The position numbers and the translations under genes were made by a program. Shown piece by piece: positions 1 to 64,000 of a DNA stretch of 64,000 bases. Source of the stretch: Bacteriovorax stolpii (GTDB taxonomy: Bacteria > Bdellovibrionota > Bacteriovoracia > Bacteriovoracales > Bacteriovoracaceae). The stretch is from NCBI GenBank assembly GCA_945905815.1, contig CAMDQH010000002.1, positions 1 to 64,000 on the forward strand, read 5' to 3'. A model generated the notes under the pieces. The model was not told the origin of the DNA, searched no databases, and was given only the letters and a program-made list of their open reading frames with translations. The stretch's first letter is position 1; each line of letters begins with the position of its first letter.

Positions 1-11
1 TAATAACAAAC

Positions 12-40
12 AAAAAAGCCCTCTTACGAGGGCTTTTTTT
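12..40. terminator. Bidirectional rho-independent terminator
   Basis: GCCCTC and GAGGGC arms enclose a TTAC loop, flanked by an A-run on one side and a T-run on the other, so it can work in both directions. On the minus strand it lies just past the stop of the peptide transporter and would end the pnp-dut operon. Confidence 0.85.
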
Positions 41-65
41 ATGACTTCCAAATATTCTTTCGAAT

Positions 66-1466
66 TTATTTTTCCATATAATTTTTGACTTTATACTTAC
101 TACCCATGAACCAAAAGATGAGAGCAAAAATCGCCATCAAAATGGCAAAGAACATGAAGTATCCTGTCGAAGCAATTGGGAAGAAGTTAATTTTTGCAAC
201 GTAAGCTGTAATTAAGTTACCAAAGAAAACTGTCAATAACCAAATTGACATCACTGATGATTTCATCGCACGTGGAGCTTGTGTATACGCAAATTCAAGA
301 CCAGTAATTGAAACCATAACTTCTGCCATAGTCATGACGAGGTATGGGAAGAACTGCCACATAACGTTTACTTTCGATTCCTCTCCACTCGACTCCATCG
401 ACATTTGAATTACAGCAACGATCACAAAAGCAATCGCAGCTACAAACATACCCCAAGTAATACGACGAATGGGTGTTGTTTTAAGTCCCATTTTATCAAG
501 TAGTGGGTAAAAACCCATTGAGAATAAAGGAATCAACCCCATAACCATAATCGGGTTCCAAGCAGCAATTTGAGACGCTTCGAACTGCATACCCATGAAG
601 TTCAGATCCATTTTACCGGCCTGAATCACCCATGAAGATCCATGTTGATCAAAGAGTGCCCAGAAAACTGATATCGCTGCAAATAATTTTGCAATATCTA
701 GAACAGATTTAGTCGCATCGATCTGTTCCTGATTGTGCTCACCTAAAGCAGCATCAAGAAATGACTGACCGGCCTTTCTTTTACTTTGATTACCAATCGC
801 AGAAAAAAGAACAGCAAAAAAGCCATGGCCATCAGATTTACTTGGTGGAACATGAACATACTTGTGACGTCCCATCCAAAACACGATGGTAGCAAGGAAC
901 ATAAGAATACCTGGTATACCAAAGGCAATAGAAGCACCGTAATGCTTAAGTGTCCAAGGAGTCACAAGTGTTGAGAAGAATGACCCAAAATTAATCATGA
1001 AATAGAAAAGTTCATAAACTTTTTTCAAAAGGTGTTGTTGGCTAGCTTTAAACTGATCCCCTACGTGAGCAGAGACACACGGCTTAATACCACCGGAACC
1101 AACGGCAATCAGTCCTAGACCTACATAAAGACCCATTTTGTTTTCCCAAAAAGAAAGAACAGCATGGCCCGCGCAGTATACGAGTGAAAGATAAAGAATT
1201 GTTTTGTATTTACCCCAGATTCTATCTGAGATGAAGGCACCCATGACTGGGAAGAAATAACAGAGAGAAGAGAATATATGATAGGTGAAAGTAGCATCAC
1301 CCTCTTGGAATAAGAGAACCTGAATCATGAATACGGTAAGGATAGATTTCATCCCATAATAGCTGTAACGCTCACAGGCTTCGTTCCCAACAATATACTT
1401 AATTTGTGGTGGGAATTTGTTGTCGACTGCTTCTAATGTTTTAGAAGAGGCAATTGTCTGAGACAT
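66..1466 (-). CDS. POT/PTR2 family proton-dependent peptide transporter
   Basis: A 466-residue multi-pass inner-membrane protein of the major facilitator superfamily that couples di- and tripeptide uptake to protons. The N-terminus carries the family's ExxERxxYYG signature as EACERYSYYG, and the PTR2 signature appears as FYFMINFGSF near residue 155. The hydrophobic helices and the length fit a POT protein, somewhat shorter than the usual ~500 residues. It is the last gene of the apparent pnp-dut-PHA-ferredoxin run, 26 bases after the ferredoxin, and a terminator follows it. Peptide import suits an organism that consumes protein-rich prey, but that is inference. Substrate range cannot be read from the sequence. 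Confidence 0.93.
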   Translation of the reverse strand: MSQTIASSKTLEAVDNKFPPQIKYIVGNEACERYSYYGMKSILTVFMIQVLLFQEGDATFTYHIFSSLCYFFPVMGAFISDRIWGKYKTILYLSLVYCAGHAVLSFWENKMGLYVGLGLIAVGSGGIKPCVSAHVGDQFKASQQHLLKKVYELFYFMINFGSFFSTLVTPWTLKHYGASIAFGIPGILMFLATIVFWMGRHKYVHVPPSKSDGHGFFAVLFSAIGNQSKRKAGQSFLDAALGEHNQEQIDATKSVLDIAKLFAAISVFWALFDQHGSSWVIQAGKMDLNFMGMQFEASQIAAWNPIMVMGLIPLFSMGFYPLLDKMGLKTTPIRRITWGMFVAAIAFVIVAVIQMSMESSGEESKVNVMWQFFPYLVMTMAEVMVSITGLEFAYTQAPRAMKSSVMSIWLLTVFFGNLITAYVAKINFFPIASTGYFMFFAILMAIFALIFWFMGSKYKVKNYMEK

Positions 1467-1492
1467 GCAGAACTCCTTATTAATTTCTCTAC

Positions 1493-2032
1493 TTATTCGT
1501 TATCTTTTTTATCACTATCTTCAGTTTCACTATAATTGAATGCTTTGGGTTTTTTACCGCCGCCTAATTTCTTTGGCTTGGTCGGATCATCCGCCTCATT
1601 ACTTTCCCAGTGACGATACCAATCTTCCGATGGTTTCTCTCGGTTTTTTTCCTCATTTTCTCTGACCGACTTTGCGACCTCTTCCCTCTTTTTAAGGATC
1701 GTTGTGGTGCTTTTTGGCACTGAAACTTTGGAATTCTTCTCATGGGCAGAAATATCGAGGGTCACGTCACCTGTAACCTTGGTTTGGCAAGATAGTCGCT
1801 CTTTTGTTATATGGAAGACATTCCCTAGAAGGCGAAGTTCCTCAAAGGTTTGTGGAGTGAGATTCATTTCCCCAGACTTCACAACAATCATGCAGTCACT
1901 ACAAGTGGCACAACCACCACAGCTCGATTTAATTTTTTTTCCGGCCTTCTTGAATTGATTTAACAAAGTATCCTCACCATTTAAGGTGATGACTTCTCCA
2001 GAAGGCCAAAGGGTACATTTATAATCGCTCAT
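1493..2032 (-). CDS. [2Fe-2S] ferredoxin with charged C-terminal extension
   Basis: A plant-type [2Fe-2S] ferredoxin domain occupies roughly residues 1-100. The cluster ligands follow the C-x5-C-x2-C pattern (CGGCATCSDC), with the fourth cysteine in LSCQT. An additional cysteine lies inside the x5 loop, which is unusual. Residues ~105-179 form a very polar, lysine- and glutamate-rich tail without recognisable fold, absent from ordinary ~100-residue ferredoxins. The start overlaps the stop of the upstream PHA-like gene by four bases (ATGA), suggesting translational coupling. It probably acts as a cytoplasmic electron carrier; its redox partner is not visible here. Confidence 0.85.
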   Translation of the reverse strand: MSDYKCTLWPSGEVITLNGEDTLLNQFKKAGKKIKSSCGGCATCSDCMIVVKSGEMNLTPQTFEELRLLGNVFHITKERLSCQTKVTGDVTLDISAHEKNSKVSVPKSTTTILKKREEVAKSVRENEEKNREKPSEDWYRHWESNEADDPTKPKKLGGGKKPKAFNYSETEDSDKKDNE

Positions 2033-2307
2033 ACTACTTTCTTTAATTGCTTTTCAATTGTCTCAAGGATTTTACCCTTAAGTGGTTTAAGTAAAAAATT
2101 GAGATCAACTTTTACCAAAGCTTCAGTTTCAGTGAATTGAATATTAGCACTAAACCCAGTTCCCTTGGCGTTAATCGTGTGTGCAGCTTCATCAATTTTT
2201 GTTTCGGCCTTGACACCAAACTTTGCTATGACTTCTGGAATAAGTTTTTTAGCGGCATCGAAGCCAACTTTCTTATCTGCTTTTGAGTAAGGAACTTTTA
2301 AGTCCAT
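2029..2307 (-). CDS. Polyhydroxyalkanoate-system (PHA_gran_rgn-like) small protein
   Basis: A 92-residue soluble protein that resembles the putative polyhydroxyalkanoic acid system family in length and layout: an N-terminal helix with DAAKKLIPEV, a GTGFSANI strand, and a C-terminal LNFLLKPLKGKILETI segment. In that family the members are proposed to act at polyester granules, but their biochemistry is poorly known. No PHA synthase or phasin is present in this window, so a granule role is not supported by context. It lies 15 bases after dut and overlaps the ferredoxin by four bases. Confidence 0.6.
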   Translation of the reverse strand: MDLKVPYSKADKKVGFDAAKKLIPEVIAKFGVKAETKIDEAAHTINAKGTGFSANIQFTETEALVKVDLNFLLKPLKGKILETIEKQLKKVV

Positions 2308-2322
2308 TTGGAATCCTTTTGA

Positions 2323-2778
2323 TTAACGAGTTCCAGTGGAACCAAATCCGCCTGTCCCTCTTTGCGTATCACTTAGCCCATCTGCTGTTACGAACTTAGC
2401 ATGAAGGACTGGAGCAATCACCAGCTGAGCAATTCTTAGACCATGCTCTATTACATAGTCTTCTTTTCCAAAATTACCGACAATAACGTTTACTTCACCT
2501 CGGTAATCGCAATCAATCGTTCCTGGAGCGTTCACAACCAAGAGTGGTGACTTTAGGGAAAGACCAGAACGTGGTCTAACCTGAATTTCATATCCGAGTG
2601 GAATTTCCATGCAAAGACCAGTGGGAACGAGTAATCGCTCCCCTGGTTTTATAATGATTGATTTTTTTTCAGGGATACTGGCGCGGATATCTGCTCCGGC
2701 CGCACCCTCGGTGGCATAAAAAGGAAGTTCAAAACTTGCATCATAGTGAGCAAGGATTTTTACTTTAACCTCTATCAT
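2323..2778 (-). CDS. dut: Deoxyuridine 5'-triphosphate nucleotidohydrolase (dUTPase)
   Basis: Hydrolyses dUTP to dUMP and pyrophosphate, keeping uracil out of DNA and supplying dUMP for dTMP synthesis. All five trimeric dUTPase motifs are visible in order: AGADIRA, PRSGLSLK, GTIDCDYRGE, the ELRIAQL-like LRIAQLVI, and the C-terminal glycine-rich RGTGGFGSTG. I chose the ATG at 2778 (MIEVKV, 151 residues, the normal length). A longer frame extends 90 bases into pnp and adds a non-homologous leader. The start follows the pnp stop by one base, so it is probably translated from the same message. Confidence in function is very high. Confidence 0.97.
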   Translation of the reverse strand: MIEVKVKILAHYDASFELPFYATEGAAGADIRASIPEKKSIIIKPGERLLVPTGLCMEIPLGYEIQVRPRSGLSLKSPLLVVNAPGTIDCDYRGEVNVIVGNFGKEDYVIEHGLRIAQLVIAPVLHAKFVTADGLSDTQRGTGGFGSTGTR

Positions 2779-2779
2779 A

Positions 2780-4909
2780 CTACTTCGCTTTTTTAGCAAT
2801 TGGAGCAATAGCGCGAATCGAAAGTTTGATTTTTCCGAAACGATCAACTTCCATAACCTTAACATCAATTTCTTGACCTTCAGTTAAGTAATCATTTGGA
2901 TCATTCACACGTTCGTCAGCAATTTCTGATACGTGAACAAGACCAGCAAGTCCTGCAACGATATCAACAAAAGCACCGTATTCTTTAATCGTAACAACAG
3001 TACCTTTATAAACAGCACCAATTTTAGGACCATTTAATTGCATTTCTGCAAGAGCGATAACCTCATCGATTTTTGCAACATCAACACCAAGAACTTTAAC
3101 AGTTCCGTCTTCCTGAACGTCCATAGTAACTTTAAAGCCTTCTTGAAGAGCTTTGATGTTTTTCCCACCAGGACCGATAAGAGCACCAATTTTATCCTGA
3201 GGAATTTTGAACATTTTAATTTGTGGAACACCAGCTTTAAAGCCAGTACGGTGAGTAGCAATTGTTTTGGCCATCTCACCTAGGATATGAAGACGAGCTT
3301 CTTTTGCCTGAGCGAGTGCTTTCTGGAAAATCTCTTCAGAGATACCAGCAATTTTCATATCCATTTGAATCGCTGTAATACCTTCTGCAGTACCAGCAAG
3401 TTTGAAGTCCATATCCCCTAAGTGATCTTCATCACCTAAGATATCTGTTAGAATTTTATACTTATCGCCTTCTTTAATTAGTCCCATTGCAATCCCAGCT
3501 ACTGGGCCAGTCAAAGGAACACCAGCGTCCATAAGTGCCATTGATCCAGAACAAACTGAACCCATTGAAGATGAACCGTTAGATTCTAAAACTTCACAAG
3601 CAACACGAACAGTATAAGGAAAATCAACTTGCGATGGCATAGCTTTTTTAAGGGCACGTTCAGCAAGATTTCCGTGACCAATTTCACGACGACCAACACC
3701 TCTGTAACCTTTAGCTTCACCAACAGAAAACGGAGGCATTGTGTAATGAAGGTAGAATTTTTCATATCCAACACCGTGGATTGAATCGTACATCTGTTCG
3801 CCTTCTTTACCACCGATAGTAACGGCCGCAAGAACTTGAGTTTCACCACGTGTAAACAAACCTGATCCGTGAACTGAAGTCAGAATACTTGTTTCTGTTT
3901 CAATGGCACGAACTTTTGTTACTGGACGACCAGCAATACGCTTCTCTTCGTTCAGGATGTCTGCTCTCATTAGTTTATAAAGAACTTCATCAGTAACTTT
4001 GGCAGCTTCTTTTCCGAAGTCAGTTGTCTCAGTCAAACCAAATTTAGCGAAATTAACTTTAAGTGATTCTTTGATTTTCTTTTTGAAATCTGCAGTAGCA
4101 CCAGTACGCTCCTGCTTATCATTGACTGATAGAACTTTACGGGCATCATCAGAAAATTCTTTCATGGCCGCAGTCATTAATGCTTCGTTTGGGTTAACCG
4201 GAACGAAAGCACGCTTCTTCTTGCCTACTTCTTTTGTCATAGTATCCAAAAGAGCACAGAAAGTTTTGATATGAGTGTGACCAAAAACGATGGCTTCCAA
4301 CATATCTTTCTCAGATACAACGTTAGCTTCACCTTCAACCATGAGAATAGCTTCTTTAGAACCAGCAACGAGAAGTTCCAGTTCAGAAGTTTTAAACTCT
4401 TCTTTTGTCGGGTTAATAACTAATTTACCGTCAATTTTTCCAACCTTGATGTAACCCATTGGACCATTAAAAGGAACGTTAGAAATGGCAAGGCAAGCGG
4501 CTGCGCCCAAACCTGCAAGGACTTCCGGATCTCCGCCATTGGATTTGATAGAGAAAACCTGTGCCGTAATAACTGTTTCGTTTAAGAAACCTTCAGGAAA
4601 AAGTGGACGAAGTGGACGATCGATCAAACGCATGATTAGAATTTCAGCATTCGAAGGACGTGATTCTCTTTTCATAAATCCGCCAAGAAATTTCCCAGCA
4701 GCGTAAAATTTTTCTTTGTAATCAACGAGGAGTGGAAAGAAATCCAAAGCATCATTAACTTCACGGGCACAACCTAAAGTGACCAGAACCTGAGTTCCTT
4801 CACATGAAACCATAACTGAAGCATCAGCTTGCTTTGCATATCGGCCGGTTTCCAGGGTGACTTCTTTGCCACCAAGATTGATTTTAAATTCTTTTTTGTT
4901 GTTAATCAT
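2780..4909 (-). CDS. pnp: Polyribonucleotide nucleotidyltransferase (PNPase)
   Basis: A 709-residue phosphorolytic 3'-5' exoribonuclease that degrades mRNA with phosphate. The two RNase PH-like domains are visible (first with RESRPSNAEIL, second with TRGETQVLA and DILGDEDHLGDMDFK), followed by a KH domain (IGALIGPGGKNIKAL) and a C-terminal S1 domain (GAVYKGTVVTIKEYGAFVDI). The start MINNKKEF was chosen because TAGGAGAA sits just upstream; a longer frame would add eight residues before the ribosome site. Gene order rpsO-pnp is the classic bacterial arrangement. A likely promoter, an operator-like inverted repeat and a leader hairpin lie upstream (4931-5046). Confidence 0.98.
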   Translation of the reverse strand: MINNKKEFKINLGGKEVTLETGRYAKQADASVMVSCEGTQVLVTLGCAREVNDALDFFPLLVDYKEKFYAAGKFLGGFMKRESRPSNAEILIMRLIDRPLRPLFPEGFLNETVITAQVFSIKSNGGDPEVLAGLGAAACLAISNVPFNGPMGYIKVGKIDGKLVINPTKEEFKTSELELLVAGSKEAILMVEGEANVVSEKDMLEAIVFGHTHIKTFCALLDTMTKEVGKKKRAFVPVNPNEALMTAAMKEFSDDARKVLSVNDKQERTGATADFKKKIKESLKVNFAKFGLTETTDFGKEAAKVTDEVLYKLMRADILNEEKRIAGRPVTKVRAIETETSILTSVHGSGLFTRGETQVLAAVTIGGKEGEQMYDSIHGVGYEKFYLHYTMPPFSVGEAKGYRGVGRREIGHGNLAERALKKAMPSQVDFPYTVRVACEVLESNGSSSMGSVCSGSMALMDAGVPLTGPVAGIAMGLIKEGDKYKILTDILGDEDHLGDMDFKLAGTAEGITAIQMDMKIAGISEEIFQKALAQAKEARLHILGEMAKTIATHRTGFKAGVPQIKMFKIPQDKIGALIGPGGKNIKALQEGFKVTMDVQEDGTVKVLGVDVAKIDEVIALAEMQLNGPKIGAVYKGTVVTIKEYGAFVDIVAGLAGLVHVSEIADERVNDPNDYLTEGQEIDVKVMEVDRFGKIKLSIRAIAPIAKKAK

Positions 4910-4930
4910 AGATTCTCCTAATGGATCAAA

Positions 4931-4952
4931 CATAACGCTTACATACGTTATG
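4931..4952 (-). promoter_or_regulatory. Hairpin in the pnp 5' leader
   Basis: CATAACG and CGTTATG form a perfect 7-bp stem with an 8-base loop, about 20 bases upstream of the pnp start. In enterobacteria PNPase represses its own message through a cleaved leader hairpin. A similar role here is inference only. Confidence 0.4.
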
Positions 4953-5001
4953 CTTTTATTTGTTTGTTTTAGGGGGTGTTTTTTGAAGTCGGGAGTTTGA
5001 G

Positions 5002-5030
5002 AGATAAAGAGTAGATTGAAATATAGTCAA
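5002..5030 (-). promoter_or_regulatory. Candidate sigma-70 promoter of pnp
   Basis: On the minus strand, TTGACT (5025-5030) and TTATCT (5002-5007) are separated by 17 bases. It lies between the rpsO terminator and pnp, and would give a leader of roughly 85 bases. The -10 is weak. A 9-bp inverted repeat (5000-5008 and 5038-5046) covers the -10 and the region just upstream of the -35. Confidence 0.45.
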
Positions 5031-5086
5031 TGTACTTTTTATCTCTGAAAACGCTCCTGTAACCTCTATTTACGTCCTAAAAATAA

Positions 5087-5106
5087 AAGGGGCCATAAGG
5101 CCCCTT
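5087..5106 (-). terminator. Rho-independent terminator of rpsO
   Basis: AAGGGGCC and GGCCCCTT form a perfect 8-bp stem around ATAA, 10 bases past the rpsO stop. On the minus strand it is followed by a T-rich stretch. Its A/T-rich flank on the other side could also allow the reverse direction, but nothing is transcribed that way here. Confidence 0.85.
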
Positions 5107-5116
5107 CTTAAAAAAT

Positions 5117-5383
5117 TTACTTACGAAGACCAAGTTCAGCGATGAGCTTGGTATAACGAGCTTCATCTGTAGCACTTAAATGCTTTAACAGTGAACGACG
5201 TTGACCAATGATCTTCATCAAACCTCTCATTCCTGAGTGATCTTTCTTGTTTTTCTCAAAGTGTGGTGCAAGAGCTTTAATCTTCTCAGTAATGAGAGCG
5301 ATTTGAACTTCTGTAGAACCAGTGTTCTTGTCGTTAGTACCGAACTTCTTTACGACTGCGGCCGTTGTTTCTTTAGTCAGCAT
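5117..5383 (-). CDS. rpsO: 30S ribosomal protein S15
   Basis: An 88-residue primary 16S rRNA-binding protein of the small-subunit platform. The hallmark NTGSTEVQIALIT, the KKDHSGMRGL loop and the C-terminal ARYTKLIAELGLRK are all present. The start MLTKETT was chosen: GGAG lies six bases upstream, while the alternative METN start four codons earlier has no ribosome site. It stands alone between its own promoter/leader and a strong terminator, with pnp downstream. Confidence 0.98.
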   Translation of the reverse strand: MLTKETTAAVVKKFGTNDKNTGSTEVQIALITEKIKALAPHFEKNKKDHSGMRGLMKIIGQRRSLLKHLSATDEARYTKLIAELGLRK

Positions 5384-5422
5384 GTTTGTCTCCATTGCCC
5401 AAGTATCAAGCTTTAATTTGAA

Positions 5423-5442
5423 ACCTAGTACAAGGTCTAGGT
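5423..5442 (-). promoter_or_regulatory. Stem-loop in the rpsO leader
   Basis: ACCTAG and CTAGGT form a 6-bp stem with an 8-base loop, 40 bases upstream of the S15 start. S15 is known in several bacteria to repress its own message by binding leader structures of different shapes, so this is a candidate target. The binding itself is inference. Confidence 0.35.
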
Positions 5443-5470
5443 AGCGTTATTGCCACCGTTTCCTCGATTA

Positions 5471-5476
5471 ATTATA
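5471..5476 (-). promoter_or_regulatory. Candidate -10 box of the rpsO promoter
   Basis: A perfect TATAAT on the minus strand just past the 3' end of the sigma-factor gene. No convincing -35 lies 16-18 bases upstream. It would give an S15 leader of about 80 bases. Confidence 0.4.
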
Positions 5477-5493
5477 TGAACTTGAAACAGGTT

Positions 5494-6480
5494 TTACCGA
5501 ATAAAATCAGACATGTAAATCTTTAATTGCTCAATGAGCCGCTCTTCGACTTGGCGTATTCTTTCTCTCGAAACACCATACTGATTAGCAATACTTTGCA
5601 GACTTTCAGGCGCCTCACTAAGTAGTCGTTTTTTAAAGATTTCCTGATCACGGGGCTTGAGACCTTTCACAAACTCGCCCAGATTTTTTTGAAGGATATC
5701 TAGGTTTTGAAGATCTGCGAACTTTTCTTCCGGATTCTCATCATCATCCCCGATGATGTCACCCAAGGTTTGACTCCCATTGTCATCAAATGGTTTATCA
5801 AGACTTACTTCCTGACCAAAACTACCTAGGCGATGATCCATCTCAATCACTGCCTTCTCTGAAACCCCAAGGTTTTGTGAAAGAAGTTTAACGTCAGGAT
5901 TAATTCCCATGCTTAATAGACGTTGTTTTTCTCGCATCAAATTATAAAATAGTTTTTTCTGCTCTTGGGTTGTTCCAATCTTTATTAAACGAAAATTATC
6001 CAAAATAAATTTCAAAATGTATGAACGGATCCACCAACTGGCATAGTATGAAAGCTTAGCTCCTTTCGCAGGATCATACTTGGAAACGGCCTTCATAAGA
6101 CCAATATTTCCCTCTTGAATAAGATCCATTACATTTCGATAGGCGTTCTTATATTCAAGTGCAATTTTTACAACCAAACGTAAATTCGCAAGTACTAATT
6201 TTTTTGCAGTTTCAATATCACCAGTTTCAAGAAGTTGAAGAGTAAGCTCTTTTTCTTCTTCAATCGTTAATAATTTGTGCCTGGAAATTTCTTTCAAGTA
6301 AAGCGTCAAGGGATCTTGAACTTTCAGTTCAGAGGATTTGCGAATGGCCGGTAAAGAAGCTGCGATTTTCGGGATGATTGAATCTAAATGAATTTCAATA
6401 ACATCAGATTTCTTAACAGCCTTTGAGTTTTTTTTTTCTGAAATAATTTCCGGAGATGGTTCCGTTTTTTTCTTTGCCAT
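5494..6480 (-). CDS. rpoH: RNA polymerase sigma factor, RpoH (sigma-32) type
   Basis: A 328-residue sigma-70-family factor. Visible parts are a lysine-rich N-terminal tail (to ~residue 50), region 1.2 (DPLTLYLKEI), region 2 with the core-binding NLRLVVKIA and DLIQEGNIGLMKAV and the -10-reading SYYASWWIRSYI, and region 4 with GVSRERIRQVEERL. After region 2, EQKKLFYNLMREKQRL corresponds to the RpoH box, which separates heat-shock sigma factors from RpoD. Start at ATG 6480; a TTG three codons upstream is possible. The acidic linker FDDNGSQTLGDIIGDDDE is normal. It probably directs a heat-shock or proteostasis regulon. The gene stands just before rpsO. Confidence 0.85.
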   Translation of the reverse strand: MAKKKTEPSPEIISEKKNSKAVKKSDVIEIHLDSIIPKIAASLPAIRKSSELKVQDPLTLYLKEISRHKLLTIEEEKELTLQLLETGDIETAKKLVLANLRLVVKIALEYKNAYRNVMDLIQEGNIGLMKAVSKYDPAKGAKLSYYASWWIRSYILKFILDNFRLIKIGTTQEQKKLFYNLMREKQRLLSMGINPDVKLLSQNLGVSEKAVIEMDHRLGSFGQEVSLDKPFDDNGSQTLGDIIGDDDENPEEKFADLQNLDILQKNLGEFVKGLKPRDQEIFKKRLLSEAPESLQSIANQYGVSRERIRQVEERLIEQLKIYMSDFIR

Positions 6481-6545
6481 ATGTATCAAGATAGAAATTG
6501 TATGTTGTAGGTCTATGGCAGATTAGTAAGGTTAAAAAGAAAAGT

Positions 6546-8183
6546 CTATAAATTTAACTTAAGTCGTCCCGCTTTTACGTCAGCTCGATAACGCAAATAG
6601 CTTAAAGCAAATACCCCATAAGTAAACTTGACTGGAACCTTAAGTATTTCTTCTTTATAGCTGTCAAACATTGGCCCATTGTAGACCAAGATCTGTTCAA
6701 CTAATTCCTGAACGATATGTCTAGAAAAATCTTCATTCCACATCTTTTGTAAAAATAATTTTTCTTTATTTTTCAACTGAAAATCAATGTACTTCGATAC
6801 CTGATCTCTGAATTTGATTCTTCCCTCTTCATCGATATTATTTGTAAGCTCTATCCATTTTGAACGAACATGCCGAATATAATTCTTCGAAAGATTAAGT
6901 TCAAAGGATAAAGCAAGCTTGTCAGTATCGTCCATGATTCGGTCCATCTCTCCCAAAGTAACTGAAAAATCAAGCAAAAAGCCATTCGTGCGAATAGCTG
7001 TGTTATCTCTTGGTGGTTGTGCTCTTATTTTTAATGACTCTTCAAATAGCATCTCTTTGGAAAAAGTTTTAGTAACTTCATTGGCCCACGTTTGCCACCT
7101 TTCTTCAATGCTACTTTTAGCAATCACGGGGAGGTCTTGATAACTATCTACGCCAAAAATGACATCAGGAACTCCTGTCATGAGCGAAATAAAAAAATTC
7201 GTTTCAAAAATGGGATCTTCCATTTCCATTTTTTTTATCCACGTTTTAACAACCGGAATACTTTTTGCAATAGAGTAATCCTGGAATTTGAAATGATGAC
7301 AATAGAGTTTGGCCAGATCAGTATAGAGACCAGTCGATCCAACTGAACGAGGAAACGACTGCTGAAATTTCTCCCAAGAAACTTTTCGGCAAATAAGATC
7401 AGTGCAACCAACTTGAACTGTATCCGAACTTTGGACCTGACTAACCTTTTGCGAATCAGTGTCATACTTATCTTGTACACCTGTCATATTCTTAATCATA
7501 AATGCCATAATAAAACGATTATTAAGGTAGGGAACCATCATACGGTAGTCCGCAACATCTCCACCCCAAGAGCAAAATGACTTAAAATTATTGATGGCCT
7601 GATCAAATTCATTTGACCGGCCTTGAACAGAATCTGTTTTAGTTTTATAGATGGCAGTCATGAATGGCGAGCCGTCAACTGTGGGTATTAGTTTGCTCTG
7701 AGGATTTTTGTAATAGTAATTTAAGGACTGTTCAATAAGTTTTAAGGAAAATACAGTTATGTTTTTTGAGCAATAATTTTTAACAAGGTTATTTGTGAGC
7801 TTCTGATACGCTTCTTCACTCACTTCAAATTTTTTTGCGTAGGCCCCAATTGCCTTGATGCTCGTATCGAGTCCAATATACTGAACAGTCGCTACCATTG
7901 AACGCTTGGCCTGCTTCTCCATCCAGGCAGTAGCATAAACAGGTGGAGAGTATAGTCCGCAACCCTCTTTCAAAAGTGCTCCACTGCTATAGGTACTTTG
8001 GTAGAGCCTAAGCTTCTTATTTTCGCCTTCAAGGGATTTATCGTAGATGTCACTGAAAATATAATTTAAAGGATCCTGCTGAAACTCATTTACAGCTTCA
8101 CCTAAAAGAATACCCTCCACCGGAACTAAGGCGTAAAGTGTAGAACTCAAAAATAGAAGATACCCGACGAGTATGCTTTTCAT
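6546..8183 (-). CDS. Secreted protein of unknown function (545 aa)
   Basis: I do not recognise a family. A hydrophobic N-terminus (residues 1-18, ending LYALVP) looks like a Sec signal peptide, so the mature protein is probably periplasmic or outer-membrane associated. Several cysteines are scattered (EGCGLY, FCSWGG, GCTDLICR, LYCHHF) and could form disulfides. The rest is mostly alpha-helical in character with no membrane segment. It is transcribed away from the next gene, sharing a 45-base divergent intergenic region, and ends just before the sigma-factor gene. Confidence 0.7.
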   Translation of the reverse strand: MKSILVGYLLFLSSTLYALVPVEGILLGEAVNEFQQDPLNYIFSDIYDKSLEGENKKLRLYQSTYSSGALLKEGCGLYSPPVYATAWMEKQAKRSMVATVQYIGLDTSIKAIGAYAKKFEVSEEAYQKLTNNLVKNYCSKNITVFSLKLIEQSLNYYYKNPQSKLIPTVDGSPFMTAIYKTKTDSVQGRSNEFDQAINNFKSFCSWGGDVADYRMMVPYLNNRFIMAFMIKNMTGVQDKYDTDSQKVSQVQSSDTVQVGCTDLICRKVSWEKFQQSFPRSVGSTGLYTDLAKLYCHHFKFQDYSIAKSIPVVKTWIKKMEMEDPIFETNFFISLMTGVPDVIFGVDSYQDLPVIAKSSIEERWQTWANEVTKTFSKEMLFEESLKIRAQPPRDNTAIRTNGFLLDFSVTLGEMDRIMDDTDKLALSFELNLSKNYIRHVRSKWIELTNNIDEEGRIKFRDQVSKYIDFQLKNKEKLFLQKMWNEDFSRHIVQELVEQILVYNGPMFDSYKEEILKVPVKFTYGVFALSYLRYRADVKAGRLKLNL

Positions 8184-8200
8184 AATATGCTTTATTAACT

Positions 8201-8220
8201 TATCGGCGAATATTTCGATA
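8201..8220. promoter_or_regulatory. Imperfect palindrome in a divergent intergenic region
   Basis: TATCGgCGAA and TTCGATA face each other around TAT in the 45-base gap between two divergent secreted-protein genes. Its position suits a shared operator, but no regulator is identified. Confidence 0.25.
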
Positions 8221-8228
8221 GGTTAACT

Positions 8229-9659
8229 ATGAAAGTCATTTTACTTGGACTTATTTGCACTAGCTTCTGGTCCTTCGCGGGCCCTGGTAGTATTCCAGCT
8301 CGGGTGAATGTCGAGTCGCCCTTTGCCACACAAGACCTGCTTAGTCGAAGGGGCGAGCTAGAACCACCCTCTGAACTGTTTGGCACAAATGAACTCAACC
8401 AGGTCTTATTCTCGGATATGCATGAGCAAAATGTGAACTTGAAAAAGGTTAAGTTTTATCTTCTAAATGGAGAAACAAGGATGGCGCAAGTCCATCTACG
8501 CAAGCTTGCCTATACCGAAACAAAGCTCAAACCCATTATTTACCGATATCTTGGAATCCTTTCATTTATTGAAGGAAAGTTTCAAAAATCTTATGAATAT
8601 CTAAGTGCCAAAGAACTTCAATCACTGCCTCATTATTCAAAAATTTGTGCATTAAAGGTGCTCAACCAGGTAGTGCTAAGTAATGTCACTTTGCTCGAAG
8701 ATGAATGGAAACGTTGTCAGCTAGAGAGCTTTAAACATTTTAATTCCGGAAATTATGTTTGGATTGAAACTCTGGTGCAAATGAAGCTTAAACCAAGAAT
8801 AGGTCTAACTAAAATACCTTTTAAAAACATTAGGCTTTCGTCATTGAATAATGATCAGCTTAAAATTTTTCTGAAGCTTGCATTGTATTTAAATCAAGAA
8901 AAGCTAATTGAGCCAGAACTTACAGATTTGGACCAAATGCAAATTAAAGACACTGAAGTTAGAGAGTTGATAGGACAATTGTATTTTCGTCTAGGCCATT
9001 TCGCAAAATCTTACCGTTTTATCGAAGATCTTGATTCGCCAAATGCAGAAAATATAAAAGGTAATCTCTATGTCTTAAGACAAAAATATGAGCTTGCTTA
9101 CGCTCAATTCAAACTCGCCTTAGAAAAGAAACAGAACTCACAAAATGCTATGGAGAGGATTCTCCCTTTAGCCTGGTTATTGGGCGACTGGGAAGAAGGG
9201 GCGAAAATTGCAGAAAGAGTTATAGCCTCACCACAAACTCAGGTTAATAAGATGACCTTGATTTCTGCTTTTTATACCCAGAAGGGTGACTATGCGAAAG
9301 CAAAAGATGTTCTTGATTCTATTGTATTGCGCTCCCGCCGGGGAACTGAGATCGACGTAACTCAACTACTCAGCTTTGTGAGTCTCATGCAAAATAGGCC
9401 TGACGTGATAAAAAAACAGGCGGCGCTAAGTTGTGCTCAGTTTGATATGATCAATTGCTGGCTTAGTTTTCAAATGGATCAGTGGGACTCCTTTCCTCTA
9501 AGCATAAGACGCCCAGATAAAATGCTGGTCAAAAAAGACTGGGAGAAACTAAGCCAAGAAGATCTAGATGAGCCTCTCAAAGAAACCATTTACGTCAATC
9601 AGCTCGATATTGAGGAACTGGATGATAAATTGATAAAGCTCACGCCAGATGCCCCTTAA
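8229..9659 (+). CDS. Secreted helical-repeat (TPR-like) protein
   Basis: A 476-residue protein with an N-terminal signal peptide (residues 1-18, ending WSFAG). The body is a chain of helix pairs with TPR-like spacing, clearest around ARLGHFAKSYRFI-type positions: GQLYFRLGHFAKSYRFIEDL, LRQKYELAYAQFKLALEKK and AFYTQKGDYAKAKDVLDSI. Such repeats usually scaffold protein complexes; here presumably in the periplasm. It overlaps the start of the following alpha/beta hydrolase by 11 bases, so the two are probably co-translated. The partner is unknown. Confidence 0.72.
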   Translation: MKVILLGLICTSFWSFAGPGSIPARVNVESPFATQDLLSRRGELEPPSELFGTNELNQVLFSDMHEQNVNLKKVKFYLLNGETRMAQVHLRKLAYTETKLKPIIYRYLGILSFIEGKFQKSYEYLSAKELQSLPHYSKICALKVLNQVVLSNVTLLEDEWKRCQLESFKHFNSGNYVWIETLVQMKLKPRIGLTKIPFKNIRLSSLNNDQLKIFLKLALYLNQEKLIEPELTDLDQMQIKDTEVRELIGQLYFRLGHFAKSYRFIEDLDSPNAENIKGNLYVLRQKYELAYAQFKLALEKKQNSQNAMERILPLAWLLGDWEEGAKIAERVIASPQTQVNKMTLISAFYTQKGDYAKAKDVLDSIVLRSRRGTEIDVTQLLSFVSLMQNRPDVIKKQAALSCAQFDMINCWLSFQMDQWDSFPLSIRRPDKMLVKKDWEKLSQEDLDEPLKETIYVNQLDIEELDDKLIKLTPDAP

Positions 9660-10362
9660 AATCATTATCATTCACGGACTCAACAATAATATGAATAGCT
9701 TCATTCCCCTGGCGCATAGTCTTAAAGCCTTGGGGTACGTGCCAGAAATGCTTTGCTTGCCTGGTCATGGAAGTAATCGGGAAGAAACAAGGCATATCAA
9801 AACAGCGACCGAAAACTTCGACCGAAGTATGGAAAAATTGATTCAAGGTCCCTACGCAGTTATCGCCTTTTCCCAAGGCGCACTATATCTACAATTATGG
9901 CTTGAAAAAAATAAGTTACCCTTACCGAAGGCACAAGTCCTACTTGCACCTGCACTATTCATTCGCCATTTAATGAAACTGGATATGCTCATGTCGAAGC
10001 TTCCATCGTTCATGTTTATTCCCAGCCCAATGCCTCGAAAACTCAGACGCTATAACAGCTTAAATATATGGGAATATCGAACTCTATTCAATAAGGCCAA
10101 AGAATTTCAAAAAATCAATACACCTATGAAAATCCCAACTTTAATACTAGTAGACCCTAGAGATGAATTAGTTGATGCTCAAAACATGAAGTCAGTACTG
10201 GATAACAGACAATCTGGAGCACAAATTGAATTTTATGAACGAAAATATCTTCAAGGCAGACGCCCTGGTAAGTACCACATCCTATTTCACCCTGATTATT
10301 TTACGCCTGATGACTGGGATCATTTTATAGCTAAGATCAGTTGTTTTTTTTCAGTTGAGTAA
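9649..10362 (+). CDS. Alpha/beta hydrolase (esterase/lipase-like)
   Basis: A 237-residue alpha/beta-hydrolase fold protein. The early strand IIIHGLNNNMNSF supplies the oxyanion-hole region, followed by PGHGSN. The nucleophile elbow is AFSQGALY (Ser near residue 77), a variant of GxSxG with alanine first. The acid is likely in LVDPRDELVD and the histidine in YHILFHPD. No signal peptide is seen, so it is probably cytoplasmic even though the upstream gene is secreted. Substrate is unknown; small ester or thioester hydrolysis is the family expectation. Confidence 0.8.
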   Translation: MPLKIIIIHGLNNNMNSFIPLAHSLKALGYVPEMLCLPGHGSNREETRHIKTATENFDRSMEKLIQGPYAVIAFSQGALYLQLWLEKNKLPLPKAQVLLAPALFIRHLMKLDMLMSKLPSFMFIPSPMPRKLRRYNSLNIWEYRTLFNKAKEFQKINTPMKIPTLILVDPRDELVDAQNMKSVLDNRQSGAQIEFYERKYLQGRRPGKYHILFHPDYFTPDDWDHFIAKISCFFSVE

Positions 10363-10372
10363 ATGCAAAAAA

Positions 10373-10400
10373 TTCGCTTTCTTATCTAGAAAGCGGGTTT
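10373..10400 (-). terminator. Rho-independent terminator between convergent genes
   Basis: CGCTTTC and GAAAGCG form a 7-bp stem with a 7-base loop. On the minus strand it is followed by AATTTTTT, so it best serves the minus-strand 266-residue protein gene; the T-run on the plus side is poor. Confidence 0.65.
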
Positions 10401-10427
10401 AAAAATGTATCTGATATTTTTTATTAA

Positions 10428-11228
10428 CTATTTATCAAGCGTAATTTTATAAAATCCACGGAACCCATCTCTTTTGAACTTAACTTTCTGATAGTCTGCT
10501 TTTAACAAATCATCATGAGTCAGGTGAGTTACTCCACAAGAATTATAGTCCCTTTGGATTACGCTATAATGAATTTTCTTATTCATTAAATCGCCTTGTA
10601 AGGTACATCCAAAACGTACCCATTGCCCAAGAGGAATCGAAAGACTTGCACTTCTATTTTGTGTCGAAGTGCTCCATTCTTCACTTTCCCAAGAATGACA
10701 AACGATATTATTGGCATCTTCCAGAACTAGAAAATAATTATGTCCTTTTCTTTCAAGGTCTAAAATATCTGTACCTACATCAAAAGAAATCATTGAGCTT
10801 GGCCCGATTCTGTCATGTTTAAAGCTAATATTACCTTGTGCCACTTCGTGACCTTGTTCGCAAGAATCTAACCACTCGCGTGACTGAAAATTGTATGGAC
10901 CGGAATGTGAAACGCTTGCTGCTTCTCCAACAGATGCAGGAGCACGACTAGAGTGACCCGGAGAATACGGCTCAGACGCATTATTCGATTCATACCCATT
11001 ATAGCGGCCATCATTTGCGACATATCCTTTTCCATATCGGTTAGCTCTTGAATCATATGGTGATTTAAAATAATGATAATTACTGTTGTGACCGTAATCT
11101 ACATAGTTCTGTTTGAAGCCTCTGTTATTTTCTGGATGATCCTCTAACGCCACTAAGTCGTGGTCGTAGTCGTAATGAGCACAAGAATAAAAATTCAAAA
11201 CCATAGAAAATAATAATAGGTTCTTCAT
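10428..11228 (-). CDS. Secreted, possibly lipid-anchored protein of unknown function
   Basis: A 266-residue protein not recognised. The N-terminus is hydrophobic and reaches a cysteine at residue 16 (LNFYSCAH), a weak lipobox. Residues ~20-110 are rich in Tyr, Asn, His, Gly and Ser and look disordered, while the C-terminal ~150 residues look folded, with aromatic beta-like segments and several cysteines. AGGGAT precedes the ATG. It may be an outer-membrane lipoprotein. It reads in the same direction as the next gene (11290-12039) but with a 61-base gap. Confidence 0.65.
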   Translation of the reverse strand: MKNLLLFSMVLNFYSCAHYDYDHDLVALEDHPENNRGFKQNYVDYGHNSNYHYFKSPYDSRANRYGKGYVANDGRYNGYESNNASEPYSPGHSSRAPASVGEAASVSHSGPYNFQSREWLDSCEQGHEVAQGNISFKHDRIGPSSMISFDVGTDILDLERKGHNYFLVLEDANNIVCHSWESEEWSTSTQNRSASLSIPLGQWVRFGCTLQGDLMNKKIHYSVIQRDYNSCGVTHLTHDDLLKADYQKVKFKRDGFRGFYKITLDK

Positions 11229-11289
11229 AATCCCTCACTGTTTAACTCAGAAATTAATCGGAAGGAAATAAATTTTACTTTAATGGATA

Positions 11290-12039
11290 TTAGAAAGCGC
11301 AAAAAAGGCCCAAATTGATTCCGTAACCGACAAAGGAGAGTTTCTCACTCTTGTATGGGTCAGGAAAGTTCATTGTCCCCGACTGAATTTGTCTTAACAG
11401 TAAGCCTAAAAAGAAACTCAAATTCTCTGTTGCTCTAAGATAATTATCCAAGCTAACTTCAGCTCCATAAGCGTATGTGCTTTCATTAAATGTATTATCT
11501 TTTACATATTCAAGATAAGGAATAAAGAGCCCTTTTAAAACAAGCTCGGTCTGGTATTTTCTTGTTGTTGAAAATTTGTAGCCGATCCCAGCGCCAATTT
11601 CGTAGGCCGTATATGTCACATTTGCATCGTAGGCTTTAAGTAGAGATCCCGTGAAATTATAGAGGAAGGAATCTTCCCGAGCTGCCCTTAGACCAATACT
11701 AAAGCCTTTCCATGTAATGTCTTGGTAAGTTAAAAAAGAGATATAGGACAGCGAGACATCAAGATCTGCCCTCGTTTTAAGAGGAGTGGTATCAACTAAA
11801 GAGCGATGAATAAAGCCAATCTTATGAGCAAAGACTACTTGATAAACATCCAGAGTCTGAGCAATAATTTCAAGCCTTCGACCCTTTCGAGATTTACCCA
11901 TTATGTTTCTTAATTCTGGATCATAATAGACAAAAGCATCATTTGATACGACGGTGCCAGTCACATTCTCTGCAACGTTCGAAGCTAGTGTATGCACGGG
12001 TGTAACAAGAAATAAAAGAAGATATAGTAAAATAGGCAT
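11290..12039 (-). CDS. SH3-like plus outer-membrane beta-barrel protein
   Basis: A 249-residue protein with a signal peptide (residues 1-19). Residues ~24-85 (VTGTVVSNDAFVYYDPEL through IGFIHRSLVD) have the shape of a bacterial SH3 domain, usually a wall- or peptide-binding module. Residues ~95-249 alternate polar and aromatic/hydrophobic positions as in an eight-to-ten-strand beta-barrel, ending in phenylalanine (LGLFCAF), typical for Bam-dependent insertion. An inverted repeat places its ribosome site in a loop (12043-12072). It follows spoVR by 60 bases. Confidence 0.65.
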   Translation of the reverse strand: MPILLYLLLFLVTPVHTLASNVAENVTGTVVSNDAFVYYDPELRNIMGKSRKGRRLEIIAQTLDVYQVVFAHKIGFIHRSLVDTTPLKTRADLDVSLSYISFLTYQDITWKGFSIGLRAAREDSFLYNFTGSLLKAYDANVTYTAYEIGAGIGYKFSTTRKYQTELVLKGLFIPYLEYVKDNTFNESTYAYGAEVSLDNYLRATENLSFFLGLLLRQIQSGTMNFPDPYKSEKLSFVGYGINLGLFCAF

Positions 12040-12042
12040 AAA

Positions 12043-12072
12043 CCAATTTTACCTCAAACTTAAAAAAATTGG
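12043..12072 (-). promoter_or_regulatory. Stem-loop holding the ribosome-binding site in its loop
   Basis: CCAATTTT and AAAATTGG pair over 8 bp; the 14-base loop contains GAGGT on the minus strand, the likely ribosome site of the 249-residue barrel protein. It lies between spoVR and that gene. Confidence 0.3.
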
Positions 12073-12099
12073 CCTGAAATAATCGAATTTTATCTTTTA

Positions 12100-13605
12100 C
12101 TAGGCCTCAGGCTTGAACTCTTTGCCATCAAAGTTAAAGATCACTTCTTTATCATCATATTTCGTCTTAAGATTTACTGGGCGTTTCCAAATCGCAAATA
12201 AATTACGGAGCGTTTCATTTGCAAAGTTCACATCTAGATCTACGCCGTAATGGACATGATTGAGGAGAAGTTCCTTACGATTCATGTAGTTCCCATCTTC
12301 TATTTCAATGATTGGCTGTCCAAAGTTGGTTAACTGGGAAAGAAGTTTTTGTTTTATCGCATTGAAGTCTTTTGAATCAATCTCAAAGCGCCCAGAGCGT
12401 GGGTTATATTTGTATGTAAACATTTGCTGGCGTTCGCAAAAATCCGGAGTCAAAAATTCGTCGATAAAAGAAATATCATTATGCGATTTACGGACTTCGA
12501 AAATTTTCTCTCGTCCCTTACCAAGTTTGGTATCCCATTCGATTTTATCTTTCATACTTGGGCATTCATTATAGTCTTTACCAAACATCCCACGGTTCCA
12601 TCGATATTCGATATCACGCATAAGCTCTATACCAACCTTATAAGGATTAATATTTTGCTTACTCATGTGCATAACACCAGCGTGTTTGTCAGCAAAATCG
12701 ACGATTTCTGAAGCATCTAATGCCCTTTGAGTCATGATAGTTGAATGCCAGTAACTGGCCCAACCTTCATTCATAATTTTAGTCATTCTTTGGGGAAGAA
12801 AATAATAAGCTTCCTCGCGCAAAATCCCGAGAATATCGGCCTGCCACTCTTCTATTGGTGCATGTTGAATTAAATAGCCCAAGACATCTTTAGTACTGGC
12901 ATGGGTTCTTTCGGCAGAAATATTTTCTGCGACTTCTTCTTTTTTCTCATCTTTTTTTGAAGTACGGGATTTTGTCCTCATAAAGGACTTCAGCGCCGCA
13001 GAACGGTCGTCAATTAGGTAGCCATCATCTTCAGATTCAACTTTCTCCTGATCAACTAATTCTTTGCGGCTTCTTTTAAGGGCGGACGTTTCATAGAGTT
13101 CATTGATGTCTAAAAGATTTTCCAAGGAGAGAACTTTATCAATGAAAGTTTCAACGGCATCGGCACCATAGCGGTCCATATAGCGTCGGATTTTAGTCCC
13201 ATGATTGGCCATCACATCCATCATGTTTCGATTTGTATTTCCGAACCAGGCATTATTTTTGAAAAAATCATTATGTGCATATACGTGTGCCATTACAATT
13301 TTTTGATCAACCCAATTATTAGCTTGAAGTAGATAGGCATAACAAGGATTGGTATTTATAACCATTTCATAAATTTTTTGCAAACCATAGGCATAGCCTT
13401 TAGAAAGCTGATCGTAGTCCATACCAAATTTCCAATGAGGATATCGTGTAGGAAAGCCACCTTGAGCGGCAAGGATGTTAATTGTGTCGTAATCACAAAC
13501 CTCAAAAACTTGTGGAAAAAAATCCAAACCATAATCTATGGCATATTTCTCAATTTGATTTTTAAGCGCCAGCAGTTCACCCGAAATTGGCTTCGTTCGG
13601 ATCAT
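12100..13605 (-). CDS. spoVR: SpoVR family protein (YcgB homologue)
   Basis: A 501-residue member of the SpoVR/YcgB family. Recognisable blocks are the N-terminal DYGLDFFPQVFEVCDYDTIN, the PTRYPHWKFGMDYDQL motif, the MAHVYAHNDFFKNN block, and the MNEGWASYWHS block with conserved His, Glu and Trp. Residues ~190-230 form a charged insertion. B. subtilis SpoVR affects spore cortex and E. coli YcgB is a stress protein, but the biochemical activity is not established. The ATG immediately follows the YeaH stop (TAAATG), so the three-gene set prkA-yeaH-spoVR is one translation-coupled operon. Confidence 0.95.
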   Translation of the reverse strand: MIRTKPISGELLALKNQIEKYAIDYGLDFFPQVFEVCDYDTINILAAQGGFPTRYPHWKFGMDYDQLSKGYAYGLQKIYEMVINTNPCYAYLLQANNWVDQKIVMAHVYAHNDFFKNNAWFGNTNRNMMDVMANHGTKIRRYMDRYGADAVETFIDKVLSLENLLDINELYETSALKRSRKELVDQEKVESEDDGYLIDDRSAALKSFMRTKSRTSKKDEKKEEVAENISAERTHASTKDVLGYLIQHAPIEEWQADILGILREEAYYFLPQRMTKIMNEGWASYWHSTIMTQRALDASEIVDFADKHAGVMHMSKQNINPYKVGIELMRDIEYRWNRGMFGKDYNECPSMKDKIEWDTKLGKGREKIFEVRKSHNDISFIDEFLTPDFCERQQMFTYKYNPRSGRFEIDSKDFNAIKQKLLSQLTNFGQPIIEIEDGNYMNRKELLLNHVHYGVDLDVNFANETLRNLFAIWKRPVNLKTKYDDKEVIFNFDGKEFKPEA

Positions 13606-14724
13606 TTATTTCCCCTTGCCTAGGAAGTCTTTAATGGAATCAAGGATTCCTTCTTTATTCTTAATTTTGCTTAAAGTAAGCTTCTCATTATCTGCACCAT
13701 ATTTTGCAGTAAGGTCCTTATAAAACTGACCTGAACCGTAACGACTCTCAACCTGGCCATAGCAAAATACATTCGAAGCAGGAAAGATATGATTATCCAA
13801 AAGATCTAGACACAATTTTGTGTCATCGGCCGACCAGTTATCGCCATCAGAGAAATGGAAAGGATAAATATTCCATTCATTTGGATTGTAATCTTTGTCA
13901 ATGATCTCTTTGCATAAACTATAGGCAGAAGAAATAAGAGTTCCTCCGCTCTCGCGAGTGCGGAAAAATGTATGTTCATCAACTTCTTTCGCAGTTGCAT
14001 CGTGAATGATATATCTGATTTCAATGTCTTTATACTGAGATTTTAGCCACAAATTAATCCAAAACGATTCTGTCCGGACAATTTCTTTTTGCTCATCACC
14101 CATGGAACCAGAAACATCCATCATGTAAATCACTACTGCAGCGTTCTGCATTTCTACTTTTGTATCCGATGCTCTATAACGAAAATCACGACGAATTGGA
14201 ATAACCGCTGGATTTTCAGGATCATAAGAATCAGATGAAATCTGACGCTTAAGCGCCTGCTTATATGTTCTTCTTAAATGACGAAGGGAATCTGGTCCTG
14301 TTGTACCGATATTTGTGAAACGATTCACTTCAGATTTAAGAGATTTTTTACCTTTCGGCTCGATATTAGGGAGAGCAAGTTCCTCGCCTAAAATTCTCGC
14401 TAATTCCTCAAGTGAAAGCTCAACTTCTAATTCCTTATTACCTTCACCCTCACCAGTCTCACCTTGACCAGACTGACCATTAGGATCCTGCTGTCCGTTA
14501 ACCGGATCACCAGGTTTTCCCTGACCCTGCCCCATTCCGCCTTCGGATTTGTCACCAAATTTGAAACGAGGAATATCGATGCTAGGCATCGGCACCGTAA
14601 ATTTATCAGTTCCCTTCGGAATTATCTGGGATCCGTGAGAAACATACTTGCGTAAGTTATCACGGATTTTCCCTTTTACGATTTTCCGAAAGCGGGCATG
14701 ATCACGTTTTATTGGATGATCCAC
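13606..14724 (-). CDS. yeaH: YeaH/YhbH family VWA-like protein (DUF444)
   Basis: A 372-residue DUF444 protein. The N-terminal part is basic, residues ~58-97 are a Gly/Gln/Asn-rich linker, and the C-terminal half is a von Willebrand factor A-like domain with a MIDAS start [10 protein letters not shown] (residues ~203-212) and [12 protein letters not shown]. It begins with GTG, preceded by AGGGG eight bases upstream. It sits between PrkA (11-base gap) and SpoVR (no gap). In enterobacteria YeaH acts with the YeaG/PrkA kinase in nutrient and stress survival; a metal-dependent adaptor role is inference. Confidence 0.93.
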
Positions 14725-14735
14725 TCACAAACCCC

Positions 14736-16793
14736 TTATGACTTAATTGAGTCGCCCTTGGCAAAAATGCTGGCCACAAAGTTAAGAGCATCAGTTGCGC
14801 AAATATCACAGTAACCAAAGTTCTTAATCAAGCGGCTCTTAACTACTTCAATTTTCTCCTGGGTTTGTTTATCAACCACATTGGAAATAATCGTAGTAAG
14901 TTTAATCGTATCGCGCTGATCTTCAAAAAGTTTTAACTCAAGAGCTCTATGAAGACGCTCATTCATTTTGTAATCAAATTGTTTCCCTTCAATAGCAAGA
15001 GCACCAATATAATTCATAAGCTCGCGACGAAAATCGTCTTTACGAGACTCAGGAATGTCTATTTTTTCTTCAATTGCGCGCATGAAACGCTCATCCGCTT
15101 CTTCTAATTTATTAGAATACTTGTTACGAATTTTCTCTTTCTGCGTATAGGCCTTAACGTTATCAACATAATTGGCACATAGAGTTTGAATCGCAGATTC
15201 ATCAACAGAGATTGCTTTTTGAACATCATTTTTGACGATATCTTCATATTCTTGGCGACAAACGGCCAACATCTCACGGTACTGATCCAGTTGATCAGGG
15301 GAATTTACCAAAGCGTGGTGTTTAAGACCTGATTCAAGTTCATTAAACACCATGAATGGATTCAAGCAACCAACATGACCATTCTTCACCAATGCATTTG
15401 AAATTTTATCTTGAATATAACGAGGAGAAATACCCTCAAGACCTTCGCGAACGGCTTCTTTACGAAGCTCTTTCACATTGTCTTCGTTATAACCAGGAAG
15501 AGTCTTACCGTTATAAAGTTTCAACTTTTGAAGTTTTGTAAGGTCTGACTTTTTAGGCTCTTCTAAACGCGTGAGAATTGCCCATGTAGAGGCCATCTCA
15601 ATAGTGTGAGGAGCAATGTGAATATTCGGTATCGTATCTTTATTATAGTCTTTGCGATAAATTCGAGTTTCTTGATCAAGACGTGTAATATAAGGCACAT
15701 CAATTTTCACAGTACGGTCGCGAAGAGCTTCCATAAATTCATTTGATTGTAGCTTGCGATATTCTGGCTCGTTGGTGTGACCTAGAATGACAAGATCAAT
15801 ATTGGTTTGAGCGAATTTTTTAGGTTTGATTGATTGCTCTTGAGAGGCACCTAATAAATCATACAAGAATGCCACATCAAGCTTTAACATCTCGATAAAC
15901 TCAACGATACCACGGTTGGCGATATTGAATTCTCCGTCAAAGTTAAAGGCTCGTGGATCTGAATCAGACCCATATATCGCAATTTTACGATAGTTAATAT
16001 CACCGGTTAATTCGGTTGAATCTTGGTTCTTTTCATCTTTTGGTTGAAACGTACCAATACCTCGACGATCTTTTTCAGACAGGATGAGTCTCTTAACACG
16101 AAGGTGTTTCATAACCTTGTTCCAGTCGCCATTATATTTGAGCATAAATTCATTCAAAATGAATCTACAAGCTGGATTAACTTCACCTTTAATTTTTACT
16201 TTATAAATAGATTTATTTACTTTTGCGAGTTCAACAAGAAAACGATCTCGAACTTCTAGAGGAAGAAGTTTTAGAGGCTCTTCATGCATCGGACTTGCAA
16301 AAACTTTTTGTCCACCAAGAATTTGTGACCCTTCATCATCAACCCATTCGTAGGTATAAAGTGCCCCTTCATCAGTGCGGGAATAATGCTCCAAACCTTT
16401 CTTTAAAAGGCGAGAAACCGAAGATTTTGCAGAACCAACAGGGCCATGAAGAAGAAGAACCCTCTTCTCCGTCCCGTATCCCAAAGCTGCTGATTGAAAA
16501 AAGTTAACCATCTTCATTAAGTGAACATCGATACCAAAGATGGCATCTTTTCCATTTTCAAAAGGGTCATCAAAAAAGTGATAACGGATTACGTCTTTCT
16601 TATATTCAGTGTACTGAGAAGTACCAAAGCTAATAATCATGTCGTAAATGCGCTGAAAAGAATTTCGCGCGATCTTGGGATCTTTCATCACCATATCTAC
16701 ATAATCTTGAAAAGTTCCCTGCCAATGCAGATGTGAGAAATCTTTTGGATTGTAGTGTTGTGAGATAAAGGATTGAATATCGAAATTTGCCAT
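14736..16793 (-). CDS. prkA: PrkA-type serine protein kinase/AAA+ protein (YeaG homologue)
   Basis: A 685-residue cytoplasmic protein: an N-terminal AAA+ domain with Walker [10 protein letters not shown] (~117-125), then the PrkA C-terminal kinase-like domain. Length is close to E. coli YeaG (~644). Family members are described as serine kinases, and for B. subtilis an ATP-dependent protease activity has been argued, so the activity is not settled. A good promoter (TTGGAG-17-TACAAT) and a purine-rich site (AGGGGGAG) precede the ATG. It heads the prkA-yeaH-spoVR operon and is divergent from a PP2C phosphatase, a suggestive kinase/phosphatase arrangement. Confidence 0.95.
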
Positions 16794-16836
16794 GGACTCC
16801 CCCTGAGGCAGTTTTGGGCAGATAAGCCCTTAATTT

Positions 16837-16865
16837 ATTGTACCCGCTAAGGTTATCTTCTCCAA
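16837..16865 (-). promoter_or_regulatory. Sigma-70 type promoter of prkA operon
   Basis: TTGGAG (16860-16865) and TACAAT (16837-16842) with a 17-base spacer on the minus strand. The start would lie about 35 bases before the PrkA ATG. Confidence 0.6.
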
Positions 16866-16942
16866 ACATATCCGCCAAGTCGGCAAAAGATAGTTAAAAA
16901 CTGGACGGTTTCAATCATCTATCTCCCTCGTTGAGTTTGTGT

Positions 16943-16970
16943 TTGACTATAATCGACTTCACTCTATCAT
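16943..16970 (+). promoter_or_regulatory. Sigma-70 type promoter of the PP2C gene
   Basis: TTGACT (16943-16948) and TATCAT (16965-16970) with a 16-base spacer. The expected transcription start is about 25 bases before the ATG at 17002. This argues against any translation start upstream, such as the in-frame codon at 16939. Confidence 0.6.
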
Positions 16971-17001
16971 TAAGGGGTATACAACTTTTTTTAGGGTCGA
17001 A

Positions 17002-17748
17002 ATGGGAATAATCAGTGCTGGTGATTCTGATATTGGTAGAAAACGAAAGACAAATCAAGATTCGATTTTCGTAGATAATAAGCATCATTTTTTTGCTGTT
17101 GCAGATGGTATGGGTGGACACAGCGGTGGTGATGTTGCCTCGCAACTTGCCGTGAAAGTTATGCCGGAATTTATGGCAAAGAACCCATCGATGGAAGCCC
17201 AGACCTTAATGAGAAATGTTATTTTTGAAGTAAATCGATCCATTTTGGAAAAAGCAGAAGAGGAACCAACCCTCCACGGAATGGGGACCACCTTGTCAGC
17301 AATTTACGTTAGTGGTCCGACATTAGTAGTCGGAAATGTCGGCGATTCGCGTGTTTATATGGTTAACGCCAATAAGATTTACCAAATGACACGTGACCAT
17401 TCTTTTGTACAAGAAAAGCTCAATATGGGCATCTATACTCGTGAAGAAGCTGTAAAAGACCCTCAAAAAAACGTTCTTGTGCGTTCAGTAGGTTTTGAGG
17501 CCGATCTACAGGTGGATGTTTTCAATTACCGGATATGTAAAAATGATATTTTCATGATTTGCTCTGACGGATTGCATGGCAAAGTCAGTGATGCCGATAT
17601 TCTTCATATTATTCAGAAAAATATTACCGATCCGTCAAATTGCACTTTGGACGATGTTAAAGGGGCAGTTAAAGAGCTCATCCAGCAGGCCAATGACAAT
17701 GGTGGACAAGACAACATTTCGGTAATTGTGGCAGTCGCCCAAGCCTAG
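17002..17748 (+). CDS. PP2C-type serine/threonine protein phosphatase
   Basis: A 248-residue soluble PP2C (PPM) phosphatase that removes phosphate from Ser/Thr residues using two metal ions. All key motifs are intact: SDIGRKRKTNQDS, ADGMGGHSGGDVAS, GMGTTLSA, NVGDSRVYM, CSDGLHGKVSD and GGQDNISVI. The start MGIISAG was chosen because a promoter lies at 16943-16970 and AGGG precedes it. It is divergent from prkA, so PrkA or its targets are candidate substrates (inference). The M23 peptidase follows 54 bases later on the same strand. Confidence 0.96.
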   Translation: MGIISAGDSDIGRKRKTNQDSIFVDNKHHFFAVADGMGGHSGGDVASQLAVKVMPEFMAKNPSMEAQTLMRNVIFEVNRSILEKAEEEPTLHGMGTTLSAIYVSGPTLVVGNVGDSRVYMVNANKIYQMTRDHSFVQEKLNMGIYTREEAVKDPQKNVLVRSVGFEADLQVDVFNYRICKNDIFMICSDGLHGKVSDADILHIIQKNITDPSNCTLDDVKGAVKELIQQANDNGGQDNISVIVAVAQA

Positions 17749-17802
17749 AGAATCTCAACATAATTGTTCCCAATTCTTCCTCTTAGACTTAAAATAATCT
17801 GC

Positions 17803-18867
17803 ATGGATAAATACTACACCGTGATGGTTGTCCCCGAGAAACAAAAAGGGGTCAAAACCTTTCGCATCCCAACAGCATTGTTTAAATCTCTCGCCTTCTT
17901 GAGCGTGATGTTTTTTATGCTTATGGGAGTTCTGGCCTACGATTATTGGAAAATTCTTCAGCAAGTTTATGAGAACAAACATCTGTCGATTGAAAATCGA
18001 CAATTAAAAGAACAGATTCAACTTTTTCAGATGAAGATGAACACCTTGGCAGATGACTTAAAACGAATTAATACATTTGAAAAAAAATTACGTGTGATAA
18101 CTGGGCTTGAAGACGTTAGTTCTAAAGGTGCTCTTTTTAAACCTGAGAAAGAACCGGACAAGGATGAAACTTTTTCATTAGACGATCTCAATACCTCCCT
18201 TGATCTTAAAATCGACACTGAATCAATTGAAGACCAACCAAAGTTCAAAGAACTCAAAACTCTTTACGATAAAAAAATTGCAGCTAATCTTGGTCTAGAA
18301 AGAAGTTATCTGTTAACTAAGCAATGGTCTGACCTTGCCCGTAGAAGTTTTGCTCTTTCATCTGACTATGCCAAATTTGACTTCAAGTATTCACAGGTTA
18401 AAGACATTGTTTCAAATATTGAAAGCAACATCCATGAATTAGATGAGTACTTGCTAGACAAGGATTCATTTCTTAACTCAACACCAACAATACTTCCTGC
18501 CGATGGTTGGATAACGAGTTATTTCGGTCAGCGTATATCGCCCTATCTGAATAAATTAAAAATGCACGAAGGTTTAGACGTTGGTGCCCCATACGGGACC
18601 CCAGTTCATGCTCCGGCCGACGGTATCGTTACCTTCTCAGGAGAAAAAGCTGGATTTGGAAAGTTTGTTCAAGTTGATCATGGCTATGGAATTGAAACTA
18701 TTTATGCCCATAATCAATCTTTGAGTGTGCGACCTGGACAAAAGGTAAAACGTGGACATCTTTTGTCAGCAGTTGGGAACACTGGACACTCTACTGGCCC
18801 CCATCTTCATTACGAAGTACGAGTTAACGGCATCGCCGTTGATCCATTATATTTTATATTAGATTAG
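17803..18867 (+). CDS. Membrane-anchored M23 family metalloendopeptidase
   Basis: A 354-residue protein. After a short cytoplasmic basic segment comes one transmembrane helix (~residues 27-47, LAFLSVMFFMLMGVLAYDYW), a periplasmic coiled coil (~60-110), and a C-terminal lysostaphin/LytM-type M23 domain with zinc ligands in MHEGLDVGAPYG and HLHYEVR plus a central HNQSLSVRPGQ. It cleaves peptidoglycan cross-links or activates amidases, as with NlpD/EnvC types. The ATG at 17803 is preferred over an upstream in-frame start with no support. It ends 21 bases before secA, so they may share a message. Confidence 0.92.
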   Translation: MDKYYTVMVVPEKQKGVKTFRIPTALFKSLAFLSVMFFMLMGVLAYDYWKILQQVYENKHLSIENRQLKEQIQLFQMKMNTLADDLKRINTFEKKLRVITGLEDVSSKGALFKPEKEPDKDETFSLDDLNTSLDLKIDTESIEDQPKFKELKTLYDKKIAANLGLERSYLLTKQWSDLARRSFALSSDYAKFDFKYSQVKDIVSNIESNIHELDEYLLDKDSFLNSTPTILPADGWITSYFGQRISPYLNKLKMHEGLDVGAPYGTPVHAPADGIVTFSGEKAGFGKFVQVDHGYGIETIYAHNQSLSVRPGQKVKRGHLLSAVGNTGHSTGPHLHYEVRVNGIAVDPLYFILD

Positions 18868-18888
18868 ATAAAGAAAAGGTTTTCTATT

Positions 18889-21441
18889 ATGTTACATTCG
18901 ATGATGCGCAAATTTTTTGGGACAAAGCAAGACCGAGACATGCGTGCCCTTAAACCAATTTTAGATCAGGTCAACTCTTTGGAACACAAATACAAAGTAA
19001 TGACTGACATCGAGCTTCAATCTCAAACCCAAATATTTAAAGAGAAACTACAAAAAGGCAATACAACAATTAGCGATATTCTTCCAGATGCTTTTTCCGT
19101 TGTACGTGAGGCCAGTCTTAGAGTTTTAGCGATGAGACATTTTGATGTTCAAATTCTTGGTGGACTTATTCTACATGAAGGAAAAATTGCTGAGATGAAA
19201 ACAGGTGAAGGTAAAACCCTGACCGCCACTCTTCCACTTTACTTAAATGCGTTAGCTGGCCGTGGAGCACACCTCGTAACCGTCAATGATTATCTAGCTC
19301 AACGAGATTCGCATGAAATGGGAAAACTTTATACTTGGTTGGGATTAACAGTTGGTTGCATCGTTTCTAATATGGATGATGAAGATCGTAAAGCCGCTTA
19401 TCAAGCCGACATAACATACGGAACAAACAACGAATTTGCTTTCGATTACCTTCGTGACAACATGAAGTTTGATCTCAATGATTATGTTCAGCGAGAGCAT
19501 CACTATTGTATTGTAGATGAAGTAGATTCAATTCTGATCGATGAGGCACGTACTCCCCTATTAATTTCTGGGCCTTCAGAAGGTGATACACGCATGTATG
19601 GCGTGGTAGATAAAGTTATTCCACAACTTATAAAAGACAAACATTACACTGTCGACGAAAAGGCCCGCTCATCAGTCCTTACCGAAGACGGTATTATTCG
19701 TATTCAGGAAATCATGCAAATCGGTAACCTGTACGATATGCGCAACATTGAAATTCTTCATCACGTAAACCAGTCATTGCGTGCCCATACTCTATTTAAG
19801 AATGAAGTTGATTACGTTATTCGTGACGGCAAGATCATTATTGTAGATGAATTTACCGGTCGTATGAAGGAAGGCTCGCGTTGGTCTGATGGACTACATC
19901 AGGCAGTTGAGGCCAAAGAAGGCGTAGAAGTAAAGTCTGAAAACCAAACTCTTGCTTCCATTACTTTCCAAAACTATTTTCGCCTTTACGGAAAACTCTC
20001 AGGAATGACTGGTACGGCAGATACAGAAGCTGAAGAATTTATGAAAATTTACAGCTTAGAAGTGGTTGTGATTCCTACTAACGTACCCATGATCAGAGAT
20101 GATCAGGCAGATGTTGTCTATGCTTCAAGAAAGGCCAAGTATGAGGCCGTGTCTAAATTGATTCTTGAATGTCACGCTAAGGGACAGCCAGTACTAGTTG
20201 GTACAATTTCGATTGAATCTTCAGAGCTTATTTCACATTTTCTCACCGAAAAGGGCATCAAACATGAAGTCCTAAATGCTAAGAACCACGCTCGTGAAGC
20301 TGAAATCATTGCTCTGGCCGGACAATCTGGCGGGGTAACAATTGCAACCAATATGGCCGGGCGAGGAACAGATATTAAACTTTCTGAAGAAACAAAAAAA
20401 TCAGGGGGTCTTTTTATTATTGGAACCGAACGACATGAATCTCGTCGTATTGATAACCAACTCCGTGGTCGTTCTGGTCGTCAAGGTGACCCTGGTAAAT
20501 CTAAATTCTTTCTCTCTCTTGAAGATGATTTGATGAGGATCTTTGGTTCGGACAGAATCAAAGGCATCATGATCAAGCTTGGTATGAAAGAAGATGAGCC
20601 CATTGAACATAATATGATTACCAACGCCATTGCCAAGGCCCAAAAGAAAGTTGAGACACACAACTTCGACATACGTAAGCATCTATTAGATTTTGATAAC
20701 GTCATGAATGAACAGCGTAAAGTTATCTATAAAATCCGCCGAGATATTTTGAATGATGAGGCAAATTCAGAACTCATTCATGATTTCATGGACGAAGTGG
20801 CTTTTAATCTTGTTGAACAAATTAAACCGGAGAAGAAAGTAACTCTTCGTGAATATCCTTGGGAAGACATCAATATCAACATGAAAGCAGTTTTTAATAT
20901 TGATAAGCTCCTTAGTGCTGAAGAATGCTCAAAGGAAACCCAAGGTGATATTTATGAATATTTTAAAAAAGCAGCTAATGAAGCCCTAAATAATAAGTTC
21001 AAATCTTTTGAGGCTGAACAGGTTAAATATACAAACCGTGAAGTCTTACTCGCTACTTTTGACCAATTCTGGAAAGACCACCTACTTGCCATGGACCATT
21101 TGAAAGAAGGTATTAATCTTCGTTCTTATGGCCAAAAAGATCCTTTAGTTGAATACAAGCGTGAAGCGTTCACTCTTTATGAGAGTATGAAAGATGCCAT
21201 TAAGCGGGCAGTAATCGAACGGATTTCTCATATTAAGCTTCTTACAAAAGAAGAAATCGATGAGATTCATAAACAACAAGAGGCCATGCTTGATGCACAA
21301 ATGAAGGCCCATCAACAAGCTGAACAATCCAAGCAAATGGAAGACGAAAAACGAATCATTCGTGCCTCAGTGAAAGTTGGCAGAAATGATCCGTGTCCAT
21401 GTGGCTCGGGGAAAAAATTTAAGGCCTGTCACGGAGCTTAA
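18889..21441 (+). CDS. secA: Preprotein translocase ATPase SecA
   Basis: An 850-residue motor that drives Sec-dependent export through SecYEG. Walker A MKTGEGKT lies at ~103-110, the DEAD-like box [16 protein letters not shown] near 210, the second motor motifs GRGTDIKL and [13 protein letters not shown] near 490-540, and the SEC-C zinc finger [13 protein letters not shown] at the very end. Length is normal. AAGG precedes the ATG; the later MMRKFFG codons lack a ribosome site. Upstream is the M23 peptidase, downstream a YbjQ-like protein whose start is 10-30 bases away. Confidence 0.98.
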
Positions 21442-21471
21442 GGAGCTTTTCTGAGTAATGATAAAAAGGAT

Positions 21472-22611
21472 ATGACCAGGATTGAAGACTTAGGAGAATA
21501 TCTCCATGAACTTGGTAAGAATGAAGAGGACGCATCAACCTCAGACTCTTCCGAAGTTCCAGAGATACCTACCGAAGAAATCGATTTTGGCTCAACGGAC
21601 TTCGCGACGTCTGAAGAATCATCTTTCAATACTGAAGAAACCACTTTTACAAGCGAAGAGACAACTGACTTTGGAGCTACAAACTTTGGATCGACGGATT
21701 TCGAAACTACTGAAGAAGTATCTACTGATGACCCTTTCTCAATTAAAGAGACACCTTCTTTTTCAGAATCAGCACCGGTAGCGGAATATATTTTAAATCC
21801 TGCAGAAGATTCATTTTTTGAATCGGACAATGAAACTGAAGACGAGTATATTCCCGAGCAGGTAATTTCAAAAGCTCCGGAGCAAATCTACAAATCCCCT
21901 GAAAATTTTGAGGATCTAAAGAAATTTGCTGAGAATACAAGCGTTTCTGGTATGGGTGCTGAAGGGAATCCTTCTTTCAGTGTTCTCTTAAAAAACATAC
22001 GTTATATAGAAGATGTGAATGATATATTGGCCCTAATGAAAGAACTGGGGCTTTTAAGTGACCCCGAAGAGCAGATTCGACAAAGACTCATGAGGGGACA
22101 TCTTCTCGTTCCTCGTATTTCTGAATATGCTGCAATCTTTCTGGCCCATAAACTACGCCGGTTTGATATTGATATTCAAGTTGGACTCTCCGATGAAATT
22201 CATCCTCCTAAGCATCAAGAGGCTCCAGAAACGGGACTAGTTTCAAAATTTACACTTTATCAAAATCAAACACATCATTTTCATTTTGATGACCCAAAGC
22301 TTGAAATCTCTCAGATCATTGTTGCCGCAACTTCTAATCTTGAGGGCCATCAGGTTATTCGTTATCTCGGTGTAGCGTCTGAACACAAAATGCTAGATGG
22401 CCATATTGTAGAAGACGAAGACTCTGCAGAGATACCTCGTTATTATTCAGAGCTCGCCCAGAAATTAAAAGCTCATGCTCTTAAGGCCAATGCAAATGCA
22501 GTAATAGGACTTAACTATCAACTAACACCCCTACCTGCAGAATACGGCATGATTGGAAGCAAATACCGTCTAAGCTGCACTGGAAATTTAGTCTGGGTTA
22601 ATAAACTATGA
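21472..22611 (+). CDS. Acidic repeat protein with C-terminal YbjQ/UPF0145-like domain
   Basis: A 379-residue cytoplasmic protein. Residues ~1-130 are very acidic and contain degenerate FGSTDF/TEETT repeats, likely disordered. A middle folded segment (~160-240) contains MKELGLLSD and RGHLLVPRISEYAAIFLAHKL. The last ~90 residues (VIRYLGVASEHKMLDG through ANANAVIGLNYQ) look like the YbjQ (heavy-metal-binding-like) fold. The ATG has AAGGA only one base away, too close; an in-frame CTG at 21451 sits five bases after a perfect AAGGAG, so the true start may be CTG. It overlaps glpD by four bases. Confidence 0.75.
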   Translation: MTRIEDLGEYLHELGKNEEDASTSDSSEVPEIPTEEIDFGSTDFATSEESSFNTEETTFTSEETTDFGATNFGSTDFETTEEVSTDDPFSIKETPSFSESAPVAEYILNPAEDSFFESDNETEDEYIPEQVISKAPEQIYKSPENFEDLKKFAENTSVSGMGAEGNPSFSVLLKNIRYIEDVNDILALMKELGLLSDPEEQIRQRLMRGHLLVPRISEYAAIFLAHKLRRFDIDIQVGLSDEIHPPKHQEAPETGLVSKFTLYQNQTHHFHFDDPKLEISQIIVAATSNLEGHQVIRYLGVASEHKMLDGHIVEDEDSAEIPRYYSELAQKLKAHALKANANAVIGLNYQLTPLPAEYGMIGSKYRLSCTGNLVWVNKL

Positions 22612-23981
22612 AAGAATATGATGTCGTCATCGTTGGTGGCGGAATCAATGGTTGCGGTCTTTTGAGAGATCTTGCGCTCAATGGTGTTAAAACGTTACTT
22701 GTTGATAAAGGCGATTTTTCATCACAAACTTCTCAAGGTTCTTCCAAAATGCTTCATGGAGGAATACGCTATTTAGAGACCTTTGATTTCGGCTTAGTTC
22801 AAGAGGCCTTAGAAGAAAAAAATCTCTGGCTCAAACTGACTCCTCATCTTTGTTTTGAAAGAGAATTTTACCTGCCACTCTATCGATATTCTAAATACGC
22901 GCCATGGATGCTTCAGGCGGGACTTTTTTTATATGATTTTCTTTCTCATTTTCAAAATCGTCCGCATGCCATGTTGGATGCAGAGGAAACTATGCGAACT
23001 CTCCCCTCAATTGATCCGAAAGGACTGAAAGGGGCCGGTAAGTATTTTGATGGGATTGTTGATGATGCGAAATTGTCTCTTGAGTGTTTATATGATGCTC
23101 TCCTTGAACCACAAGTGGATGCCTTAAGTTATCATGAAGTTATTTCCACCACTAAAACAAGTGAAGGCTATAACGTTACCATTCAAGATCGAACTAAAAC
23201 AAAACTTGAAACGGTAAAAGCTAAATATATCGTTTTTACGACTGGGCCTTTCTCAGACAAACTTTTACCTTCGCTTGGCATTCCATGGACCCCACAACTA
23301 ATGCCATCAAAAGGCATTCACTTATGGCTAAAAGAAGGCTCAATAAGTGTTAAAGGGTCAGTTGTTCTTACAACGAAAGATAATCGTGTCGTTTTTGTCA
23401 TTCCTCAACGTGGCGCCATCTTAGTAGGCACAACTGAAACCGAAGTTGATCAGGAAATATTCGACATAAAGGCTTCGCAAAAAGAAATCGATTACTTATT
23501 ATTAGTTCTGCAGCAGTATTTTCCGAACTCAAATTTAAATATTGATTCCATTATTTCTACTTTTGCGGGAGTAAGACCTTTGGCAAGAGAAGAAGGTAGT
23601 CAGCATTCTCTGGGAAAAGTTAGTCGACACCATAAAATTTACCGTCCAACATCTCATTCTTACGTCATGATTGGTGGCAAATACACAACGTTCAGAAAGA
23701 TGACTCAAGAATTAGCTCGGGAAATAGTTCCACGACTCGGTCTTCGCTATAAACCAAATTTAACTCTTAATCCACTAAGACAACATTCGATTATGCCTAC
23801 TTTTGGTAAGCAACCAAAGCTGACACTTGATATGGTTAAAAATATTATCGCCACTGAGAAAGTGACGACATTTGATGATTTAGTTATGCGCAGATTATCT
23901 TTGCTAGAACATCCTTCAACCATCAAAGATGTTATGGGAATTCCAGCTGATCAAATCAAGGCCTTGTTTCAAAATCTATAA
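22608..23981 (+). CDS. glpD: FAD-dependent glycerol-3-phosphate dehydrogenase
   Basis: A 457-residue membrane-associated flavoenzyme that oxidises glycerol-3-phosphate to dihydroxyacetone phosphate and passes electrons to quinone. The N-terminal FAD motif VIVGGGINGCGLLRDLAL, the GlpD signature SSKMLHGGIRYLE and a late AGVRPLAREEGS block are clear. The C-terminal part is shorter than in E. coli GlpD (~500), though a DAO_C-like end with TTFDDLVMRRLSLLE is present. The ATG overlaps the upstream stop (ATGA). The 3' end overlaps a convergent envelope gene by 13 bases. Confidence 0.93.
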   Translation: MKEYDVVIVGGGINGCGLLRDLALNGVKTLLVDKGDFSSQTSQGSSKMLHGGIRYLETFDFGLVQEALEEKNLWLKLTPHLCFEREFYLPLYRYSKYAPWMLQAGLFLYDFLSHFQNRPHAMLDAEETMRTLPSIDPKGLKGAGKYFDGIVDDAKLSLECLYDALLEPQVDALSYHEVISTTKTSEGYNVTIQDRTKTKLETVKAKYIVFTTGPFSDKLLPSLGIPWTPQLMPSKGIHLWLKEGSISVKGSVVLTTKDNRVVFVIPQRGAILVGTTETEVDQEIFDIKASQKEIDYLLLVLQQYFPNSNLNIDSIISTFAGVRPLAREEGSQHSLGKVSRHHKIYRPTSHSYVMIGGKYTTFRKMTQELAREIVPRLGLRYKPNLTLNPLRQHSIMPTFGKQPKLTLDMVKNIIATEKVTTFDDLVMRRLSLLEHPSTIKDVMGIPADQIKALFQNL

Positions 23982-25045
23982 GAAATTGCAATCATGACAC
24001 GAGGACCGGAAACGACTCTATTAAGAAGGTCTCCTGATGTGTCATCTTTATAATATTTTTCTGTTCGTGTGTAATAATCCACCATCATACGAACCCCAAA
24101 ACCTTCCACGGTATAGAACTTATACCCAAAACCAAGCGAAAAACCACTCGATGAACCATAGTCTGAAGTCTCTCCAGCAGTGCCCTGATAAGTTGCTTTA
24201 ACTGTTCCATAATTTAAGGCCAAATGAAAAAACGGTATAAAATCATTGGCAATGGAAGGAAGTTTGGTTGGATGCCAATTGGCCCCAATTCCAAATTCAT
24301 GCAATTCATTAGTTATACCTGCTCTGTCTAGGCCCTGTGAATTCTCTCTCATAAGTGCCAATTCTCCAATCAGAGAGAACCGTGAATACCACTCACGCAA
24401 TTTTTTTGGATAAAACTCCCCACCAAAACCAAGGTGGTAAATGGATTGGGAATTATTATATGACTGACTACCGGTACTTTTTGATTGGGAGCTAAGACCT
24501 GAGATATTTATAAATCCATACACTTCTTCATTCCTATCAACAATAGAAGTTGGAACATAATGATCTTCTAGCGCATGGTAATCAGCGCAAAGTAAGGCCG
24601 TGTTAGCAGCAGAGTTCAAGTCTTGAGCACCATCAGCGAGTGGAATCCCTAGACTGACAAGGTCTGATCCCCCTCCTCCACCTGTCGCTGGCAAATCTTC
24701 CTGAACAAGTGCCTGAGTTTCATCTTTTGTTATTTTAACTGGGGGAGTAATTTTTAGACTCATGACGGAATCATTCACAATAAAATCCGCATTTACAAGA
24801 CGATAAATAGACCAAACAGACCTAGTAGGTGAAACTTTTACGCAAACTCCTCGGGCAACAATTCCTGCTGTCACAATAAATTTGGCATGGTCACCCTCAA
24901 CTAAACCATCCTCGGTTCCACGATTAATCATAACTGTTTTTTTAGTTTCAGATACCTTAACAACCCTAGAAGTCAGCTTTTCATCAACTTCTAGTGCCAA
25001 GGCAATAGAAGGGATGAGAAAAAAAAGACAAATTAAATTCTTCAT
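23969..25045 (-). CDS. Secreted beta-barrel protein with N-terminal repeated module (paralogue 1)
   Basis: A 358-residue protein with a signal peptide (MKNLICLFFLIPSIALAL). The N-terminal ~90 residues share a pattern with the upstream gene product: KTVMINRGTEDGLVEGD and SVWSIYRLVNADFIVNDS. Residues ~125-358 look like an outer-membrane barrel (GFGGEFYPKKL, GIGANWHPTKL, terminal AISYRF). The ATG at 25045 has GAGGA six bases upstream. It follows its paralogue by eight bases. The N-terminal part resembles a flagellar-assembly/SAF-type beta-clip only loosely; I would not name it. Confidence 0.7.
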   Translation of the reverse strand: MKNLICLFFLIPSIALALEVDEKLTSRVVKVSETKKTVMINRGTEDGLVEGDHAKFIVTAGIVARGVCVKVSPTRSVWSIYRLVNADFIVNDSVMSLKITPPVKITKDETQALVQEDLPATGGGGGSDLVSLGIPLADGAQDLNSAANTALLCADYHALEDHYVPTSIVDRNEEVYGFINISGLSSQSKSTGSQSYNNSQSIYHLGFGGEFYPKKLREWYSRFSLIGELALMRENSQGLDRAGITNELHEFGIGANWHPTKLPSIANDFIPFFHLALNYGTVKATYQGTAGETSDYGSSSGFSLGFGYKFYTVEGFGVRMMVDYYTRTEKYYKDDTSGDLLNRVVSGPRVMIAISYRF

Positions 25046-25053
25046 GATTATCC

Positions 25054-26550
25054 TCAAAATGCGTAAGCGAGACCGACACCAAATTTAGCTTCGGCCAGAC
25101 TTGCTCTGTCTGGCAAAACTGAACCTAGCTTACTGGCCTCGTATCTTTCAATTTTTATTGTTTCCATACTTGCTTGAATTCTTATCCCTACTCTATTGCG
25201 CATATAATATTTAAAACCCGCACGAAAGCCCGGAAATGAGATGACTGTATAATTGGCCTTCTCATCTGGAGTTGGAGCATTTGCGCTCGCAAATCCTGAT
25301 CTTATATAGGTTCCTAGATACACAATCGGTGACTCCACTACATAGGGCGCATAAATCGGATACCAGTTGGTGCCCAAACTTAATGAATATTCGTTAAGAT
25401 CAGCATTAAATCCGCCAGCTTCAAAAGCTGTATAATTTAAACGGAAAGTTCCATCCAAGGTAAAGCGCTCAAGCGTTTCATGTTTTAAAAAAGGAACTAT
25501 CTCAAAATCTAGTTCCTTCGAATGCCGCGAATCCCTTTGATACAAAGGATCACTGCTTGTCTGAGCGTCAGTAAGGTTTAGCCCGTACTCAAACGTGAGA
25601 GCAAAACGGGATGGTTTTGAAATTACTTTAACCCTTCGGTCTTTTTCTTGAAGAACAGAAACCTGACTCAAAACTTGTTTCAATTCCTCATCAGAATAAT
25701 CCTCTGACCAACTTTCGCCTTTTTCTAAAATTGTACGGTAAAGCTTAGCATCGGCACTGGACTTAGCAGACTCCTTACGTAGAAACTTATTATATTCATT
25801 ATCATATTTTCCATTAGCAACAAATTCATTGGCAAACTCAGTCTTGCGTTGTTTCTCGTAAAAAGTATCGTAATTAAAATCAGGATCATTCACTTTTTGG
25901 AGATAGGCAGTAATAAGTTTTTCAAATGTCGCGAGTCTTAATTGCCGACGAAACTCTTCTTTGTTTGCGCTTTTATAAAGTGATGATCGATACATTGATC
26001 CGAAATTTTCATTCCAAACCTCTAAATCTATTAGATCAGCATCCGTATCTGAAATAATATGAGAATCATGGGCATGTTCCATTTGCTCATATTTGTGTCC
26101 AAGCTTACTAAGACGATGCATATCATCAGTAACAGCATCATTTCTTTGCTCGATAAACTTCTTCTTATCGTTCACAACAGTAATGCGGCCAAGAGTGGGA
26201 GTCTTCCTACCGCTTAAAACGTGGGACTCAGATAGGACTAAAAATTTGTCGCCAGGAACCAATAGGTCTTGATCATAAACTTTGTACAGAATCCATACAG
26301 ATGAATCAGTAGTCATTTTGATGTTTCTGGCCTTTGCGACTGGAACTAATCTTAAGTCACGAGTTTCTGGGGAATGAATTTGTTTAACTACAACTGCATA
26401 GTCGCCACTTCTAATTCCATCCAGTCCACCCAGATTAAAAACGACAGTTTTGCCACTAGCAGATTGGTTAAGTAACCTGGCCTCGGATACGGCCCAAGCA
26501 GGTAAAGTTATGACTATGAGCGAAATGGCGTATATCGTCATCCTTAACAT
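25054..26550 (-). CDS. Secreted beta-barrel protein with N-terminal repeated module (paralogue 2)
   Basis: A 498-residue protein starting MLRMTIYAISLIVITLPAWA (signal peptide). The N-terminal module (GKTVVFNLGGLDGIRSGDY, SSVWILYKVYDQDLLVPGD) matches that of the next gene. A charged helical middle (~140-300) without homologue follows, then a barrel-like C-terminus (YSLSLGTNWYPI, GLAYAF end). Thus the two genes share both ends but differ by the helical insert. AAGGA lies 11 bases upstream of the ATG. The pair probably arose by duplication and may build one outer-membrane structure (inference). Confidence 0.7.
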   Translation of the reverse strand: MLRMTIYAISLIVITLPAWAVSEARLLNQSASGKTVVFNLGGLDGIRSGDYAVVVKQIHSPETRDLRLVPVAKARNIKMTTDSSVWILYKVYDQDLLVPGDKFLVLSESHVLSGRKTPTLGRITVVNDKKKFIEQRNDAVTDDMHRLSKLGHKYEQMEHAHDSHIISDTDADLIDLEVWNENFGSMYRSSLYKSANKEEFRRQLRLATFEKLITAYLQKVNDPDFNYDTFYEKQRKTEFANEFVANGKYDNEYNKFLRKESAKSSADAKLYRTILEKGESWSEDYSDEELKQVLSQVSVLQEKDRRVKVISKPSRFALTFEYGLNLTDAQTSSDPLYQRDSRHSKELDFEIVPFLKHETLERFTLDGTFRLNYTAFEAGGFNADLNEYSLSLGTNWYPIYAPYVVESPIVYLGTYIRSGFASANAPTPDEKANYTVISFPGFRAGFKYYMRNRVGIRIQASMETIKIERYEASKLGSVLPDRASLAEAKFGVGLAYAF

Positions 26551-26665
26551 GAGCTCATTCTTCCTTGAGAAATTGTCTTGTCTTAAAATATTGTTACATC
26601 GAAATAACAGTATGAAAACACTCAATTTTCTCTCTTAGTCATTTAATTTGATAAACTTTAAGTAC

Positions 26666-26694
26666 TTGATAAAGCATTGAAAAAACACTATAAA
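26666..26694 (+). promoter_or_regulatory. Sigma-70 type promoter before the 70-residue protein and trxB
   Basis: TTGATA (26666-26671) and TATAAA (26689-26694) with a 17-base spacer. Transcription would begin near 26701, downstream of an in-frame ATG at 26677, so the later ATG at 26725 must be the start. Confidence 0.65.
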
Positions 26695-26724
26695 GAGTCA
26701 TTGTTTCCAAAAAGGATTAATTGC

Positions 26725-26937
26725 ATGGGTTATCGTTCTAAAAGAAGACGTGAAAAAGTAACGTACAATTACACGTGTTCACTCACAAATGAAGAATTTG
26801 TTCTGACTGAAAAAGCAGAGAATCCTAAAGAACTTCTTTCAGTTAAGGCTTACTACGAAATGAATCCAGAAATGGATGATCGTCCGGCCGTGGTGAAAAA
26901 GAAATTAGGCTTACCTACTCTTGAAGAAAAACACTAA
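26725..26937 (+). CDS. Small basic protein of unknown function (70 aa)
   Basis: Starts MGYRSKRRREKV, with a cluster of seven Arg/Lys in the first eleven residues, one cysteine (YTCSL) and an acidic, charged C-terminus. No family is recognised; the basic N-terminus suggests nucleic-acid contact, but this is a guess. AAGGA is eight bases before the ATG, and the upstream promoter places the message start after any earlier ATG. The trxB start is 12 bases after its stop, so the two are probably co-transcribed. Confidence 0.75.
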   Translation: MGYRSKRRREKVTYNYTCSLTNEEFVLTEKAENPKELLSVKAYYEMNPEMDDRPAVVKKKLGLPTLEEKH

Positions 26938-26949
26938 GCGAGCACTCAG

Positions 26950-27873
26950 ATGGAAAGACGCAAAGTCATCATCATCGGAACAGGTCCCGCTGGATTAACC
27001 GCTGCGATTTATGCTGCAAGAGCTGATTTAAAACCTTTAATTATGGAAGGTCATGAGCCAGGTGGACAATTAACTCTAACAACTGAAGTTGAAAACTTTC
27101 CTGGTTTCGAAAATGGAGTCATGGGCCCTGAGCTTATGATGAATATGAAGAAACAAGCAGTTCGGTTCAACGCAGAATTCCTTTCGGTCATGAGTACTGA
27201 TGTAGATTTATCAAAAAAACCATTTAAAGTAACAGCTAGTAACGGAATTACCTACGAAGCGGATTCAGTTATTATTTCAACCGGTGCTTCTGCTAAATGG
27301 TTGGGTCTTCCAAAAGAAAAAGAACTTACTGGCCGTGGTGTTTCAACATGCGCGACTTGTGATGGTTTTTTCTACCGTGATAAAATCGTTCACGTGGTGG
27401 GTGGTGGAGATACTGCGATGGAAGATGCTACTTTCATAACGAAGTTTGCCAAAAAAGTTTATATTATTCATCGTAAAGATACCCTACGAGCTTCGAAACC
27501 GATGCAGGAACGTGCCTTTAATAATCCTAAGATTGAATTTATTTGGGATTCTACTGTTACAGAAATTCATAACAATGAATCTGGCGTTAATGGTATTACA
27601 GTTGAAAATTTGAAAACTGGCGTAAAGCAAATACGTGATACTGATGGTCTCTTTTACGCCATCGGACACACTCCAAATACTGGCTTCCTTAAAGGCCAAA
27701 TTAATTTGGATCAACACGGATTTATCAATACTCAAAACGGTCCAGAAACAAATATTCCAGGTGTTTTTGCCTGTGGTGATGTGCAGGACTCCTATTACCG
27801 TCAGGCGATAACTGCAGCTGGCTCTGGATGTCAGGCCGCGATTAAGGCCGAGAGATTTCTAGAAGGGCATTGA
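26950..27873 (+). CDS. trxB: Thioredoxin-disulfide reductase
   Basis: A 307-residue low-molecular-weight flavoenzyme that moves electrons from NADPH to thioredoxin. The FAD motif GTGPAGLTAAIYAARA begins at residue 10, the redox pair is CATC (residues 134-137), the NADPH motif is GGGDTAMEDA (~151-160), and the second FAD motif FACGDVQD is near the C-terminus. Length is typical (E. coli 321). It follows the 70-residue basic protein and is directly followed by a TTG-initiated DUF2914 gene. Confidence 0.97.
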   Translation: MERRKVIIIGTGPAGLTAAIYAARADLKPLIMEGHEPGGQLTLTTEVENFPGFENGVMGPELMMNMKKQAVRFNAEFLSVMSTDVDLSKKPFKVTASNGITYEADSVIISTGASAKWLGLPKEKELTGRGVSTCATCDGFFYRDKIVHVVGGGDTAMEDATFITKFAKKVYIIHRKDTLRASKPMQERAFNNPKIEFIWDSTVTEIHNNESGVNGITVENLKTGVKQIRDTDGLFYAIGHTPNTGFLKGQINLDQHGFINTQNGPETNIPGVFACGDVQDSYYRQAITAAGSGCQAAIKAERFLEGH

Positions 27874-28980
27874 TTGAATTTGCCTCATATCCCCACATTA
27901 AAAAATAGAACTCTAGAATTTTACCAGAAAAACGAAGTAGCAGTTTCTATAGGTGTATTTGTATTTGGTTTCGTATTTGACCTTCTGACTCTCGGCCGAA
28001 TAGATGACTTACTAAACCTTGTTCAGCAGGCCATTTATTTAACGATACTCGGGACTCTTTTAATTTGTGAAGTCCGAGTTGAAATCGGAACTCTAACCTT
28101 ATCTGGTCGTGGACAAAAATTCTGGCAATACCATGATTTAGTCGTCCATTTTTTATTTGGCTCACTTTTGTCAGTATATACAATTTTTTATTACACATCA
28201 GCTTCTGCCATTACATCTTTCTTTTTTATCTTACTACTGGCCGGCCTGATGCTTGCCAATGAAGTACCACAGTTTCAAAAACTTGGACTTCCTGTCAGAG
28301 TCATTCTCTACTCAATCTGCGTTCTATCCTACTTTTCCTTTTTTTATCCCATCCTTATGGGCCATGTTGGGGCAATCCCCTTCTGGCTAGGATTTTTAAC
28401 ATCCGTTATGGTGTTGGGACTCATTTGGAGACTCAACTTCAAAGGATCAAGTTCAATAACAGTTCTCAAAAGGAACGTTCTACTTCCAGCAATTGGTATC
28501 CATGTCTTCTTTTTATTGGGGTACTACACATCACTTATTCCACCAGTTCCAGTCGCCGTAAAAAAAATCGGGATCTACTATAAATTAGAAAAAAATGATG
28601 GCAAGTATATAGGATCCTATCTGAGACCATTTTGGAATTTTTGGGGTAAAGGTTCACAGGATTTCCAGACACGAATGGGAGACCAACTAACAGTCATTTT
28701 ATCTATTTTCTCCCCTGGGAACTTTGAAGATAAAGTTTTTTTAAAATGGTACCTTGATGATGAAAAAGAAGGTTGGATACTTCATGACAGTATCCCAATG
28801 ACCATACTGGGCGGAAGAGATGAAGGGTTTCGAGGTTTTGGAAAGAAATCAAATTATCAAAATGGTGACTGGCGCGTGATTGTAGAAACTTCTGATGGCC
28901 GGGAAGTCGGTCGGATCAACTTTACCATCGAGACCGATGAATCAGCTGATCCGAGAGAATTCAAGCAAGATATTTTTTAG
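27874..28980 (+). CDS. Membrane protein with C-terminal DUF2914 domain
   Basis: A 368-residue inner-membrane protein with about six transmembrane helices (residues ~20-225), then a soluble DUF2914-type domain (~260-360, with LKWYLDDEKEGWILHDSIP, GRDEGFRGFGKKS and GDWRVIVETSDGREVGRI). It begins with TTG immediately after the trxB stop; AAGGG lies in the trxB end. The domain is known only as a conserved unknown, usually carried by proteins with this membrane arrangement. Its stop overlaps the convergent lipoprotein gene by four bases. Confidence 0.82.
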   Translation: MNLPHIPTLKNRTLEFYQKNEVAVSIGVFVFGFVFDLLTLGRIDDLLNLVQQAIYLTILGTLLICEVRVEIGTLTLSGRGQKFWQYHDLVVHFLFGSLLSVYTIFYYTSASAITSFFFILLLAGLMLANEVPQFQKLGLPVRVILYSICVLSYFSFFYPILMGHVGAIPFWLGFLTSVMVLGLIWRLNFKGSSSITVLKRNVLLPAIGIHVFFLLGYYTSLIPPVPVAVKKIGIYYKLEKNDGKYIGSYLRPFWNFWGKGSQDFQTRMGDQLTVILSIFSPGNFEDKVFLKWYLDDEKEGWILHDSIPMTILGGRDEGFRGFGKKSNYQNGDWRVIVETSDGREVGRINFTIETDESADPREFKQDIF

Positions 28981-29432
28981 TTTGTAATCTGTACGATTTT
29001 CTCGCCGTTGATAATTACAACTTTGTATTCCTGAGGATCAACTAACTTATAATTTGTATTTAGAGTTAGATCATTGCAATCCGGGACTCTTTTAACCTGG
29101 AATGAAAAATCTTTTTCATTTTCTTCTATCGCTAGATAATCCCACATAAGAATTTCAGCTGTAAGCGCCTGCCGACTAACAGTAAAATGCAGATCTCCAC
29201 ATTCTAGGAAAACCCTCTTACCATTAATGAGAATTTCTATAGCATCAGGGAAGTTTTGACGAGGGTAAGACACCACCCACTTACGATTGCACCCAGAAGT
29301 TGACTTATTTTTAATGCAAGAAAGGGCATCAAATGATCTAAGGGTTGCAGGATCTTGTACAGGGGCCCCTTTTCCACAACCAACAACTGTAAACAGACTT
29401 AGTATAACTAATAGGAAACACGCTCTCTTCAC
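28977..29432 (-). CDS. Small lipoprotein of unknown function
   Basis: A 151-residue protein. The N-terminus MKRACFLLVILSLFTVVGC has a clear signal peptide and lipobox (VVGC), so it should be lipidated on cysteine 19. The mature part has several cysteines (LSCIK, SGCNRK, LECGD, PDCND) that could pair, and no recognised domain. It starts with GTG, with GGGGT five bases upstream. It stands alone between convergent genes. Confidence 0.78.
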   Translation of the reverse strand: MKRACFLLVILSLFTVVGCGKGAPVQDPATLRSFDALSCIKNKSTSGCNRKWVVSYPRQNFPDAIEILINGKRVFLECGDLHFTVSRQALTAEILMWDYLAIEENEKDFSFQVKRVPDCNDLTLNTNYKLVDPQEYKVVIINGEKIVQITN

Positions 29433-29654
29433 ATCTACCCCGTTGTCTAAGATATTAAATATACAAAAGGATTTCAGTTCTCAGTAAACCTGACAAGTAA
29501 AATCTGCATTAGCTTAACTTGAGCAAAAATGACCACTAAGAAATACCTTTGACACATACACTCGATTTCTGAAAAAATAATTAAGTCAACTCTTCGCTAA
29601 AGGATTAGCGAGGAAGAGATTACGGCCATTTTGCGAGAAACCAAGGAAGGTGAC
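29433..29654. other. Intergenic region with leader hairpin of the crotonase gene
   Basis: A 222-base gap between divergent genes. It holds TTGACA at 29549-29554 but no convincing -10 at 16-18 bases, and a strong stem-loop at 29591-29614 (TCTTCGCTAA pairs with TTAGCGAGGA, one G-U, loop AGGA), 40 bases before the crotonase start. Only very short reading frames occur. The hairpin may be a regulatory leader or mRNA stabiliser. Confidence 0.4.
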
Positions 29655-30509
29655 ATGCAGACGACTCTTTTTAACTACACGACTCTCTCTACACGGTTGG
29701 AAAAATCCACCAGAACTCTTTTTGTCACACTAAATCGTCCAGATTGGAATAATTCTTTTCGATTGGAAATGTTATTTGAATTAGAATCTTTATTCGCTTG
29801 GTGCACGACGAGAGTTGAAATTAACACTATTTTTATAGACTCATCTTCGGCCAATTTCTCAACTGGCCTTGACCTTGACTCTCTTTCATCTTTATCTGCA
29901 AACCAATTACACAAAATAAATACTAAACTTCATAAAATTATTTTCTCAATGATGCAATTACCTCAGACAATTGTTATGGACCTTGGACATGGATGTGAAA
30001 CCATCGCTTCAGAATTTGCGTTGGGTGCTGATATTCGCATTGCTCATAAAGATGCCAAGATTAGCTTTAATCACTGCCGTTACGGGCTAGTTCCAGCTGC
30101 GGGAGGAATGAGCATGCTATCAACATTGATCGCTCCCAGCTTCTCACGTGCCTGGATTCTATCTGGTGCTACTATTAGTGAATCAGCTCTTACTCAGTCT
30201 GGATTTTTAACCGACACATACTCAGAAAATAAAAATGAAATCATCGCTAAGACTTTGGGAGAAATCGCAAACCTTGCGCCAGTCCAACGTATCCAGTCCA
30301 AGCTTGGACTTTTTGAAACACTTCGTGCTCAGTTTGAATCCGGTATTGTTATGGATAGTAAAATTGCAAAAGCATCTATGGTTTCAGAAGACTGGAGAAC
30401 TAAAAAACCAGAAGAGAAAAACTTTGAGTTTATGCCAGCTAAATCAATGTCATATACCGTTAAGCTTTCATTAATTAAAAATGAAGAAACTACGACTACC
30501 GAACATTAA
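29655..30509 (+). CDS. Enoyl-CoA hydratase/isomerase superfamily (crotonase) protein
   Basis: A 284-residue crotonase-fold protein. The first oxyanion-hole strand FSTGLDLDSLS and the second CRYGLVPAAGGMSML are clear, as is the ALGADIRIAHKDAKISF stretch. The glutamate normally found seven residues before the P of the PxxGG turn is replaced by His (HCRYGLVP), and the second catalytic Glu region (SGATISE) is divergent. It may therefore not be a hydratase; isomerase, thioesterase-like or non-catalytic roles are possible. The start MQTTLF was chosen because AAGGAAGG lies upstream; the frame's earlier codon has no site. Confidence 0.82.
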   Translation: MQTTLFNYTTLSTRLEKSTRTLFVTLNRPDWNNSFRLEMLFELESLFAWCTTRVEINTIFIDSSSANFSTGLDLDSLSSLSANQLHKINTKLHKIIFSMMQLPQTIVMDLGHGCETIASEFALGADIRIAHKDAKISFNHCRYGLVPAAGGMSMLSTLIAPSFSRAWILSGATISESALTQSGFLTDTYSENKNEIIAKTLGEIANLAPVQRIQSKLGLFETLRAQFESGIVMDSKIAKASMVSEDWRTKKPEEKNFEFMPAKSMSYTVKLSLIKNEETTTTEH

Positions 30510-30514
30510 TTATA

Positions 30515-31264
30515 TTACCAACAGATAGTAGTCAAACGACTAGGGGTAGTATCCCAGATCATTTTCTGACCTGATTTTGGCAAGCCGTCACTTGAATAAT
30601 GAACAACGTATTCCATTGAAGACGAATAATTAGAGTCGTAGATACCAAAGACAACCTTATCTAAAGTTGATTTTTTATAAAAGTTAGTCACTGAATGAAC
30701 ACCGACGACATGGCCGTAATATAGCATCAACGGCCAACGACCAAGACCGAGACGGCGGCGAAGACTTTCAACGTTGAGATGTAAATTGATTCGACCATGA
30801 TTTGATGTCACTGGATTATCATTTATAAGAAGAAACTGTTCTAGATTCCAAGATATTTCACGAACCGCAATATCCAAATTATAATCAATAGCGTTTGCTA
30901 AAAATACGCTTTTTTGAGCACGACAAAATTCGTTCAAATTGGCGTAACCAGTAATTTCAACTTTCCTTGATATCTTACAGCCACCCGAATGATAACGTCG
31001 CAATTCTGAGATTGCTCCCAATGTTTCATTCAAAGTCATTTTTGCTTTTGTGGGACTAAATTTTGCATGTTCATGAAAAGCGGAAACAAGCCCAGACATC
31101 CCCTGACAGACACCTTTACTCGCGCCTAATTCACCCAAGGGACCAAATTTCTTAAGAGCTGGGTCTCCATTTTTAAAACAAAGCCCATCTTTCTCAATGG
31201 AGAAGGTGCTTGCACCAGCTGAGATGCTTAAAATGACCAAGTAAAAACATAAAATGTTTTTCAT
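30515..31264 (-). CDS. Secreted protein of unknown function (249 aa)
   Basis: Not recognised. A signal peptide (MKNILCFYLVILSISAGAST) is followed by a globular sequence with a conserved-looking GVCQGMSGLVSAFHEH, cysteines (GGCKISRK, EFCRAQKS, terminal ICW), and LMLYYGHVVGVHSV with FGIYDSNYSSSMEY. The Cys-His-Asp arrangement, a cysteine in KGVCQGM and a His in GHVVGVH followed by an Asp in YDSN, recalls papain-like folds, but this is a loose resemblance. ATG at 31264. It follows the glucoamylase by 87 bases in the same direction. Confidence 0.65.
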   Translation of the reverse strand: MKNILCFYLVILSISAGASTFSIEKDGLCFKNGDPALKKFGPLGELGASKGVCQGMSGLVSAFHEHAKFSPTKAKMTLNETLGAISELRRYHSGGCKISRKVEITGYANLNEFCRAQKSVFLANAIDYNLDIAVREISWNLEQFLLINDNPVTSNHGRINLHLNVESLRRRLGLGRWPLMLYYGHVVGVHSVTNFYKKSTLDKVVFGIYDSNYSSSMEYVVHYSSDGLPKSGQKMIWDTTPSRLTTICW

Positions 31265-31351
31265 ATTGGTGATTATACCAATACTCTGACCTTCCACGGC
31301 TTCACCTTGTAAGTATTACAATCCGACTCAATTACTCGAATTTATTGATTA

Positions 31352-32626
31352 TTATTTAATAAGATGGCATCTCATCATGGCCGTCATAAATGAATTATGC
31401 GACCAGGTCAAATCAACTGCACCCTGCATAATACCGGTCTCATGGTTAAACTGCTCAGAGATATGTCCCTTACGATCGGAGTGAAAAAGTGCCCGTTTAA
31501 ACTGTTTTTCCGTCAATTCAGATAAATCTTTTGCAAGAACCTTAGTGAGTTCACCATTTTTGGCCAACTCGTCTTTTAAGAGACAAAAATATTCACCCAG
31601 TGCAAGAGTTGAAAGAAACCAAGGATTGCCTAAAGCCGAAGTCTGGTAGCCATCATACCGATCTTCAGGGTAGCGACCGATTCCAACACCCAAATCAACA
31701 TACTTTTTATTCACAGGATAGATACCTGTGAATGTGTTTGTTAGTACATCAACGTATTTCAAAATATATGAGTCTTTAAGAGAGAAAAGTTTTTGGTAAG
31801 GTGAGGCATGAAGAAGTGCCAACAGTGGCGCCACATCGATTCCTGAATTTTTGTAACCAAGGGGTGCCGATTTTTGAGAAGTAACAAGAATTCCAACGCG
31901 CTCATCAGTGAACTCTGCCTTCAGTTTAAGTGCAATTCTTTCAGACTCTTGACGATAAAAATCTGCGGCGTTCGAATCTTTTAATTCATCTGCTAACTTT
32001 GCACCCTCTTGAAGGGCGACATGCTGAGAAAGAAGAGTATAAAAATGCATCCCCTTCTCTTCTTCCCAAAGGTCAAAACTATGCTCCTCCCAATGATGGG
32101 CAACATACTCAAGATCTTTTTTTATAACAGAATCGGCAGGTAAGACTCCGTGATATAGTTTCTTTAAGACGTAATCTTGATTGCCTTCAGAGAACATAAT
32201 TCGAGCAAATTTGATCATCGCGATCGCTCTCAGTGCTGGCCCATCATTTTGGGGTCGTCCCCAAGGACCAGTGAAGCCAGAACCGTCAATGTTATATTTC
32301 GGCTCTCCTAATCCTGAATAGGTTGGAAGATTTTGTCGGTAAGCTTCAGCATCAATCCATGTAAAAATCATGTTTTTAATTTTTTGATCATTACTCAATT
32401 GATAGTAATCAATTAAGGAGCGCATAGTAAGTGCAGTGTCTCTTACCCAATCATAATAATAATTTGGAGCTTCTTTACTAGGGCTAGCAACAACCATACC
32501 GGGCTTAACATCAGCTCTAGTTGCATTAGAGATAACCATACTTAAGCTATCTAGAAATTGTTCGTCTTTACTTGGAATAACTGCATGAACGAGAGAAGGA
32601 AGTAATAGCAAAAAAAGAAATTTCAT
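31352..32626 (-). CDS. Secreted glucoamylase (glycoside hydrolase family 15)
   Basis: A 424-residue enzyme with a signal peptide (MKFLFLLLLPSLVHAV) and the catalytic (alpha/alpha)6 barrel of GH15. Visible signatures are YYYDWVRDTALTM, GRPQNDGPALRAIAM, HSFDLWEEEKGMHFYTL (with the catalytic acid E) and the end block ISEQFN followed by GAVDLTWSHNSF. It releases glucose from alpha-glucans. It lacks a separate starch-binding domain. Its ATG overlaps the stop of mvk by four bases (ATGA), so it appears to be the last cistron of the mevalonate operon, an odd functional neighbour. Confidence 0.9.
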   Translation of the reverse strand: MKFLFLLLLPSLVHAVIPSKDEQFLDSLSMVISNATRADVKPGMVVASPSKEAPNYYYDWVRDTALTMRSLIDYYQLSNDQKIKNMIFTWIDAEAYRQNLPTYSGLGEPKYNIDGSGFTGPWGRPQNDGPALRAIAMIKFARIMFSEGNQDYVLKKLYHGVLPADSVIKKDLEYVAHHWEEHSFDLWEEEKGMHFYTLLSQHVALQEGAKLADELKDSNAADFYRQESERIALKLKAEFTDERVGILVTSQKSAPLGYKNSGIDVAPLLALLHASPYQKLFSLKDSYILKYVDVLTNTFTGIYPVNKKYVDLGVGIGRYPEDRYDGYQTSALGNPWFLSTLALGEYFCLLKDELAKNGELTKVLAKDLSELTEKQFKRALFHSDRKGHISEQFNHETGIMQGAVDLTWSHNSFMTAMMRCHLIK

Positions 32627-33501
32627 TTTAGGTCCCTTAATTCATGCGGTTCAAAAATTTTAGTTTTCTCAGTGGAAGATAATTTATCACTAAACCCGAG
32701 AATATAACCACCACCACCGGCGCCACAAAGCTTCAAAACATACTCACCAGATTCTAGTCCTTTAGACCATAAACCCCGCATCTGTGTGGGAATCATTTCT
32801 GGAAAATACTCCCATTGAAACTTCGAAATGAGCCATAAGTGATGAAACAAATTAGACCGGTCATTTCCTAAAATGGCAAGAACAGCAAAATTGACCTCGC
32901 GAGACAATATCTCAGCACAGCCCCTTTTGAATTCAGGGTCTTTCATTTTTTCCTGGTAGATATTTACAAGTGGACCAGTAATCCTAGGTTTATTTGTATT
33001 TAGCAGAAAGAAATTACTGAGATTGATGTCTTTTTCATAAATCTCAACACAATCAAAGTTATGAATAAGTAATGGTTTTTGGATCAGACTTACCAGAGGA
33101 TCTATACCTGAACTAGACCCATGAAAATAATCTTCAAGTTTCGCAAGTGCCTGCTTATCCTCGTGAATAGATTTCTTCTTAAAACCATAAGCTTCATAAA
33201 GAGCAGCGATTAAGGCACCGGAACTTCCAAGTCCAAAACCATGTGGAATAGATGAATCAAACCATAGTCCATTTTCAATATCATTCTTAAGACGGCCATA
33301 ATCCAGATAATTTTCCGAGCTATGGTTGAGAAAATCAGCCAAGGCGGCATGAGAAATAGATGCACTAGGAGAATCCAACTTATCGAAAGACCACTTACCA
33401 GAGAGTTCATGATAAGGAATCGCCAATGCCTTGGAGCCATTGAGTATCGTATACTCACCTAATAAAAGAATTTTCGCGGGAAAATGGGTTTCACTTAACA
33501 T
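32623..33501 (-). CDS. mvk: Mevalonate kinase-like GHMP kinase
   Basis: A 292-residue GHMP kinase predicted to phosphorylate mevalonate at the 5 position. The N-terminal FPAKILLLGEYTILNGSKAL (substrate and ATP lobe), the phosphate loop GFGLGSSGALIAALYE and HGSSSGIDPLVSL (catalytic Asp) are in order, and the C-terminal GGGYILGF is the third GHMP motif. It overlaps mvaD by seven bases and the glucoamylase by four. Mevalonate is the most likely substrate because the operon supplies the decarboxylase and another kinase; the assignment versus that kinase is by sequence character only. Confidence 0.88.
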   Translation of the reverse strand: MLSETHFPAKILLLGEYTILNGSKALAIPYHELSGKWSFDKLDSPSASISHAALADFLNHSSENYLDYGRLKNDIENGLWFDSSIPHGFGLGSSGALIAALYEAYGFKKKSIHEDKQALAKLEDYFHGSSSGIDPLVSLIQKPLLIHNFDCVEIYEKDINLSNFFLLNTNKPRITGPLVNIYQEKMKDPEFKRGCAEILSREVNFAVLAILGNDRSNLFHHLWLISKFQWEYFPEMIPTQMRGLWSKGLESGEYVLKLCGAGGGGYILGFSDKLSSTEKTKIFEPHELRDLK

Positions 33502-34544
33502 TTTCTAGGCCCATTGCCGGTTCGATCAAAAATAATTTTTTCAGAAAGATGAGACAGCTCTGATGTAATGAATTGATCAATCTTATGTTTATGAGAATCT
33601 GGATAAATCAAATGTAAATTAGGCCCAGCATCAAGAGAAAAATATAAGGGAATTTTAGTTTGACGGCGAAAATCCCATACGGCTTCAATAGCAGACAAAG
33701 TTTTAGGTTTTAGCAACATATATGGATTCGGTGAAGTCAGCATCATAGCATGGAGTGAGAGTGCTTCAGCTTCAAGAATTATCCCAAGACCTTCAACATC
33801 GCCCGACCTTAAGGTCGAAACACAGCGATTAAAATTCGACTTCGCTTGAGTAAAACGGCTCTCAGCAAAAAAATGGTCATTCATCCTCTCATGACCAGTT
33901 CTTGATGAAACATTCTTTTCGGTGCCGGAAATAACTAAAACTGTATCGTTCAGAGAAGAAAGTTCAGAGTGGACTTCTAAAGGAATCGCATACTCGTTTG
34001 TTGTTTTCGATAACTCAGAATCTCCCCAACAAGAATAACCACCGAAAACGGAGCGACAAGCACTGCCACTGGCAATTCTTGATAAATAACTTGCGCGCTG
34101 AAAAAAAATGTTTTCACTGGCATCAGACTTAAGAAAATACAAATAATCAGTTAAAGTTAAAGCAAAAGCCGAAAGGCCAGAAGCTGAAGAAGCAATTCCG
34201 GCCCCATGAGGAAAAGTATTTGAAGTTTCTATTACAACCGAAAGATTAAGGACCCAGGGAAGCTCAACAACAAGAGACTCAAGATAAATTTGGATTTTTT
34301 TAGCAAACCTGTCATTATTCTGACCTTCCAAATTTAAAGAAACTCTCAGTTCATCAGCAGGTGCAAAGATTGTTTTTGTAGTTGTTTTGCATTCACTTAA
34401 GGCCATGGAGAGTGAAGGATTCGCCGGAATTTGATGACCTTTTTTTCCCCAATATTTAACAAAAGCAATATTTGAAGGAGATTCCCAAATACTCTCAAAA
34501 GGAATGGGTGAAATATCCCGGAATGGCCCGAGAAAACTGTTCAT
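33495..34544 (-). CDS. mvaD: Diphosphomevalonate decarboxylase
   Basis: A 349-residue ATP-dependent enzyme that converts mevalonate 5-diphosphate to isopentenyl diphosphate, CO2, ADP and phosphate. Typical motifs are SPSNIAFVKYWGKKGHQIP (N-terminal lobe), NPSLSMALSE, the phosphate loop GIASSASGLSAFAL, and GSACRSVFGGYSCWG. The C-terminal catalytic aspartate region FSLDAGPNLHLIYP is intact. It overlaps both neighbours (pmk by 4, mvk by 7 bases). Confidence 0.96.
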   Translation of the reverse strand: MNSFLGPFRDISPIPFESIWESPSNIAFVKYWGKKGHQIPANPSLSMALSECKTTTKTIFAPADELRVSLNLEGQNNDRFAKKIQIYLESLVVELPWVLNLSVVIETSNTFPHGAGIASSASGLSAFALTLTDYLYFLKSDASENIFFQRASYLSRIASGSACRSVFGGYSCWGDSELSKTTNEYAIPLEVHSELSSLNDTVLVISGTEKNVSSRTGHERMNDHFFAESRFTQAKSNFNRCVSTLRSGDVEGLGIILEAEALSLHAMMLTSPNPYMLLKPKTLSAIEAVWDFRRQTKIPLYFSLDAGPNLHLIYPDSHKHKIDQFITSELSHLSEKIIFDRTGNGPRKC

Positions 34545-35509
34545 GGGTTTCTTTCCGAATAATTGTCAGTGCGAGCAATCTCTGAAAAAGGAATAAAAGT
34601 TGTAAAGCCTTTATCAAAAAAGTAATCACGCGTTTCCGAAGGAGTACGGTCAGAAGTAACCATTGCAAAATCGCCTCCCCAAGCACCAAGAGATTTTACC
34701 TGCCCCCAAAAGTCTTTAAAATATTTGTCTTTTACTTTTTCATACTTTAAGGCCGATGCAATGATATCTTCATGGGCCAAAATGATTTTATTAAACGTTC
34801 CCAAGTTCTGACATGAAATCATCTCTTGAGTTAGTTGAGTAACTTCATTAACAAACAAATTCTTTCCTTCAATTTTTGTTGAAGAAAAAGAGGACACTTC
34901 ATCTTGAGAAGATTGCTTGTTTCCAAGATATAGAAAATAAATATTCTCTTTAAAAGATGGATTAAAATCAACCGTTTCCCATTGGGGTTTGTTTTCGATT
35001 CTTTGGAATCTAATTGGTCTCATGGCCTGAGCACAAGCAATGTCATAACCGGAGCCACCAATAGTTTTTTTCAATAGTTCAAAAGGGCTCACATATGCCC
35101 ACTGGGCAATATTATAAAGAAAAGTTGAACTGGAACCAAGACCCCACTCAAGTGGGAACTCAATCTTCGTTTCAACAAAAACGTCCATATCTTCGCGAAG
35201 AAAATGCGGGTTCTGCATTCTAACTGCCGAAAGGACCTGATGCAAAAAATCTTGCTTCGCATTTTCCTGATTTTTTATTGGTTTAAAATGCCAAAACTCG
35301 TAGTCTGATTCAAACCAGACCTTGCCCGTATGATCAAAACTTTTCCAATTCAATGTAGGTTGATAAGAGTGTCGGTATCGGACTTTCATGGATTGACCGA
35401 CAGTCGTAGGCAGGGCAAGTGCCATAGCACCATCAAGGACAAAATACTCACCGGTTAAGAGAAGTTTCCCATGCCCGTAAAAAAATTGATCATCCATAGA
35501 AGTTCTCAT
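34541..35509 (-). CDS. GYDIA-type GHMP kinase, probable phosphomevalonate kinase
   Basis: A 322-residue GHMP kinase. The start GKLLLTGEYFVLDGAMALA, the loop WGLGSSSTFLYN and the block GGSGYDIACAQA identify the family called GYDIA kinases, found with mevalonate genes in Bacteroidetes-like operons. Its slot in the operon, between HMG-CoA reductase and the decarboxylase, leaves phosphomevalonate kinase as the missing activity; this is inference, since it is only distantly related to the ERG8-type enzyme. It overlaps mvaA by four bases (ATGA); an internal ATG at 35497 is also possible. Confidence 0.88.
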   Translation of the reverse strand: MRTSMDDQFFYGHGKLLLTGEYFVLDGAMALALPTTVGQSMKVRYRHSYQPTLNWKSFDHTGKVWFESDYEFWHFKPIKNQENAKQDFLHQVLSAVRMQNPHFLREDMDVFVETKIEFPLEWGLGSSSTFLYNIAQWAYVSPFELLKKTIGGSGYDIACAQAMRPIRFQRIENKPQWETVDFNPSFKENIYFLYLGNKQSSQDEVSSFSSTKIEGKNLFVNEVTQLTQEMISCQNLGTFNKIILAHEDIIASALKYEKVKDKYFKDFWGQVKSLGAWGGDFAMVTSDRTPSETRDYFFDKGFTTFIPFSEIARTDNYSERNP

Positions 35510-36825
35510 TGAAGCTGCTTAGTTAATTCAAGATAGTCTCTGACAGCAGTAAATGAAACGACCTTGTCAGAGAAATATTCTTTACCCTTTTCAATTTGCA
35601 CAGATGTTGCTCCTAGCTGATTAAAAACATTGAGTAGATGCAACTTCATGTGACCTTTTTGGATACCAGTCGTAACAAGGGATTTAACAGCTCCAAAATT
35701 TTGGGCGAGACCAACTGCCGCAATAACTTGCATCAGTTCCTTCGAGGATGGTTGCTCAAGAATTGCAAGCGATGTTTTCGCCAGCGGATGGAGCGTAGTT
35801 AATCCACCAACGGTTCCAACTGCAAGTGGAACAGTGAGACTAAATTTGAATATATCTTGAGTAAGTTCAACTTTTGAAAGAGAACGGTACTGACCATCTT
35901 TAGCAGCGTAGGCGTGGGCACAGGCCTCAACCGCCCTAAAATCATTACCCGTGGCCAAAACAACTGAATCAATTCCATTCATGATTCCTTTGTTATGAGT
36001 CACAGCACGGCCTGTATCAACTTCTGCAATTCTCACGGCCGCAGCAAAACGTTCTGCAAACTGCCGTGGAGCCATACCATTGATGGTACCAAGGTCCTCA
36101 ATAGGACATTGAACTGAACATTCAACCAAGCATTCAGGAGTATAATTGGAAAGGATACACATTATCACCTGTAAATCTTTCTCAGATCCTGTGAATGAAT
36201 CTTCGCCATTCACTTTGCTCTTAAAAACCGCAGACACCTCTTCAAGAATTGAATTAATAAAATTTGCTCCCATCGCATTGCAAGTATCAAACTCTAGTTT
36301 TAACTGAAAATAATTTTCCATCTTTTCGGTCAAATCTATTATTTCAAACGAAAGTACTCCGCCACCTCTTTGCTCCATATTTTGGGCAAGATGCTTAACA
36401 GAATTAAGCAAATCCATTTTATTATCTTTAAAGAAATTAAAAAGTTTTTCCTTTTTACCCTGCCACAAGAAATGAATTTGACCTACTTTCTTAATCGAAA
36501 GTACCTTCGTCGTAAAACCACCTCTTTCATACCAGAATTTCGCACCCAAAGATGCAGCTGCAACGACAGAAGATTCTTCTATTACCATAGGGACAGAATA
36601 TGTCTTTCCATTAATTAAAAAGTTCGGCGCAATACCAAAAGGCATATCAAAATTAGTTAGCGTGTTCTCAGAGAACTCATCCAAGCGTTTTTGAATGGCG
36701 CCATCATGATGCCAATATACAGGCATTTGATTGACCATTTTCTTCGCCTCACCATCCAATTGACTGGATAACCAGCTTATTTTTTCTTCTTTTGACATCT
36801 TTGAAAAGCCACTAACTGCTTTCAT
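35506..36825 (-). CDS. mvaA: Hydroxymethylglutaryl-CoA reductase (class II)
   Basis: A 439-residue soluble reductase forming mevalonate from HMG-CoA with a nicotinamide cofactor. Class II features: DMPFGIAPNFLINGK near residue 80, CNAMGANFINSI, HNKGIMNGIDSVVLATGND, and the catalytic His block KGHMKLHLLN close to the C-terminus; there is no transmembrane region. It overlaps idi2 and the GYDIA kinase by four bases each. The mevalonate operon lacks the HMG-CoA synthase and thiolase, which must be elsewhere. Confidence 0.96.
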   Translation of the reverse strand: MKAVSGFSKMSKEEKISWLSSQLDGEAKKMVNQMPVYWHHDGAIQKRLDEFSENTLTNFDMPFGIAPNFLINGKTYSVPMVIEESSVVAAASLGAKFWYERGGFTTKVLSIKKVGQIHFLWQGKKEKLFNFFKDNKMDLLNSVKHLAQNMEQRGGGVLSFEIIDLTEKMENYFQLKLEFDTCNAMGANFINSILEEVSAVFKSKVNGEDSFTGSEKDLQVIMCILSNYTPECLVECSVQCPIEDLGTINGMAPRQFAERFAAAVRIAEVDTGRAVTHNKGIMNGIDSVVLATGNDFRAVEACAHAYAAKDGQYRSLSKVELTQDIFKFSLTVPLAVGTVGGLTTLHPLAKTSLAILEQPSSKELMQVIAAVGLAQNFGAVKSLVTTGIQKGHMKLHLLNVFNQLGATSVQIEKGKEYFSDKVVSFTAVRDYLELTKQLQ

Positions 36826-37847
36826 TGATTCTCCTTGAGATTTAAAATTTTCTTGGCAACAAGCAAGGCCTCTTTCATGTCTAAAAAATGCTCACGTAGA
36901 ACTTCATAACTCTCTTGAGCGGGACCTAGGAATGTGGATGCCATTCCAATAAGTGAAGGCGATTTTAATTTACTTTTTAATTCAAATCCATCGAGGACAG
37001 TTTTCATTCCACCTGAAATAATGAATTCTTTACCTTTATTTGGAAGCGCATTTAAAATTTCCACCATCTCTAGTGCTGTATGGCCAACATGAATAAATGG
37101 TTTTTTATATTCAGCTTCATTTGCAGATCTAAGATTCTCAAGTAAAGAAAAGTTCGTTCCTCCGTAAGCCCCTAACTCTATGCCGGCGATTGGCATATCC
37201 AAAAGTGCTTTTAAACTTTTTGGGCCCATCCCCTGACCTACTTCTTTAATGATTACAGGATACGAACTCACTTCAAGAAAGCTCTTCAATGTATTCAGCG
37301 GATTCATTTTATATTTATCACCATTTGGTTGAAACCATTCCTGAAGTGGATTGAAATGAATAATCAGACCATTGGCCTCAACCTTCTTCACTAGGTCGTG
37401 CAAAAGCTGAAACTTTTTACTAGAAAATAACTCCTCAAGCTGAGCATAACCAATATTGGCAAATAAAGGCTGATCGCCAAGATATTTACGAACGGCAAAA
37501 TCACTTAGTCTATCTGAGCTATTAAGAAGTGATCTACATGATCCTAAACCCATACCAAGATTAAATTCTCCACAAAGCTTAGCCAGGTTGTGATTAATTA
37601 ATTGGGATTTTTCAATCCCACCAGTCATGCTAGAAACCCAAATTGGGTAATCCAGATTAAAACCTAAAAAGGGCGATAACCAAGTTTCGCTTGGTTCAGG
37701 GTGAGTAAAAAACAACGGTTCATAATTAAAACGGCCATCAACAGTTGCAGCTGAAGTTTTTGATTTATGAGTCAACTCAATGTGATCCTTTTTCCTTTGA
37801 GAGACCTCAAATGAATCAGGAGAATACAGGGTCTTTGACATGACCAT
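36822..37847 (-). CDS. fni: Type 2 isopentenyl-diphosphate delta-isomerase
   Basis: A 341-residue FMN-dependent enzyme interconverting IPP and DMAPP. The N-terminal RKKDHIELTHKSKT, the SMTGGIEKS and GLGSCRSLL blocks, the NPLQEWFQPNGD segment and the FMN-binding GIELGAYGGTNF identify the type 2 (Fni) family rather than the metal-dependent type 1. It is the first gene of the overlapping mevalonate operon and is divergent from ispA. ATG at 37847 or 37841 are both possible. Confidence 0.93.
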   Translation of the reverse strand: MVMSKTLYSPDSFEVSQRKKDHIELTHKSKTSAATVDGRFNYEPLFFTHPEPSETWLSPFLGFNLDYPIWVSSMTGGIEKSQLINHNLAKLCGEFNLGMGLGSCRSLLNSSDRLSDFAVRKYLGDQPLFANIGYAQLEELFSSKKFQLLHDLVKKVEANGLIIHFNPLQEWFQPNGDKYKMNPLNTLKSFLEVSSYPVIIKEVGQGMGPKSLKALLDMPIAGIELGAYGGTNFSLLENLRSANEAEYKKPFIHVGHTALEMVEILNALPNKGKEFIISGGMKTVLDGFELKSKLKSPSLIGMASTFLGPAQESYEVLREHFLDMKEALLVAKKILNLKENQ

Positions 37848-37987
37848 GGATTACCAAAAATGGCATCAAAAGTCATGGTGTTCCTTGCAGTTAATCATTT
37901 AGCTATCTAGTTGAAATCATGCTAATATCGCTGCTTGGTAAGCTTAAATTCATACCTTGTACAAACAAACCGCTTGAGGCCATAATC
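37848..37987. promoter_or_regulatory. Divergent intergenic region between idi2 and ispA
   Basis: This 140-base gap should hold the promoters of both the mevalonate operon (minus) and ispA (plus). It carries a CATGAC/GTCATG inverted repeat near 37839-37880, but no strong -10/-35 pair was found. Confidence 0.3.
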
Positions 37988-38911
37988 GTGTCCATGGATT
38001 TTAATCAACAATCAGTCCTTTTTGAAAACTTTCTGGTTGAGAAAACCAACAGCTATTTCCCTCTTCCTTCGTTAATCAACGAAGCAGTTCATTATTCACT
38101 TTTAAGTGAAGGTAAAAGAATCAGACCACTTTTATGTCTTGGATTCGCACAAGCATTTAGTGGTGACCAAGATCAGGCCCTTCGTTTTGCCGTGGCAATC
38201 GAAATGGTCCACTCTTATTCTTTAATTCATGATGATTTACCGGCCATGGATAATGATGATTTACGAAGGGGAAGGCCAACGAACCATAAGGTTTTTGGGG
38301 AAGCACATGCTATTTTATCAGGTGATTCTTTACTTAATATGGCACCCGAATTTCTTCTTAAAGAGTTACGCCTATTGCAAGTTGACCCAAACAAAATAAT
38401 CGACATTGTCGCTCTACTCATGGAAGCAAGTGGACATGAAGGAATGATTAAGGGCCAGTCACTAGATATGCAATACCAAGCGAAGGATCTTTCGAGGTTT
38501 GATAATGAATCGCTGAAGAGTATTTTATCAAATATCCATAAACTTAAAACTGGAGCGCTCATTACCTGGAGTTGTATTGCAGGACTCCACTCTCACGACG
38601 ATACTCAGTTTGTTCAAAAGTATAAGTGTCAGGTTAAATCGATTGGACAAAGAATCGGTCTATTGTTTCAAATCATAGATGATATTCTTGATGTTACATC
38701 AAACATGCAAGACCTGGGTAAAACTCCAGGTAAAGACCAACAAAACTCTAAGCTCACTTATACCCATCTTTACGGAGTTCAAGGCGCAACTGCTATTGCA
38801 AAAGAACTAATTCAGGAAATTTATCAAGATTTAGAGGGATTTAAAATTAATGGTGACTGGCAAATCATCAGGCAAATAATCGACTCACTCGAGGAAAAGC
38901 TTCCCCAATAG
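37988..38911 (+). CDS. ispA: Polyprenyl (farnesyl) diphosphate synthase
   Basis: A trans-isoprenyl diphosphate synthase that condenses IPP with allylic diphosphates. The first aspartate-rich motif is HDDLPAMDNDDLRRG and the second FQIIDDILDVT; SEGKRIRPLLCLG precedes them. The short distance from the first motif with bulky residues suits a C15 (FPP) product. GAGG lies eight bases before a GTG at 37988, which I chose; ATG at 37994 or an upstream ATG at 37919 are alternatives. It is the divergent partner of the mevalonate operon, thus uses its IPP/DMAPP. Confidence 0.9.
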   Translation: MSMDFNQQSVLFENFLVEKTNSYFPLPSLINEAVHYSLLSEGKRIRPLLCLGFAQAFSGDQDQALRFAVAIEMVHSYSLIHDDLPAMDNDDLRRGRPTNHKVFGEAHAILSGDSLLNMAPEFLLKELRLLQVDPNKIIDIVALLMEASGHEGMIKGQSLDMQYQAKDLSRFDNESLKSILSNIHKLKTGALITWSCIAGLHSHDDTQFVQKYKCQVKSIGQRIGLLFQIIDDILDVTSNMQDLGKTPGKDQQNSKLTYTHLYGVQGATAIAKELIQEIYQDLEGFKINGDWQIIRQIIDSLEEKLPQ

Positions 38912-38913
38912 AT

Positions 38914-39609
38914 CTACTTCCTTGGACTAATAACCATTACGAACTCTCGTTTTTCTTTTTCGCCTATACCTTTTAATACGGCCGGAACGTTTCCACGGAT
39001 TAAAAACTCTTCTTTGCCGCCAAGATCACAACCAAGAAAAACATCACGATCAGGATTTAACTTTATTAAATCACTAAGAAGTTTTTTAAGTCGATAAGGT
39101 GTATCCATCCAAATCAAAGTCTCAGGTCGTTTTAATTCTTTTTTAATCCAATCACTTCGCTCCGGTTCTTTGACTGGAACAAAGCCAGAAAAGACGAAAC
39201 TAGCATGAGAAAATCCTGAGAGTGCAAGAGCAAGAGATACGGAATTGGGATAAGGGGTAGCGGTAACTTTTATTCTTTTTTTATGACAAGCATCGACTAG
39301 CCGTTGACCTGGATCACAGAATGCCGGTAAACCGCAATCACTTAAAAGATAAACTCTTTTGCCATTACTTAACTCTTTAATTATATCAGACTGAATTTTT
39401 TCTTGTGTATGCTCATTAAACAAAACAAATTTTTCGATAGCTTCACGCGGAAGGCCCCACTTAAGCCAACGTTGCCTTCCAATCTTATGTTCTTCAACTA
39501 GAATCATGACATCTGCTTTAAGGGCATCTTCAAGAAGTCTTGCTTGAGCAACAGGCTCCAAAGGCAATTCTTCTTGTATGGGAGTCGGCACTAAAATTAG
39601 TTCACTCAT
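38914..39609 (-). CDS. RsmI-family (tetrapyrrole-methylase fold) SAM methyltransferase
   Basis: A 231-residue protein of the short RsmI-like branch (standard RsmI, the 16S C1402 2'-O-methyltransferase, is ~280). Visible are LILVPTPI at the N-terminus, the SAM-binding CGLPAFCDPGQRLV, PYPNSVSLALALSGF and the FSGFVP block. The missing C-terminal part of full RsmI leaves the target uncertain. It follows a CBM9-like gene without a gap, and is convergent with ispA, two bases away. Confidence 0.8.
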   Translation of the reverse strand: MSELILVPTPIQEELPLEPVAQARLLEDALKADVMILVEEHKIGRQRWLKWGLPREAIEKFVLFNEHTQEKIQSDIIKELSNGKRVYLLSDCGLPAFCDPGQRLVDACHKKRIKVTATPYPNSVSLALALSGFSHASFVFSGFVPVKEPERSDWIKKELKRPETLIWMDTPYRLKKLLSDLIKLNPDRDVFLGCDLGGKEEFLIRGNVPAVLKGIGEKEKREFVMVISPRK

Positions 39610-40149
39610 TTATTCATCCAGGCTTAGGAAAAGTTCGGGGCGGTGAAAATCAGGATTCGATTCAGGATTGGGTGAAAGAGCATAAAATTCTCTCGGATCA
39701 TGTGCGAGGCAAGAGAAAAATCCGCCGTATAGCTTATCCCCGGTCAATCCTGGAGGTAAAATGACTTCCATTTTTCCTGACCACATTTTTGGCGTTAGGG
39801 TAACTTCTGTCTTAAACGACAATTCTTTGGGTGCAAAGAACGTATTTCTTGGTTCTACAATGATAAGAGCAAAAGGTTGATTTAAAGGAGAAACTTGAAT
39901 TTCTAAGTAAGGTGCCTTTAAGTCATTTTCGTCTTTTCTTAGCTGCAGAAAGGCCTCTATAACGTCCTTATTCCATAGCCCCCAATTCTTAGACCAATCT
40001 TGGGTATAAACTTCGTCCACCTGCCAAGCAGGCCCAATTCGCTTTTGGATTTGAAAATCAATCACAACTGCTCTGTCTGAGCGCTGCCAACTAATTTTAA
40101 TGCTGTGGCCTGAAAAGGTTGGCCCATGTTTTTTGAGGTAAGCTTGCAT
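39610..40149 (-). CDS. CBM9/DOMON-like protein
   Basis: A 179-residue protein without a signal peptide. The pattern WNKDVIEAFLQLR followed by YLEIQVSPLNQPFAL resembles the family-9 carbohydrate-binding/DOMON-like fold seen in many bacterial unknowns. Two tryptophans (SKNWGLW) fit a binding site, but no ligand can be named. It starts before the methyltransferase gene with no gap and is divergent from the rRNA methyltransferase gene. Confidence 0.6.
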   Translation of the reverse strand: MQAYLKKHGPTFSGHSIKISWQRSDRAVVIDFQIQKRIGPAWQVDEVYTQDWSKNWGLWNKDVIEAFLQLRKDENDLKAPYLEIQVSPLNQPFALIIVEPRNTFFAPKELSFKTEVTLTPKMWSGKMEVILPPGLTGDKLYGGFFSCLAHDPREFYALSPNPESNPDFHRPELFLSLDE

Positions 40150-40173
40150 AGTTTGATGCTATCATAGCGATCT

Positions 40174-41289
40174 ATGAACGTCAGCTATCAGTTATTTTTA
40201 GTCATTCCTCCCGGCCTAGAAGATTTAGCTCTCAAAGAAATTGAGCTGAAATGTCCTGTTTCGCCAATCCAAGTGCATAAAGGTGGCCTAGAGCTTAAAG
40301 CTGACCTCAGTTGGATTATTAAGGCACACACTCAACTTAAAATCCCCACGCGAATTTTAATGCGACTTAGTACATTTAAGACCAGGGATTTCCCCAAGCT
40401 TTATCAAAAATTTGTTTCTTTTAAATGGAATGACTATTTGTCTCACCCTGAACCAGAATGGGAAATCAGTTGTAGTAAGAGTCGCTTGATGCATACTGGG
40501 AGAATCGAGGAAACAGTTAAAAAGGCCCTAACCGAGGCCATGCGCAAACAGCCATTGGGCAAGGATTGGGAGAAAAAGCATCACTCTCCCCAAACATTTT
40601 ATATTCGTATTGTAGATGATGATCTAACTCTCAGCCTCGATCTATCTGGTGAACCACTTTATAAGCGGGGCCTACAAAAGATTAAAGGCGAAGCTCCCAT
40701 TCGTGAAAATTTTGCAGCAGCATTTGCTTTTGAAATCCTACATGATCTCAAAACAGAAGTGACACTGGTTGATCCGATGTGTGGCTCAGGTACTCTCCTA
40801 ACAGAAGGCCTGACATTTTATCGGCCTCTGCATTTAAGGAAATTTAGTTTTGAAGAGGCGCCATTTTTTAAAGGCAAACTTATTAAGCTGGAAAGTCTTG
40901 ATCGCTCTCTACCAGTTACCAAGGCCCTAGGTTTTGATATTAATGGAGAGCTGCTTGCAAAAGTCGTTAAGGAATTAGACGCAAAACTTCCCATTACTTT
41001 AAAAAACCAAGATTCTTTAGTAAAAAAATTAACAACGGATGAATCGGTTATTCTTTGTAATCCTCCATATGGAGAAAGAATCCAGATTCAAGGTAAAAGG
41101 GGAAGCTTCTTAAAAGAAGCTTGGGAAAAGTTCATGCAAGAAGACCGCCCTCTTCGGTTTGGTTGGGTGCTACCTTCAGATATGGATGACTTGTTTTCAA
41201 AAGCTCCAGGTTATCATTTAAAAACAAAACGCCATCTCAAAAATGGTGGAATGGCCGTCACATTCTGGATATGGGAAAGAGAATCGTAG
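40174..41289 (+). CDS. THUMP-domain class I RNA methyltransferase (RlmL N-terminal-like)
   Basis: A 371-residue protein like the RlmK/L guanine-N2 methyltransferases of 23S rRNA. After an N-terminal THUMP-type region (GLEDLALKEIE, to ~residue 165) come LYKRGLQKIKGEAPIREN, the SAM motif VDPMCGSGTLLTEGL, GFDINGELLAKV, and the catalytic NPPYGERI. The second RlmK half of the fused E. coli protein is absent. Target is probably a guanosine in 23S rRNA. A 9-bp palindrome (41103-41122) lies inside it. Confidence 0.85.
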   Translation: MNVSYQLFLVIPPGLEDLALKEIELKCPVSPIQVHKGGLELKADLSWIIKAHTQLKIPTRILMRLSTFKTRDFPKLYQKFVSFKWNDYLSHPEPEWEISCSKSRLMHTGRIEETVKKALTEAMRKQPLGKDWEKKHHSPQTFYIRIVDDDLTLSLDLSGEPLYKRGLQKIKGEAPIRENFAAAFAFEILHDLKTEVTLVDPMCGSGTLLTEGLTFYRPLHLRKFSFEEAPFFKGKLIKLESLDRSLPVTKALGFDINGELLAKVVKELDAKLPITLKNQDSLVKKLTTDESVILCNPPYGERIQIQGKRGSFLKEAWEKFMQEDRPLRFGWVLPSDMDDLFSKAPGYHLKTKRHLKNGGMAVTFWIWERES

Positions 41290-41392
41290 CCCAATTTATC
41301 AAACTAAATCTCTTATTCCTAAAGATAGAAACAAGATCCTTTTCATTTATTAAATAAAATCTTTCCCTTAAAATAATTCCAATGGTGGTGTT

Positions 41393-41754
41393 ATGAAATT
41401 ACTTTTTTTTTATTTCTCAGTTTTAATTCATATTTAGCATTTGGTCAAAATGATGCCACCCCTGATAATTTCGTTGAAGAAGATACAACATCCGAAGACA
41501 CCTATGATGATCGAATTACAACGGATGCAGATGAATCACTTGCTCCATGCAAGTGTCCTATGATTGATATTCAGGCCCAGGAAGCCCAGTCGACAGTTAA
41601 TGACCTCTTTCCACAAGACTCTGTTTTTCTAATTGCTCCGTACAAAGAACCGAGTCCTCCAGCAAAGCAAGAGAGAGAAGTTATACCCGGTTACGTTGAA
41701 AAACTGCCTAAAGGATATAGTGATAGTTCCTATACACAGATCCCGCAGAACTAA
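41393..41754 (+). pseudogene. Small secreted protein with a T9-tract frameshift
   Basis: A likely gene broken by one base. From ATG 41393 the frame reads MKLLFF then meets a run of nine T (41403-41411) and stops after 14 codons. With one more T it reads MKLLFFLFLSFNSYLAFG (a normal signal peptide) and continues in the frame that ends at 41754, including APCKCPMID and the C-terminal SSYTQIPQN, about 120 residues in all. Function is unknown; residues after the signal peptide are acidic and proline-rich. A real mutation, phase variation or a read error cannot be separated here. Confidence 0.6.
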
Positions 41755-41807
41755 TTTACTCGAGTAACTCTTGCCAACTATTATTTTCCTGCTTGGATTT
41801 TTTGTCT

Positions 41808-42440
41808 ATGGGACGTAAAATTTCATATATGAATAAACAAGCTAGGGCCCTGATAAGAAAACTTAATACTCCTGTTAAAATTCAGGAGTACCTTTATACC
41901 GTAAAATATAATCCAGATAATTCTGCAAGATCAGCAAGGCGTGTTTTAGAAACAGGAAAAGGTCATTGTTTTGAAGGTGCTATGGTTGCTGCATTTCTTT
42001 TGGAACAAATTGGTCAAAGGCCACTTGTTATGGACCTTAGAGCACACAACGATGATGATCATGTGGTGACACTTTTCAAAGAAAAGGGAAAATGGGGAGC
42101 CATTTCTAAAACAAATACGGCCGTTCTTGGTTACCGAGTTCCGATTCACCGATCACTTCGAGAAATTGCGCTTAGTTATTTTCCTGTATATCTCAATATC
42201 AAAGGTCGTATGACATTAGTCGACTTCGCAGGTCCAATAAATCTTGCAAGCGCACGGTTTAAAAAATGGGACTGGAGATATGGAGATGAAAACTGTGAGG
42301 ACATGGGAATTAGTTTTAATAAAATTCGTCATCAACAACTTATTTCGCGAAAAGATATTGTAAAACTTCCGAAGGCCCATGATATTGTTGCAAAAGCTGC
42401 CCTACTTGGTGCCTTAAGGTCTGGTTTGTATCAGGCCTAG
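41808..42440 (+). CDS. Transglutaminase-like protein
   Basis: A 210-residue protein. TGKGHCFEGAMVAAFLL and NDDDHVVTLFKEKGKWGAISKTN look like the Cys and His blocks of a transglutaminase/papain-like fold, so a peptidase or amide-transfer activity is possible, with the cysteine at about residue 54. There is no clear signal peptide. The start is uncertain: ATG 41808 has GGA ten bases upstream, TTG 41793 has nothing. It follows the frameshifted secreted protein gene in the same direction and ends overlapping a convergent lipoprotein gene by four bases. Confidence 0.6.
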   Translation: MGRKISYMNKQARALIRKLNTPVKIQEYLYTVKYNPDNSARSARRVLETGKGHCFEGAMVAAFLLEQIGQRPLVMDLRAHNDDDHVVTLFKEKGKWGAISKTNTAVLGYRVPIHRSLREIALSYFPVYLNIKGRMTLVDFAGPINLASARFKKWDWRYGDENCEDMGISFNKIRHQQLISRKDIVKLPKAHDIVAKAALLGALRSGLYQA

Positions 42441-42775
42441 TACTGTAATTTTAATTTTTCAGCGACACACGATTTAAAAATCTTTTTTTCAGATCCATCC
42501 GGAAATTTCTCAACCAGTACGGCCCTATTCCCTTTTGTAAGCCAAAGTAGATTATCGTTATGATATCCAGTATCAGTCGTTGTTACAAAACTATGTAGGA
42601 GCACCTGCTGATCTTTGTGGTAGCGTATGAGAATACTTTCATAATCATCCGCATGCTTTAAAACTACTTCTTGATTTTTATCGCAAAGGTAATAAGTGAT
42701 TTTTTCCTGCTTAGGATCAGTGTATTTATAATCTGCACATGAAGCAGTAAGTACAAGCATCAAAAAAAATTTCAT
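42437..42775 (-). CDS. Small lipoprotein of unknown function
   Basis: A 112-residue protein. MKFFLMLVLTASC is a signal peptide with an acceptable lipobox (TASC), lipidated on cysteine 13. Mature cysteines occur in YLCDKN and KSCVAEK. No domain is known. It lies nine bases after the U32-like pair on the same strand. Confidence 0.72.
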   Translation of the reverse strand: MKFFLMLVLTASCADYKYTDPKQEKITYYLCDKNQEVVLKHADDYESILIRYHKDQQVLLHSFVTTTDTGYHNDNLLWLTKGNRAVLVEKFPDGSEKKIFKSCVAEKLKLQY

Positions 42776-42784
42776 TAAATAATC

Positions 42785-43939
42785 CTAAGGGTGCTGATAA
42801 AAAACATGGGACTTGACCCAAACACCACCCACAAATTGGATAAGTGCTGTTTTTTGAGGTTCTATATAATCTACTTCTTCAAGGCTTAGATTTCGAAGCG
42901 AATAGATCAGCGCTTCAAACACTTCACCTTTTGGGTGAACAATTTTCAATTTATCCGATTTACGTAACCCTTTAAAGTTTTTTACAAAAATGGCAAGGTG
43001 TGAACCTTTTTCAGCTTCCAAAACTTCACCAAGGTAATTACCTTCTCTCGATTGAAGACGATGATTTTTGAGTTTAGGAAAGAGTACATCTGTTTTATTG
43101 ACGAGGTAAAAACCCCGCATGAGATCTTGGGGATATTTTTCCTTGAATTCTATGAATGAATCCTCATTGAAATCTTCAGTTAATGCCTTTATTTCTTTAA
43201 GTTGATCAAAGGCAGAGAAACGAAGATCAATACGAAAAAAACCTAGGCCAAGACTTTTAAGTTCGTTAGCAAAGTCCACAAGACAAAAATCTTTGATATG
43301 AAACATAAATGTTCCATGGCGATTTTCTATTATGGGAAACCCTTTATGTGGAGACTCTTCGCTTTCACCAATCGCACTTATTTCTTGATTAAAAGATAAT
43401 TTGTCTTCACTAAGAGGACTTAGAAGCTGCCTTGGAGTATAGAAAAGTAGTATGCGTCCAAGACCTAAAAGCTCACAGGGAACTTTCAAAATCTTGCAAT
43501 ATTCCTCAATTTTGATTTTTGGAAGCTCAATTGATAAAGCTATTCTTTCCATTCGACCCTGAACGTGATCAATCCAACCCTGAAGACCAGGAAGATTATG
43601 ATTTCCATTCTCAGCGATGAATTGCAGAGGTTTAGTCGTATTTTTAAGACCCCATTCAAGAGCACCAGGGTCTTGAACTCGAAGTGAATCAAAAGAATCT
43701 AATAAAGGAACGATTTCAAGTGCAAGCTTTGCGAACGTATTCTCAGTCATGAGAATGTCCCATTCGAAAATGACTTTAAGACCTAATTCTTTTGCACGTT
43801 TTGAAAATTCAAAAAAATCTTCAGTTTTTAATTTACCAAATCGTGAAAAATCTTGATGCCCTAGAATCACTTCTTGCAGTCCTTGATCCTTGATTAAATT
43901 CAAATCATTCAAGCTTTGGGCAAAAGTCGTAAGCTTCAT
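42785..43939 (-). CDS. U32-family protein lacking the iron-sulfur cysteines (second of a pair)
   Basis: A 384-residue protein with the triose-phosphate-isomerase-like barrel and C-terminal beta domain of the U32 group: VILGHQDFSRFG, ELGLKVIFEWD, ERIALSIELP, LGLGRILLFYTPRQLL and NRHGTFMFHIKDF. In U32 enzymes four cysteines after the HG.CM motif bind a [4Fe-4S] cluster; here that block reads without the pattern. It overlaps the upstream TrhP-like gene by four bases, so the two are made together, like UbiU/UbiV partners. Function is probably supportive or tRNA-related, but unproven. Confidence 0.72.
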   Translation of the reverse strand: MKLTTFAQSLNDLNLIKDQGLQEVILGHQDFSRFGKLKTEDFFEFSKRAKELGLKVIFEWDILMTENTFAKLALEIVPLLDSFDSLRVQDPGALEWGLKNTTKPLQFIAENGNHNLPGLQGWIDHVQGRMERIALSIELPKIKIEEYCKILKVPCELLGLGRILLFYTPRQLLSPLSEDKLSFNQEISAIGESEESPHKGFPIIENRHGTFMFHIKDFCLVDFANELKSLGLGFFRIDLRFSAFDQLKEIKALTEDFNEDSFIEFKEKYPQDLMRGFYLVNKTDVLFPKLKNHRLQSREGNYLGEVLEAEKGSHLAIFVKNFKGLRKSDKLKIVHPKGEVFEALIYSLRNLSLEEVDYIEPQKTALIQFVGGVWVKSHVFYQHP

Positions 43940-45138
43940 ACTTTGACCTTTTGACGAATCAAGTGAAGACTCTCCACTCCATTTTGATAGGGAAGCTTGA
44001 TCAATGTCGATGGTCTCGTTCTGGCCACTGGTTTCATCATGATATCAGTTATCTCTCGGGCAACAATTGTAATTGCCTGACCTTTAAAGGGAAGAATTTC
44101 TAATTCATCACCTTGATTAAAAGCATTTCTAACTTCTATAACGATTCCCGATTTAGGCGACGCCTCGATAACAGTTCCGGCCATCTGCCACTCTGTCTCT
44201 GTGTTTTCTCTTTCGTTAAAGATACTATCAGTACCAGCGGCTTCAACCAAACTCGCATTTGTATAGGCCCGGTGGGAAACTTTTTTGAGTTCAGACTCCC
44301 AATAAAGCAGATCATCAGATAGAAAATTTCCGTGCTCTCGATAATATGCAAGTGCTTCAGTATAAACCTTACTCATCGTGCCGGCATAAAGATGACTCTT
44401 CATACGCCCTTCAATTTTCAATGAATCGATCCCTTCATTAATAAATTCCGGCAAAATTCTAAGACCTTCAAGATCTTTGGAACTCATAAAAAAAGCTTTT
44501 TTCTTTTCTTCTGTATCTAGCCCCATATCTAGTGAGTATTCAAAGCGGCAGGAATGAGCACATCCTCCACGGTTTGAATCACGGCCTTGCGTAAAGTTTG
44601 AAATCACACAGTGTCCAGAATAGGCCATGCACATGGAACCATGAATAAACATTTCAACTTCTATGTTAGCTTCACGCTTAATTTTTCCGGCCTCTTTCAC
44701 AGATAGTTCTCGACCTACTACAACTCTCGTCGCCCCCATGGACTTCCAAAGCTTAGCAGCTTCTACGTTGAGAGTTGAGGCCTGAGTTGAGATATGAATC
44801 GGAATGCTCGATAAACTTGATACGGTTTTCACAACTCCCAGATCTGAAACAATAACTGCATCAACTTTGATCTCATTAAGGAAATTCACAAAATCCGGTA
44901 GTTCAGAAAGATCTTTGTCATGTAGGAAAGAATTCAAAACGACATAAACCTGAGCACCACGATCATGGGCAAAATTCACGCCTTCACGGAGCTCATCCAG
45001 AGTAAAATTATCAGCTGCTGTCCTTAGACCAAATTTCTGTCCGCCCACATAAACTGCGTTGGCACCATAAAGTACCGCTACTTTCAATTTATCTAGGCTT
45101 CCGGCCGGGGCCAGGACTTCAGGAAAAAAATGTGACAT
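43936..45138 (-). CDS. trhP: U32-family protein, TrhP-like tRNA hydroxylation enzyme
   Basis: A 400-residue U32 protein. EVLAPAGSLDKLKVAVLYG, VVLNSFLHDKDL, ISTQASTLNV, RVVVGRELSVKE and the cluster block HGSMCMAYSGHC followed by GGCAHSCRFEY match E. coli YegQ/TrhP, which makes 5-hydroxyuridine at tRNA position 34 from prephenate. All four iron-sulfur cysteines are present. The DSLKIEGRMKSHLY block is also intact. The start MSHFFPE at 45138 has GGGAG upstream; a longer frame is not needed. Activity assignment is by similarity and the paralogue downstream is unusual. Confidence 0.85.
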   Translation of the reverse strand: MSHFFPEVLAPAGSLDKLKVAVLYGANAVYVGGQKFGLRTAADNFTLDELREGVNFAHDRGAQVYVVLNSFLHDKDLSELPDFVNFLNEIKVDAVIVSDLGVVKTVSSLSSIPIHISTQASTLNVEAAKLWKSMGATRVVVGRELSVKEAGKIKREANIEVEMFIHGSMCMAYSGHCVISNFTQGRDSNRGGCAHSCRFEYSLDMGLDTEEKKKAFFMSSKDLEGLRILPEFINEGIDSLKIEGRMKSHLYAGTMSKVYTEALAYYREHGNFLSDDLLYWESELKKVSHRAYTNASLVEAAGTDSIFNERENTETEWQMAGTVIEASPKSGIVIEVRNAFNQGDELEILPFKGQAITIVAREITDIMMKPVARTRPSTLIKLPYQNGVESLHLIRQKVKV

Positions 45139-45197
45139 ATTTGGAGACTCCCAAGAATCATTTACCAAAATCCAGCTATAAGTTAAACTATTCTTAG

Positions 45198-46319
45198 ATG
45201 AAAAAAGCACTATCCGTCATTTTTATACTGATCTCCGCAGGGCTCCTAAGTGCCGGATTTATTGTATTTAAACGCTATAATAGCAACCCTTTGCAAATCT
45301 TCCCCTATCCCTATGAGTTTCAAGCTCAGGCCCCTGCAATTAAATTGGATTCACCTATACTTATTACGGGCGACAGAATGGGTGCCTATTTTGCCAAATT
45401 TTCTCCAGAACTTGCCGCTGTCATCTCTGCTGATCTTGCCAAACCAATCAAGATTCAATCTCTCGCTAAAAATGGACACGCGCTAAACCGGACTTTGCAT
45501 GTACTTCGCTCATTAGTTCAATGGCCACAAATTCTCATCTATCAAGGTGCCAGCGAAGAATTTCAAGAGCTCAAATTTAATCCAGAAAACGCTAACGTTA
45601 TTAAGAAAAACTTCGCTCTTTATAAGGACGATCGAGTTGAAACTGCCCTTATACTTTTCCCTTGGTTATCAAAACTTGTGTATTCGCCACATTCAAGAAT
45701 TAAGCTTGAAGAGACGCCAAATCTATTGGTTGAAATCTCTGAAGAAAATTATCTGGCAAGGCTTGAAACAGAACTTTTACTTTTTGAACAACAACTCATT
45801 CAACTGGTGAATTTAAGTAAGGATCGTAATAGTCTTTTGATACTCACTACAACTCCATTAAATCTAGATATTGCACCTAAGAAGGTATGCTCATTTTCAT
45901 CGACCATAGATATTGAAAAGGATCTGAGCGATATTAACGATCAGTTAACGGCCAACAACCCAAAAGCTGCCTATACAAACTCTTCTAAACTCGTCGCCAT
46001 GAATGCTGGAAATGCTCAGCTATACTTTACCCATGGTCAGATTTTAAATCGACTCGGTAAAATAGATGAGGCGAAAACTGCTATGCTCCAAGCGACTGCT
46101 TATGATTGTGATCCGTGGAGGTCGACCGAGGTTTATAATTCAATCATCCGTAAGGTGGCCCGTGATCATCAAGTCATTCTCTTTGATTTTTCCAGGCTTC
46201 TTGAAAATGAATGGAACAAAAATATCACCTTTTTTGATGAGCTGTACCCTCAGAATTTATACTACGATAAAGGCATGAAACAATTGGGTCTGGTGATTAA
46301 GCAGATTCTGAAACTTTAG
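45198..46319 (+). CDS. Membrane-anchored SGNH-like protein with TPR-like segment
   Basis: A 373-residue protein with an N-terminal membrane anchor (~residues 5-25, LSVIFILISAGLLSAGFIVF). The periplasmic part starts like an SGNH hydrolase: ITGDRMGAYF, but the catalytic Ser after GD is Arg. YQGASEEFQE resembles block III. A helical TPR-like segment (YFTHGQILNRLGKIDEAKTAM, ~285) interrupts the end before ITFFDELYPQNLYYDKG, which looks like the D-x-x-H-type block with His replaced. It is probably a non-catalytic relative. It starts 60 bases from the divergent TrhP gene. Confidence 0.68.
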   Translation: MKKALSVIFILISAGLLSAGFIVFKRYNSNPLQIFPYPYEFQAQAPAIKLDSPILITGDRMGAYFAKFSPELAAVISADLAKPIKIQSLAKNGHALNRTLHVLRSLVQWPQILIYQGASEEFQELKFNPENANVIKKNFALYKDDRVETALILFPWLSKLVYSPHSRIKLEETPNLLVEISEENYLARLETELLLFEQQLIQLVNLSKDRNSLLILTTTPLNLDIAPKKVCSFSSTIDIEKDLSDINDQLTANNPKAAYTNSSKLVAMNAGNAQLYFTHGQILNRLGKIDEAKTAMLQATAYDCDPWRSTEVYNSIIRKVARDHQVILFDFSRLLENEWNKNITFFDELYPQNLYYDKGMKQLGLVIKQILKL

Positions 46320-46328
46320 GAGTTAAGT

Positions 46329-46754
46329 GTGCAAGGATTTGATTTAGATTTTGCCGCAAACACAGTGGTTTGCCGTGAAGGTGATCCCTCCTCTGAACTC
46401 TACTTCCTTAAATCAGGTAAGCTTCTTGTTTGTACTATTAGTGGAACCCAAGTTAAGGTCATTTCCCGGATTTCTTCAGGGGAATTTTTTGGAGAACTCT
46501 CCTTTTTTGATGGAAGGCCTCGGGCAAGCTACGTCGTAACACTTGAGAAATGTAAATTGATTCAAATCCAAAAACAGGAAATATCTGGTCTCTTACCAAA
46601 GTGGTATACCGAGATTGGCATTGGCCTAACTAAAAAGATTAGGCAACTGGATCATATTCTCAACGAAAGTAACCATAGACGCTCTCAGGCAGAGGAAAGT
46701 AAGCCGCTTTCAATAGAAGAGCAAAGATCGCTCTATGAGCTACTAACTAATTAA
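46329..46754 (+). CDS. Cyclic nucleotide-binding domain protein
   Basis: A 141-residue protein that is little more than one cNMP-binding domain. VCREGDPSSELYFLKSGKLL, then the phosphate-binding cassette GEFFGELSFFDGRPRAS with the key Arg intact, then a helical C-terminus. No DNA-binding helix-turn-helix is attached, so it is not a CRP. It may sense cAMP, cGMP or another ligand and act on a partner. It begins with GTG (AGGAG nine bases upstream), 10 bases after the SGNH-like gene. A sigma-54-like promoter for the next gene lies just after it. Confidence 0.85.
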   Translation: MQGFDLDFAANTVVCREGDPSSELYFLKSGKLLVCTISGTQVKVISRISSGEFFGELSFFDGRPRASYVVTLEKCKLIQIQKQEISGLLPKWYTEIGIGLTKKIRQLDHILNESNHRRSQAEESKPLSIEEQRSLYELLTN

Positions 46755-46778
46755 AATACATAGGTATTTTGGTCAACA

Positions 46779-46806
46779 TGACACCTCAAGTGGTAAACTT
46801 CTGTCA
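46779..46806 (+). promoter_or_regulatory. Candidate enhancer dyad upstream of the sigma-54 promoter
   Basis: Nested inverted repeat: TGACA...AAGT...ACTT...TGTCA with unequal inner gaps (4 and 1 bases). Its centre lies about 99 bases upstream of the expected start, where bacterial enhancer-binding proteins usually bind. No cognate activator is seen in the window. Confidence 0.35.
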
Positions 46807-46866
46807 CTGAATTGGGGCCACTTTTACTCGCACCTAGTCATAAGTCAATATAGGCCCCTCTTAAGT

Positions 46867-46882
46867 TGGCACGCGTCTCGCA
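46867..46882 (+). promoter_or_regulatory. Sigma-54 type promoter
   Basis: TGGCACG followed by CGTC and TCGCA matches the -24/-12 consensus (TGGCACG-N4-TTGCA) except one base, with exact GG to GC spacing. Transcription would start near 46892, leaving ~25 bases before the lipoprotein ATG. This is the clearest such site seen in the window. Confidence 0.7.
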
Positions 46883-46916
46883 TTATATGAATGTAGGACG
46901 ACAAGGAGGTTGGACC

Positions 46917-47078
46917 ATGAAGACACACATTTTATTCGCTACCTTAACCGCTCTATTACTAACTGCCTGCGCTTCTCATGAAGGCCGTAAGGTCTCGAGT
47001 ACACAGGATCCCGTGAAAGATGAGCTAGAATACTCAAAACGGGAATCAAATACAGGTAGAGATTACTCCCGACAGTAA
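46917..47078 (+). CDS. Small lipoprotein (53 aa)
   Basis: MKTHILFATLTALLLTACAS carries a signal peptide and a good lipobox (LTAC) giving a mature lipopeptide of only ~36 residues that is highly charged (RKVSSTQDPVKDELEYSKRE). Size and shape recall entericidin-type small lipoproteins, but no sequence family is claimed. The chosen ATG has AAGGAGG upstream; the longer frame would begin before the sigma-54 transcription start. Regulation by sigma-54 is inferred from the promoter. Confidence 0.8.
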   Translation: MKTHILFATLTALLLTACASHEGRKVSSTQDPVKDELEYSKRESNTGRDYSRQ

Positions 47079-47174
47079 AATATTTTATCACTCTCTGGAA
47101 AACTGTTTTAATACTCGTTACTTTTCATTTATAGTGCGGGTAATTAATTAAGGATTTTCCGGAGGGTTATTGAG

Positions 47175-49130
47175 TTGAAAACAACACAACCACAATTTAC
47201 GCGTTTCCATAATCTTGATGCCATTAAAGAATGGACCACCCAGGATGCCAACGACATCTACCAGATCAGTCGATGGGGGGAAGGTTATTTCACAGTTGGT
47301 GACAAAGGTGATCTTTGCATTAACCCTACTCGTAAAGAAAATGGTCCATTGATTAACATCATGGAAGTCGTTGAGGAAATGAAGGAAAAAAAGATCCCTT
47401 TTCCCACCGTTATTCGTTTTCATGACATTCTACGTGCTCAAGTTACAAATCTGAATAAAACTTTTCGTGAAACTGTAGAAGAAGCTCGCTTCACTGGTAC
47501 TTACTACGGCGTTTACCCTATAAAGGTAAATCAAATGCGCGAAGTGGTTGAAGAAATCGTGGACGCAGGCGCTCCTTATAATTATGGTCTAGAAGCCGGA
47601 TCAAAACCAGAATTGATTGCCGCTCTTGCTATGAACACCAATCAAAACTCACTCACTGTTGTAAACGGCTACAAAGATAGAGATCTCTTACGGCTGGCCC
47701 TTTTGGGAATCCAGTTGGGAAGAAAAGTCATTGTGGTCATTGAGAAATACACAGAACTTTTAGACCTTATGGCGCTTGCACAAGAAGTGGGTGTTGAACC
47801 ATTGATCGGCTTACGTGCGAAAATTGCGACCAAATCATCTGGAAAATGGGCATCATCTGGTGGTGACTACGCAAAGTTTGGTCTAACCATTACTGAAATT
47901 CTTCAGGCCGTTAAATATCTAAAATCTATTGATAAAACTCACTGTTTGAAACTCTTCCATTTTCATATTGGATCTCAGATTCCTGATATTAAAACCATCA
48001 AAGATTCTATTTCAGAAGGTGCTCGTATTTACGCTAAGCTTTACAAAGAAGGCGCAAAACTGGAATTCTTCGATGTGGGCGGTGGTGTTGGTGTGAATTA
48101 CGATGGAACTCGATCAAACACGCCTTCATCGACAAATTACACAACCAAAGAATATGTTGCAGACGTTGTGTATATTCTAAAACAAGTTTGTGATCTAGAA
48201 GATGTACCCCATCCAAATATTGTATCTGAGTCAGGTCGAGCGATAACGGCCCACCACTCTTGCGTTGTCACAAACGTCTTCGGTGCTTTAGAAATCGGAA
48301 ACGAAACTTACAACGTGGACAAAGGTGTTGGCGAGAACATACTTGTAACTAACATGCGAGACCTACAAACAGAGCTTACAGAAAAAAACTATCAAGATGT
48401 TTTTAACGACGCGACTAAACTCAAAGAAGAGTCCGTTTCGGCCTTCAAATTTGGTATTCTTTCACTTGATGAGCGCGCCAAACTTGAAACGATGTATTGG
48501 AAAATCTGTAAAGGCATCGTTGATCATGCTTCAAAAGATGAATACGCGCCTGATGAGATTTTGCTCTTAAAAAACCAAATGGCTTCTCAGTACTTATGTA
48601 ACTTCTCTATTTTCCAATCAGCTCCCGATACTTGGGCGATTGGCCAGATTCTTCCAATTGTTCCTCTTCACAAGCTCAACGAGAAGCCAACTGAGCTTTG
48701 CACATTGGTTGATATCACTTGTGATTCAGACGGTAAGATCGATACGTTCTTATCTGCTGATGGTCCAACCAATACCATGCCTCTTCATAAGCTAAATAAC
48801 GGCGACGATTATTACATCGGTTTATTCATGACTGGCGCTTACCAGGATATTATGGGTGATAACCATAACTGCTTTGGACGCTTGAATGAAGTCCATGTGT
48901 TTTGCGACGATGATGATCCAACAGACTTTTATATTGAAGAAGTGATCTATGGAAACAAGGCCAGCCATGTTCTTGCTTCGCTTCAGTATAATCCAGAAAC
49001 TCTGGCGCAAACGATGAAGGCCAACGTTGACCTTCAAGTTAAACGCGGGAAGATCCGCCCTCGTGAAGGTGTGGATCTGACAGATTTTTATGAAGCTTGT
49101 CTGAAGAGTTATACTTATTTAAAGAAATAA
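47175..49130 (+). CDS. speA: Biosynthetic arginine decarboxylase
   Basis: A 651-residue pyridoxal-phosphate enzyme that makes agmatine from arginine, the first step of one putrescine route. The PLP lysine block YGVYPIKVNQMREVVEEI, LEAGSKPELIAAL, FHFHIGSQIPDIKT, DVGGGVGVNYDGT and the C-terminal GAYQDIMGDNHNCFG are typical of the SpeA type. Length matches the family (~630-660). It starts with TTG (GGAGG ten bases upstream). Its terminator is shared with the convergent gene. Confidence 0.96.
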   Translation: MKTTQPQFTRFHNLDAIKEWTTQDANDIYQISRWGEGYFTVGDKGDLCINPTRKENGPLINIMEVVEEMKEKKIPFPTVIRFHDILRAQVTNLNKTFRETVEEARFTGTYYGVYPIKVNQMREVVEEIVDAGAPYNYGLEAGSKPELIAALAMNTNQNSLTVVNGYKDRDLLRLALLGIQLGRKVIVVIEKYTELLDLMALAQEVGVEPLIGLRAKIATKSSGKWASSGGDYAKFGLTITEILQAVKYLKSIDKTHCLKLFHFHIGSQIPDIKTIKDSISEGARIYAKLYKEGAKLEFFDVGGGVGVNYDGTRSNTPSSTNYTTKEYVADVVYILKQVCDLEDVPHPNIVSESGRAITAHHSCVVTNVFGALEIGNETYNVDKGVGENILVTNMRDLQTELTEKNYQDVFNDATKLKEESVSAFKFGILSLDERAKLETMYWKICKGIVDHASKDEYAPDEILLLKNQMASQYLCNFSIFQSAPDTWAIGQILPIVPLHKLNEKPTELCTLVDITCDSDGKIDTFLSADGPTNTMPLHKLNNGDDYYIGLFMTGAYQDIMGDNHNCFGRLNEVHVFCDDDDPTDFYIEEVIYGNKASHVLASLQYNPETLAQTMKANVDLQVKRGKIRPREGVDLTDFYEACLKSYTYLKK

Positions 49131-49132
49131 TT

Positions 49133-50482
49133 TCAAGGCCCCTTTATGGGGCCTTTTTTTTTTACAAACTCAAACAATTCCACACTTAAAAAGAGTGCCA
49201 GAGAAGAGTAAAAAGTCCAAAGTAAAAAAACCAATAGAGCACCAGCAGCACCATAAAGTGAGTGTAGAGCAATGTTCTTCATGTAAAGACCAGTCAAAAC
49301 ATTGCCCACTAAAAAAGCACCAGTTGCAATGAACGAAATTTGAGCACAATCAGAAAGCTTTTTTTTCTTTGTAGGCGTGAAAAAATAGAGACCCGTGAAA
49401 AGTATAAACAGAACAGAGAAGTTCAACAGGACCTGCACAAAACTTCTCCAGTCCGTATTTTCAAAGCGTGACGCCAGTAAGAAATTGAAGATCGGACTGA
49501 TCACAAGTGAAGTCGCGAATAATAAACACATGGCCATTACCACAAGCATAAGAATTCCTCGTTCTTTCAGTGCTTGCAAGAACGACATGGATTTTGAATG
49601 GTCATAATCTCCATAAATAATGTCTAAAGAATATCTTATTTGCATAAAAACAAATGATGCCAAGAAGAGTAAAAAGCCTAGACCTATTACTCCGGAGATA
49701 GACCCCACATCGACCCTATTCTTGAGATTATCAAATATAAGTTGAAGTGTTTGAGAAGCGCCAGGGGCCACAAATGCAACCTGTTCGAGAATCTTAAGCT
49801 GTAAATCTTCACCAATTAAAGAAGTAATACCCAACAAGATGAGAAGAAGTGGCGCAAGACCTAAAGCTGCATAATAGGCAATGGATGAGGAAAGAAGAAA
49901 TAAATTATGGCGACTGATACGTTTGTGAAAGGCATGTAGATTAGGGATTAGGCCCTTTTTTTTTTCTGAATTTTCCATTCCCAAATACTGTTCTTTATAC
50001 TTCAAATAGGACTCATAATGGTGCGAGACTCGCTCGATTTCTTCTGGGGTTAATGGTCTCTCTACCACGCCAGGCCGGCCCTTAATCAAACTTCCCGGAG
50101 GAAATTTTTTGCCAGGAGAGACCAAAGTTCCAGCAGCTACTAGTGAGTTATCACCAATTTCTGCTCCATCCAAAATAATCGCCCCCATTCCAATCAAGCA
50201 GCCATTACCTATTTTACATCCATGAAGAACAACACTATGGCCAAAAGAGGTATTTTCACCAATCGTAAGATCATTGAGTTCGGTCACATGAAACATACAC
50301 ATATCCTGAACGTTAGTATTTTTACCGATACGAATAATATTTACATCAGCACGAACAACAGAATTGAACCAGATACTCACATGATCACCTAAGATGGCAC
50401 GGCCTATGACCTTGGCCCCGTCAGCTACAAATACTCTTTCCCCAATTTCGGGCGAATATTGAAGATATGGCGACACTTTCAT
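49133..50482 (-). CDS. Apparent fusion of gamma-carbonic anhydrase-like and YihY/BrkB-like domains
   Basis: Residues ~1-170 form a left-handed beta-helix of the gamma-carbonic anhydrase/PaaY type with three zinc-ligand histidines in MFHVTELND and GHSVVLHGCKIG (H65, H82, H87). Residues ~195-449 form a six-helix YihY/BrkB-like inner-membrane domain (SSSIAYYAALGLAPLLL, YSLDIIYGDYDHS, YGAAGALLVFLLWTFYSS). Exactly at the junction (E173-K176) lies a run of ten A (49956-49965). One base more or fewer ends the first domain within a few codons, so two genes or slippage are possible. A possible second start is the ATG at 49978 (MENSE). Confidence 0.72.
   Translation of the reverse strand: MKVSPYLQYSPEIGERVFVADGAKVIGRAILGDHVSIWFNSVVRADVNIIRIGKNTNVQDMCMFHVTELNDLTIGENTSFGHSVVLHGCKIGNGCLIGMGAIILDGAEIGDNSLVAAGTLVSPGKKFPPGSLIKGRPGVVERPLTPEEIERVSHHYESYLKYKEQYLGMENSEKKKGLIPNLHAFHKRISRHNLFLLSSSIAYYAALGLAPLLLILLGITSLIGEDLQLKILEQVAFVAPGASQTLQLIFDNLKNRVDVGSISGVIGLGFLLFLASFVFMQIRYSLDIIYGDYDHSKSMSFLQALKERGILMLVVMAMCLLFATSLVISPIFNFLLASRFENTDWRSFVQVLLNFSVLFILFTGLYFFTPTKKKKLSDCAQISFIATGAFLVGNVLTGLYMKNIALHSLYGAAGALLVFLLWTFYSSLALFLSVELFEFVKKKGPIKGP
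49135..49163. terminator. Terminator shared by convergent speA and the fusion gene
   Basis: AAGGCCCC and GGGGCCTT form an 8-bp stem with loop TTTAT, followed on the plus strand by ten T. It ends speA. It overlaps the last codons of the fusion gene, which encode GPIKGP. Confidence 0.85.
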
Positions 50483-50485
50483 AAA

Positions 50486-51574
50486 TTAGCCTCTCAAAAT
50501 CGCCAGGACATCGGAGTCCTGAGGAAAAAAATGGGGAGCAAGAACTTGTATTTTCCCCCCCTGGTTCATCACTTCTTCGGCGAGTAAATTTAAAATATCT
50601 ACTGAATGTTGTTTTTTTAATGCTTTTTTATGAATTTCAAATTCACCAGTTTCAAAACTAATTTTTCCATAAACCTTGCGTTCAGTTGGTAAAACTAACT
50701 GAGCAACTTTACCCTGCATTGTGGCCTGAACGATTTCTCCCAAATCAGAGATTAATCGCTTGGAAGACACCATTCTCATAAGACGCTCTTTAAATTTTAC
50801 TGAATAAAAGTCCATCACGGAATAGCGAAACATTTTACATTTCTCTAAAATTTCCACACAAGTTTTCTCATGAAAATCTTCTTGAATATGAGAAATGACT
50901 GAATTGGAATGAGAGAAGGACTTTAAAAAAATATCTTTTGTATCCTTTAGTCCAGTGACCAAAATAGGAATGGAGTCGTAATGTGTGAGATCCAGTACTT
51001 TCTGAGCAATAGACTTTAAGGCCTGAATTGATTTATAAGGAATTAGGCCCACGTGATTAGGGGAAAATAAACGGGACTTCATATCAATCGAAAATTGATC
51101 AAACTCATATTGCTGAATGATCTCCAGATGCTGAAAATCACCACGGTAAACTTTTATGTCGTAGAGAGAAACATTCACAACAAGATATTCAGGGTTTACA
51201 AAAAGTTCTTCTAAAAGGGGCCTGACGTAGAAGCTGTTACCTATGATGCAATAGGATTCAACTGTCGTTTCCAGCGCTATGTAACCTTGAAGGTCTTCAG
51301 AAAGAAAAAAACCATATGCTTTTTCAGGATGGTTTTTTAAAATTTTAATTATATTGGAATTATTTTTTTCCAATAATTTTGCAAGCGATGATTTTCCTCG
51401 CAAAGTTAACTGAAGTTGCATGTCGGAAAGGAAGGGTTCTAGCTCGACAAGATCCGCCTTGTGAGGTTGAAAAAAGCTTAATGTCGTGCCAGATTGAGAA
51501 TGGAATAACAACTGGTTAAGATTTATTGGTTTCAATTTTTGACCCTCATGGTCTAGAAAACGGCATGTACTCAT
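50486..51574 (-). CDS. baeRF-type bacterial release-factor-like protein
   Basis: A 362-residue protein resembling bacterial archaeo-eukaryotic release-factor (baeRF) families. The middle has ESYCIIGNSFYVRPLLEEL and YEFDQFSIDMKSRLFS, and the C-terminal third GEIVQATMQGKVAQLVLP, ERKVYGKI and LNLLAEEVMNQGGKIQVL matches the eRF1 domain 3-like fold. Such proteins are predicted to act on ribosomes, perhaps in stalled translation, without direct proof. The ATG at 51574 avoids overlap with the divergent ROK gene; a longer frame would collide with it. No good ribosome site is seen. Confidence 0.72.
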   Translation of the reverse strand: MSTCRFLDHEGQKLKPINLNQLLFHSQSGTTLSFFQPHKADLVELEPFLSDMQLQLTLRGKSSLAKLLEKNNSNIIKILKNHPEKAYGFFLSEDLQGYIALETTVESYCIIGNSFYVRPLLEELFVNPEYLVVNVSLYDIKVYRGDFQHLEIIQQYEFDQFSIDMKSRLFSPNHVGLIPYKSIQALKSIAQKVLDLTHYDSIPILVTGLKDTKDIFLKSFSHSNSVISHIQEDFHEKTCVEILEKCKMFRYSVMDFYSVKFKERLMRMVSSKRLISDLGEIVQATMQGKVAQLVLPTERKVYGKISFETGEFEIHKKALKKQHSVDILNLLAEEVMNQGGKIQVLAPHFFPQDSDVLAILRG

Positions 51575-51612
51575 TATAGCCGAGAGCACAGTTTCATGAT
51601 AGCGTTTTGGCC

Positions 51613-52551
51613 ATGAAGAACAAGCAAATTGCCTTTGGTATTGATATCGGTGGGACGAATACAAAAATGGGTATTTTTGATTTAGAAGGTAAACTTCTGA
51701 GCTTCAAGACTATACCCACTGCAAAGATAGGTGACCCTGCGCTTTTCATTGAGCAGTTAGCTCAGGAATCTCAGCAAATGCTTAATAGCGAATTGGAAAT
51801 GAAGTTAGGTGACAAAAATATCGTGGGTTTAGGTGCTGGCGCCCCAATGGCCAACTATTTTACCGGTTCAATTGAGCATGCGCCAAATCTGGGTTGGACA
51901 AATGTCCCACTTAAAATACTTTTCGAAAAATATTTTCTCTGTCCATCAGTTATTGAAAACGACGCTAACCTCGCAGCAGTAGGCGAAAAGAAATGGGGAT
52001 CAGGCAAAGATCTAACTGATTTTGTTCTTATCACTCTAGGAACTGGCGTAGGAACTGGGCTAATTCTAGACGGGAAACTCTATCGCGGCTTTAATGCTTT
52101 AGGAGCTGAAGGTGGACACATCATTATCCCTCATGAAAAGAAACGTCTTTGCTCTTGTGGTGGTATGAATCACCTTGAGAGTTTTTTATCTGCAAAAGGA
52201 ATCAAGGAAACAATTTCGGAGCTCACCCACGAAGAATGGACCATTGAAAAACTTGGAACTTTATTTAGAAGTGGTGATTTAAAAGCGACAGCAATAATAA
52301 ATCAAATAGCAACTGAACTTGCGACAGGCCTCGCCTCTATGGGTGTTTTGTTTGGTCCACAGGCATTCATTATTGGTGGTGGAGTTTCTAAACTTGGAGA
52401 CACGTTCAATCAAGTCGTTCAAAAGAAATTGGATGAGCACATTCATTTTTCGTTAAAAGGAAAAATTAAAATTCTTGCTGCGACCTTGTCTTCAGACAAG
52501 GGTGCTATCTATGGTGGAGCCGCACATATTTTTGATGAGGTTTCAAAATAA
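51613..52551 (+). CDS. ROK family sugar kinase (glucokinase-like)
   Basis: A 312-residue ROK protein. FGIDIGGTNTKMGIFD (phosphate 1), DANLAAVGEKKWGSG, TLGTGVGTGLILDGKL and GGHIIIPHEKKRLCSCGG are clear. The zinc motif normally reads CxCGxxGCxE, but here GMNHLE replaces the third cysteine with His, which may still bind zinc. No DNA-binding domain, so a kinase not a repressor; glucose is the likeliest substrate. It overlaps the next gene by one base. Confidence 0.9.
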   Translation: MKNKQIAFGIDIGGTNTKMGIFDLEGKLLSFKTIPTAKIGDPALFIEQLAQESQQMLNSELEMKLGDKNIVGLGAGAPMANYFTGSIEHAPNLGWTNVPLKILFEKYFLCPSVIENDANLAAVGEKKWGSGKDLTDFVLITLGTGVGTGLILDGKLYRGFNALGAEGGHIIIPHEKKRLCSCGGMNHLESFLSAKGIKETISELTHEEWTIEKLGTLFRSGDLKATAIINQIATELATGLASMGVLFGPQAFIIGGGVSKLGDTFNQVVQKKLDEHIHFSLKGKIKILAATLSSDKGAIYGGAAHIFDEVSK

Positions 52552-52856
52552 TGGAAGTTCCTGCTGACTGGCATTTAAATAACGAGAATAAAGATGCTAA
52601 AAAGCTTAATGAAATGGTAACTGCTCTTGCCAAGAGACTTTTAAAATCTGTTTCAGAATCAGAAACGGATGAAGAAAAATTTGATGCTGTTCACATTTTT
52701 TATCGAAAATACTACACGCTGACTTTATCCAAATCTAATCTTGCAACTGGCATCAATAAATCCCCTGCTCGCGATATCATCTTAGATTATCCCTGGAAGG
52801 ATCTCGAACTTCACCGTTTTACCTGCATGAAGATTTGGGAAAAGATTAACCATTGA
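52551..52856 (+). CDS. Small protein of unknown function (101 aa)
   Basis: A soluble, charged, probably helical protein (MVTALAKRLLKSVSESE...). No family recognised. Its ATG shares a base with the ROK stop (TAATG) and its own stop overlaps the Maf start by four bases (TTGA), so it is sandwiched and co-translated with them. Confidence 0.72.
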   Translation: MEVPADWHLNNENKDAKKLNEMVTALAKRLLKSVSESETDEEKFDAVHIFYRKYYTLTLSKSNLATGINKSPARDIILDYPWKDLELHRFTCMKIWEKINH

Positions 52857-53437
52857 AATTACCATACCCATTAATCCTTGCTTCAACTTCTAAGTACCGA
52901 GGAGCACTCCTCGCACAATTGGGACATCAGTTTGAGTCCATATCTCCGGGTGTTGATGAAGACCAACTAAAATCCCAAAATTTTACTCCAACACAAATAG
53001 CAACTGAGCTGGCAAAGCTAAAAGCTCTTGCCGTATTTAAGAAAAGACCAGAAGCCTGTGTCATCGGTTCTGATCAAGTCTGCGTATTAAATGGAGAATT
53101 ATTAAGTAAGCCCGGTTCCAAGGAGAATGCCATCCTACAGTTGCAAAAGATGCAAGGGATTCATCACGAGCTTATTACGGCCGTTACAATCCTTTACCCC
53201 CAAGGTGAAATCAATTTTCACAATAGAACTCTTCTTTTTATGCGTCCTCTGACTTTGTCTAAAATCACTCGTTATATAGAAGAAGATTTACCTCTCGACT
53301 GTGCCGGTAGTTATAAATTGGAGTCCAAAGGTATTAAGCTATTTGAAAAGATTGAAATGGATGATCACACATCCATCATTGGTCTTCCCCTTATTCAACT
53401 CAACAATCATCTATTAAAAATCGGCTTCCCTATATGA
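52853..53437 (+). CDS. Maf-family nucleoside triphosphate pyrophosphatase
   Basis: A 194-residue house-cleaning pyrophosphatase that hydrolyses modified nucleotides (such as m7GTP, dTTP/UTP in E. coli paralogues). LASTSKYRGALLAQLG, the catalytic VIGSDQVCVLNGELLSKPG and the LPLDCAGSYKLESKG block are present. Begins with TTG overlapping the previous stop (TTGA). Substrate class cannot be fixed. It overlaps the PhoD-like gene by four bases. Confidence 0.92.
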   Translation: MKLPYPLILASTSKYRGALLAQLGHQFESISPGVDEDQLKSQNFTPTQIATELAKLKALAVFKKRPEACVIGSDQVCVLNGELLSKPGSKENAILQLQKMQGIHHELITAVTILYPQGEINFHNRTLLFMRPLTLSKITRYIEEDLPLDCAGSYKLESKGIKLFEKIEMDDHTSIIGLPLIQLNNHLLKIGFPI

Positions 53438-54795
53438 AATTATCCCTTCTTCTTTTTCTTGTTTTATTTCTCTCGGGGTGTACATCTGCTCCCAAGAAAA
53501 GAACTGATAAACTCTCCATCCTCCAAGGCATTACTTCAGTTAAAGAAGTTGAGTTCAGTATTCTGGCCTCAGTAAACAAAGTGCTCACTTTTGAACTAAG
53601 AAGTGCTGAAGGCGAAATAATTGAACCTGATGAGGTCAAAACCGTTACAAGACCATTTTCAGAATGGGCCATTCACAAAGTTGTATTTGTCCGAGACCAA
53701 TTAAAAGAATTTAATCTTTATGTTTATGAGAATAAAATTATTATTGATCAACGTCTGATTGGTAAAGGACAACTGAACCAGTCCCGCTTGAACCTTGCCG
53801 TTTTATCATGCACCAATGATGGTTTTGAGCAGAATTTCAAGATCTGGAATGTTCTTGCAAGCAAGAATCCAGAATATATCCTAATGCTTGGAGATAACGT
53901 TTACGCGAATAGAGAGCCAAATGGTTCATCATTAAGCTCTACACCAGAAAATATTTGGCGACGCTACACCGATGTCAGACTTACCCTGCCCTTTTATTTC
54001 CAGGAAAAGCTCATCCCTGTTCATGCCGTTTGGGATGACAATGATTACGGCCCTAAAGATGCTAATGAAAGTTTTGAATACAAAGATTCGTCAAAGGATA
54101 TTTTTGAGGCCTTCTATGCTCAATCATTGAGTGATGAAATTTATAGCAAAGGTTTTGGAGTTGGCGGACTCTTGTCGCTTGGAGATTTCAACCTCTATTT
54201 CCTAGACGCAAGATATTTTCGATCAGCAAGTAAAGATGGAAAACATCTTGGAACTGAGCAGTACCAATGGCTCATGAAATCTCTTAAGGATGAATCGCAA
54301 CCTAGCTTTATCATCAAGGGCGATCAATTCTTTGGTGGTTATCATGAATACGACTCTTATGAAGGAAAACATCCTCAGGACTTTTCATTGTTTGTGTCTG
54401 ACCTAAGAGCGCTTGGAACACCTTTTATTTTCTTGAGTGGTGATCGTCACATGAGTGAGATCATGCAGTTTCCAAGAAGCTTATTTGGTCTACCTAGTTT
54501 TGAAATTACCTCCAGCCCTATGCATGGGAGAGTTTTTGAAGACTCAGGAGTTAAAAATCCTTGGCGAGTGGTCCATATCCAAAACAAAGTTAATTTCACT
54601 CTGATTAATAATCTGGCCCAAGACAATCATTGGTTTATGGATGTTGAAAATATTGGTGAGGACGGCGAAGTTTATTACCGTAGAGAGCTCGCTGTATTTA
54701 TCAAAGACCTACAAAACAATCTTAATGAAGTTAGAAAACGTCGACATGGCAAACGCCGGTATCGGAAATCAAGAGGCAAGAGTAGAAGAAAGTAA
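53434..54795 (+). CDS. PhoD-like phosphodiesterase/phosphatase lipoprotein
   Basis: A 453-residue protein with a lipoprotein signal (MKLSLLLFLVLFLSGC, lipobox LSGC). PhoD-family metallophosphatase motifs are LMLGDNVYAN, VWDDNDYGPKDAN, LDARYFRS and FLSGDRHMSE. The C-terminal ~30 residues are very basic (RKRRHGKRRYRKSRGKSRRK), unusual and perhaps for binding an anionic surface. It is the last gene of ROK-small protein-Maf-PhoD. Substrate: phosphodiesters; the exact one unknown. Confidence 0.88.
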   Translation: MKLSLLLFLVLFLSGCTSAPKKRTDKLSILQGITSVKEVEFSILASVNKVLTFELRSAEGEIIEPDEVKTVTRPFSEWAIHKVVFVRDQLKEFNLYVYENKIIIDQRLIGKGQLNQSRLNLAVLSCTNDGFEQNFKIWNVLASKNPEYILMLGDNVYANREPNGSSLSSTPENIWRRYTDVRLTLPFYFQEKLIPVHAVWDDNDYGPKDANESFEYKDSSKDIFEAFYAQSLSDEIYSKGFGVGGLLSLGDFNLYFLDARYFRSASKDGKHLGTEQYQWLMKSLKDESQPSFIIKGDQFFGGYHEYDSYEGKHPQDFSLFVSDLRALGTPFIFLSGDRHMSEIMQFPRSLFGLPSFEITSSPMHGRVFEDSGVKNPWRVVHIQNKVNFTLINNLAQDNHWFMDVENIGEDGEVYYRRELAVFIKDLQNNLNEVRKRRHGKRRYRKSRGKSRRK

Positions 54796-54820
54796 GAGCG
54801 CCATCATTTAGATAGCGCTC
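54796..54820. terminator. Terminator-like hairpin between convergent genes
   Basis: GAGCGC and GCGCTC pair over 6 bp around a 13-base loop, followed by CTTATTTATC on the plus strand. It ends the PhoD gene; the T-run is weak. Confidence 0.5.
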
Positions 54821-54829
54821 CTTATTTAT

Positions 54830-56593
54830 CTACTCTTCTGGTTTTTCTACAGGCTTCACTTCTTCCAGTGATTTTTTACGTACCAAAATTCTATCAAGAT
54901 TTCTTATGTACGTTTTAGATAGTACCTGAAACAAGGAATCGTTTTCAGTGCTTAAATAGGCACCTTTGTTATTTTCGTAATCAGTAGTGAGGGCGTTTTG
55001 CTCTGCCGTAGTTAGGCCAGTCGGGCCGGTGCCAGCGTCATCAACTGCGCCTGAAAATAATTGTACTTGCGGTGTAGTTGCACCTGCACCGGATCCTGGA
55101 ACAAATGCTTGAACCTTATTCACAGAATTTGAACTAGCATTTGATTCTGGATCAAGCATTGCCTTTGAATTTGAAACTGACCCAAGCCCATTCTTGGCGG
55201 CATTGGCCTCTAGTGATTTCATCATACTTTTATGTTGAGCATTTATTGAGGCCAATAGGTCCTGCTTCTTTCCACCCTGCTTATCTAGAGCGGCTTGAGC
55301 TTCCCTTAACACTTGATCCTTCACTGCTTTAATTCTTGCAGCGTTTTGTAACAAACCATTAGCAGCTAAGTCTGCCTCGCCAAATTTCTCCTGACGAGCA
55401 GCATTAGTAAATTCCATCGCTTTCTGATTGAATTGATTAATCTCATCAATCTGAAACTTCGGTGTTTTTAGAACCATTGGCTTAAAGTTCTTGCACCCAG
55501 CAGAGGAATATTTTCCTTCAGGTGTCATACACTTACCTGTTGGTTTCAAAGCTGTTCCAGTTTTTGGTTGTGCTGTAAGATAATTAGATGTTGGATTACT
55601 CTTGATACCGCTACCACCGCTGGACGTGTTTGCCAAAGTCGGCGGAGGAGAATTTGTCGGAAGAGTAGTAGTTGGACTAGTGGCGTTTTTCCAAGCATCA
55701 ATTGCTGTTTGAAGTTTCTCTAAATTCTTTTTCGCAGTATCAATCCTATCCTGGAGTGTAGCGGCCATTGTATGCGCAATAATCGCAGCTCCACCATAAT
55801 ATGCAGTTCTACCCCAGCCAGTAACAGAAGCGGGAATAGCAAGTCCTACAGCAACCCCAATTTCCGTCATGAGAAGTGTCTGAAAAGCAAACGCGTTTAG
55901 CCCAAGCGTCCCATCACTATCATGATCTTTTGCGGCACTCGCAGTGTATATCAAGGTAAAGGCTCCACCAACACCGATGGCATACGGAAGAAGTGTTGCA
56001 CACGTTAATGTATCTGGAACAAATCCAGAATACACTGGGAAGCAACTCAGGGCCGCTTCAAGCGCTGCAGAAATAACGGATACATCGTAAATAATCGCAA
56101 CGGCGAGCGTCCATTTATATCTTTTTTCCATCATTTTTCTATTATTATCTTCCTCATCCCAAGCAGCTTGTAATGCTATTGTTTGAAAATCTTTTTTTGC
56201 TTTGAATTCTTCTGTTCCTGGGATGTTCCCTGCTGTACCTGGCATCTGAAGTTTAGAGTCATCAATTTCTAGTGATTCCTTTTTTCTTTTATGATAATCG
56301 GTCTTTTCATTGGCCATCGCTATTTCACCAACTACAAAGGTTGCAGCTCCGGCGGAAAATATAAAATGTGACCAGTGGTAGGAAGATGGAACGCACATAC
56401 TCATGCCGACACCACCAATTGCAGTGGCAATCATGCCTGTTTGTAGCATGTAAAAAGCTGCACCTTTTTCAGAACCAGTTCCCTCTCCATCTTTTTTTGT
56501 GTAGGCGTCCATGGCCCTTGGATCTTGCGAATGAGCCGTCATCGGCCCAATAACCAAGCTAAAACACAAAATAAGACTAAAAATTTTATTCAT
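54830..56593 (-). CDS. Large membrane-associated protein of unknown function
   Basis: A 587-residue protein with a signal peptide (MNKIFSLILCFSLVIGPMTAHS). About five hydrophobic segments follow within residues ~30-290 (for example LLMTEIGVAVGLAIPAS and GAAFYMLQTGMIATAIGG). Then comes a Thr/Pro/Ser-rich linker, and a soluble, alanine- and glutamine-rich C-terminal part (~370-560) with low complexity. It is not recognised; no paralogue is seen in the window. GAGGA precedes the ATG. A helper for adhesion or secretion is only a guess. Confidence 0.68.
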   Translation of the reverse strand: MNKIFSLILCFSLVIGPMTAHSQDPRAMDAYTKKDGEGTGSEKGAAFYMLQTGMIATAIGGVGMSMCVPSSYHWSHFIFSAGAATFVVGEIAMANEKTDYHKRKKESLEIDDSKLQMPGTAGNIPGTEEFKAKKDFQTIALQAAWDEEDNNRKMMEKRYKWTLAVAIIYDVSVISAALEAALSCFPVYSGFVPDTLTCATLLPYAIGVGGAFTLIYTASAAKDHDSDGTLGLNAFAFQTLLMTEIGVAVGLAIPASVTGWGRTAYYGGAAIIAHTMAATLQDRIDTAKKNLEKLQTAIDAWKNATSPTTTLPTNSPPPTLANTSSGGSGIKSNPTSNYLTAQPKTGTALKPTGKCMTPEGKYSSAGCKNFKPMVLKTPKFQIDEINQFNQKAMEFTNAARQEKFGEADLAANGLLQNAARIKAVKDQVLREAQAALDKQGGKKQDLLASINAQHKSMMKSLEANAAKNGLGSVSNSKAMLDPESNASSNSVNKVQAFVPGSGAGATTPQVQLFSGAVDDAGTGPTGLTTAEQNALTTDYENNKGAYLSTENDSLFQVLSKTYIRNLDRILVRKKSLEEVKPVEKPEE

Positions 56594-56702
56594 ACAATTT
56601 CCTCGAGTTCGTTCATGTAAATCCATTTTATCATGCCTAAGAGAATTTATAAGAGGACAAATGTGTCCAGAGGGGCTAAAACATAAGGATTATCAGGGAC
56701 TT

Positions 56703-57794
56703 ATGGTAGACAAATCTGCTCCACGCCAAGAGGCTTACGAGGCAACTTTAAGAGGCACAATGAGTGAACTATTAGGACTTTGGGGCAAGGAAACCCAGCA
56801 TTTTCACCTTCTTTCACCCGATCACGTTATGGCAGCGGTAGAAGGACTGGGTAAACGTCTTACTGGCCGGATCATGGCACTCAATAGCCTTGAGAATAGA
56901 GTTTATGATGTTGAGCTTGCTAGTCCAGTCGACTTTGGGAAAGGTTTTGCGCCCTCAAATGTGGTTGTGAAATTTTATCGTCCGGGCAGATGGAGTAAAG
57001 AGCAGATTCTTGAAGAACATAAATTTCTTGATACGCTAATTGAATTTGAAGTTCCAGTGGTAGCTCCGCTTGAATTTAATGGCTCCACTCTCCACTTGCA
57101 TCCAGAAACCAATCTTTGGTTTGCCCTCTTTCCAAAAGTTTTGGGTCGCCTTAAAGATGAACTCATTAAAGAAGAAATAGACCAAGTAGGAAGACTCATC
57201 GGAAGAATTCACAACATTGGTTCCGCTTCTTCTTTTACTCACCGCTTTTCTCTAAACCCACAAACATTTGTGAAAGCAAGTCGTCTGGAGCTAGAAAGAA
57301 TCAAGCCTGTAGACCACATGAGTTTCTTGCATTACTTAAAACTTCTTGAGCAACTTGAAACCATTCTTGAACCTGTTTTCGCTCATGTTCCAGTTCAAAG
57401 AATTCATGGGGACTTTCATCGAGGTAATATTGTCTGGACTAGTGATGGCCCAAAAGCCGTTGATTTTGATGACTGTATTACAGGGCCGGTAGAACAAGAC
57501 TTGTGGCTTCTATTTCCTGGTCAAGATGAGGAAGGACTCAAAGACCGCGAACGTTTTCTTGACGCCTATAAAGAGATGACCCGAAAAGATTTGGTTAGAA
57601 TGAATCTCACGGAACCACTTCGAACCATGCGGATGGTTCACTTCAATGCGTGGATTACCAAAAGATGGGAGGACCATTCCTTTCAAAGAATGTTTCCTCA
57701 ATTTCCAACGGCCAATTACTGGGATCAACAGCTGATAGATCTTAGGGTTCAAGTCGGTCTGATACAGGATCGAAGTGGCATGGGATTTGTATAA
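56703..57794 (+). CDS. srkA: SrkA/YihE-type serine/threonine kinase
   Basis: A stress-response kinase like E. coli SrkA. The core is clear: GRIMALNSLENRVYDVEL, VVKFYRPGRWSKEQILEEHKFL, RIHGDFHRGNIVWTSDGP with the catalytic HGD/D, AVDFDDCITGPVEQDLW, and EPLRTMRMVHFNAWITKRWED. It protects against stress-triggered death in E. coli. The N-terminal extension (~40 residues before the core) is unusual. Start is uncertain: ATG 56703 (AGGG upstream) or ATG 56661 (GAGGA upstream), the second adding 14 residues. Confidence 0.92.
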   Translation: MVDKSAPRQEAYEATLRGTMSELLGLWGKETQHFHLLSPDHVMAAVEGLGKRLTGRIMALNSLENRVYDVELASPVDFGKGFAPSNVVVKFYRPGRWSKEQILEEHKFLDTLIEFEVPVVAPLEFNGSTLHLHPETNLWFALFPKVLGRLKDELIKEEIDQVGRLIGRIHNIGSASSFTHRFSLNPQTFVKASRLELERIKPVDHMSFLHYLKLLEQLETILEPVFAHVPVQRIHGDFHRGNIVWTSDGPKAVDFDDCITGPVEQDLWLLFPGQDEEGLKDRERFLDAYKEMTRKDLVRMNLTEPLRTMRMVHFNAWITKRWEDHSFQRMFPQFPTANYWDQQLIDLRVQVGLIQDRSGMGFV

Positions 57795-57882
57795 TAAGAT
57801 TCTAAAGAAACGCATTTGACGGATTTTAAGCAGCTTAAACTGCCTACATTCTGGACAGGTGTCGATTAAATTAGGAGTTTTT

Positions 57883-58350
57883 ATGAAATACAGTCTAATC
57901 CTTGCCACTTTACTCTTGGGACAACAAGCATTTGCTCAAACTCTGAAAGAAGCAAGAACAAAACAGGCAATGATTGATCGCACAGAACTCCTTATTGAAA
58001 CAGTTGAGGGTGCTCGAGAAGATCTCAAGAAAGATGATTTTGAAAATGCCTGCAAAAAAATAAAAGAGTTATTTGTCATTTATCCTGAGCATGTCAAATC
58101 AATTGGAAGTCATTTGGATTTTGATCGCAACCGAACGATCAGGGCAAAAGATCAGGCACTCAATCAACTTATTTTTATCCACAGACAATCTCTTATTTGT
58201 GACCAAGGAATTGATTGTGAATACGTAGATCCCAAGAAACTAAGAAAAGAACTAGGTCAGATTGAAAAATCACTTAAGAGTCAGCGTAGAACTATTAAAA
58301 GATCTGATACAGGAAATGAAAATAAATTCGAATATTACTATGAATTCTAA
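57883..58350 (+). CDS. Small secreted protein of unknown function
   Basis: A 155-residue protein with a clear signal peptide (MKYSLILATLLLGQQAFA). The mature part is helical and charged with cysteines in NACKKIK, LICDQGIDCEY, probably two disulfides. ATG at 57883 has AGGAG six bases upstream; an earlier in-frame start lacks a site. No family is known. It ends overlapping the convergent PilZ gene by four bases. Confidence 0.75.
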   Translation: MKYSLILATLLLGQQAFAQTLKEARTKQAMIDRTELLIETVEGAREDLKKDDFENACKKIKELFVIYPEHVKSIGSHLDFDRNRTIRAKDQALNQLIFIHRQSLICDQGIDCEYVDPKKLRKELGQIEKSLKSQRRTIKRSDTGNENKFEYYYEF

Positions 58351-59174
58351 CTCTGACCTTCGGAGAATTTAACTCCGATTTTAAATTCGCTCAGTACTCC
58401 ATCTATAGGACGGATGGACATGATTTGTCCAAATAAAGGGTCATCTAATTCGAAATCATTAAACCCTACGACACGGATGTCAGAGCCTTTTGGAAATTCT
58501 GTTTCATCAAAACTCACAAACCCCATCCCGCCTTGAGAAAGATCAAAAAGTTTATATGGGAGGGGCGTTTCACTAACTCCCTTAACTAATCTGACCCACT
58601 TATCATCTTTGGGCCGGGCACGAGGGGCCGCACGTTGATCTGCATACAATTTATCTTCTTCATCTACAGTCAAACCAAATTCACTTTTTAGCAACTGTTG
58701 ATCCCTGTTGGATCTTTGGGCCATCGATTTAACCCGCATAACATCATGAGTGCTGCCAATTTTATTAACCGGAGACGTATCAATGCGTTTCGTTTTCCAA
58801 GGTTTAGCAATATCTTCGCCAATTGAACCTTTTATAAAAATGACCTCTTTATCTTCAAGGACCTTAATCTCTTCCGGTAAATTTACACTTATATTGGCCC
58901 CTGAAACACTCTGGATCTCGGTTTTAAAAATGACTAAACCATCTTCAGCAAAACAATAAAAAGGCAAACTAGTAACGACGTTGTTATTTTTATCGACTTC
59001 GAAATGTAATTTTCCAGATTCCATATGGAATGCATTTAACCGAGAAGACGAAATATGGCGTTTACCACTATCGGGAGAGAATTGCCAAACCACCAAGTCT
59101 GACTGGTTTGCCATTAATTGTTTGAAAATTTTCTCAAAAAAGAGAAAACCTGTATCAGATTTGATAACTCTCAT
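58347..59174 (-). CDS. PilZ-domain (c-di-GMP-binding) protein
   Basis: A 275-residue protein. The C-terminal ~100 residues are a PilZ domain with RAAPRARP (arginine motif) and DLSQGGMGF (D/NxSxxG), so c-di-GMP binding is expected. The N-terminal ~140 residues are a YcgR-N-like beta-rich region (HMESGKLHFEVDKNNNVVTS). No signal peptide. It is divergent (87-base gap) from a YaiO-like barrel and a GT2 enzyme, suggesting polysaccharide control (inference). Confidence 0.82.
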   Translation of the reverse strand: MRVIKSDTGFLFFEKIFKQLMANQSDLVVWQFSPDSGKRHISSSRLNAFHMESGKLHFEVDKNNNVVTSLPFYCFAEDGLVIFKTEIQSVSGANISVNLPEEIKVLEDKEVIFIKGSIGEDIAKPWKTKRIDTSPVNKIGSTHDVMRVKSMAQRSNRDQQLLKSEFGLTVDEEDKLYADQRAAPRARPKDDKWVRLVKGVSETPLPYKLFDLSQGGMGFVSFDETEFPKGSDIRVVGFNDFELDDPLFGQIMSIRPIDGVLSEFKIGVKFSEGQS

Positions 59175-59261
59175 AACTTCTCTTGAAAAATCTTTTGCCT
59201 AACCGCCTCAGGAAATTCTAGCATAAGGGTACGGATTAACAACAATAGACCAAGGATGGAA

Positions 59262-60026
59262 ATGAAAAGATTGACCGGCTTATTCGCACTATTCTTGTCA
59301 GTTACTGCTTTCGCACACGAAGCTCAACTTGTTACTCAACATATAAAACTCAATCGACAAAATAAAAGTGCCTGGCAAACTGATTTCCTGGCAAAGGCCG
59401 TTCTCTCTCCAAAATGGGAAGCTGGCCTTCAGGCAACCTATCTAGAAAGATTTGATTTATATGAGAACCGTGCAGGGGCCTTTGTAGTTTTTAGTCCTGT
59501 TCCTAATCTTACTATTGAGGCCCGTTATCTAAAAGGTGATGCGGACGTTGAAATTTTAGCACGGGATCAATACTCGCTAAGTCTTTATCAAGCGCTATCG
59601 GATGGAAACTCACCTTACCTTCTCTATCAAAACTCACTTTATTCAATTACTCACCTACAAACGATAAGACTTGGTTTAGAAATTGAAAAAATAAGTAGTC
59701 TAATTTTTATTCCTCAAGTCATGTTAGGTCAGGCACAGTTTAAAGATCCAACTGAAGTGAGAGAAGTAAATAGCTACGGTCTAAAAATCATTTACTACAA
59801 AGAGCAACTCTATTCGCTTTCCTTGTATACTTACAAAGGAATTGAGGCATCTCAGTCTTTGATCGGTCGATCAAGCCAGACAATTGAGACTAAAACAATA
59901 GGATTCGGTGGGGGATATTATTTCTTTAACAATATAAAAACAGAATTCCTCGTCGACTACACTGATCTCGGTAAACTCGATAATCAATTTTTAACTTCTA
60001 CACTTAACCTCCTTTGGATTTTTTAA
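59262..60026 (+). CDS. YaiO-like outer-membrane beta-barrel protein
   Basis: A 254-residue protein with a signal peptide (MKRLTGLFALFLSVTAFA) and a barrel of many aromatic strands (WEAGLQATYLERFDLYENR, SPVPNLTIEARYLKG, TIGFGGGYYFF), ending NLLWIF with a C-terminal phenylalanine. It looks like the YaiO family that accompanies glycosyltransferases. The ATG at 59262 has AAGG six bases upstream, better than the one two codons earlier. Its stop overlaps the GT2 start (TAATG). Confidence 0.72.
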   Translation: MKRLTGLFALFLSVTAFAHEAQLVTQHIKLNRQNKSAWQTDFLAKAVLSPKWEAGLQATYLERFDLYENRAGAFVVFSPVPNLTIEARYLKGDADVEILARDQYSLSLYQALSDGNSPYLLYQNSLYSITHLQTIRLGLEIEKISSLIFIPQVMLGQAQFKDPTEVREVNSYGLKIIYYKEQLYSLSLYTYKGIEASQSLIGRSSQTIETKTIGFGGGYYFFNNIKTEFLVDYTDLGKLDNQFLTSTLNLLWIF

Positions 60027-61333
60027 TGACACAAGAGATTTGTCTTCTCCTTTTAAAATTCACAGGCATTTACTTCTTCATCATAAATATCTTCTATGGA
60101 ACTTTAATGTTTCTCTCTTGGGTTGAAGTCAAGAGATATCGACGTGAAATTAAAAAACAAGTTAATACAGAAATAGTTCCAGCTGTTTCTTTTATTATTC
60201 CTGCCTTTAACGAAGAGTCATTAATTGTAGAAACAATTCAAACGTACCTCCTGCTGCCTCAGGAAAGAAAAGAGATCATTATTATTAATGATGGGTCACA
60301 CGATCAGACGTTTAAATTACTACAAACAATGTTTCAGCTTAAAAGAATTGAAAGTTCGAGTCTTTTTCATTCCATTACTTCTTCCAATTTGTTTGTTATC
60401 GAGGCGATCCATATGGGCAAGGCCCAGGCCCTAAACTATGGCATCAATCACGCAAAATATGATCTCATCTGCACTATGGATGCTGACACAATTCCCAATG
60501 CCAGAGGAGTCGAGGGATGTCTTCGTGCCTTCGCTCACGACCCAAAACTTGTAGCTGCAGGTGGAATCATACAAACTTTACCCGCGAAGGGTTGGCTAAG
60601 AACATTCCAAAGTATCGAATACCTAAGAACATTTTTATGTGAACGAATTGGTTGGAGCATAATCGGATCGACGACTCTCATATCAGGTGCTTTCTGTATG
60701 GTAAAAAAAGAGGCATGCCACAAGATTGGCGGCTTCAGACATAATTCTATTACTGAAGATTTAGATTTAATCATAAGACTTCGTAAGGCCTATCCGGGGG
60801 ATAATCATCGCTTTAAAATTCTCCCAATCACAACTTGCTATACTCAAGTTCCTAAAGATCTAAAACATCTTATGGTTCAAAGAATGAGATGGCAGTTAGG
60901 ATTATTTGAAACATTGGCACGAAATATCGATATCTGTTTTAATCCTGCCCACGGGATTCTTGGCCTTGTTGCCATTCCCTATTCTTGGATTGTCGAAGTC
61001 TTCTCACCCCTTTTGGAATTTACAGCGCTCTTAATTATCCCAACTGCTATTTTCCAAGGATGGATTGATCCCAATTTCGTCATAGTTTATCTTGGTGTTG
61101 GATTGCTTTTTAATGTCATTATCACCTCGTTTGGAGTTTATATTGATAATAGGTATGTTTCCAGAAACAGAAATTGGTCATGCCTTAAAAGTAGTTTTCA
61201 TTCAATCGTTCTTCACCTTGGCTATAAACAACTAACTTCATGGTGGAGACTTCAGGCCTTATTCAAAAGTTTTGGAAAAAAACATGAGTGGGGAGAAAAA
61301 CCAAGACAAGAAATCAATCAACAGACTCTCTAA
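60026..61333 (+). CDS. Membrane glycosyltransferase, GT2 (BcsA/PgaC-like)
   Basis: A 435-residue inner-membrane enzyme. N-terminal membrane segment(s) (LKFTGIYFFIINIFYGTLMF), the catalytic domain VSFIIPAFNEESLIVET, IINDGSHDQT, CTMDADTIPNARG, SITEDLDLIIRLRKAY and QRMRWQLG, then C-terminal membrane helices. Motifs D-DxD-D-QxxRW fit processive transferases that build beta-linked polysaccharides such as poly-N-acetylglucosamine. No separate deacetylase or export protein is nearby except the YaiO-like barrel. Overlaps a convergent DTW gene by 20 bases. Confidence 0.9.
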   Translation: MTQEICLLLLKFTGIYFFIINIFYGTLMFLSWVEVKRYRREIKKQVNTEIVPAVSFIIPAFNEESLIVETIQTYLLLPQERKEIIIINDGSHDQTFKLLQTMFQLKRIESSSLFHSITSSNLFVIEAIHMGKAQALNYGINHAKYDLICTMDADTIPNARGVEGCLRAFAHDPKLVAAGGIIQTLPAKGWLRTFQSIEYLRTFLCERIGWSIIGSTTLISGAFCMVKKEACHKIGGFRHNSITEDLDLIIRLRKAYPGDNHRFKILPITTCYTQVPKDLKHLMVQRMRWQLGLFETLARNIDICFNPAHGILGLVAIPYSWIVEVFSPLLEFTALLIIPTAIFQGWIDPNFVIVYLGVGLLFNVIITSFGVYIDNRYVSRNRNWSCLKSSFHSIVLHLGYKQLTSWWRLQALFKSFGKKHEWGEKPRQEINQQTL

Positions 61334-62045
61334 AAAACAGAAGACGATGCCCCCATTTCTTAGAAATTTTTCTCTCTGAAGATAACTTAAAAGGTTTCTT
61401 GCGGTAACCTTGACGACTTGGATCCTGCGCCAATTCAATTTGCTGCTGAACTGTTTTTCGAAAAACCAGCATCAGATTTTCTTCTAAGTCCCTGGTCTCT
61501 TCTTTGCCAAGTTTGTTCAAATCTAAAATCACCTGATGAATCGATTCAACAGTAGATAAACATCCTGGCAACGGTTGATGCTTAACTTGAAACTCTGAAA
61601 TTCTTAGAGTATCAAAACTCACACGCGTGAGATGATGCAATTTTGTCGTCAGTTTCATCATCTTTTTAGCACAAGGCCAGGTGCCATCTATCACGAGAAA
61701 TTGTAACGGTTTAGTCCCAAGTTTTTCGGCGGACTCAGCTTTTGAAAGGTCGATTGTCTGTTCACCAGGATAAAGAATCACAGTCTGATAGTTTTTATCT
61801 TCAAGTACTTGAAGAAAGCGCCTGTTTTCATCAAAGCATACATCCACAATAATTTCGGAATTTTTTAAAATCAGGTTACTAAATCTCCCAGTTCCGACTT
61901 TTTCTTTCTTAAATTCCATTGGGTGCATCAGGATAACAAAGCGAGAGTGGGTCTCAAAGGGTCGTAAATACTGGCAAACGCAGGTCAAAAGCCGCCTGCG
62001 GCAGGTAAGACATAAATTCAATTTTAGGCCATTTTCAGCATCCAT
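61314..62045 (-). CDS. tapT: DTW-domain tRNA-uridine aminocarboxypropyltransferase (TapT-like)
   Basis: A 243-residue DTW protein. The N-terminal zinc-binding part NLCLTCRRRLLTCVCQYL, HPMEFKKEKVGTGR, the DTW motif DGTWPCAKKM and the SFDTLRISEFQVKHQP block are clear. TapT adds an acp group to tRNA uridine (acp3U47) using SAM. Start at ATG 62045 was preferred over a longer frame that would overlap the divergent AAA gene. Confidence 0.85.
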   Translation of the reverse strand: MDAENGLKLNLCLTCRRRLLTCVCQYLRPFETHSRFVILMHPMEFKKEKVGTGRFSNLILKNSEIIVDVCFDENRRFLQVLEDKNYQTVILYPGEQTIDLSKAESAEKLGTKPLQFLVIDGTWPCAKKMMKLTTKLHHLTRVSFDTLRISEFQVKHQPLPGCLSTVESIHQVILDLNKLGKEETRDLEENLMLVFRKTVQQQIELAQDPSRQGYRKKPFKLSSERKISKKWGHRLLFFRESVD

Positions 62046-62069
62046 AATTTTCTCTATACTGCGACTTAT

Positions 62070-62669
62070 ATGCCAAAAATTAAAGCTAGAAAACAACAGA
62101 TCAAAAAAATCGCTCTAACCGGTGGCCCGGGGGGCGGAAAATCCACCGCTGCCCAGCTTTTTAAGCTGGAATATAAGGACTTTATCTCACTCGTGCCAGA
62201 AGCAGCGACTCTGCTCTTTCGAGGTGGTTTTCCAAGAGTAGACTCTCCTCACGTAGTTGAAGGCATCCAAAAATCTATTTTTCATGTTCAGATTAATATC
62301 GAAGATACCTATGCCACGCTCTTTCCCCACCACACCTTATTGTGTGATCGAGGTACTGTTGATGGAGGCGCCTATTGGCCAAAAGGCCCTGATGATTTTT
62401 TTAAAACCATGGGCACCACTTTAGCAAATGAGCTTGAACGCTATGATGCTGTCATTTTTTTTGAAACAGCTGCGGCCGGTGGCCTTGCAATTGACTTGGG
62501 TAATCCTGTAAGAAATGAAGATCAAAAAAAGGCCATCGAGATCGACTTGAGACTCAATGCCCTTTGGTCAAAGCACCCAAATTTTGTGTACATCAAAAAT
62601 GAGCCATCGTTTCTCAAAAAGATTTTAGGTGGAATCAAAGCAATGGATGAATTAGTTAAAGGCAGTTAA
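62070..62669 (+). CDS. AAA_28-type P-loop ATPase/kinase
   Basis: A 199-residue protein with Walker A GGPGGGKST right after a basic N-terminus, then VPEAATLLFRGGFPR, FHVQINIEDTYATLF and LLCDRGTVDGGAYWP, typical of the AAA_28 family (NadR-kinase/TTD14-like). Substrates in this family are unclear; guanine-nucleotide or NAD-related kinases are possible. It ends overlapping a convergent secreted protein gene by 18 bases. Confidence 0.82.
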   Translation: MPKIKARKQQIKKIALTGGPGGGKSTAAQLFKLEYKDFISLVPEAATLLFRGGFPRVDSPHVVEGIQKSIFHVQINIEDTYATLFPHHTLLCDRGTVDGGAYWPKGPDDFFKTMGTTLANELERYDAVIFFETAAAGGLAIDLGNPVRNEDQKKAIEIDLRLNALWSKHPNFVYIKNEPSFLKKILGGIKAMDELVKGS

Positions 62670-63104
62670 ATTAAAGTCTAAAAATTCTTCACCTTCTAGG
62701 TAGACCTGAAAACGAACAACTCCGAACGGAACCGGCCCAATCATATCTGTAAGCTGTGACTCTTCATTATAGAACTCACAAACTGTCAGCTGTTTTTGCT
62801 GTACGACTACGTAAGAAATCGCTCCTTCTCTCAATTCACAATTCTTCAAAACGCTAGCAACCTTTTCTGGAGTGTACAAGAAATGATAAGGTAGCGCATG
62901 TGTTACATCTTGAATGATACGATCTTTAAACGTCACGAGAGTTCTTACTTCATAAATATTTTCAGAAGCGTCATGATTGAGAACTTTCTTCTCCATCACA
63001 ACCATTGAGCCTTCATATTTGGCCTCATAACGAACGAAGTCGCCAAGGGAAGGATACGCGTGAGCGACAGTTGAAATGAAGCAAAGTATTAAATATTTAA
63101 GCAT
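62652..63104 (-). CDS. Small secreted protein of unknown function
   Basis: A 150-residue protein with a signal peptide (MLKYLILCFISTVAHAYP). The mature part is a beta-rich sequence (YEAKYEGSMVVMEKKVL, PVPFGVVRFQVYLEGEEFL) resembling small lipocalin- or LolA-type folds by pattern only. Not recognised. Confidence 0.68.
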   Translation of the reverse strand: MLKYLILCFISTVAHAYPSLGDFVRYEAKYEGSMVVMEKKVLNHDASENIYEVRTLVTFKDRIIQDVTHALPYHFLYTPEKVASVLKNCELREGAISYVVVQQKQLTVCEFYNEESQLTDMIGPVPFGVVRFQVYLEGEEFLDFNLTAFN

Positions 63105-63221
63105 AGAATATTTTTAACCACAAAGAGATCAGTTGAAAACAGATATTGCAATAATCAATACCTGACCAGTCTTATAGCCTTACCGGCTTTTTTATTAATA
63201 TAAAATGAGTTATTATAAATT

Positions 63222-63740
63222 ATGGATTTAAGAAAAACGCTTCTCTTGGCACACGACCTCCTTGATTCAGAAAAAATCGACCACGCTCTAATTGGTGGCC
63301 TGGCCATGGTAAATTTAGGTTTAACTCGGGCCACAATTGATGTTGATCTTCTCATTGAGGATGAAAACAAAGAGAAGGCCAGAACATTGCTCATCAACAA
63401 TGGTTTCACTATAAGTTATGAAACTCCTGATTTTTTACAATTTAGTGGAATAGGACTTTTAGACATATTGCTGGCTAAACGGCCGATAAGTCGCGAAATG
63501 CTAAAGAACGCAACTTTAGTTTCTGAAATTAACATTAAATGTTTGCTGCCCGAAGATATTATTGGCCTTAAAATTCAAGCCTTCTCAAACGATATTTCCA
63601 GAGAATTTCAAGATAAAGCTGACATTCAATTTTTAATTGAAAACTACTTAAATCTTGATTGGAATAAGATTAAGTCGTATGCAGAACTCTTCGGTAAATG
63701 GAGTGAGATTGAAGAAATCAAAAATAAAATTAACATTTAA
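63222..63740 (+). CDS. Nucleotidyltransferase-fold protein (MNT/AbiEii-like)
   Basis: A 172-residue protein with a minimal nucleotidyltransferase pattern: LIGGLAMVNLGLTRATIDVDLLIEDE, where GG and DVD are the nucleotide and metal sites, then LLDILLAKRPISREM and LPEDIIGLKIQAFSND. Proteins like this are often linked to small partners as toxin-antitoxin or antiphage systems, but that is inference. A 41-residue TTG-started frame overlaps its end. Confidence 0.75.
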   Translation: MDLRKTLLLAHDLLDSEKIDHALIGGLAMVNLGLTRATIDVDLLIEDENKEKARTLLINNGFTISYETPDFLQFSGIGLLDILLAKRPISREMLKNATLVSEINIKCLLPEDIIGLKIQAFSNDISREFQDKADIQFLIENYLNLDWNKIKSYAELFGKWSEIEEIKNKINI

Positions 63741-63834
63741 AGAATACTTTGAATTTTTAGATCAGTTAAAAGTGCTTTTTGGCAATAAATCCAAGCGGAG
63801 AAAGTTTGTTGAATATAAGAAATTAAAGCTTTAA
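63709..63834 (+). CDS. Very small basic protein overlapping the nucleotidyltransferase gene
   Basis: A 41-residue frame starting with TTG, with GGAG five bases before it and overlapping the nucleotidyltransferase end by 32 bases in another frame. The product is very basic (many Lys/Arg, no Cys) with LTFKEYFEFLDQLKVLF in the middle. Its tight coupling and good ribosome site suggest a real partner protein; no family recognised. Confidence 0.5.
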   Translation: MKKSKIKLTFKEYFEFLDQLKVLFGNKSKRRKFVEYKKLKL

Positions 63835-63847
63835 TAAGCCTCTACAA

Positions 63848-64000
63848 TTATCCACCCGCCAACTTTACTTTAAATCCACTCTTCTCTAAAAACACTTTTA
63901 TCTTTTCACGATGATCGCCACTAATCTCAATCATATTATTTTTATAAGTCCCACCAGTTCCACAAAGTGCCTTAAGTTTTTTCTCAACATCTTTGAAGTA
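63848..64000 (-). CDS. YciH/SUI1 family translation initiation factor, partial
   Basis: The 3' 50 codons of a gene running off the window end. LKALCGTGGTYKNNMIEISG, then GDHREKIKVFLEK and GFKVKLAGG at the stop match the C-terminal half of bacterial YciH/eIF1-like proteins. These proteins monitor start-codon choice in vitro. It reads toward the small basic protein gene with 13 bases between stops. The N-terminus is outside the window. Confidence 0.88.
   Translation of the reverse strand, partial: YFKDVEKKLKALCGTGGTYKNNMIEISGDHREKIKVFLEKSGFKVKLAGG

Follow-up and report, generated by a model that had tools for sequence, protein, structure and literature searches.

The window, by which we mean the whole 64,000-nucleotide stretch of DNA analysed here, carries on its minus strand a frame of 449 codons (50482-49133) without interruption. 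Profile matches on both sides confirm the original prediction that this single frame encodes a gamma-carbonic anhydrase followed by a membrane protein of the YihY/BrkB family. The anhydrase domain (residues 1-167; 49982-50482, minus strand) was delimited by profile and structure matches, with residues 3-170 matching the gamma carbonic anhydrase profile NF050158 at 1e-49. Although the whole domain is covered, the score of 168.5 bits lies below the equivalog cut-off of 250, and strict NF050158 equivalog status is not claimed. The closest solved relative is 4mfg (6e-45), and Cam (1thj) is matched as well. His65, His82 and His87, together with Arg44, Asp46 and Gln59, are invariant in all six of the fused proteins described below; we take these six residues to be the equivalents of the Cam active-site residues. 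The hexapeptide beta-helix, the three metal-binding histidines and the Arg, Asp and Gln of the active site expected of a gamma-carbonic anhydrase are all present, and the enzyme is assigned to the CamH/YrdA kind (NF050158, PF00132). It resembles that type in having a full-length hexapeptide domain with these residues invariant, but the CamH/YrdA-type enzyme is normally a free protein, whereas here it is fused to a membrane protein.

The YihY/BrkB domain (residues 191-438; 49169-49912, minus strand) was identified by hydropathy and by a match to Virul_fac_BrkB/YihY (PF03631) at 7.3e-36, with 124.6 bits against a curated cut-off of 33.7 and coverage of profile positions 2-253 of 259. It is a full-length membrane domain like those of the YihY/BrkB family (PF03631, TIGR00765), but it has no N-terminus of its own, and the fused type forms its own clade. 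The segment ahead of the first membrane helix is basic, with six Lys or Arg residues against two Asp or Glu. Under the positive-inside rule, the basic flank of a membrane helix lies on the cytoplasmic side, and the anhydrase is therefore predicted to lie in the cytoplasm. An AlphaFold model of the fusion, built from six sequences, had a mean pLDDT of 46.8 and was too poor for a fold search. Upstream of the anhydrase lies a gene (50486-51664, minus strand) that resembles the baeRF / AOC03_06830 family ribosome hibernation factor with 78 bits, below the cut-off; the two genes are probably in one operon.

The junction that separates the anhydrase from the first membrane helix reads TCA GAA AAA AAA AAG GGC CTA ATC on the minus strand. 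Its ten consecutive A (49965-49956) sit precisely between the two domains, as had been claimed, and the 3' end of the run contains an A_AAA_AAG heptamer in the zero frame (49955-49961, minus strand), which is a dnaX-type -1 frameshift motif. Frame simulation agrees with the earlier reading that either 9 or 11 A would lead to a TAA and a stand-alone anhydrase. Loss of one A (or gain of two) leads to the TAA at 49950-49948 and a product of 177 amino acids, and gain of one A (or a -1 ribosomal shift) leads to the TAA at 49943-49941 and a product of 180 amino acids. Overall, run lengths of 8, 9, 11 or 12 A give an anhydrase of 177-180 amino acids, and 10 A (by frame also 7 or 13) gives the fusion. 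The same simulation in the A10 genes places the stop after two codons when one A is removed, at the same distance in five of five genomes, and after five to seven codons when one is added; stops so near in both shifted frames are found at just 2-5% of the codon positions in these genes. The slipped products of one relative (G021) are shorter, at 162-165 amino acids, because its anhydrase has a 15-residue gap. This gap (L011, G021:C126) lies close to codon 21 of the fusion and, relative to all the other anhydrases, removes nearly one beta-helix coil in frame; it is either a real deletion or an assembly collapse. An in-frame ATG (49976-49978, minus strand) had been suggested as a start for the membrane protein. 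Comparison with relatives does not bear this out: the codon specifies a Met that is conserved in the C-terminal tail of the anhydrase. Unfused relatives, which have YihY in another frame, share this Met, and the fused gene of G025 does not; the ATG is not a demonstrated YihY start.

The junction was compared across 26 genomes of the genus, which are draft assemblies, mostly metagenomic where named (Bacteriovoracaceae); the genome of the window (G000) is 3.0 Mb in 141 contigs. Three states were detected. In the majority of the genus, the anhydrase and yihY are separate genes, adjacent or overlapping, with yihY in the +1 frame and provided with its own start. The fused state is found in six genomes, with A10 in the genome of the window, G014, G016, G019 and G021, and A8 in G025; the comparison that had been proposed as a check thus returned the same fusion in five other genomes, four of them with A10. 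The third state, with A9, is limited to G006 and G024. No yihY lies beside the anhydrase in G001, G003 and G004. Outside the genus, no anhydrase-YihY fusion was detected at E < 1E-45 among 369 genomes of the phylum, and the carriers of the fusion are a small group of freshwater Bacteriovoracaceae.

In a tree of the YihY sequences, the copies from fused genes and those from the A9 genomes form a single clade (100/100), within which the A9 pair adjoins G016 (94/96), and the YihY of unfused relatives belongs to a different clade. Directly downstream of its fused gene, G014 has a second, separate yihY (L083, G014:C55) that groups with the unfused clade; the fused copy is thus probably a distinct paralogue or lineage, and a duplication that preceded or accompanied the fusion is suggested. 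G025 has an A8 run and lacks the final AAG, yet its gene is still fused, so the tract is dispensable or weaker in this genome.

A run of ten A is not in itself remarkable in the genome of the window, which has about 20 such sites, roughly nine of them inside ORFs. The recurrence of exactly A10 at the same junction in five of the six fused genomes, however, is far beyond chance. These five genomes carry the string GAA AAA AAA AAG GG exactly. When their genes are aligned by codon, GAAAAAAAAAAGGG is the sole invariant block of at least 8 nt, and synonymous distances between the fused genes are near saturation. Excluding Met and Trp, 21 of the 202 columns conserved at the amino-acid level are codon-identical; the four E-K-K-K columns are all among them (4/4), and the Lys and Glu columns outside the tract are codon-identical in only two of 15. 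On codon usage, GAA AAA AAA AAG is expected for E-K-K-K with p=0.106 per genome, or 1.3e-5 for five if they are independent, a figure that overstates independence, as the fused genomes are related by descent. For comparison, three further A10 tracts within coding sequences of the window's genome, in genes read from their sequences as RecG, an RpoH-like sigma factor and TetR, were compared with their orthologues in the same relatives. All three are broken, in 10 of 10 orthologues, where the longest A run is 2-6 at a protein identity of 68-88%. Long runs are also scarce in coding DNA generally. In the 464 kb of this genome sampled for a codon-shuffle test, A9 runs were observed 7 times against 21 in synonymous shuffles, runs of A10 or longer 3 times against 12, and T9 runs once against 10, so that coding A9 and A10+ runs are depleted 3-4 fold (z about -3.4). 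These comparisons argue that the tract is kept by selection at the nucleotide level.

The A9 genomes provide what we regard as the strongest evidence for a slippage site. In both G006 and G024, the anhydrase frame reads TCA AAA AAA AAG ACC TAA, with the stop two codons past the run, and yihY is open in the -1 frame relative to the anhydrase. There is no ATG, GTG or TTG in the YihY frame before the first membrane helix in either genome; that frame opens just 18 nt before the CTA codon 3' of the tract in G006, and 54 nt before it in G024. YihY is intact at full length in G024, and in G006 it is intact across the 95 codons held by the contig, which ends inside yihY. The two YihY sequences are 52% identical, with a dN of 0.38 and a dS of about 3 (near saturated). 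An untranslatable gene would not be so constrained, and YihY in these genomes therefore appears to be under purifying selection and to be expressed. With one more A, or if the ribosome shifts by -1, anhydrase and YihY are again read as one fusion, and among the run lengths tried just 10 A (or 7) achieves this; apparently, YihY is made in the A9 genomes solely via a slip at the tract. A run-length artefact was considered and rejected, since the genome-wide A9:A10 run counts (154:17 in G024 and 131:13 in G006) resemble those of other genomes and give no sign of run-length truncation. A role for the tract as an internal promoter element was also rejected, as in the A9 genomes no start codon follows the tract ahead of the first membrane helix, and a consensus scan gave no promoter-like site on the minus strand at this place.

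It is likely, in our assessment, that selection maintains the tract as a programmed slippage site within this fused gene of the chromosome, giving both a free and a tethered enzyme. Unslipped decoding of an A10 gene would produce a carbonic anhydrase tethered via YihY at the cytoplasmic side of the membrane. Slippage, most likely by RNA polymerase adding or dropping an A and less likely by a -1 shift of the ribosome on A_AAA_AAG, would bring the slipped products to a stop within 2-7 codons, yielding a free carbonic anhydrase of about 177-183 amino acids (162-165 in G021). In the A9 lineage the default would be inverted, with the free enzyme made by default and the fusion by slippage. With somewhat less assurance, though still on the favourable side, the poly-A tract can be viewed as a switch that sets the ratio of free to tethered anhydrase, the A10 and A9 lineages having opposite defaults. 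The size of the slip is not predictable from sequence; slippage in vivo and its rate, RNA polymerase as the agent, and a function for both products are inferred. The original proposal of transcriptional slippage to free and membrane-tethered forms stands in its main part, as the tract is kept as nucleotides and the A9 relatives need a slip, but its choice of RNA polymerase is favoured rather than proven.

The comparative criteria of Baranov et al. ask for a long run, for a genome that avoids runs of this kind, and for homologues that differ in sequence but preserve both the run and the ORF organisation; depletion of long coding runs serves them as the sign of an organism in which runs slip (PMC1088944). 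Each of these features is present here. A coding homopolymer of at least 9 A or T is found in the window and four relatives (A10) and in two more (A9), with A8 in G025; the A9, A10+ and T9 counts point to selection against long coding runs; and G006 and G024 supply the organisation on the Baranov list, with an A9, an anhydrase stop, and YihY in the -1 frame without a start.

The same two products could come from another agent, namely -1 programmed ribosomal frameshifting at A_AAA_AAG, which would release the anhydrase on its own in A10 genomes and produce the fused protein in those with A9. This is a live alternative that the original prediction did not name, and while we think it unlikely, it is the most serious of the rival explanations. 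A heptamer of the X_XXY_YYZ form lies in the zero frame, as A_AAA_AAG is in phase in seven of eight genomes (the five with A10 and both with A9), leaving G025 as the one without it. This heptamer is very shift-prone in E. coli, a property linked to its single tRNA-Lys (PMC5009743), and the sole tRNA-Lys found in the present search, among 28 tRNAs on an incomplete list, is tRNA-Lys(UUU). However, there is no consistent downstream hairpin or upstream SD-like element (fold z -1.6 to +1.5); a strong SD-like element, GGAGGA upstream of the tract, is found just in G014 and G024. In addition, 7 nt would suffice for a ribosomal shift, yet 9-10 A are kept, and the stop that closes the one-A-fewer frame so early, at a constant position in all five A10 genes, would have no role. 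RNA-polymerase slippage on poly-A requires the run alone. The length of the run beyond the heptamer, together with the one-A-fewer stop, makes slippage by RNA polymerase perhaps twice as probable as -1 ribosomal frameshifting; it is favoured but not proven.

A simpler explanation is a plain fused protein with a lysine linker, in which AAA AAA AAG is incidental and the A9 genomes represent assembly errors or decayed genes. An E-K-K-K stretch by the first membrane helix suits a positive-inside topology and could be favoured for that alone, AAA and GAA are preferred codons, and G025 retains the fusion with a shorter run. We nevertheless consider this improbable, given codon identity in five genomes at near-saturated synonymous distance, control tracts that are broken, and the avoidance of long A runs in coding DNA. 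Assembly error or decay also fits poorly with two different A9 genomes that agree and have common flanks, with run counts that show no length bias, and with purifying selection on their YihY.

Phase variation at the DNA level, with replication slippage toggling the fusion between cells, is very unlikely. A10 is long enough to mutate, and A8, A9 and A10 all occur in the clade, but the states follow the tree and do not form a random mix of 9, 10 and 11: five divergent genomes share A10, and the two with A9 are sisters. Moreover, the A9 state has its own flanks, common to G006 and G024, and is tied to these flanking substitutions (TCA..GACC versus GAA..GGG) instead of being a bare one-base toggle. 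Least credible of all is the alternative raised earlier, that the window tract is misread (true length 9 or 11) and the genes are separate and overlapping as in most members of the genus, since the fused frame recurs in six genomes with the same A10 in five, unfused YihY has another arrangement (+1 frame, own ATG) and belongs to another clade, and the true A9 genomes have no start codon in the YihY frame.

Of the known systems, tssM1 of Citrobacter rodentium, in which transcriptional slippage at an A11 without ribosomal stimulators is proven (PMC4256274), is similar in having a chromosomal poly-A run, two length variants of a membrane protein, no stimulators nearby and a second species that does likewise (PMC4256274). 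It differs in that the long form of TssM1 is obtained by slippage past a premature stop, whereas the A10 gene would be long by default with a short form that is a complete soluble enzyme; the A9 lineage would have the tssM-like polarity. E. coli copA likewise yields a membrane protein that begins with a soluble domain and, through a frame shift near the domain border, the soluble domain alone, but its products are a copper ATPase and a putative chaperone, its mechanism is ribosomal, and no shared ancestry is claimed (PMC5009743). With dnaX, the tract shares the heptamer (E. coli, ribosomal) or the kind of homopolymer (Thermus, transcriptional slippage) and a shortened second product, but the dnaX products are clamp-loader subunits, whereas here an enzyme would come in tethered and free forms. 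E. coli dnaX has frameshift stimulators, for which there is no consistent counterpart at the tract described here.

To date, many of the slippage genes reported in bacteria have been IS elements, secretion-system genes or dnaX. If the slippage reading is correct, the present gene would be a metabolic enzyme whose membrane tether is set by slippage, and a related lineage with the opposite default would provide comparative evidence that is rare where slippage shortens the product. Tethered anhydrase may take part in CO2/bicarbonate chemistry at the membrane, and the free form may do so in the cytosol. No established function was found for YihY, nor was any paper found, in the literature searched, that joins gamma carbonic anhydrase with YihY; the poorly understood YihY/BrkB family would gain carbonic anhydrase as a partner, and with it a connection, open to testing, with membrane pH or CO2/bicarbonate. 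Annotation pipelines could label the A9 genes as broken despite the selection on them.

Two other sites with long A runs were noted in the same genome. A second A10 tract in the window (49154-49163) was rejected as part of the slippage system: it forms the T-tract in the terminator of speA, and relatives do not keep it as A10. The YihY stop codon lies at the hairpin of this terminator, and the element is therefore common to two convergent genes. Elsewhere in the genome (L077, G000:C3:45300-49300), a 206-amino-acid ORF contains two such tracts, A10 and A11, separated by 228 nt, and is possibly another slippage gene.
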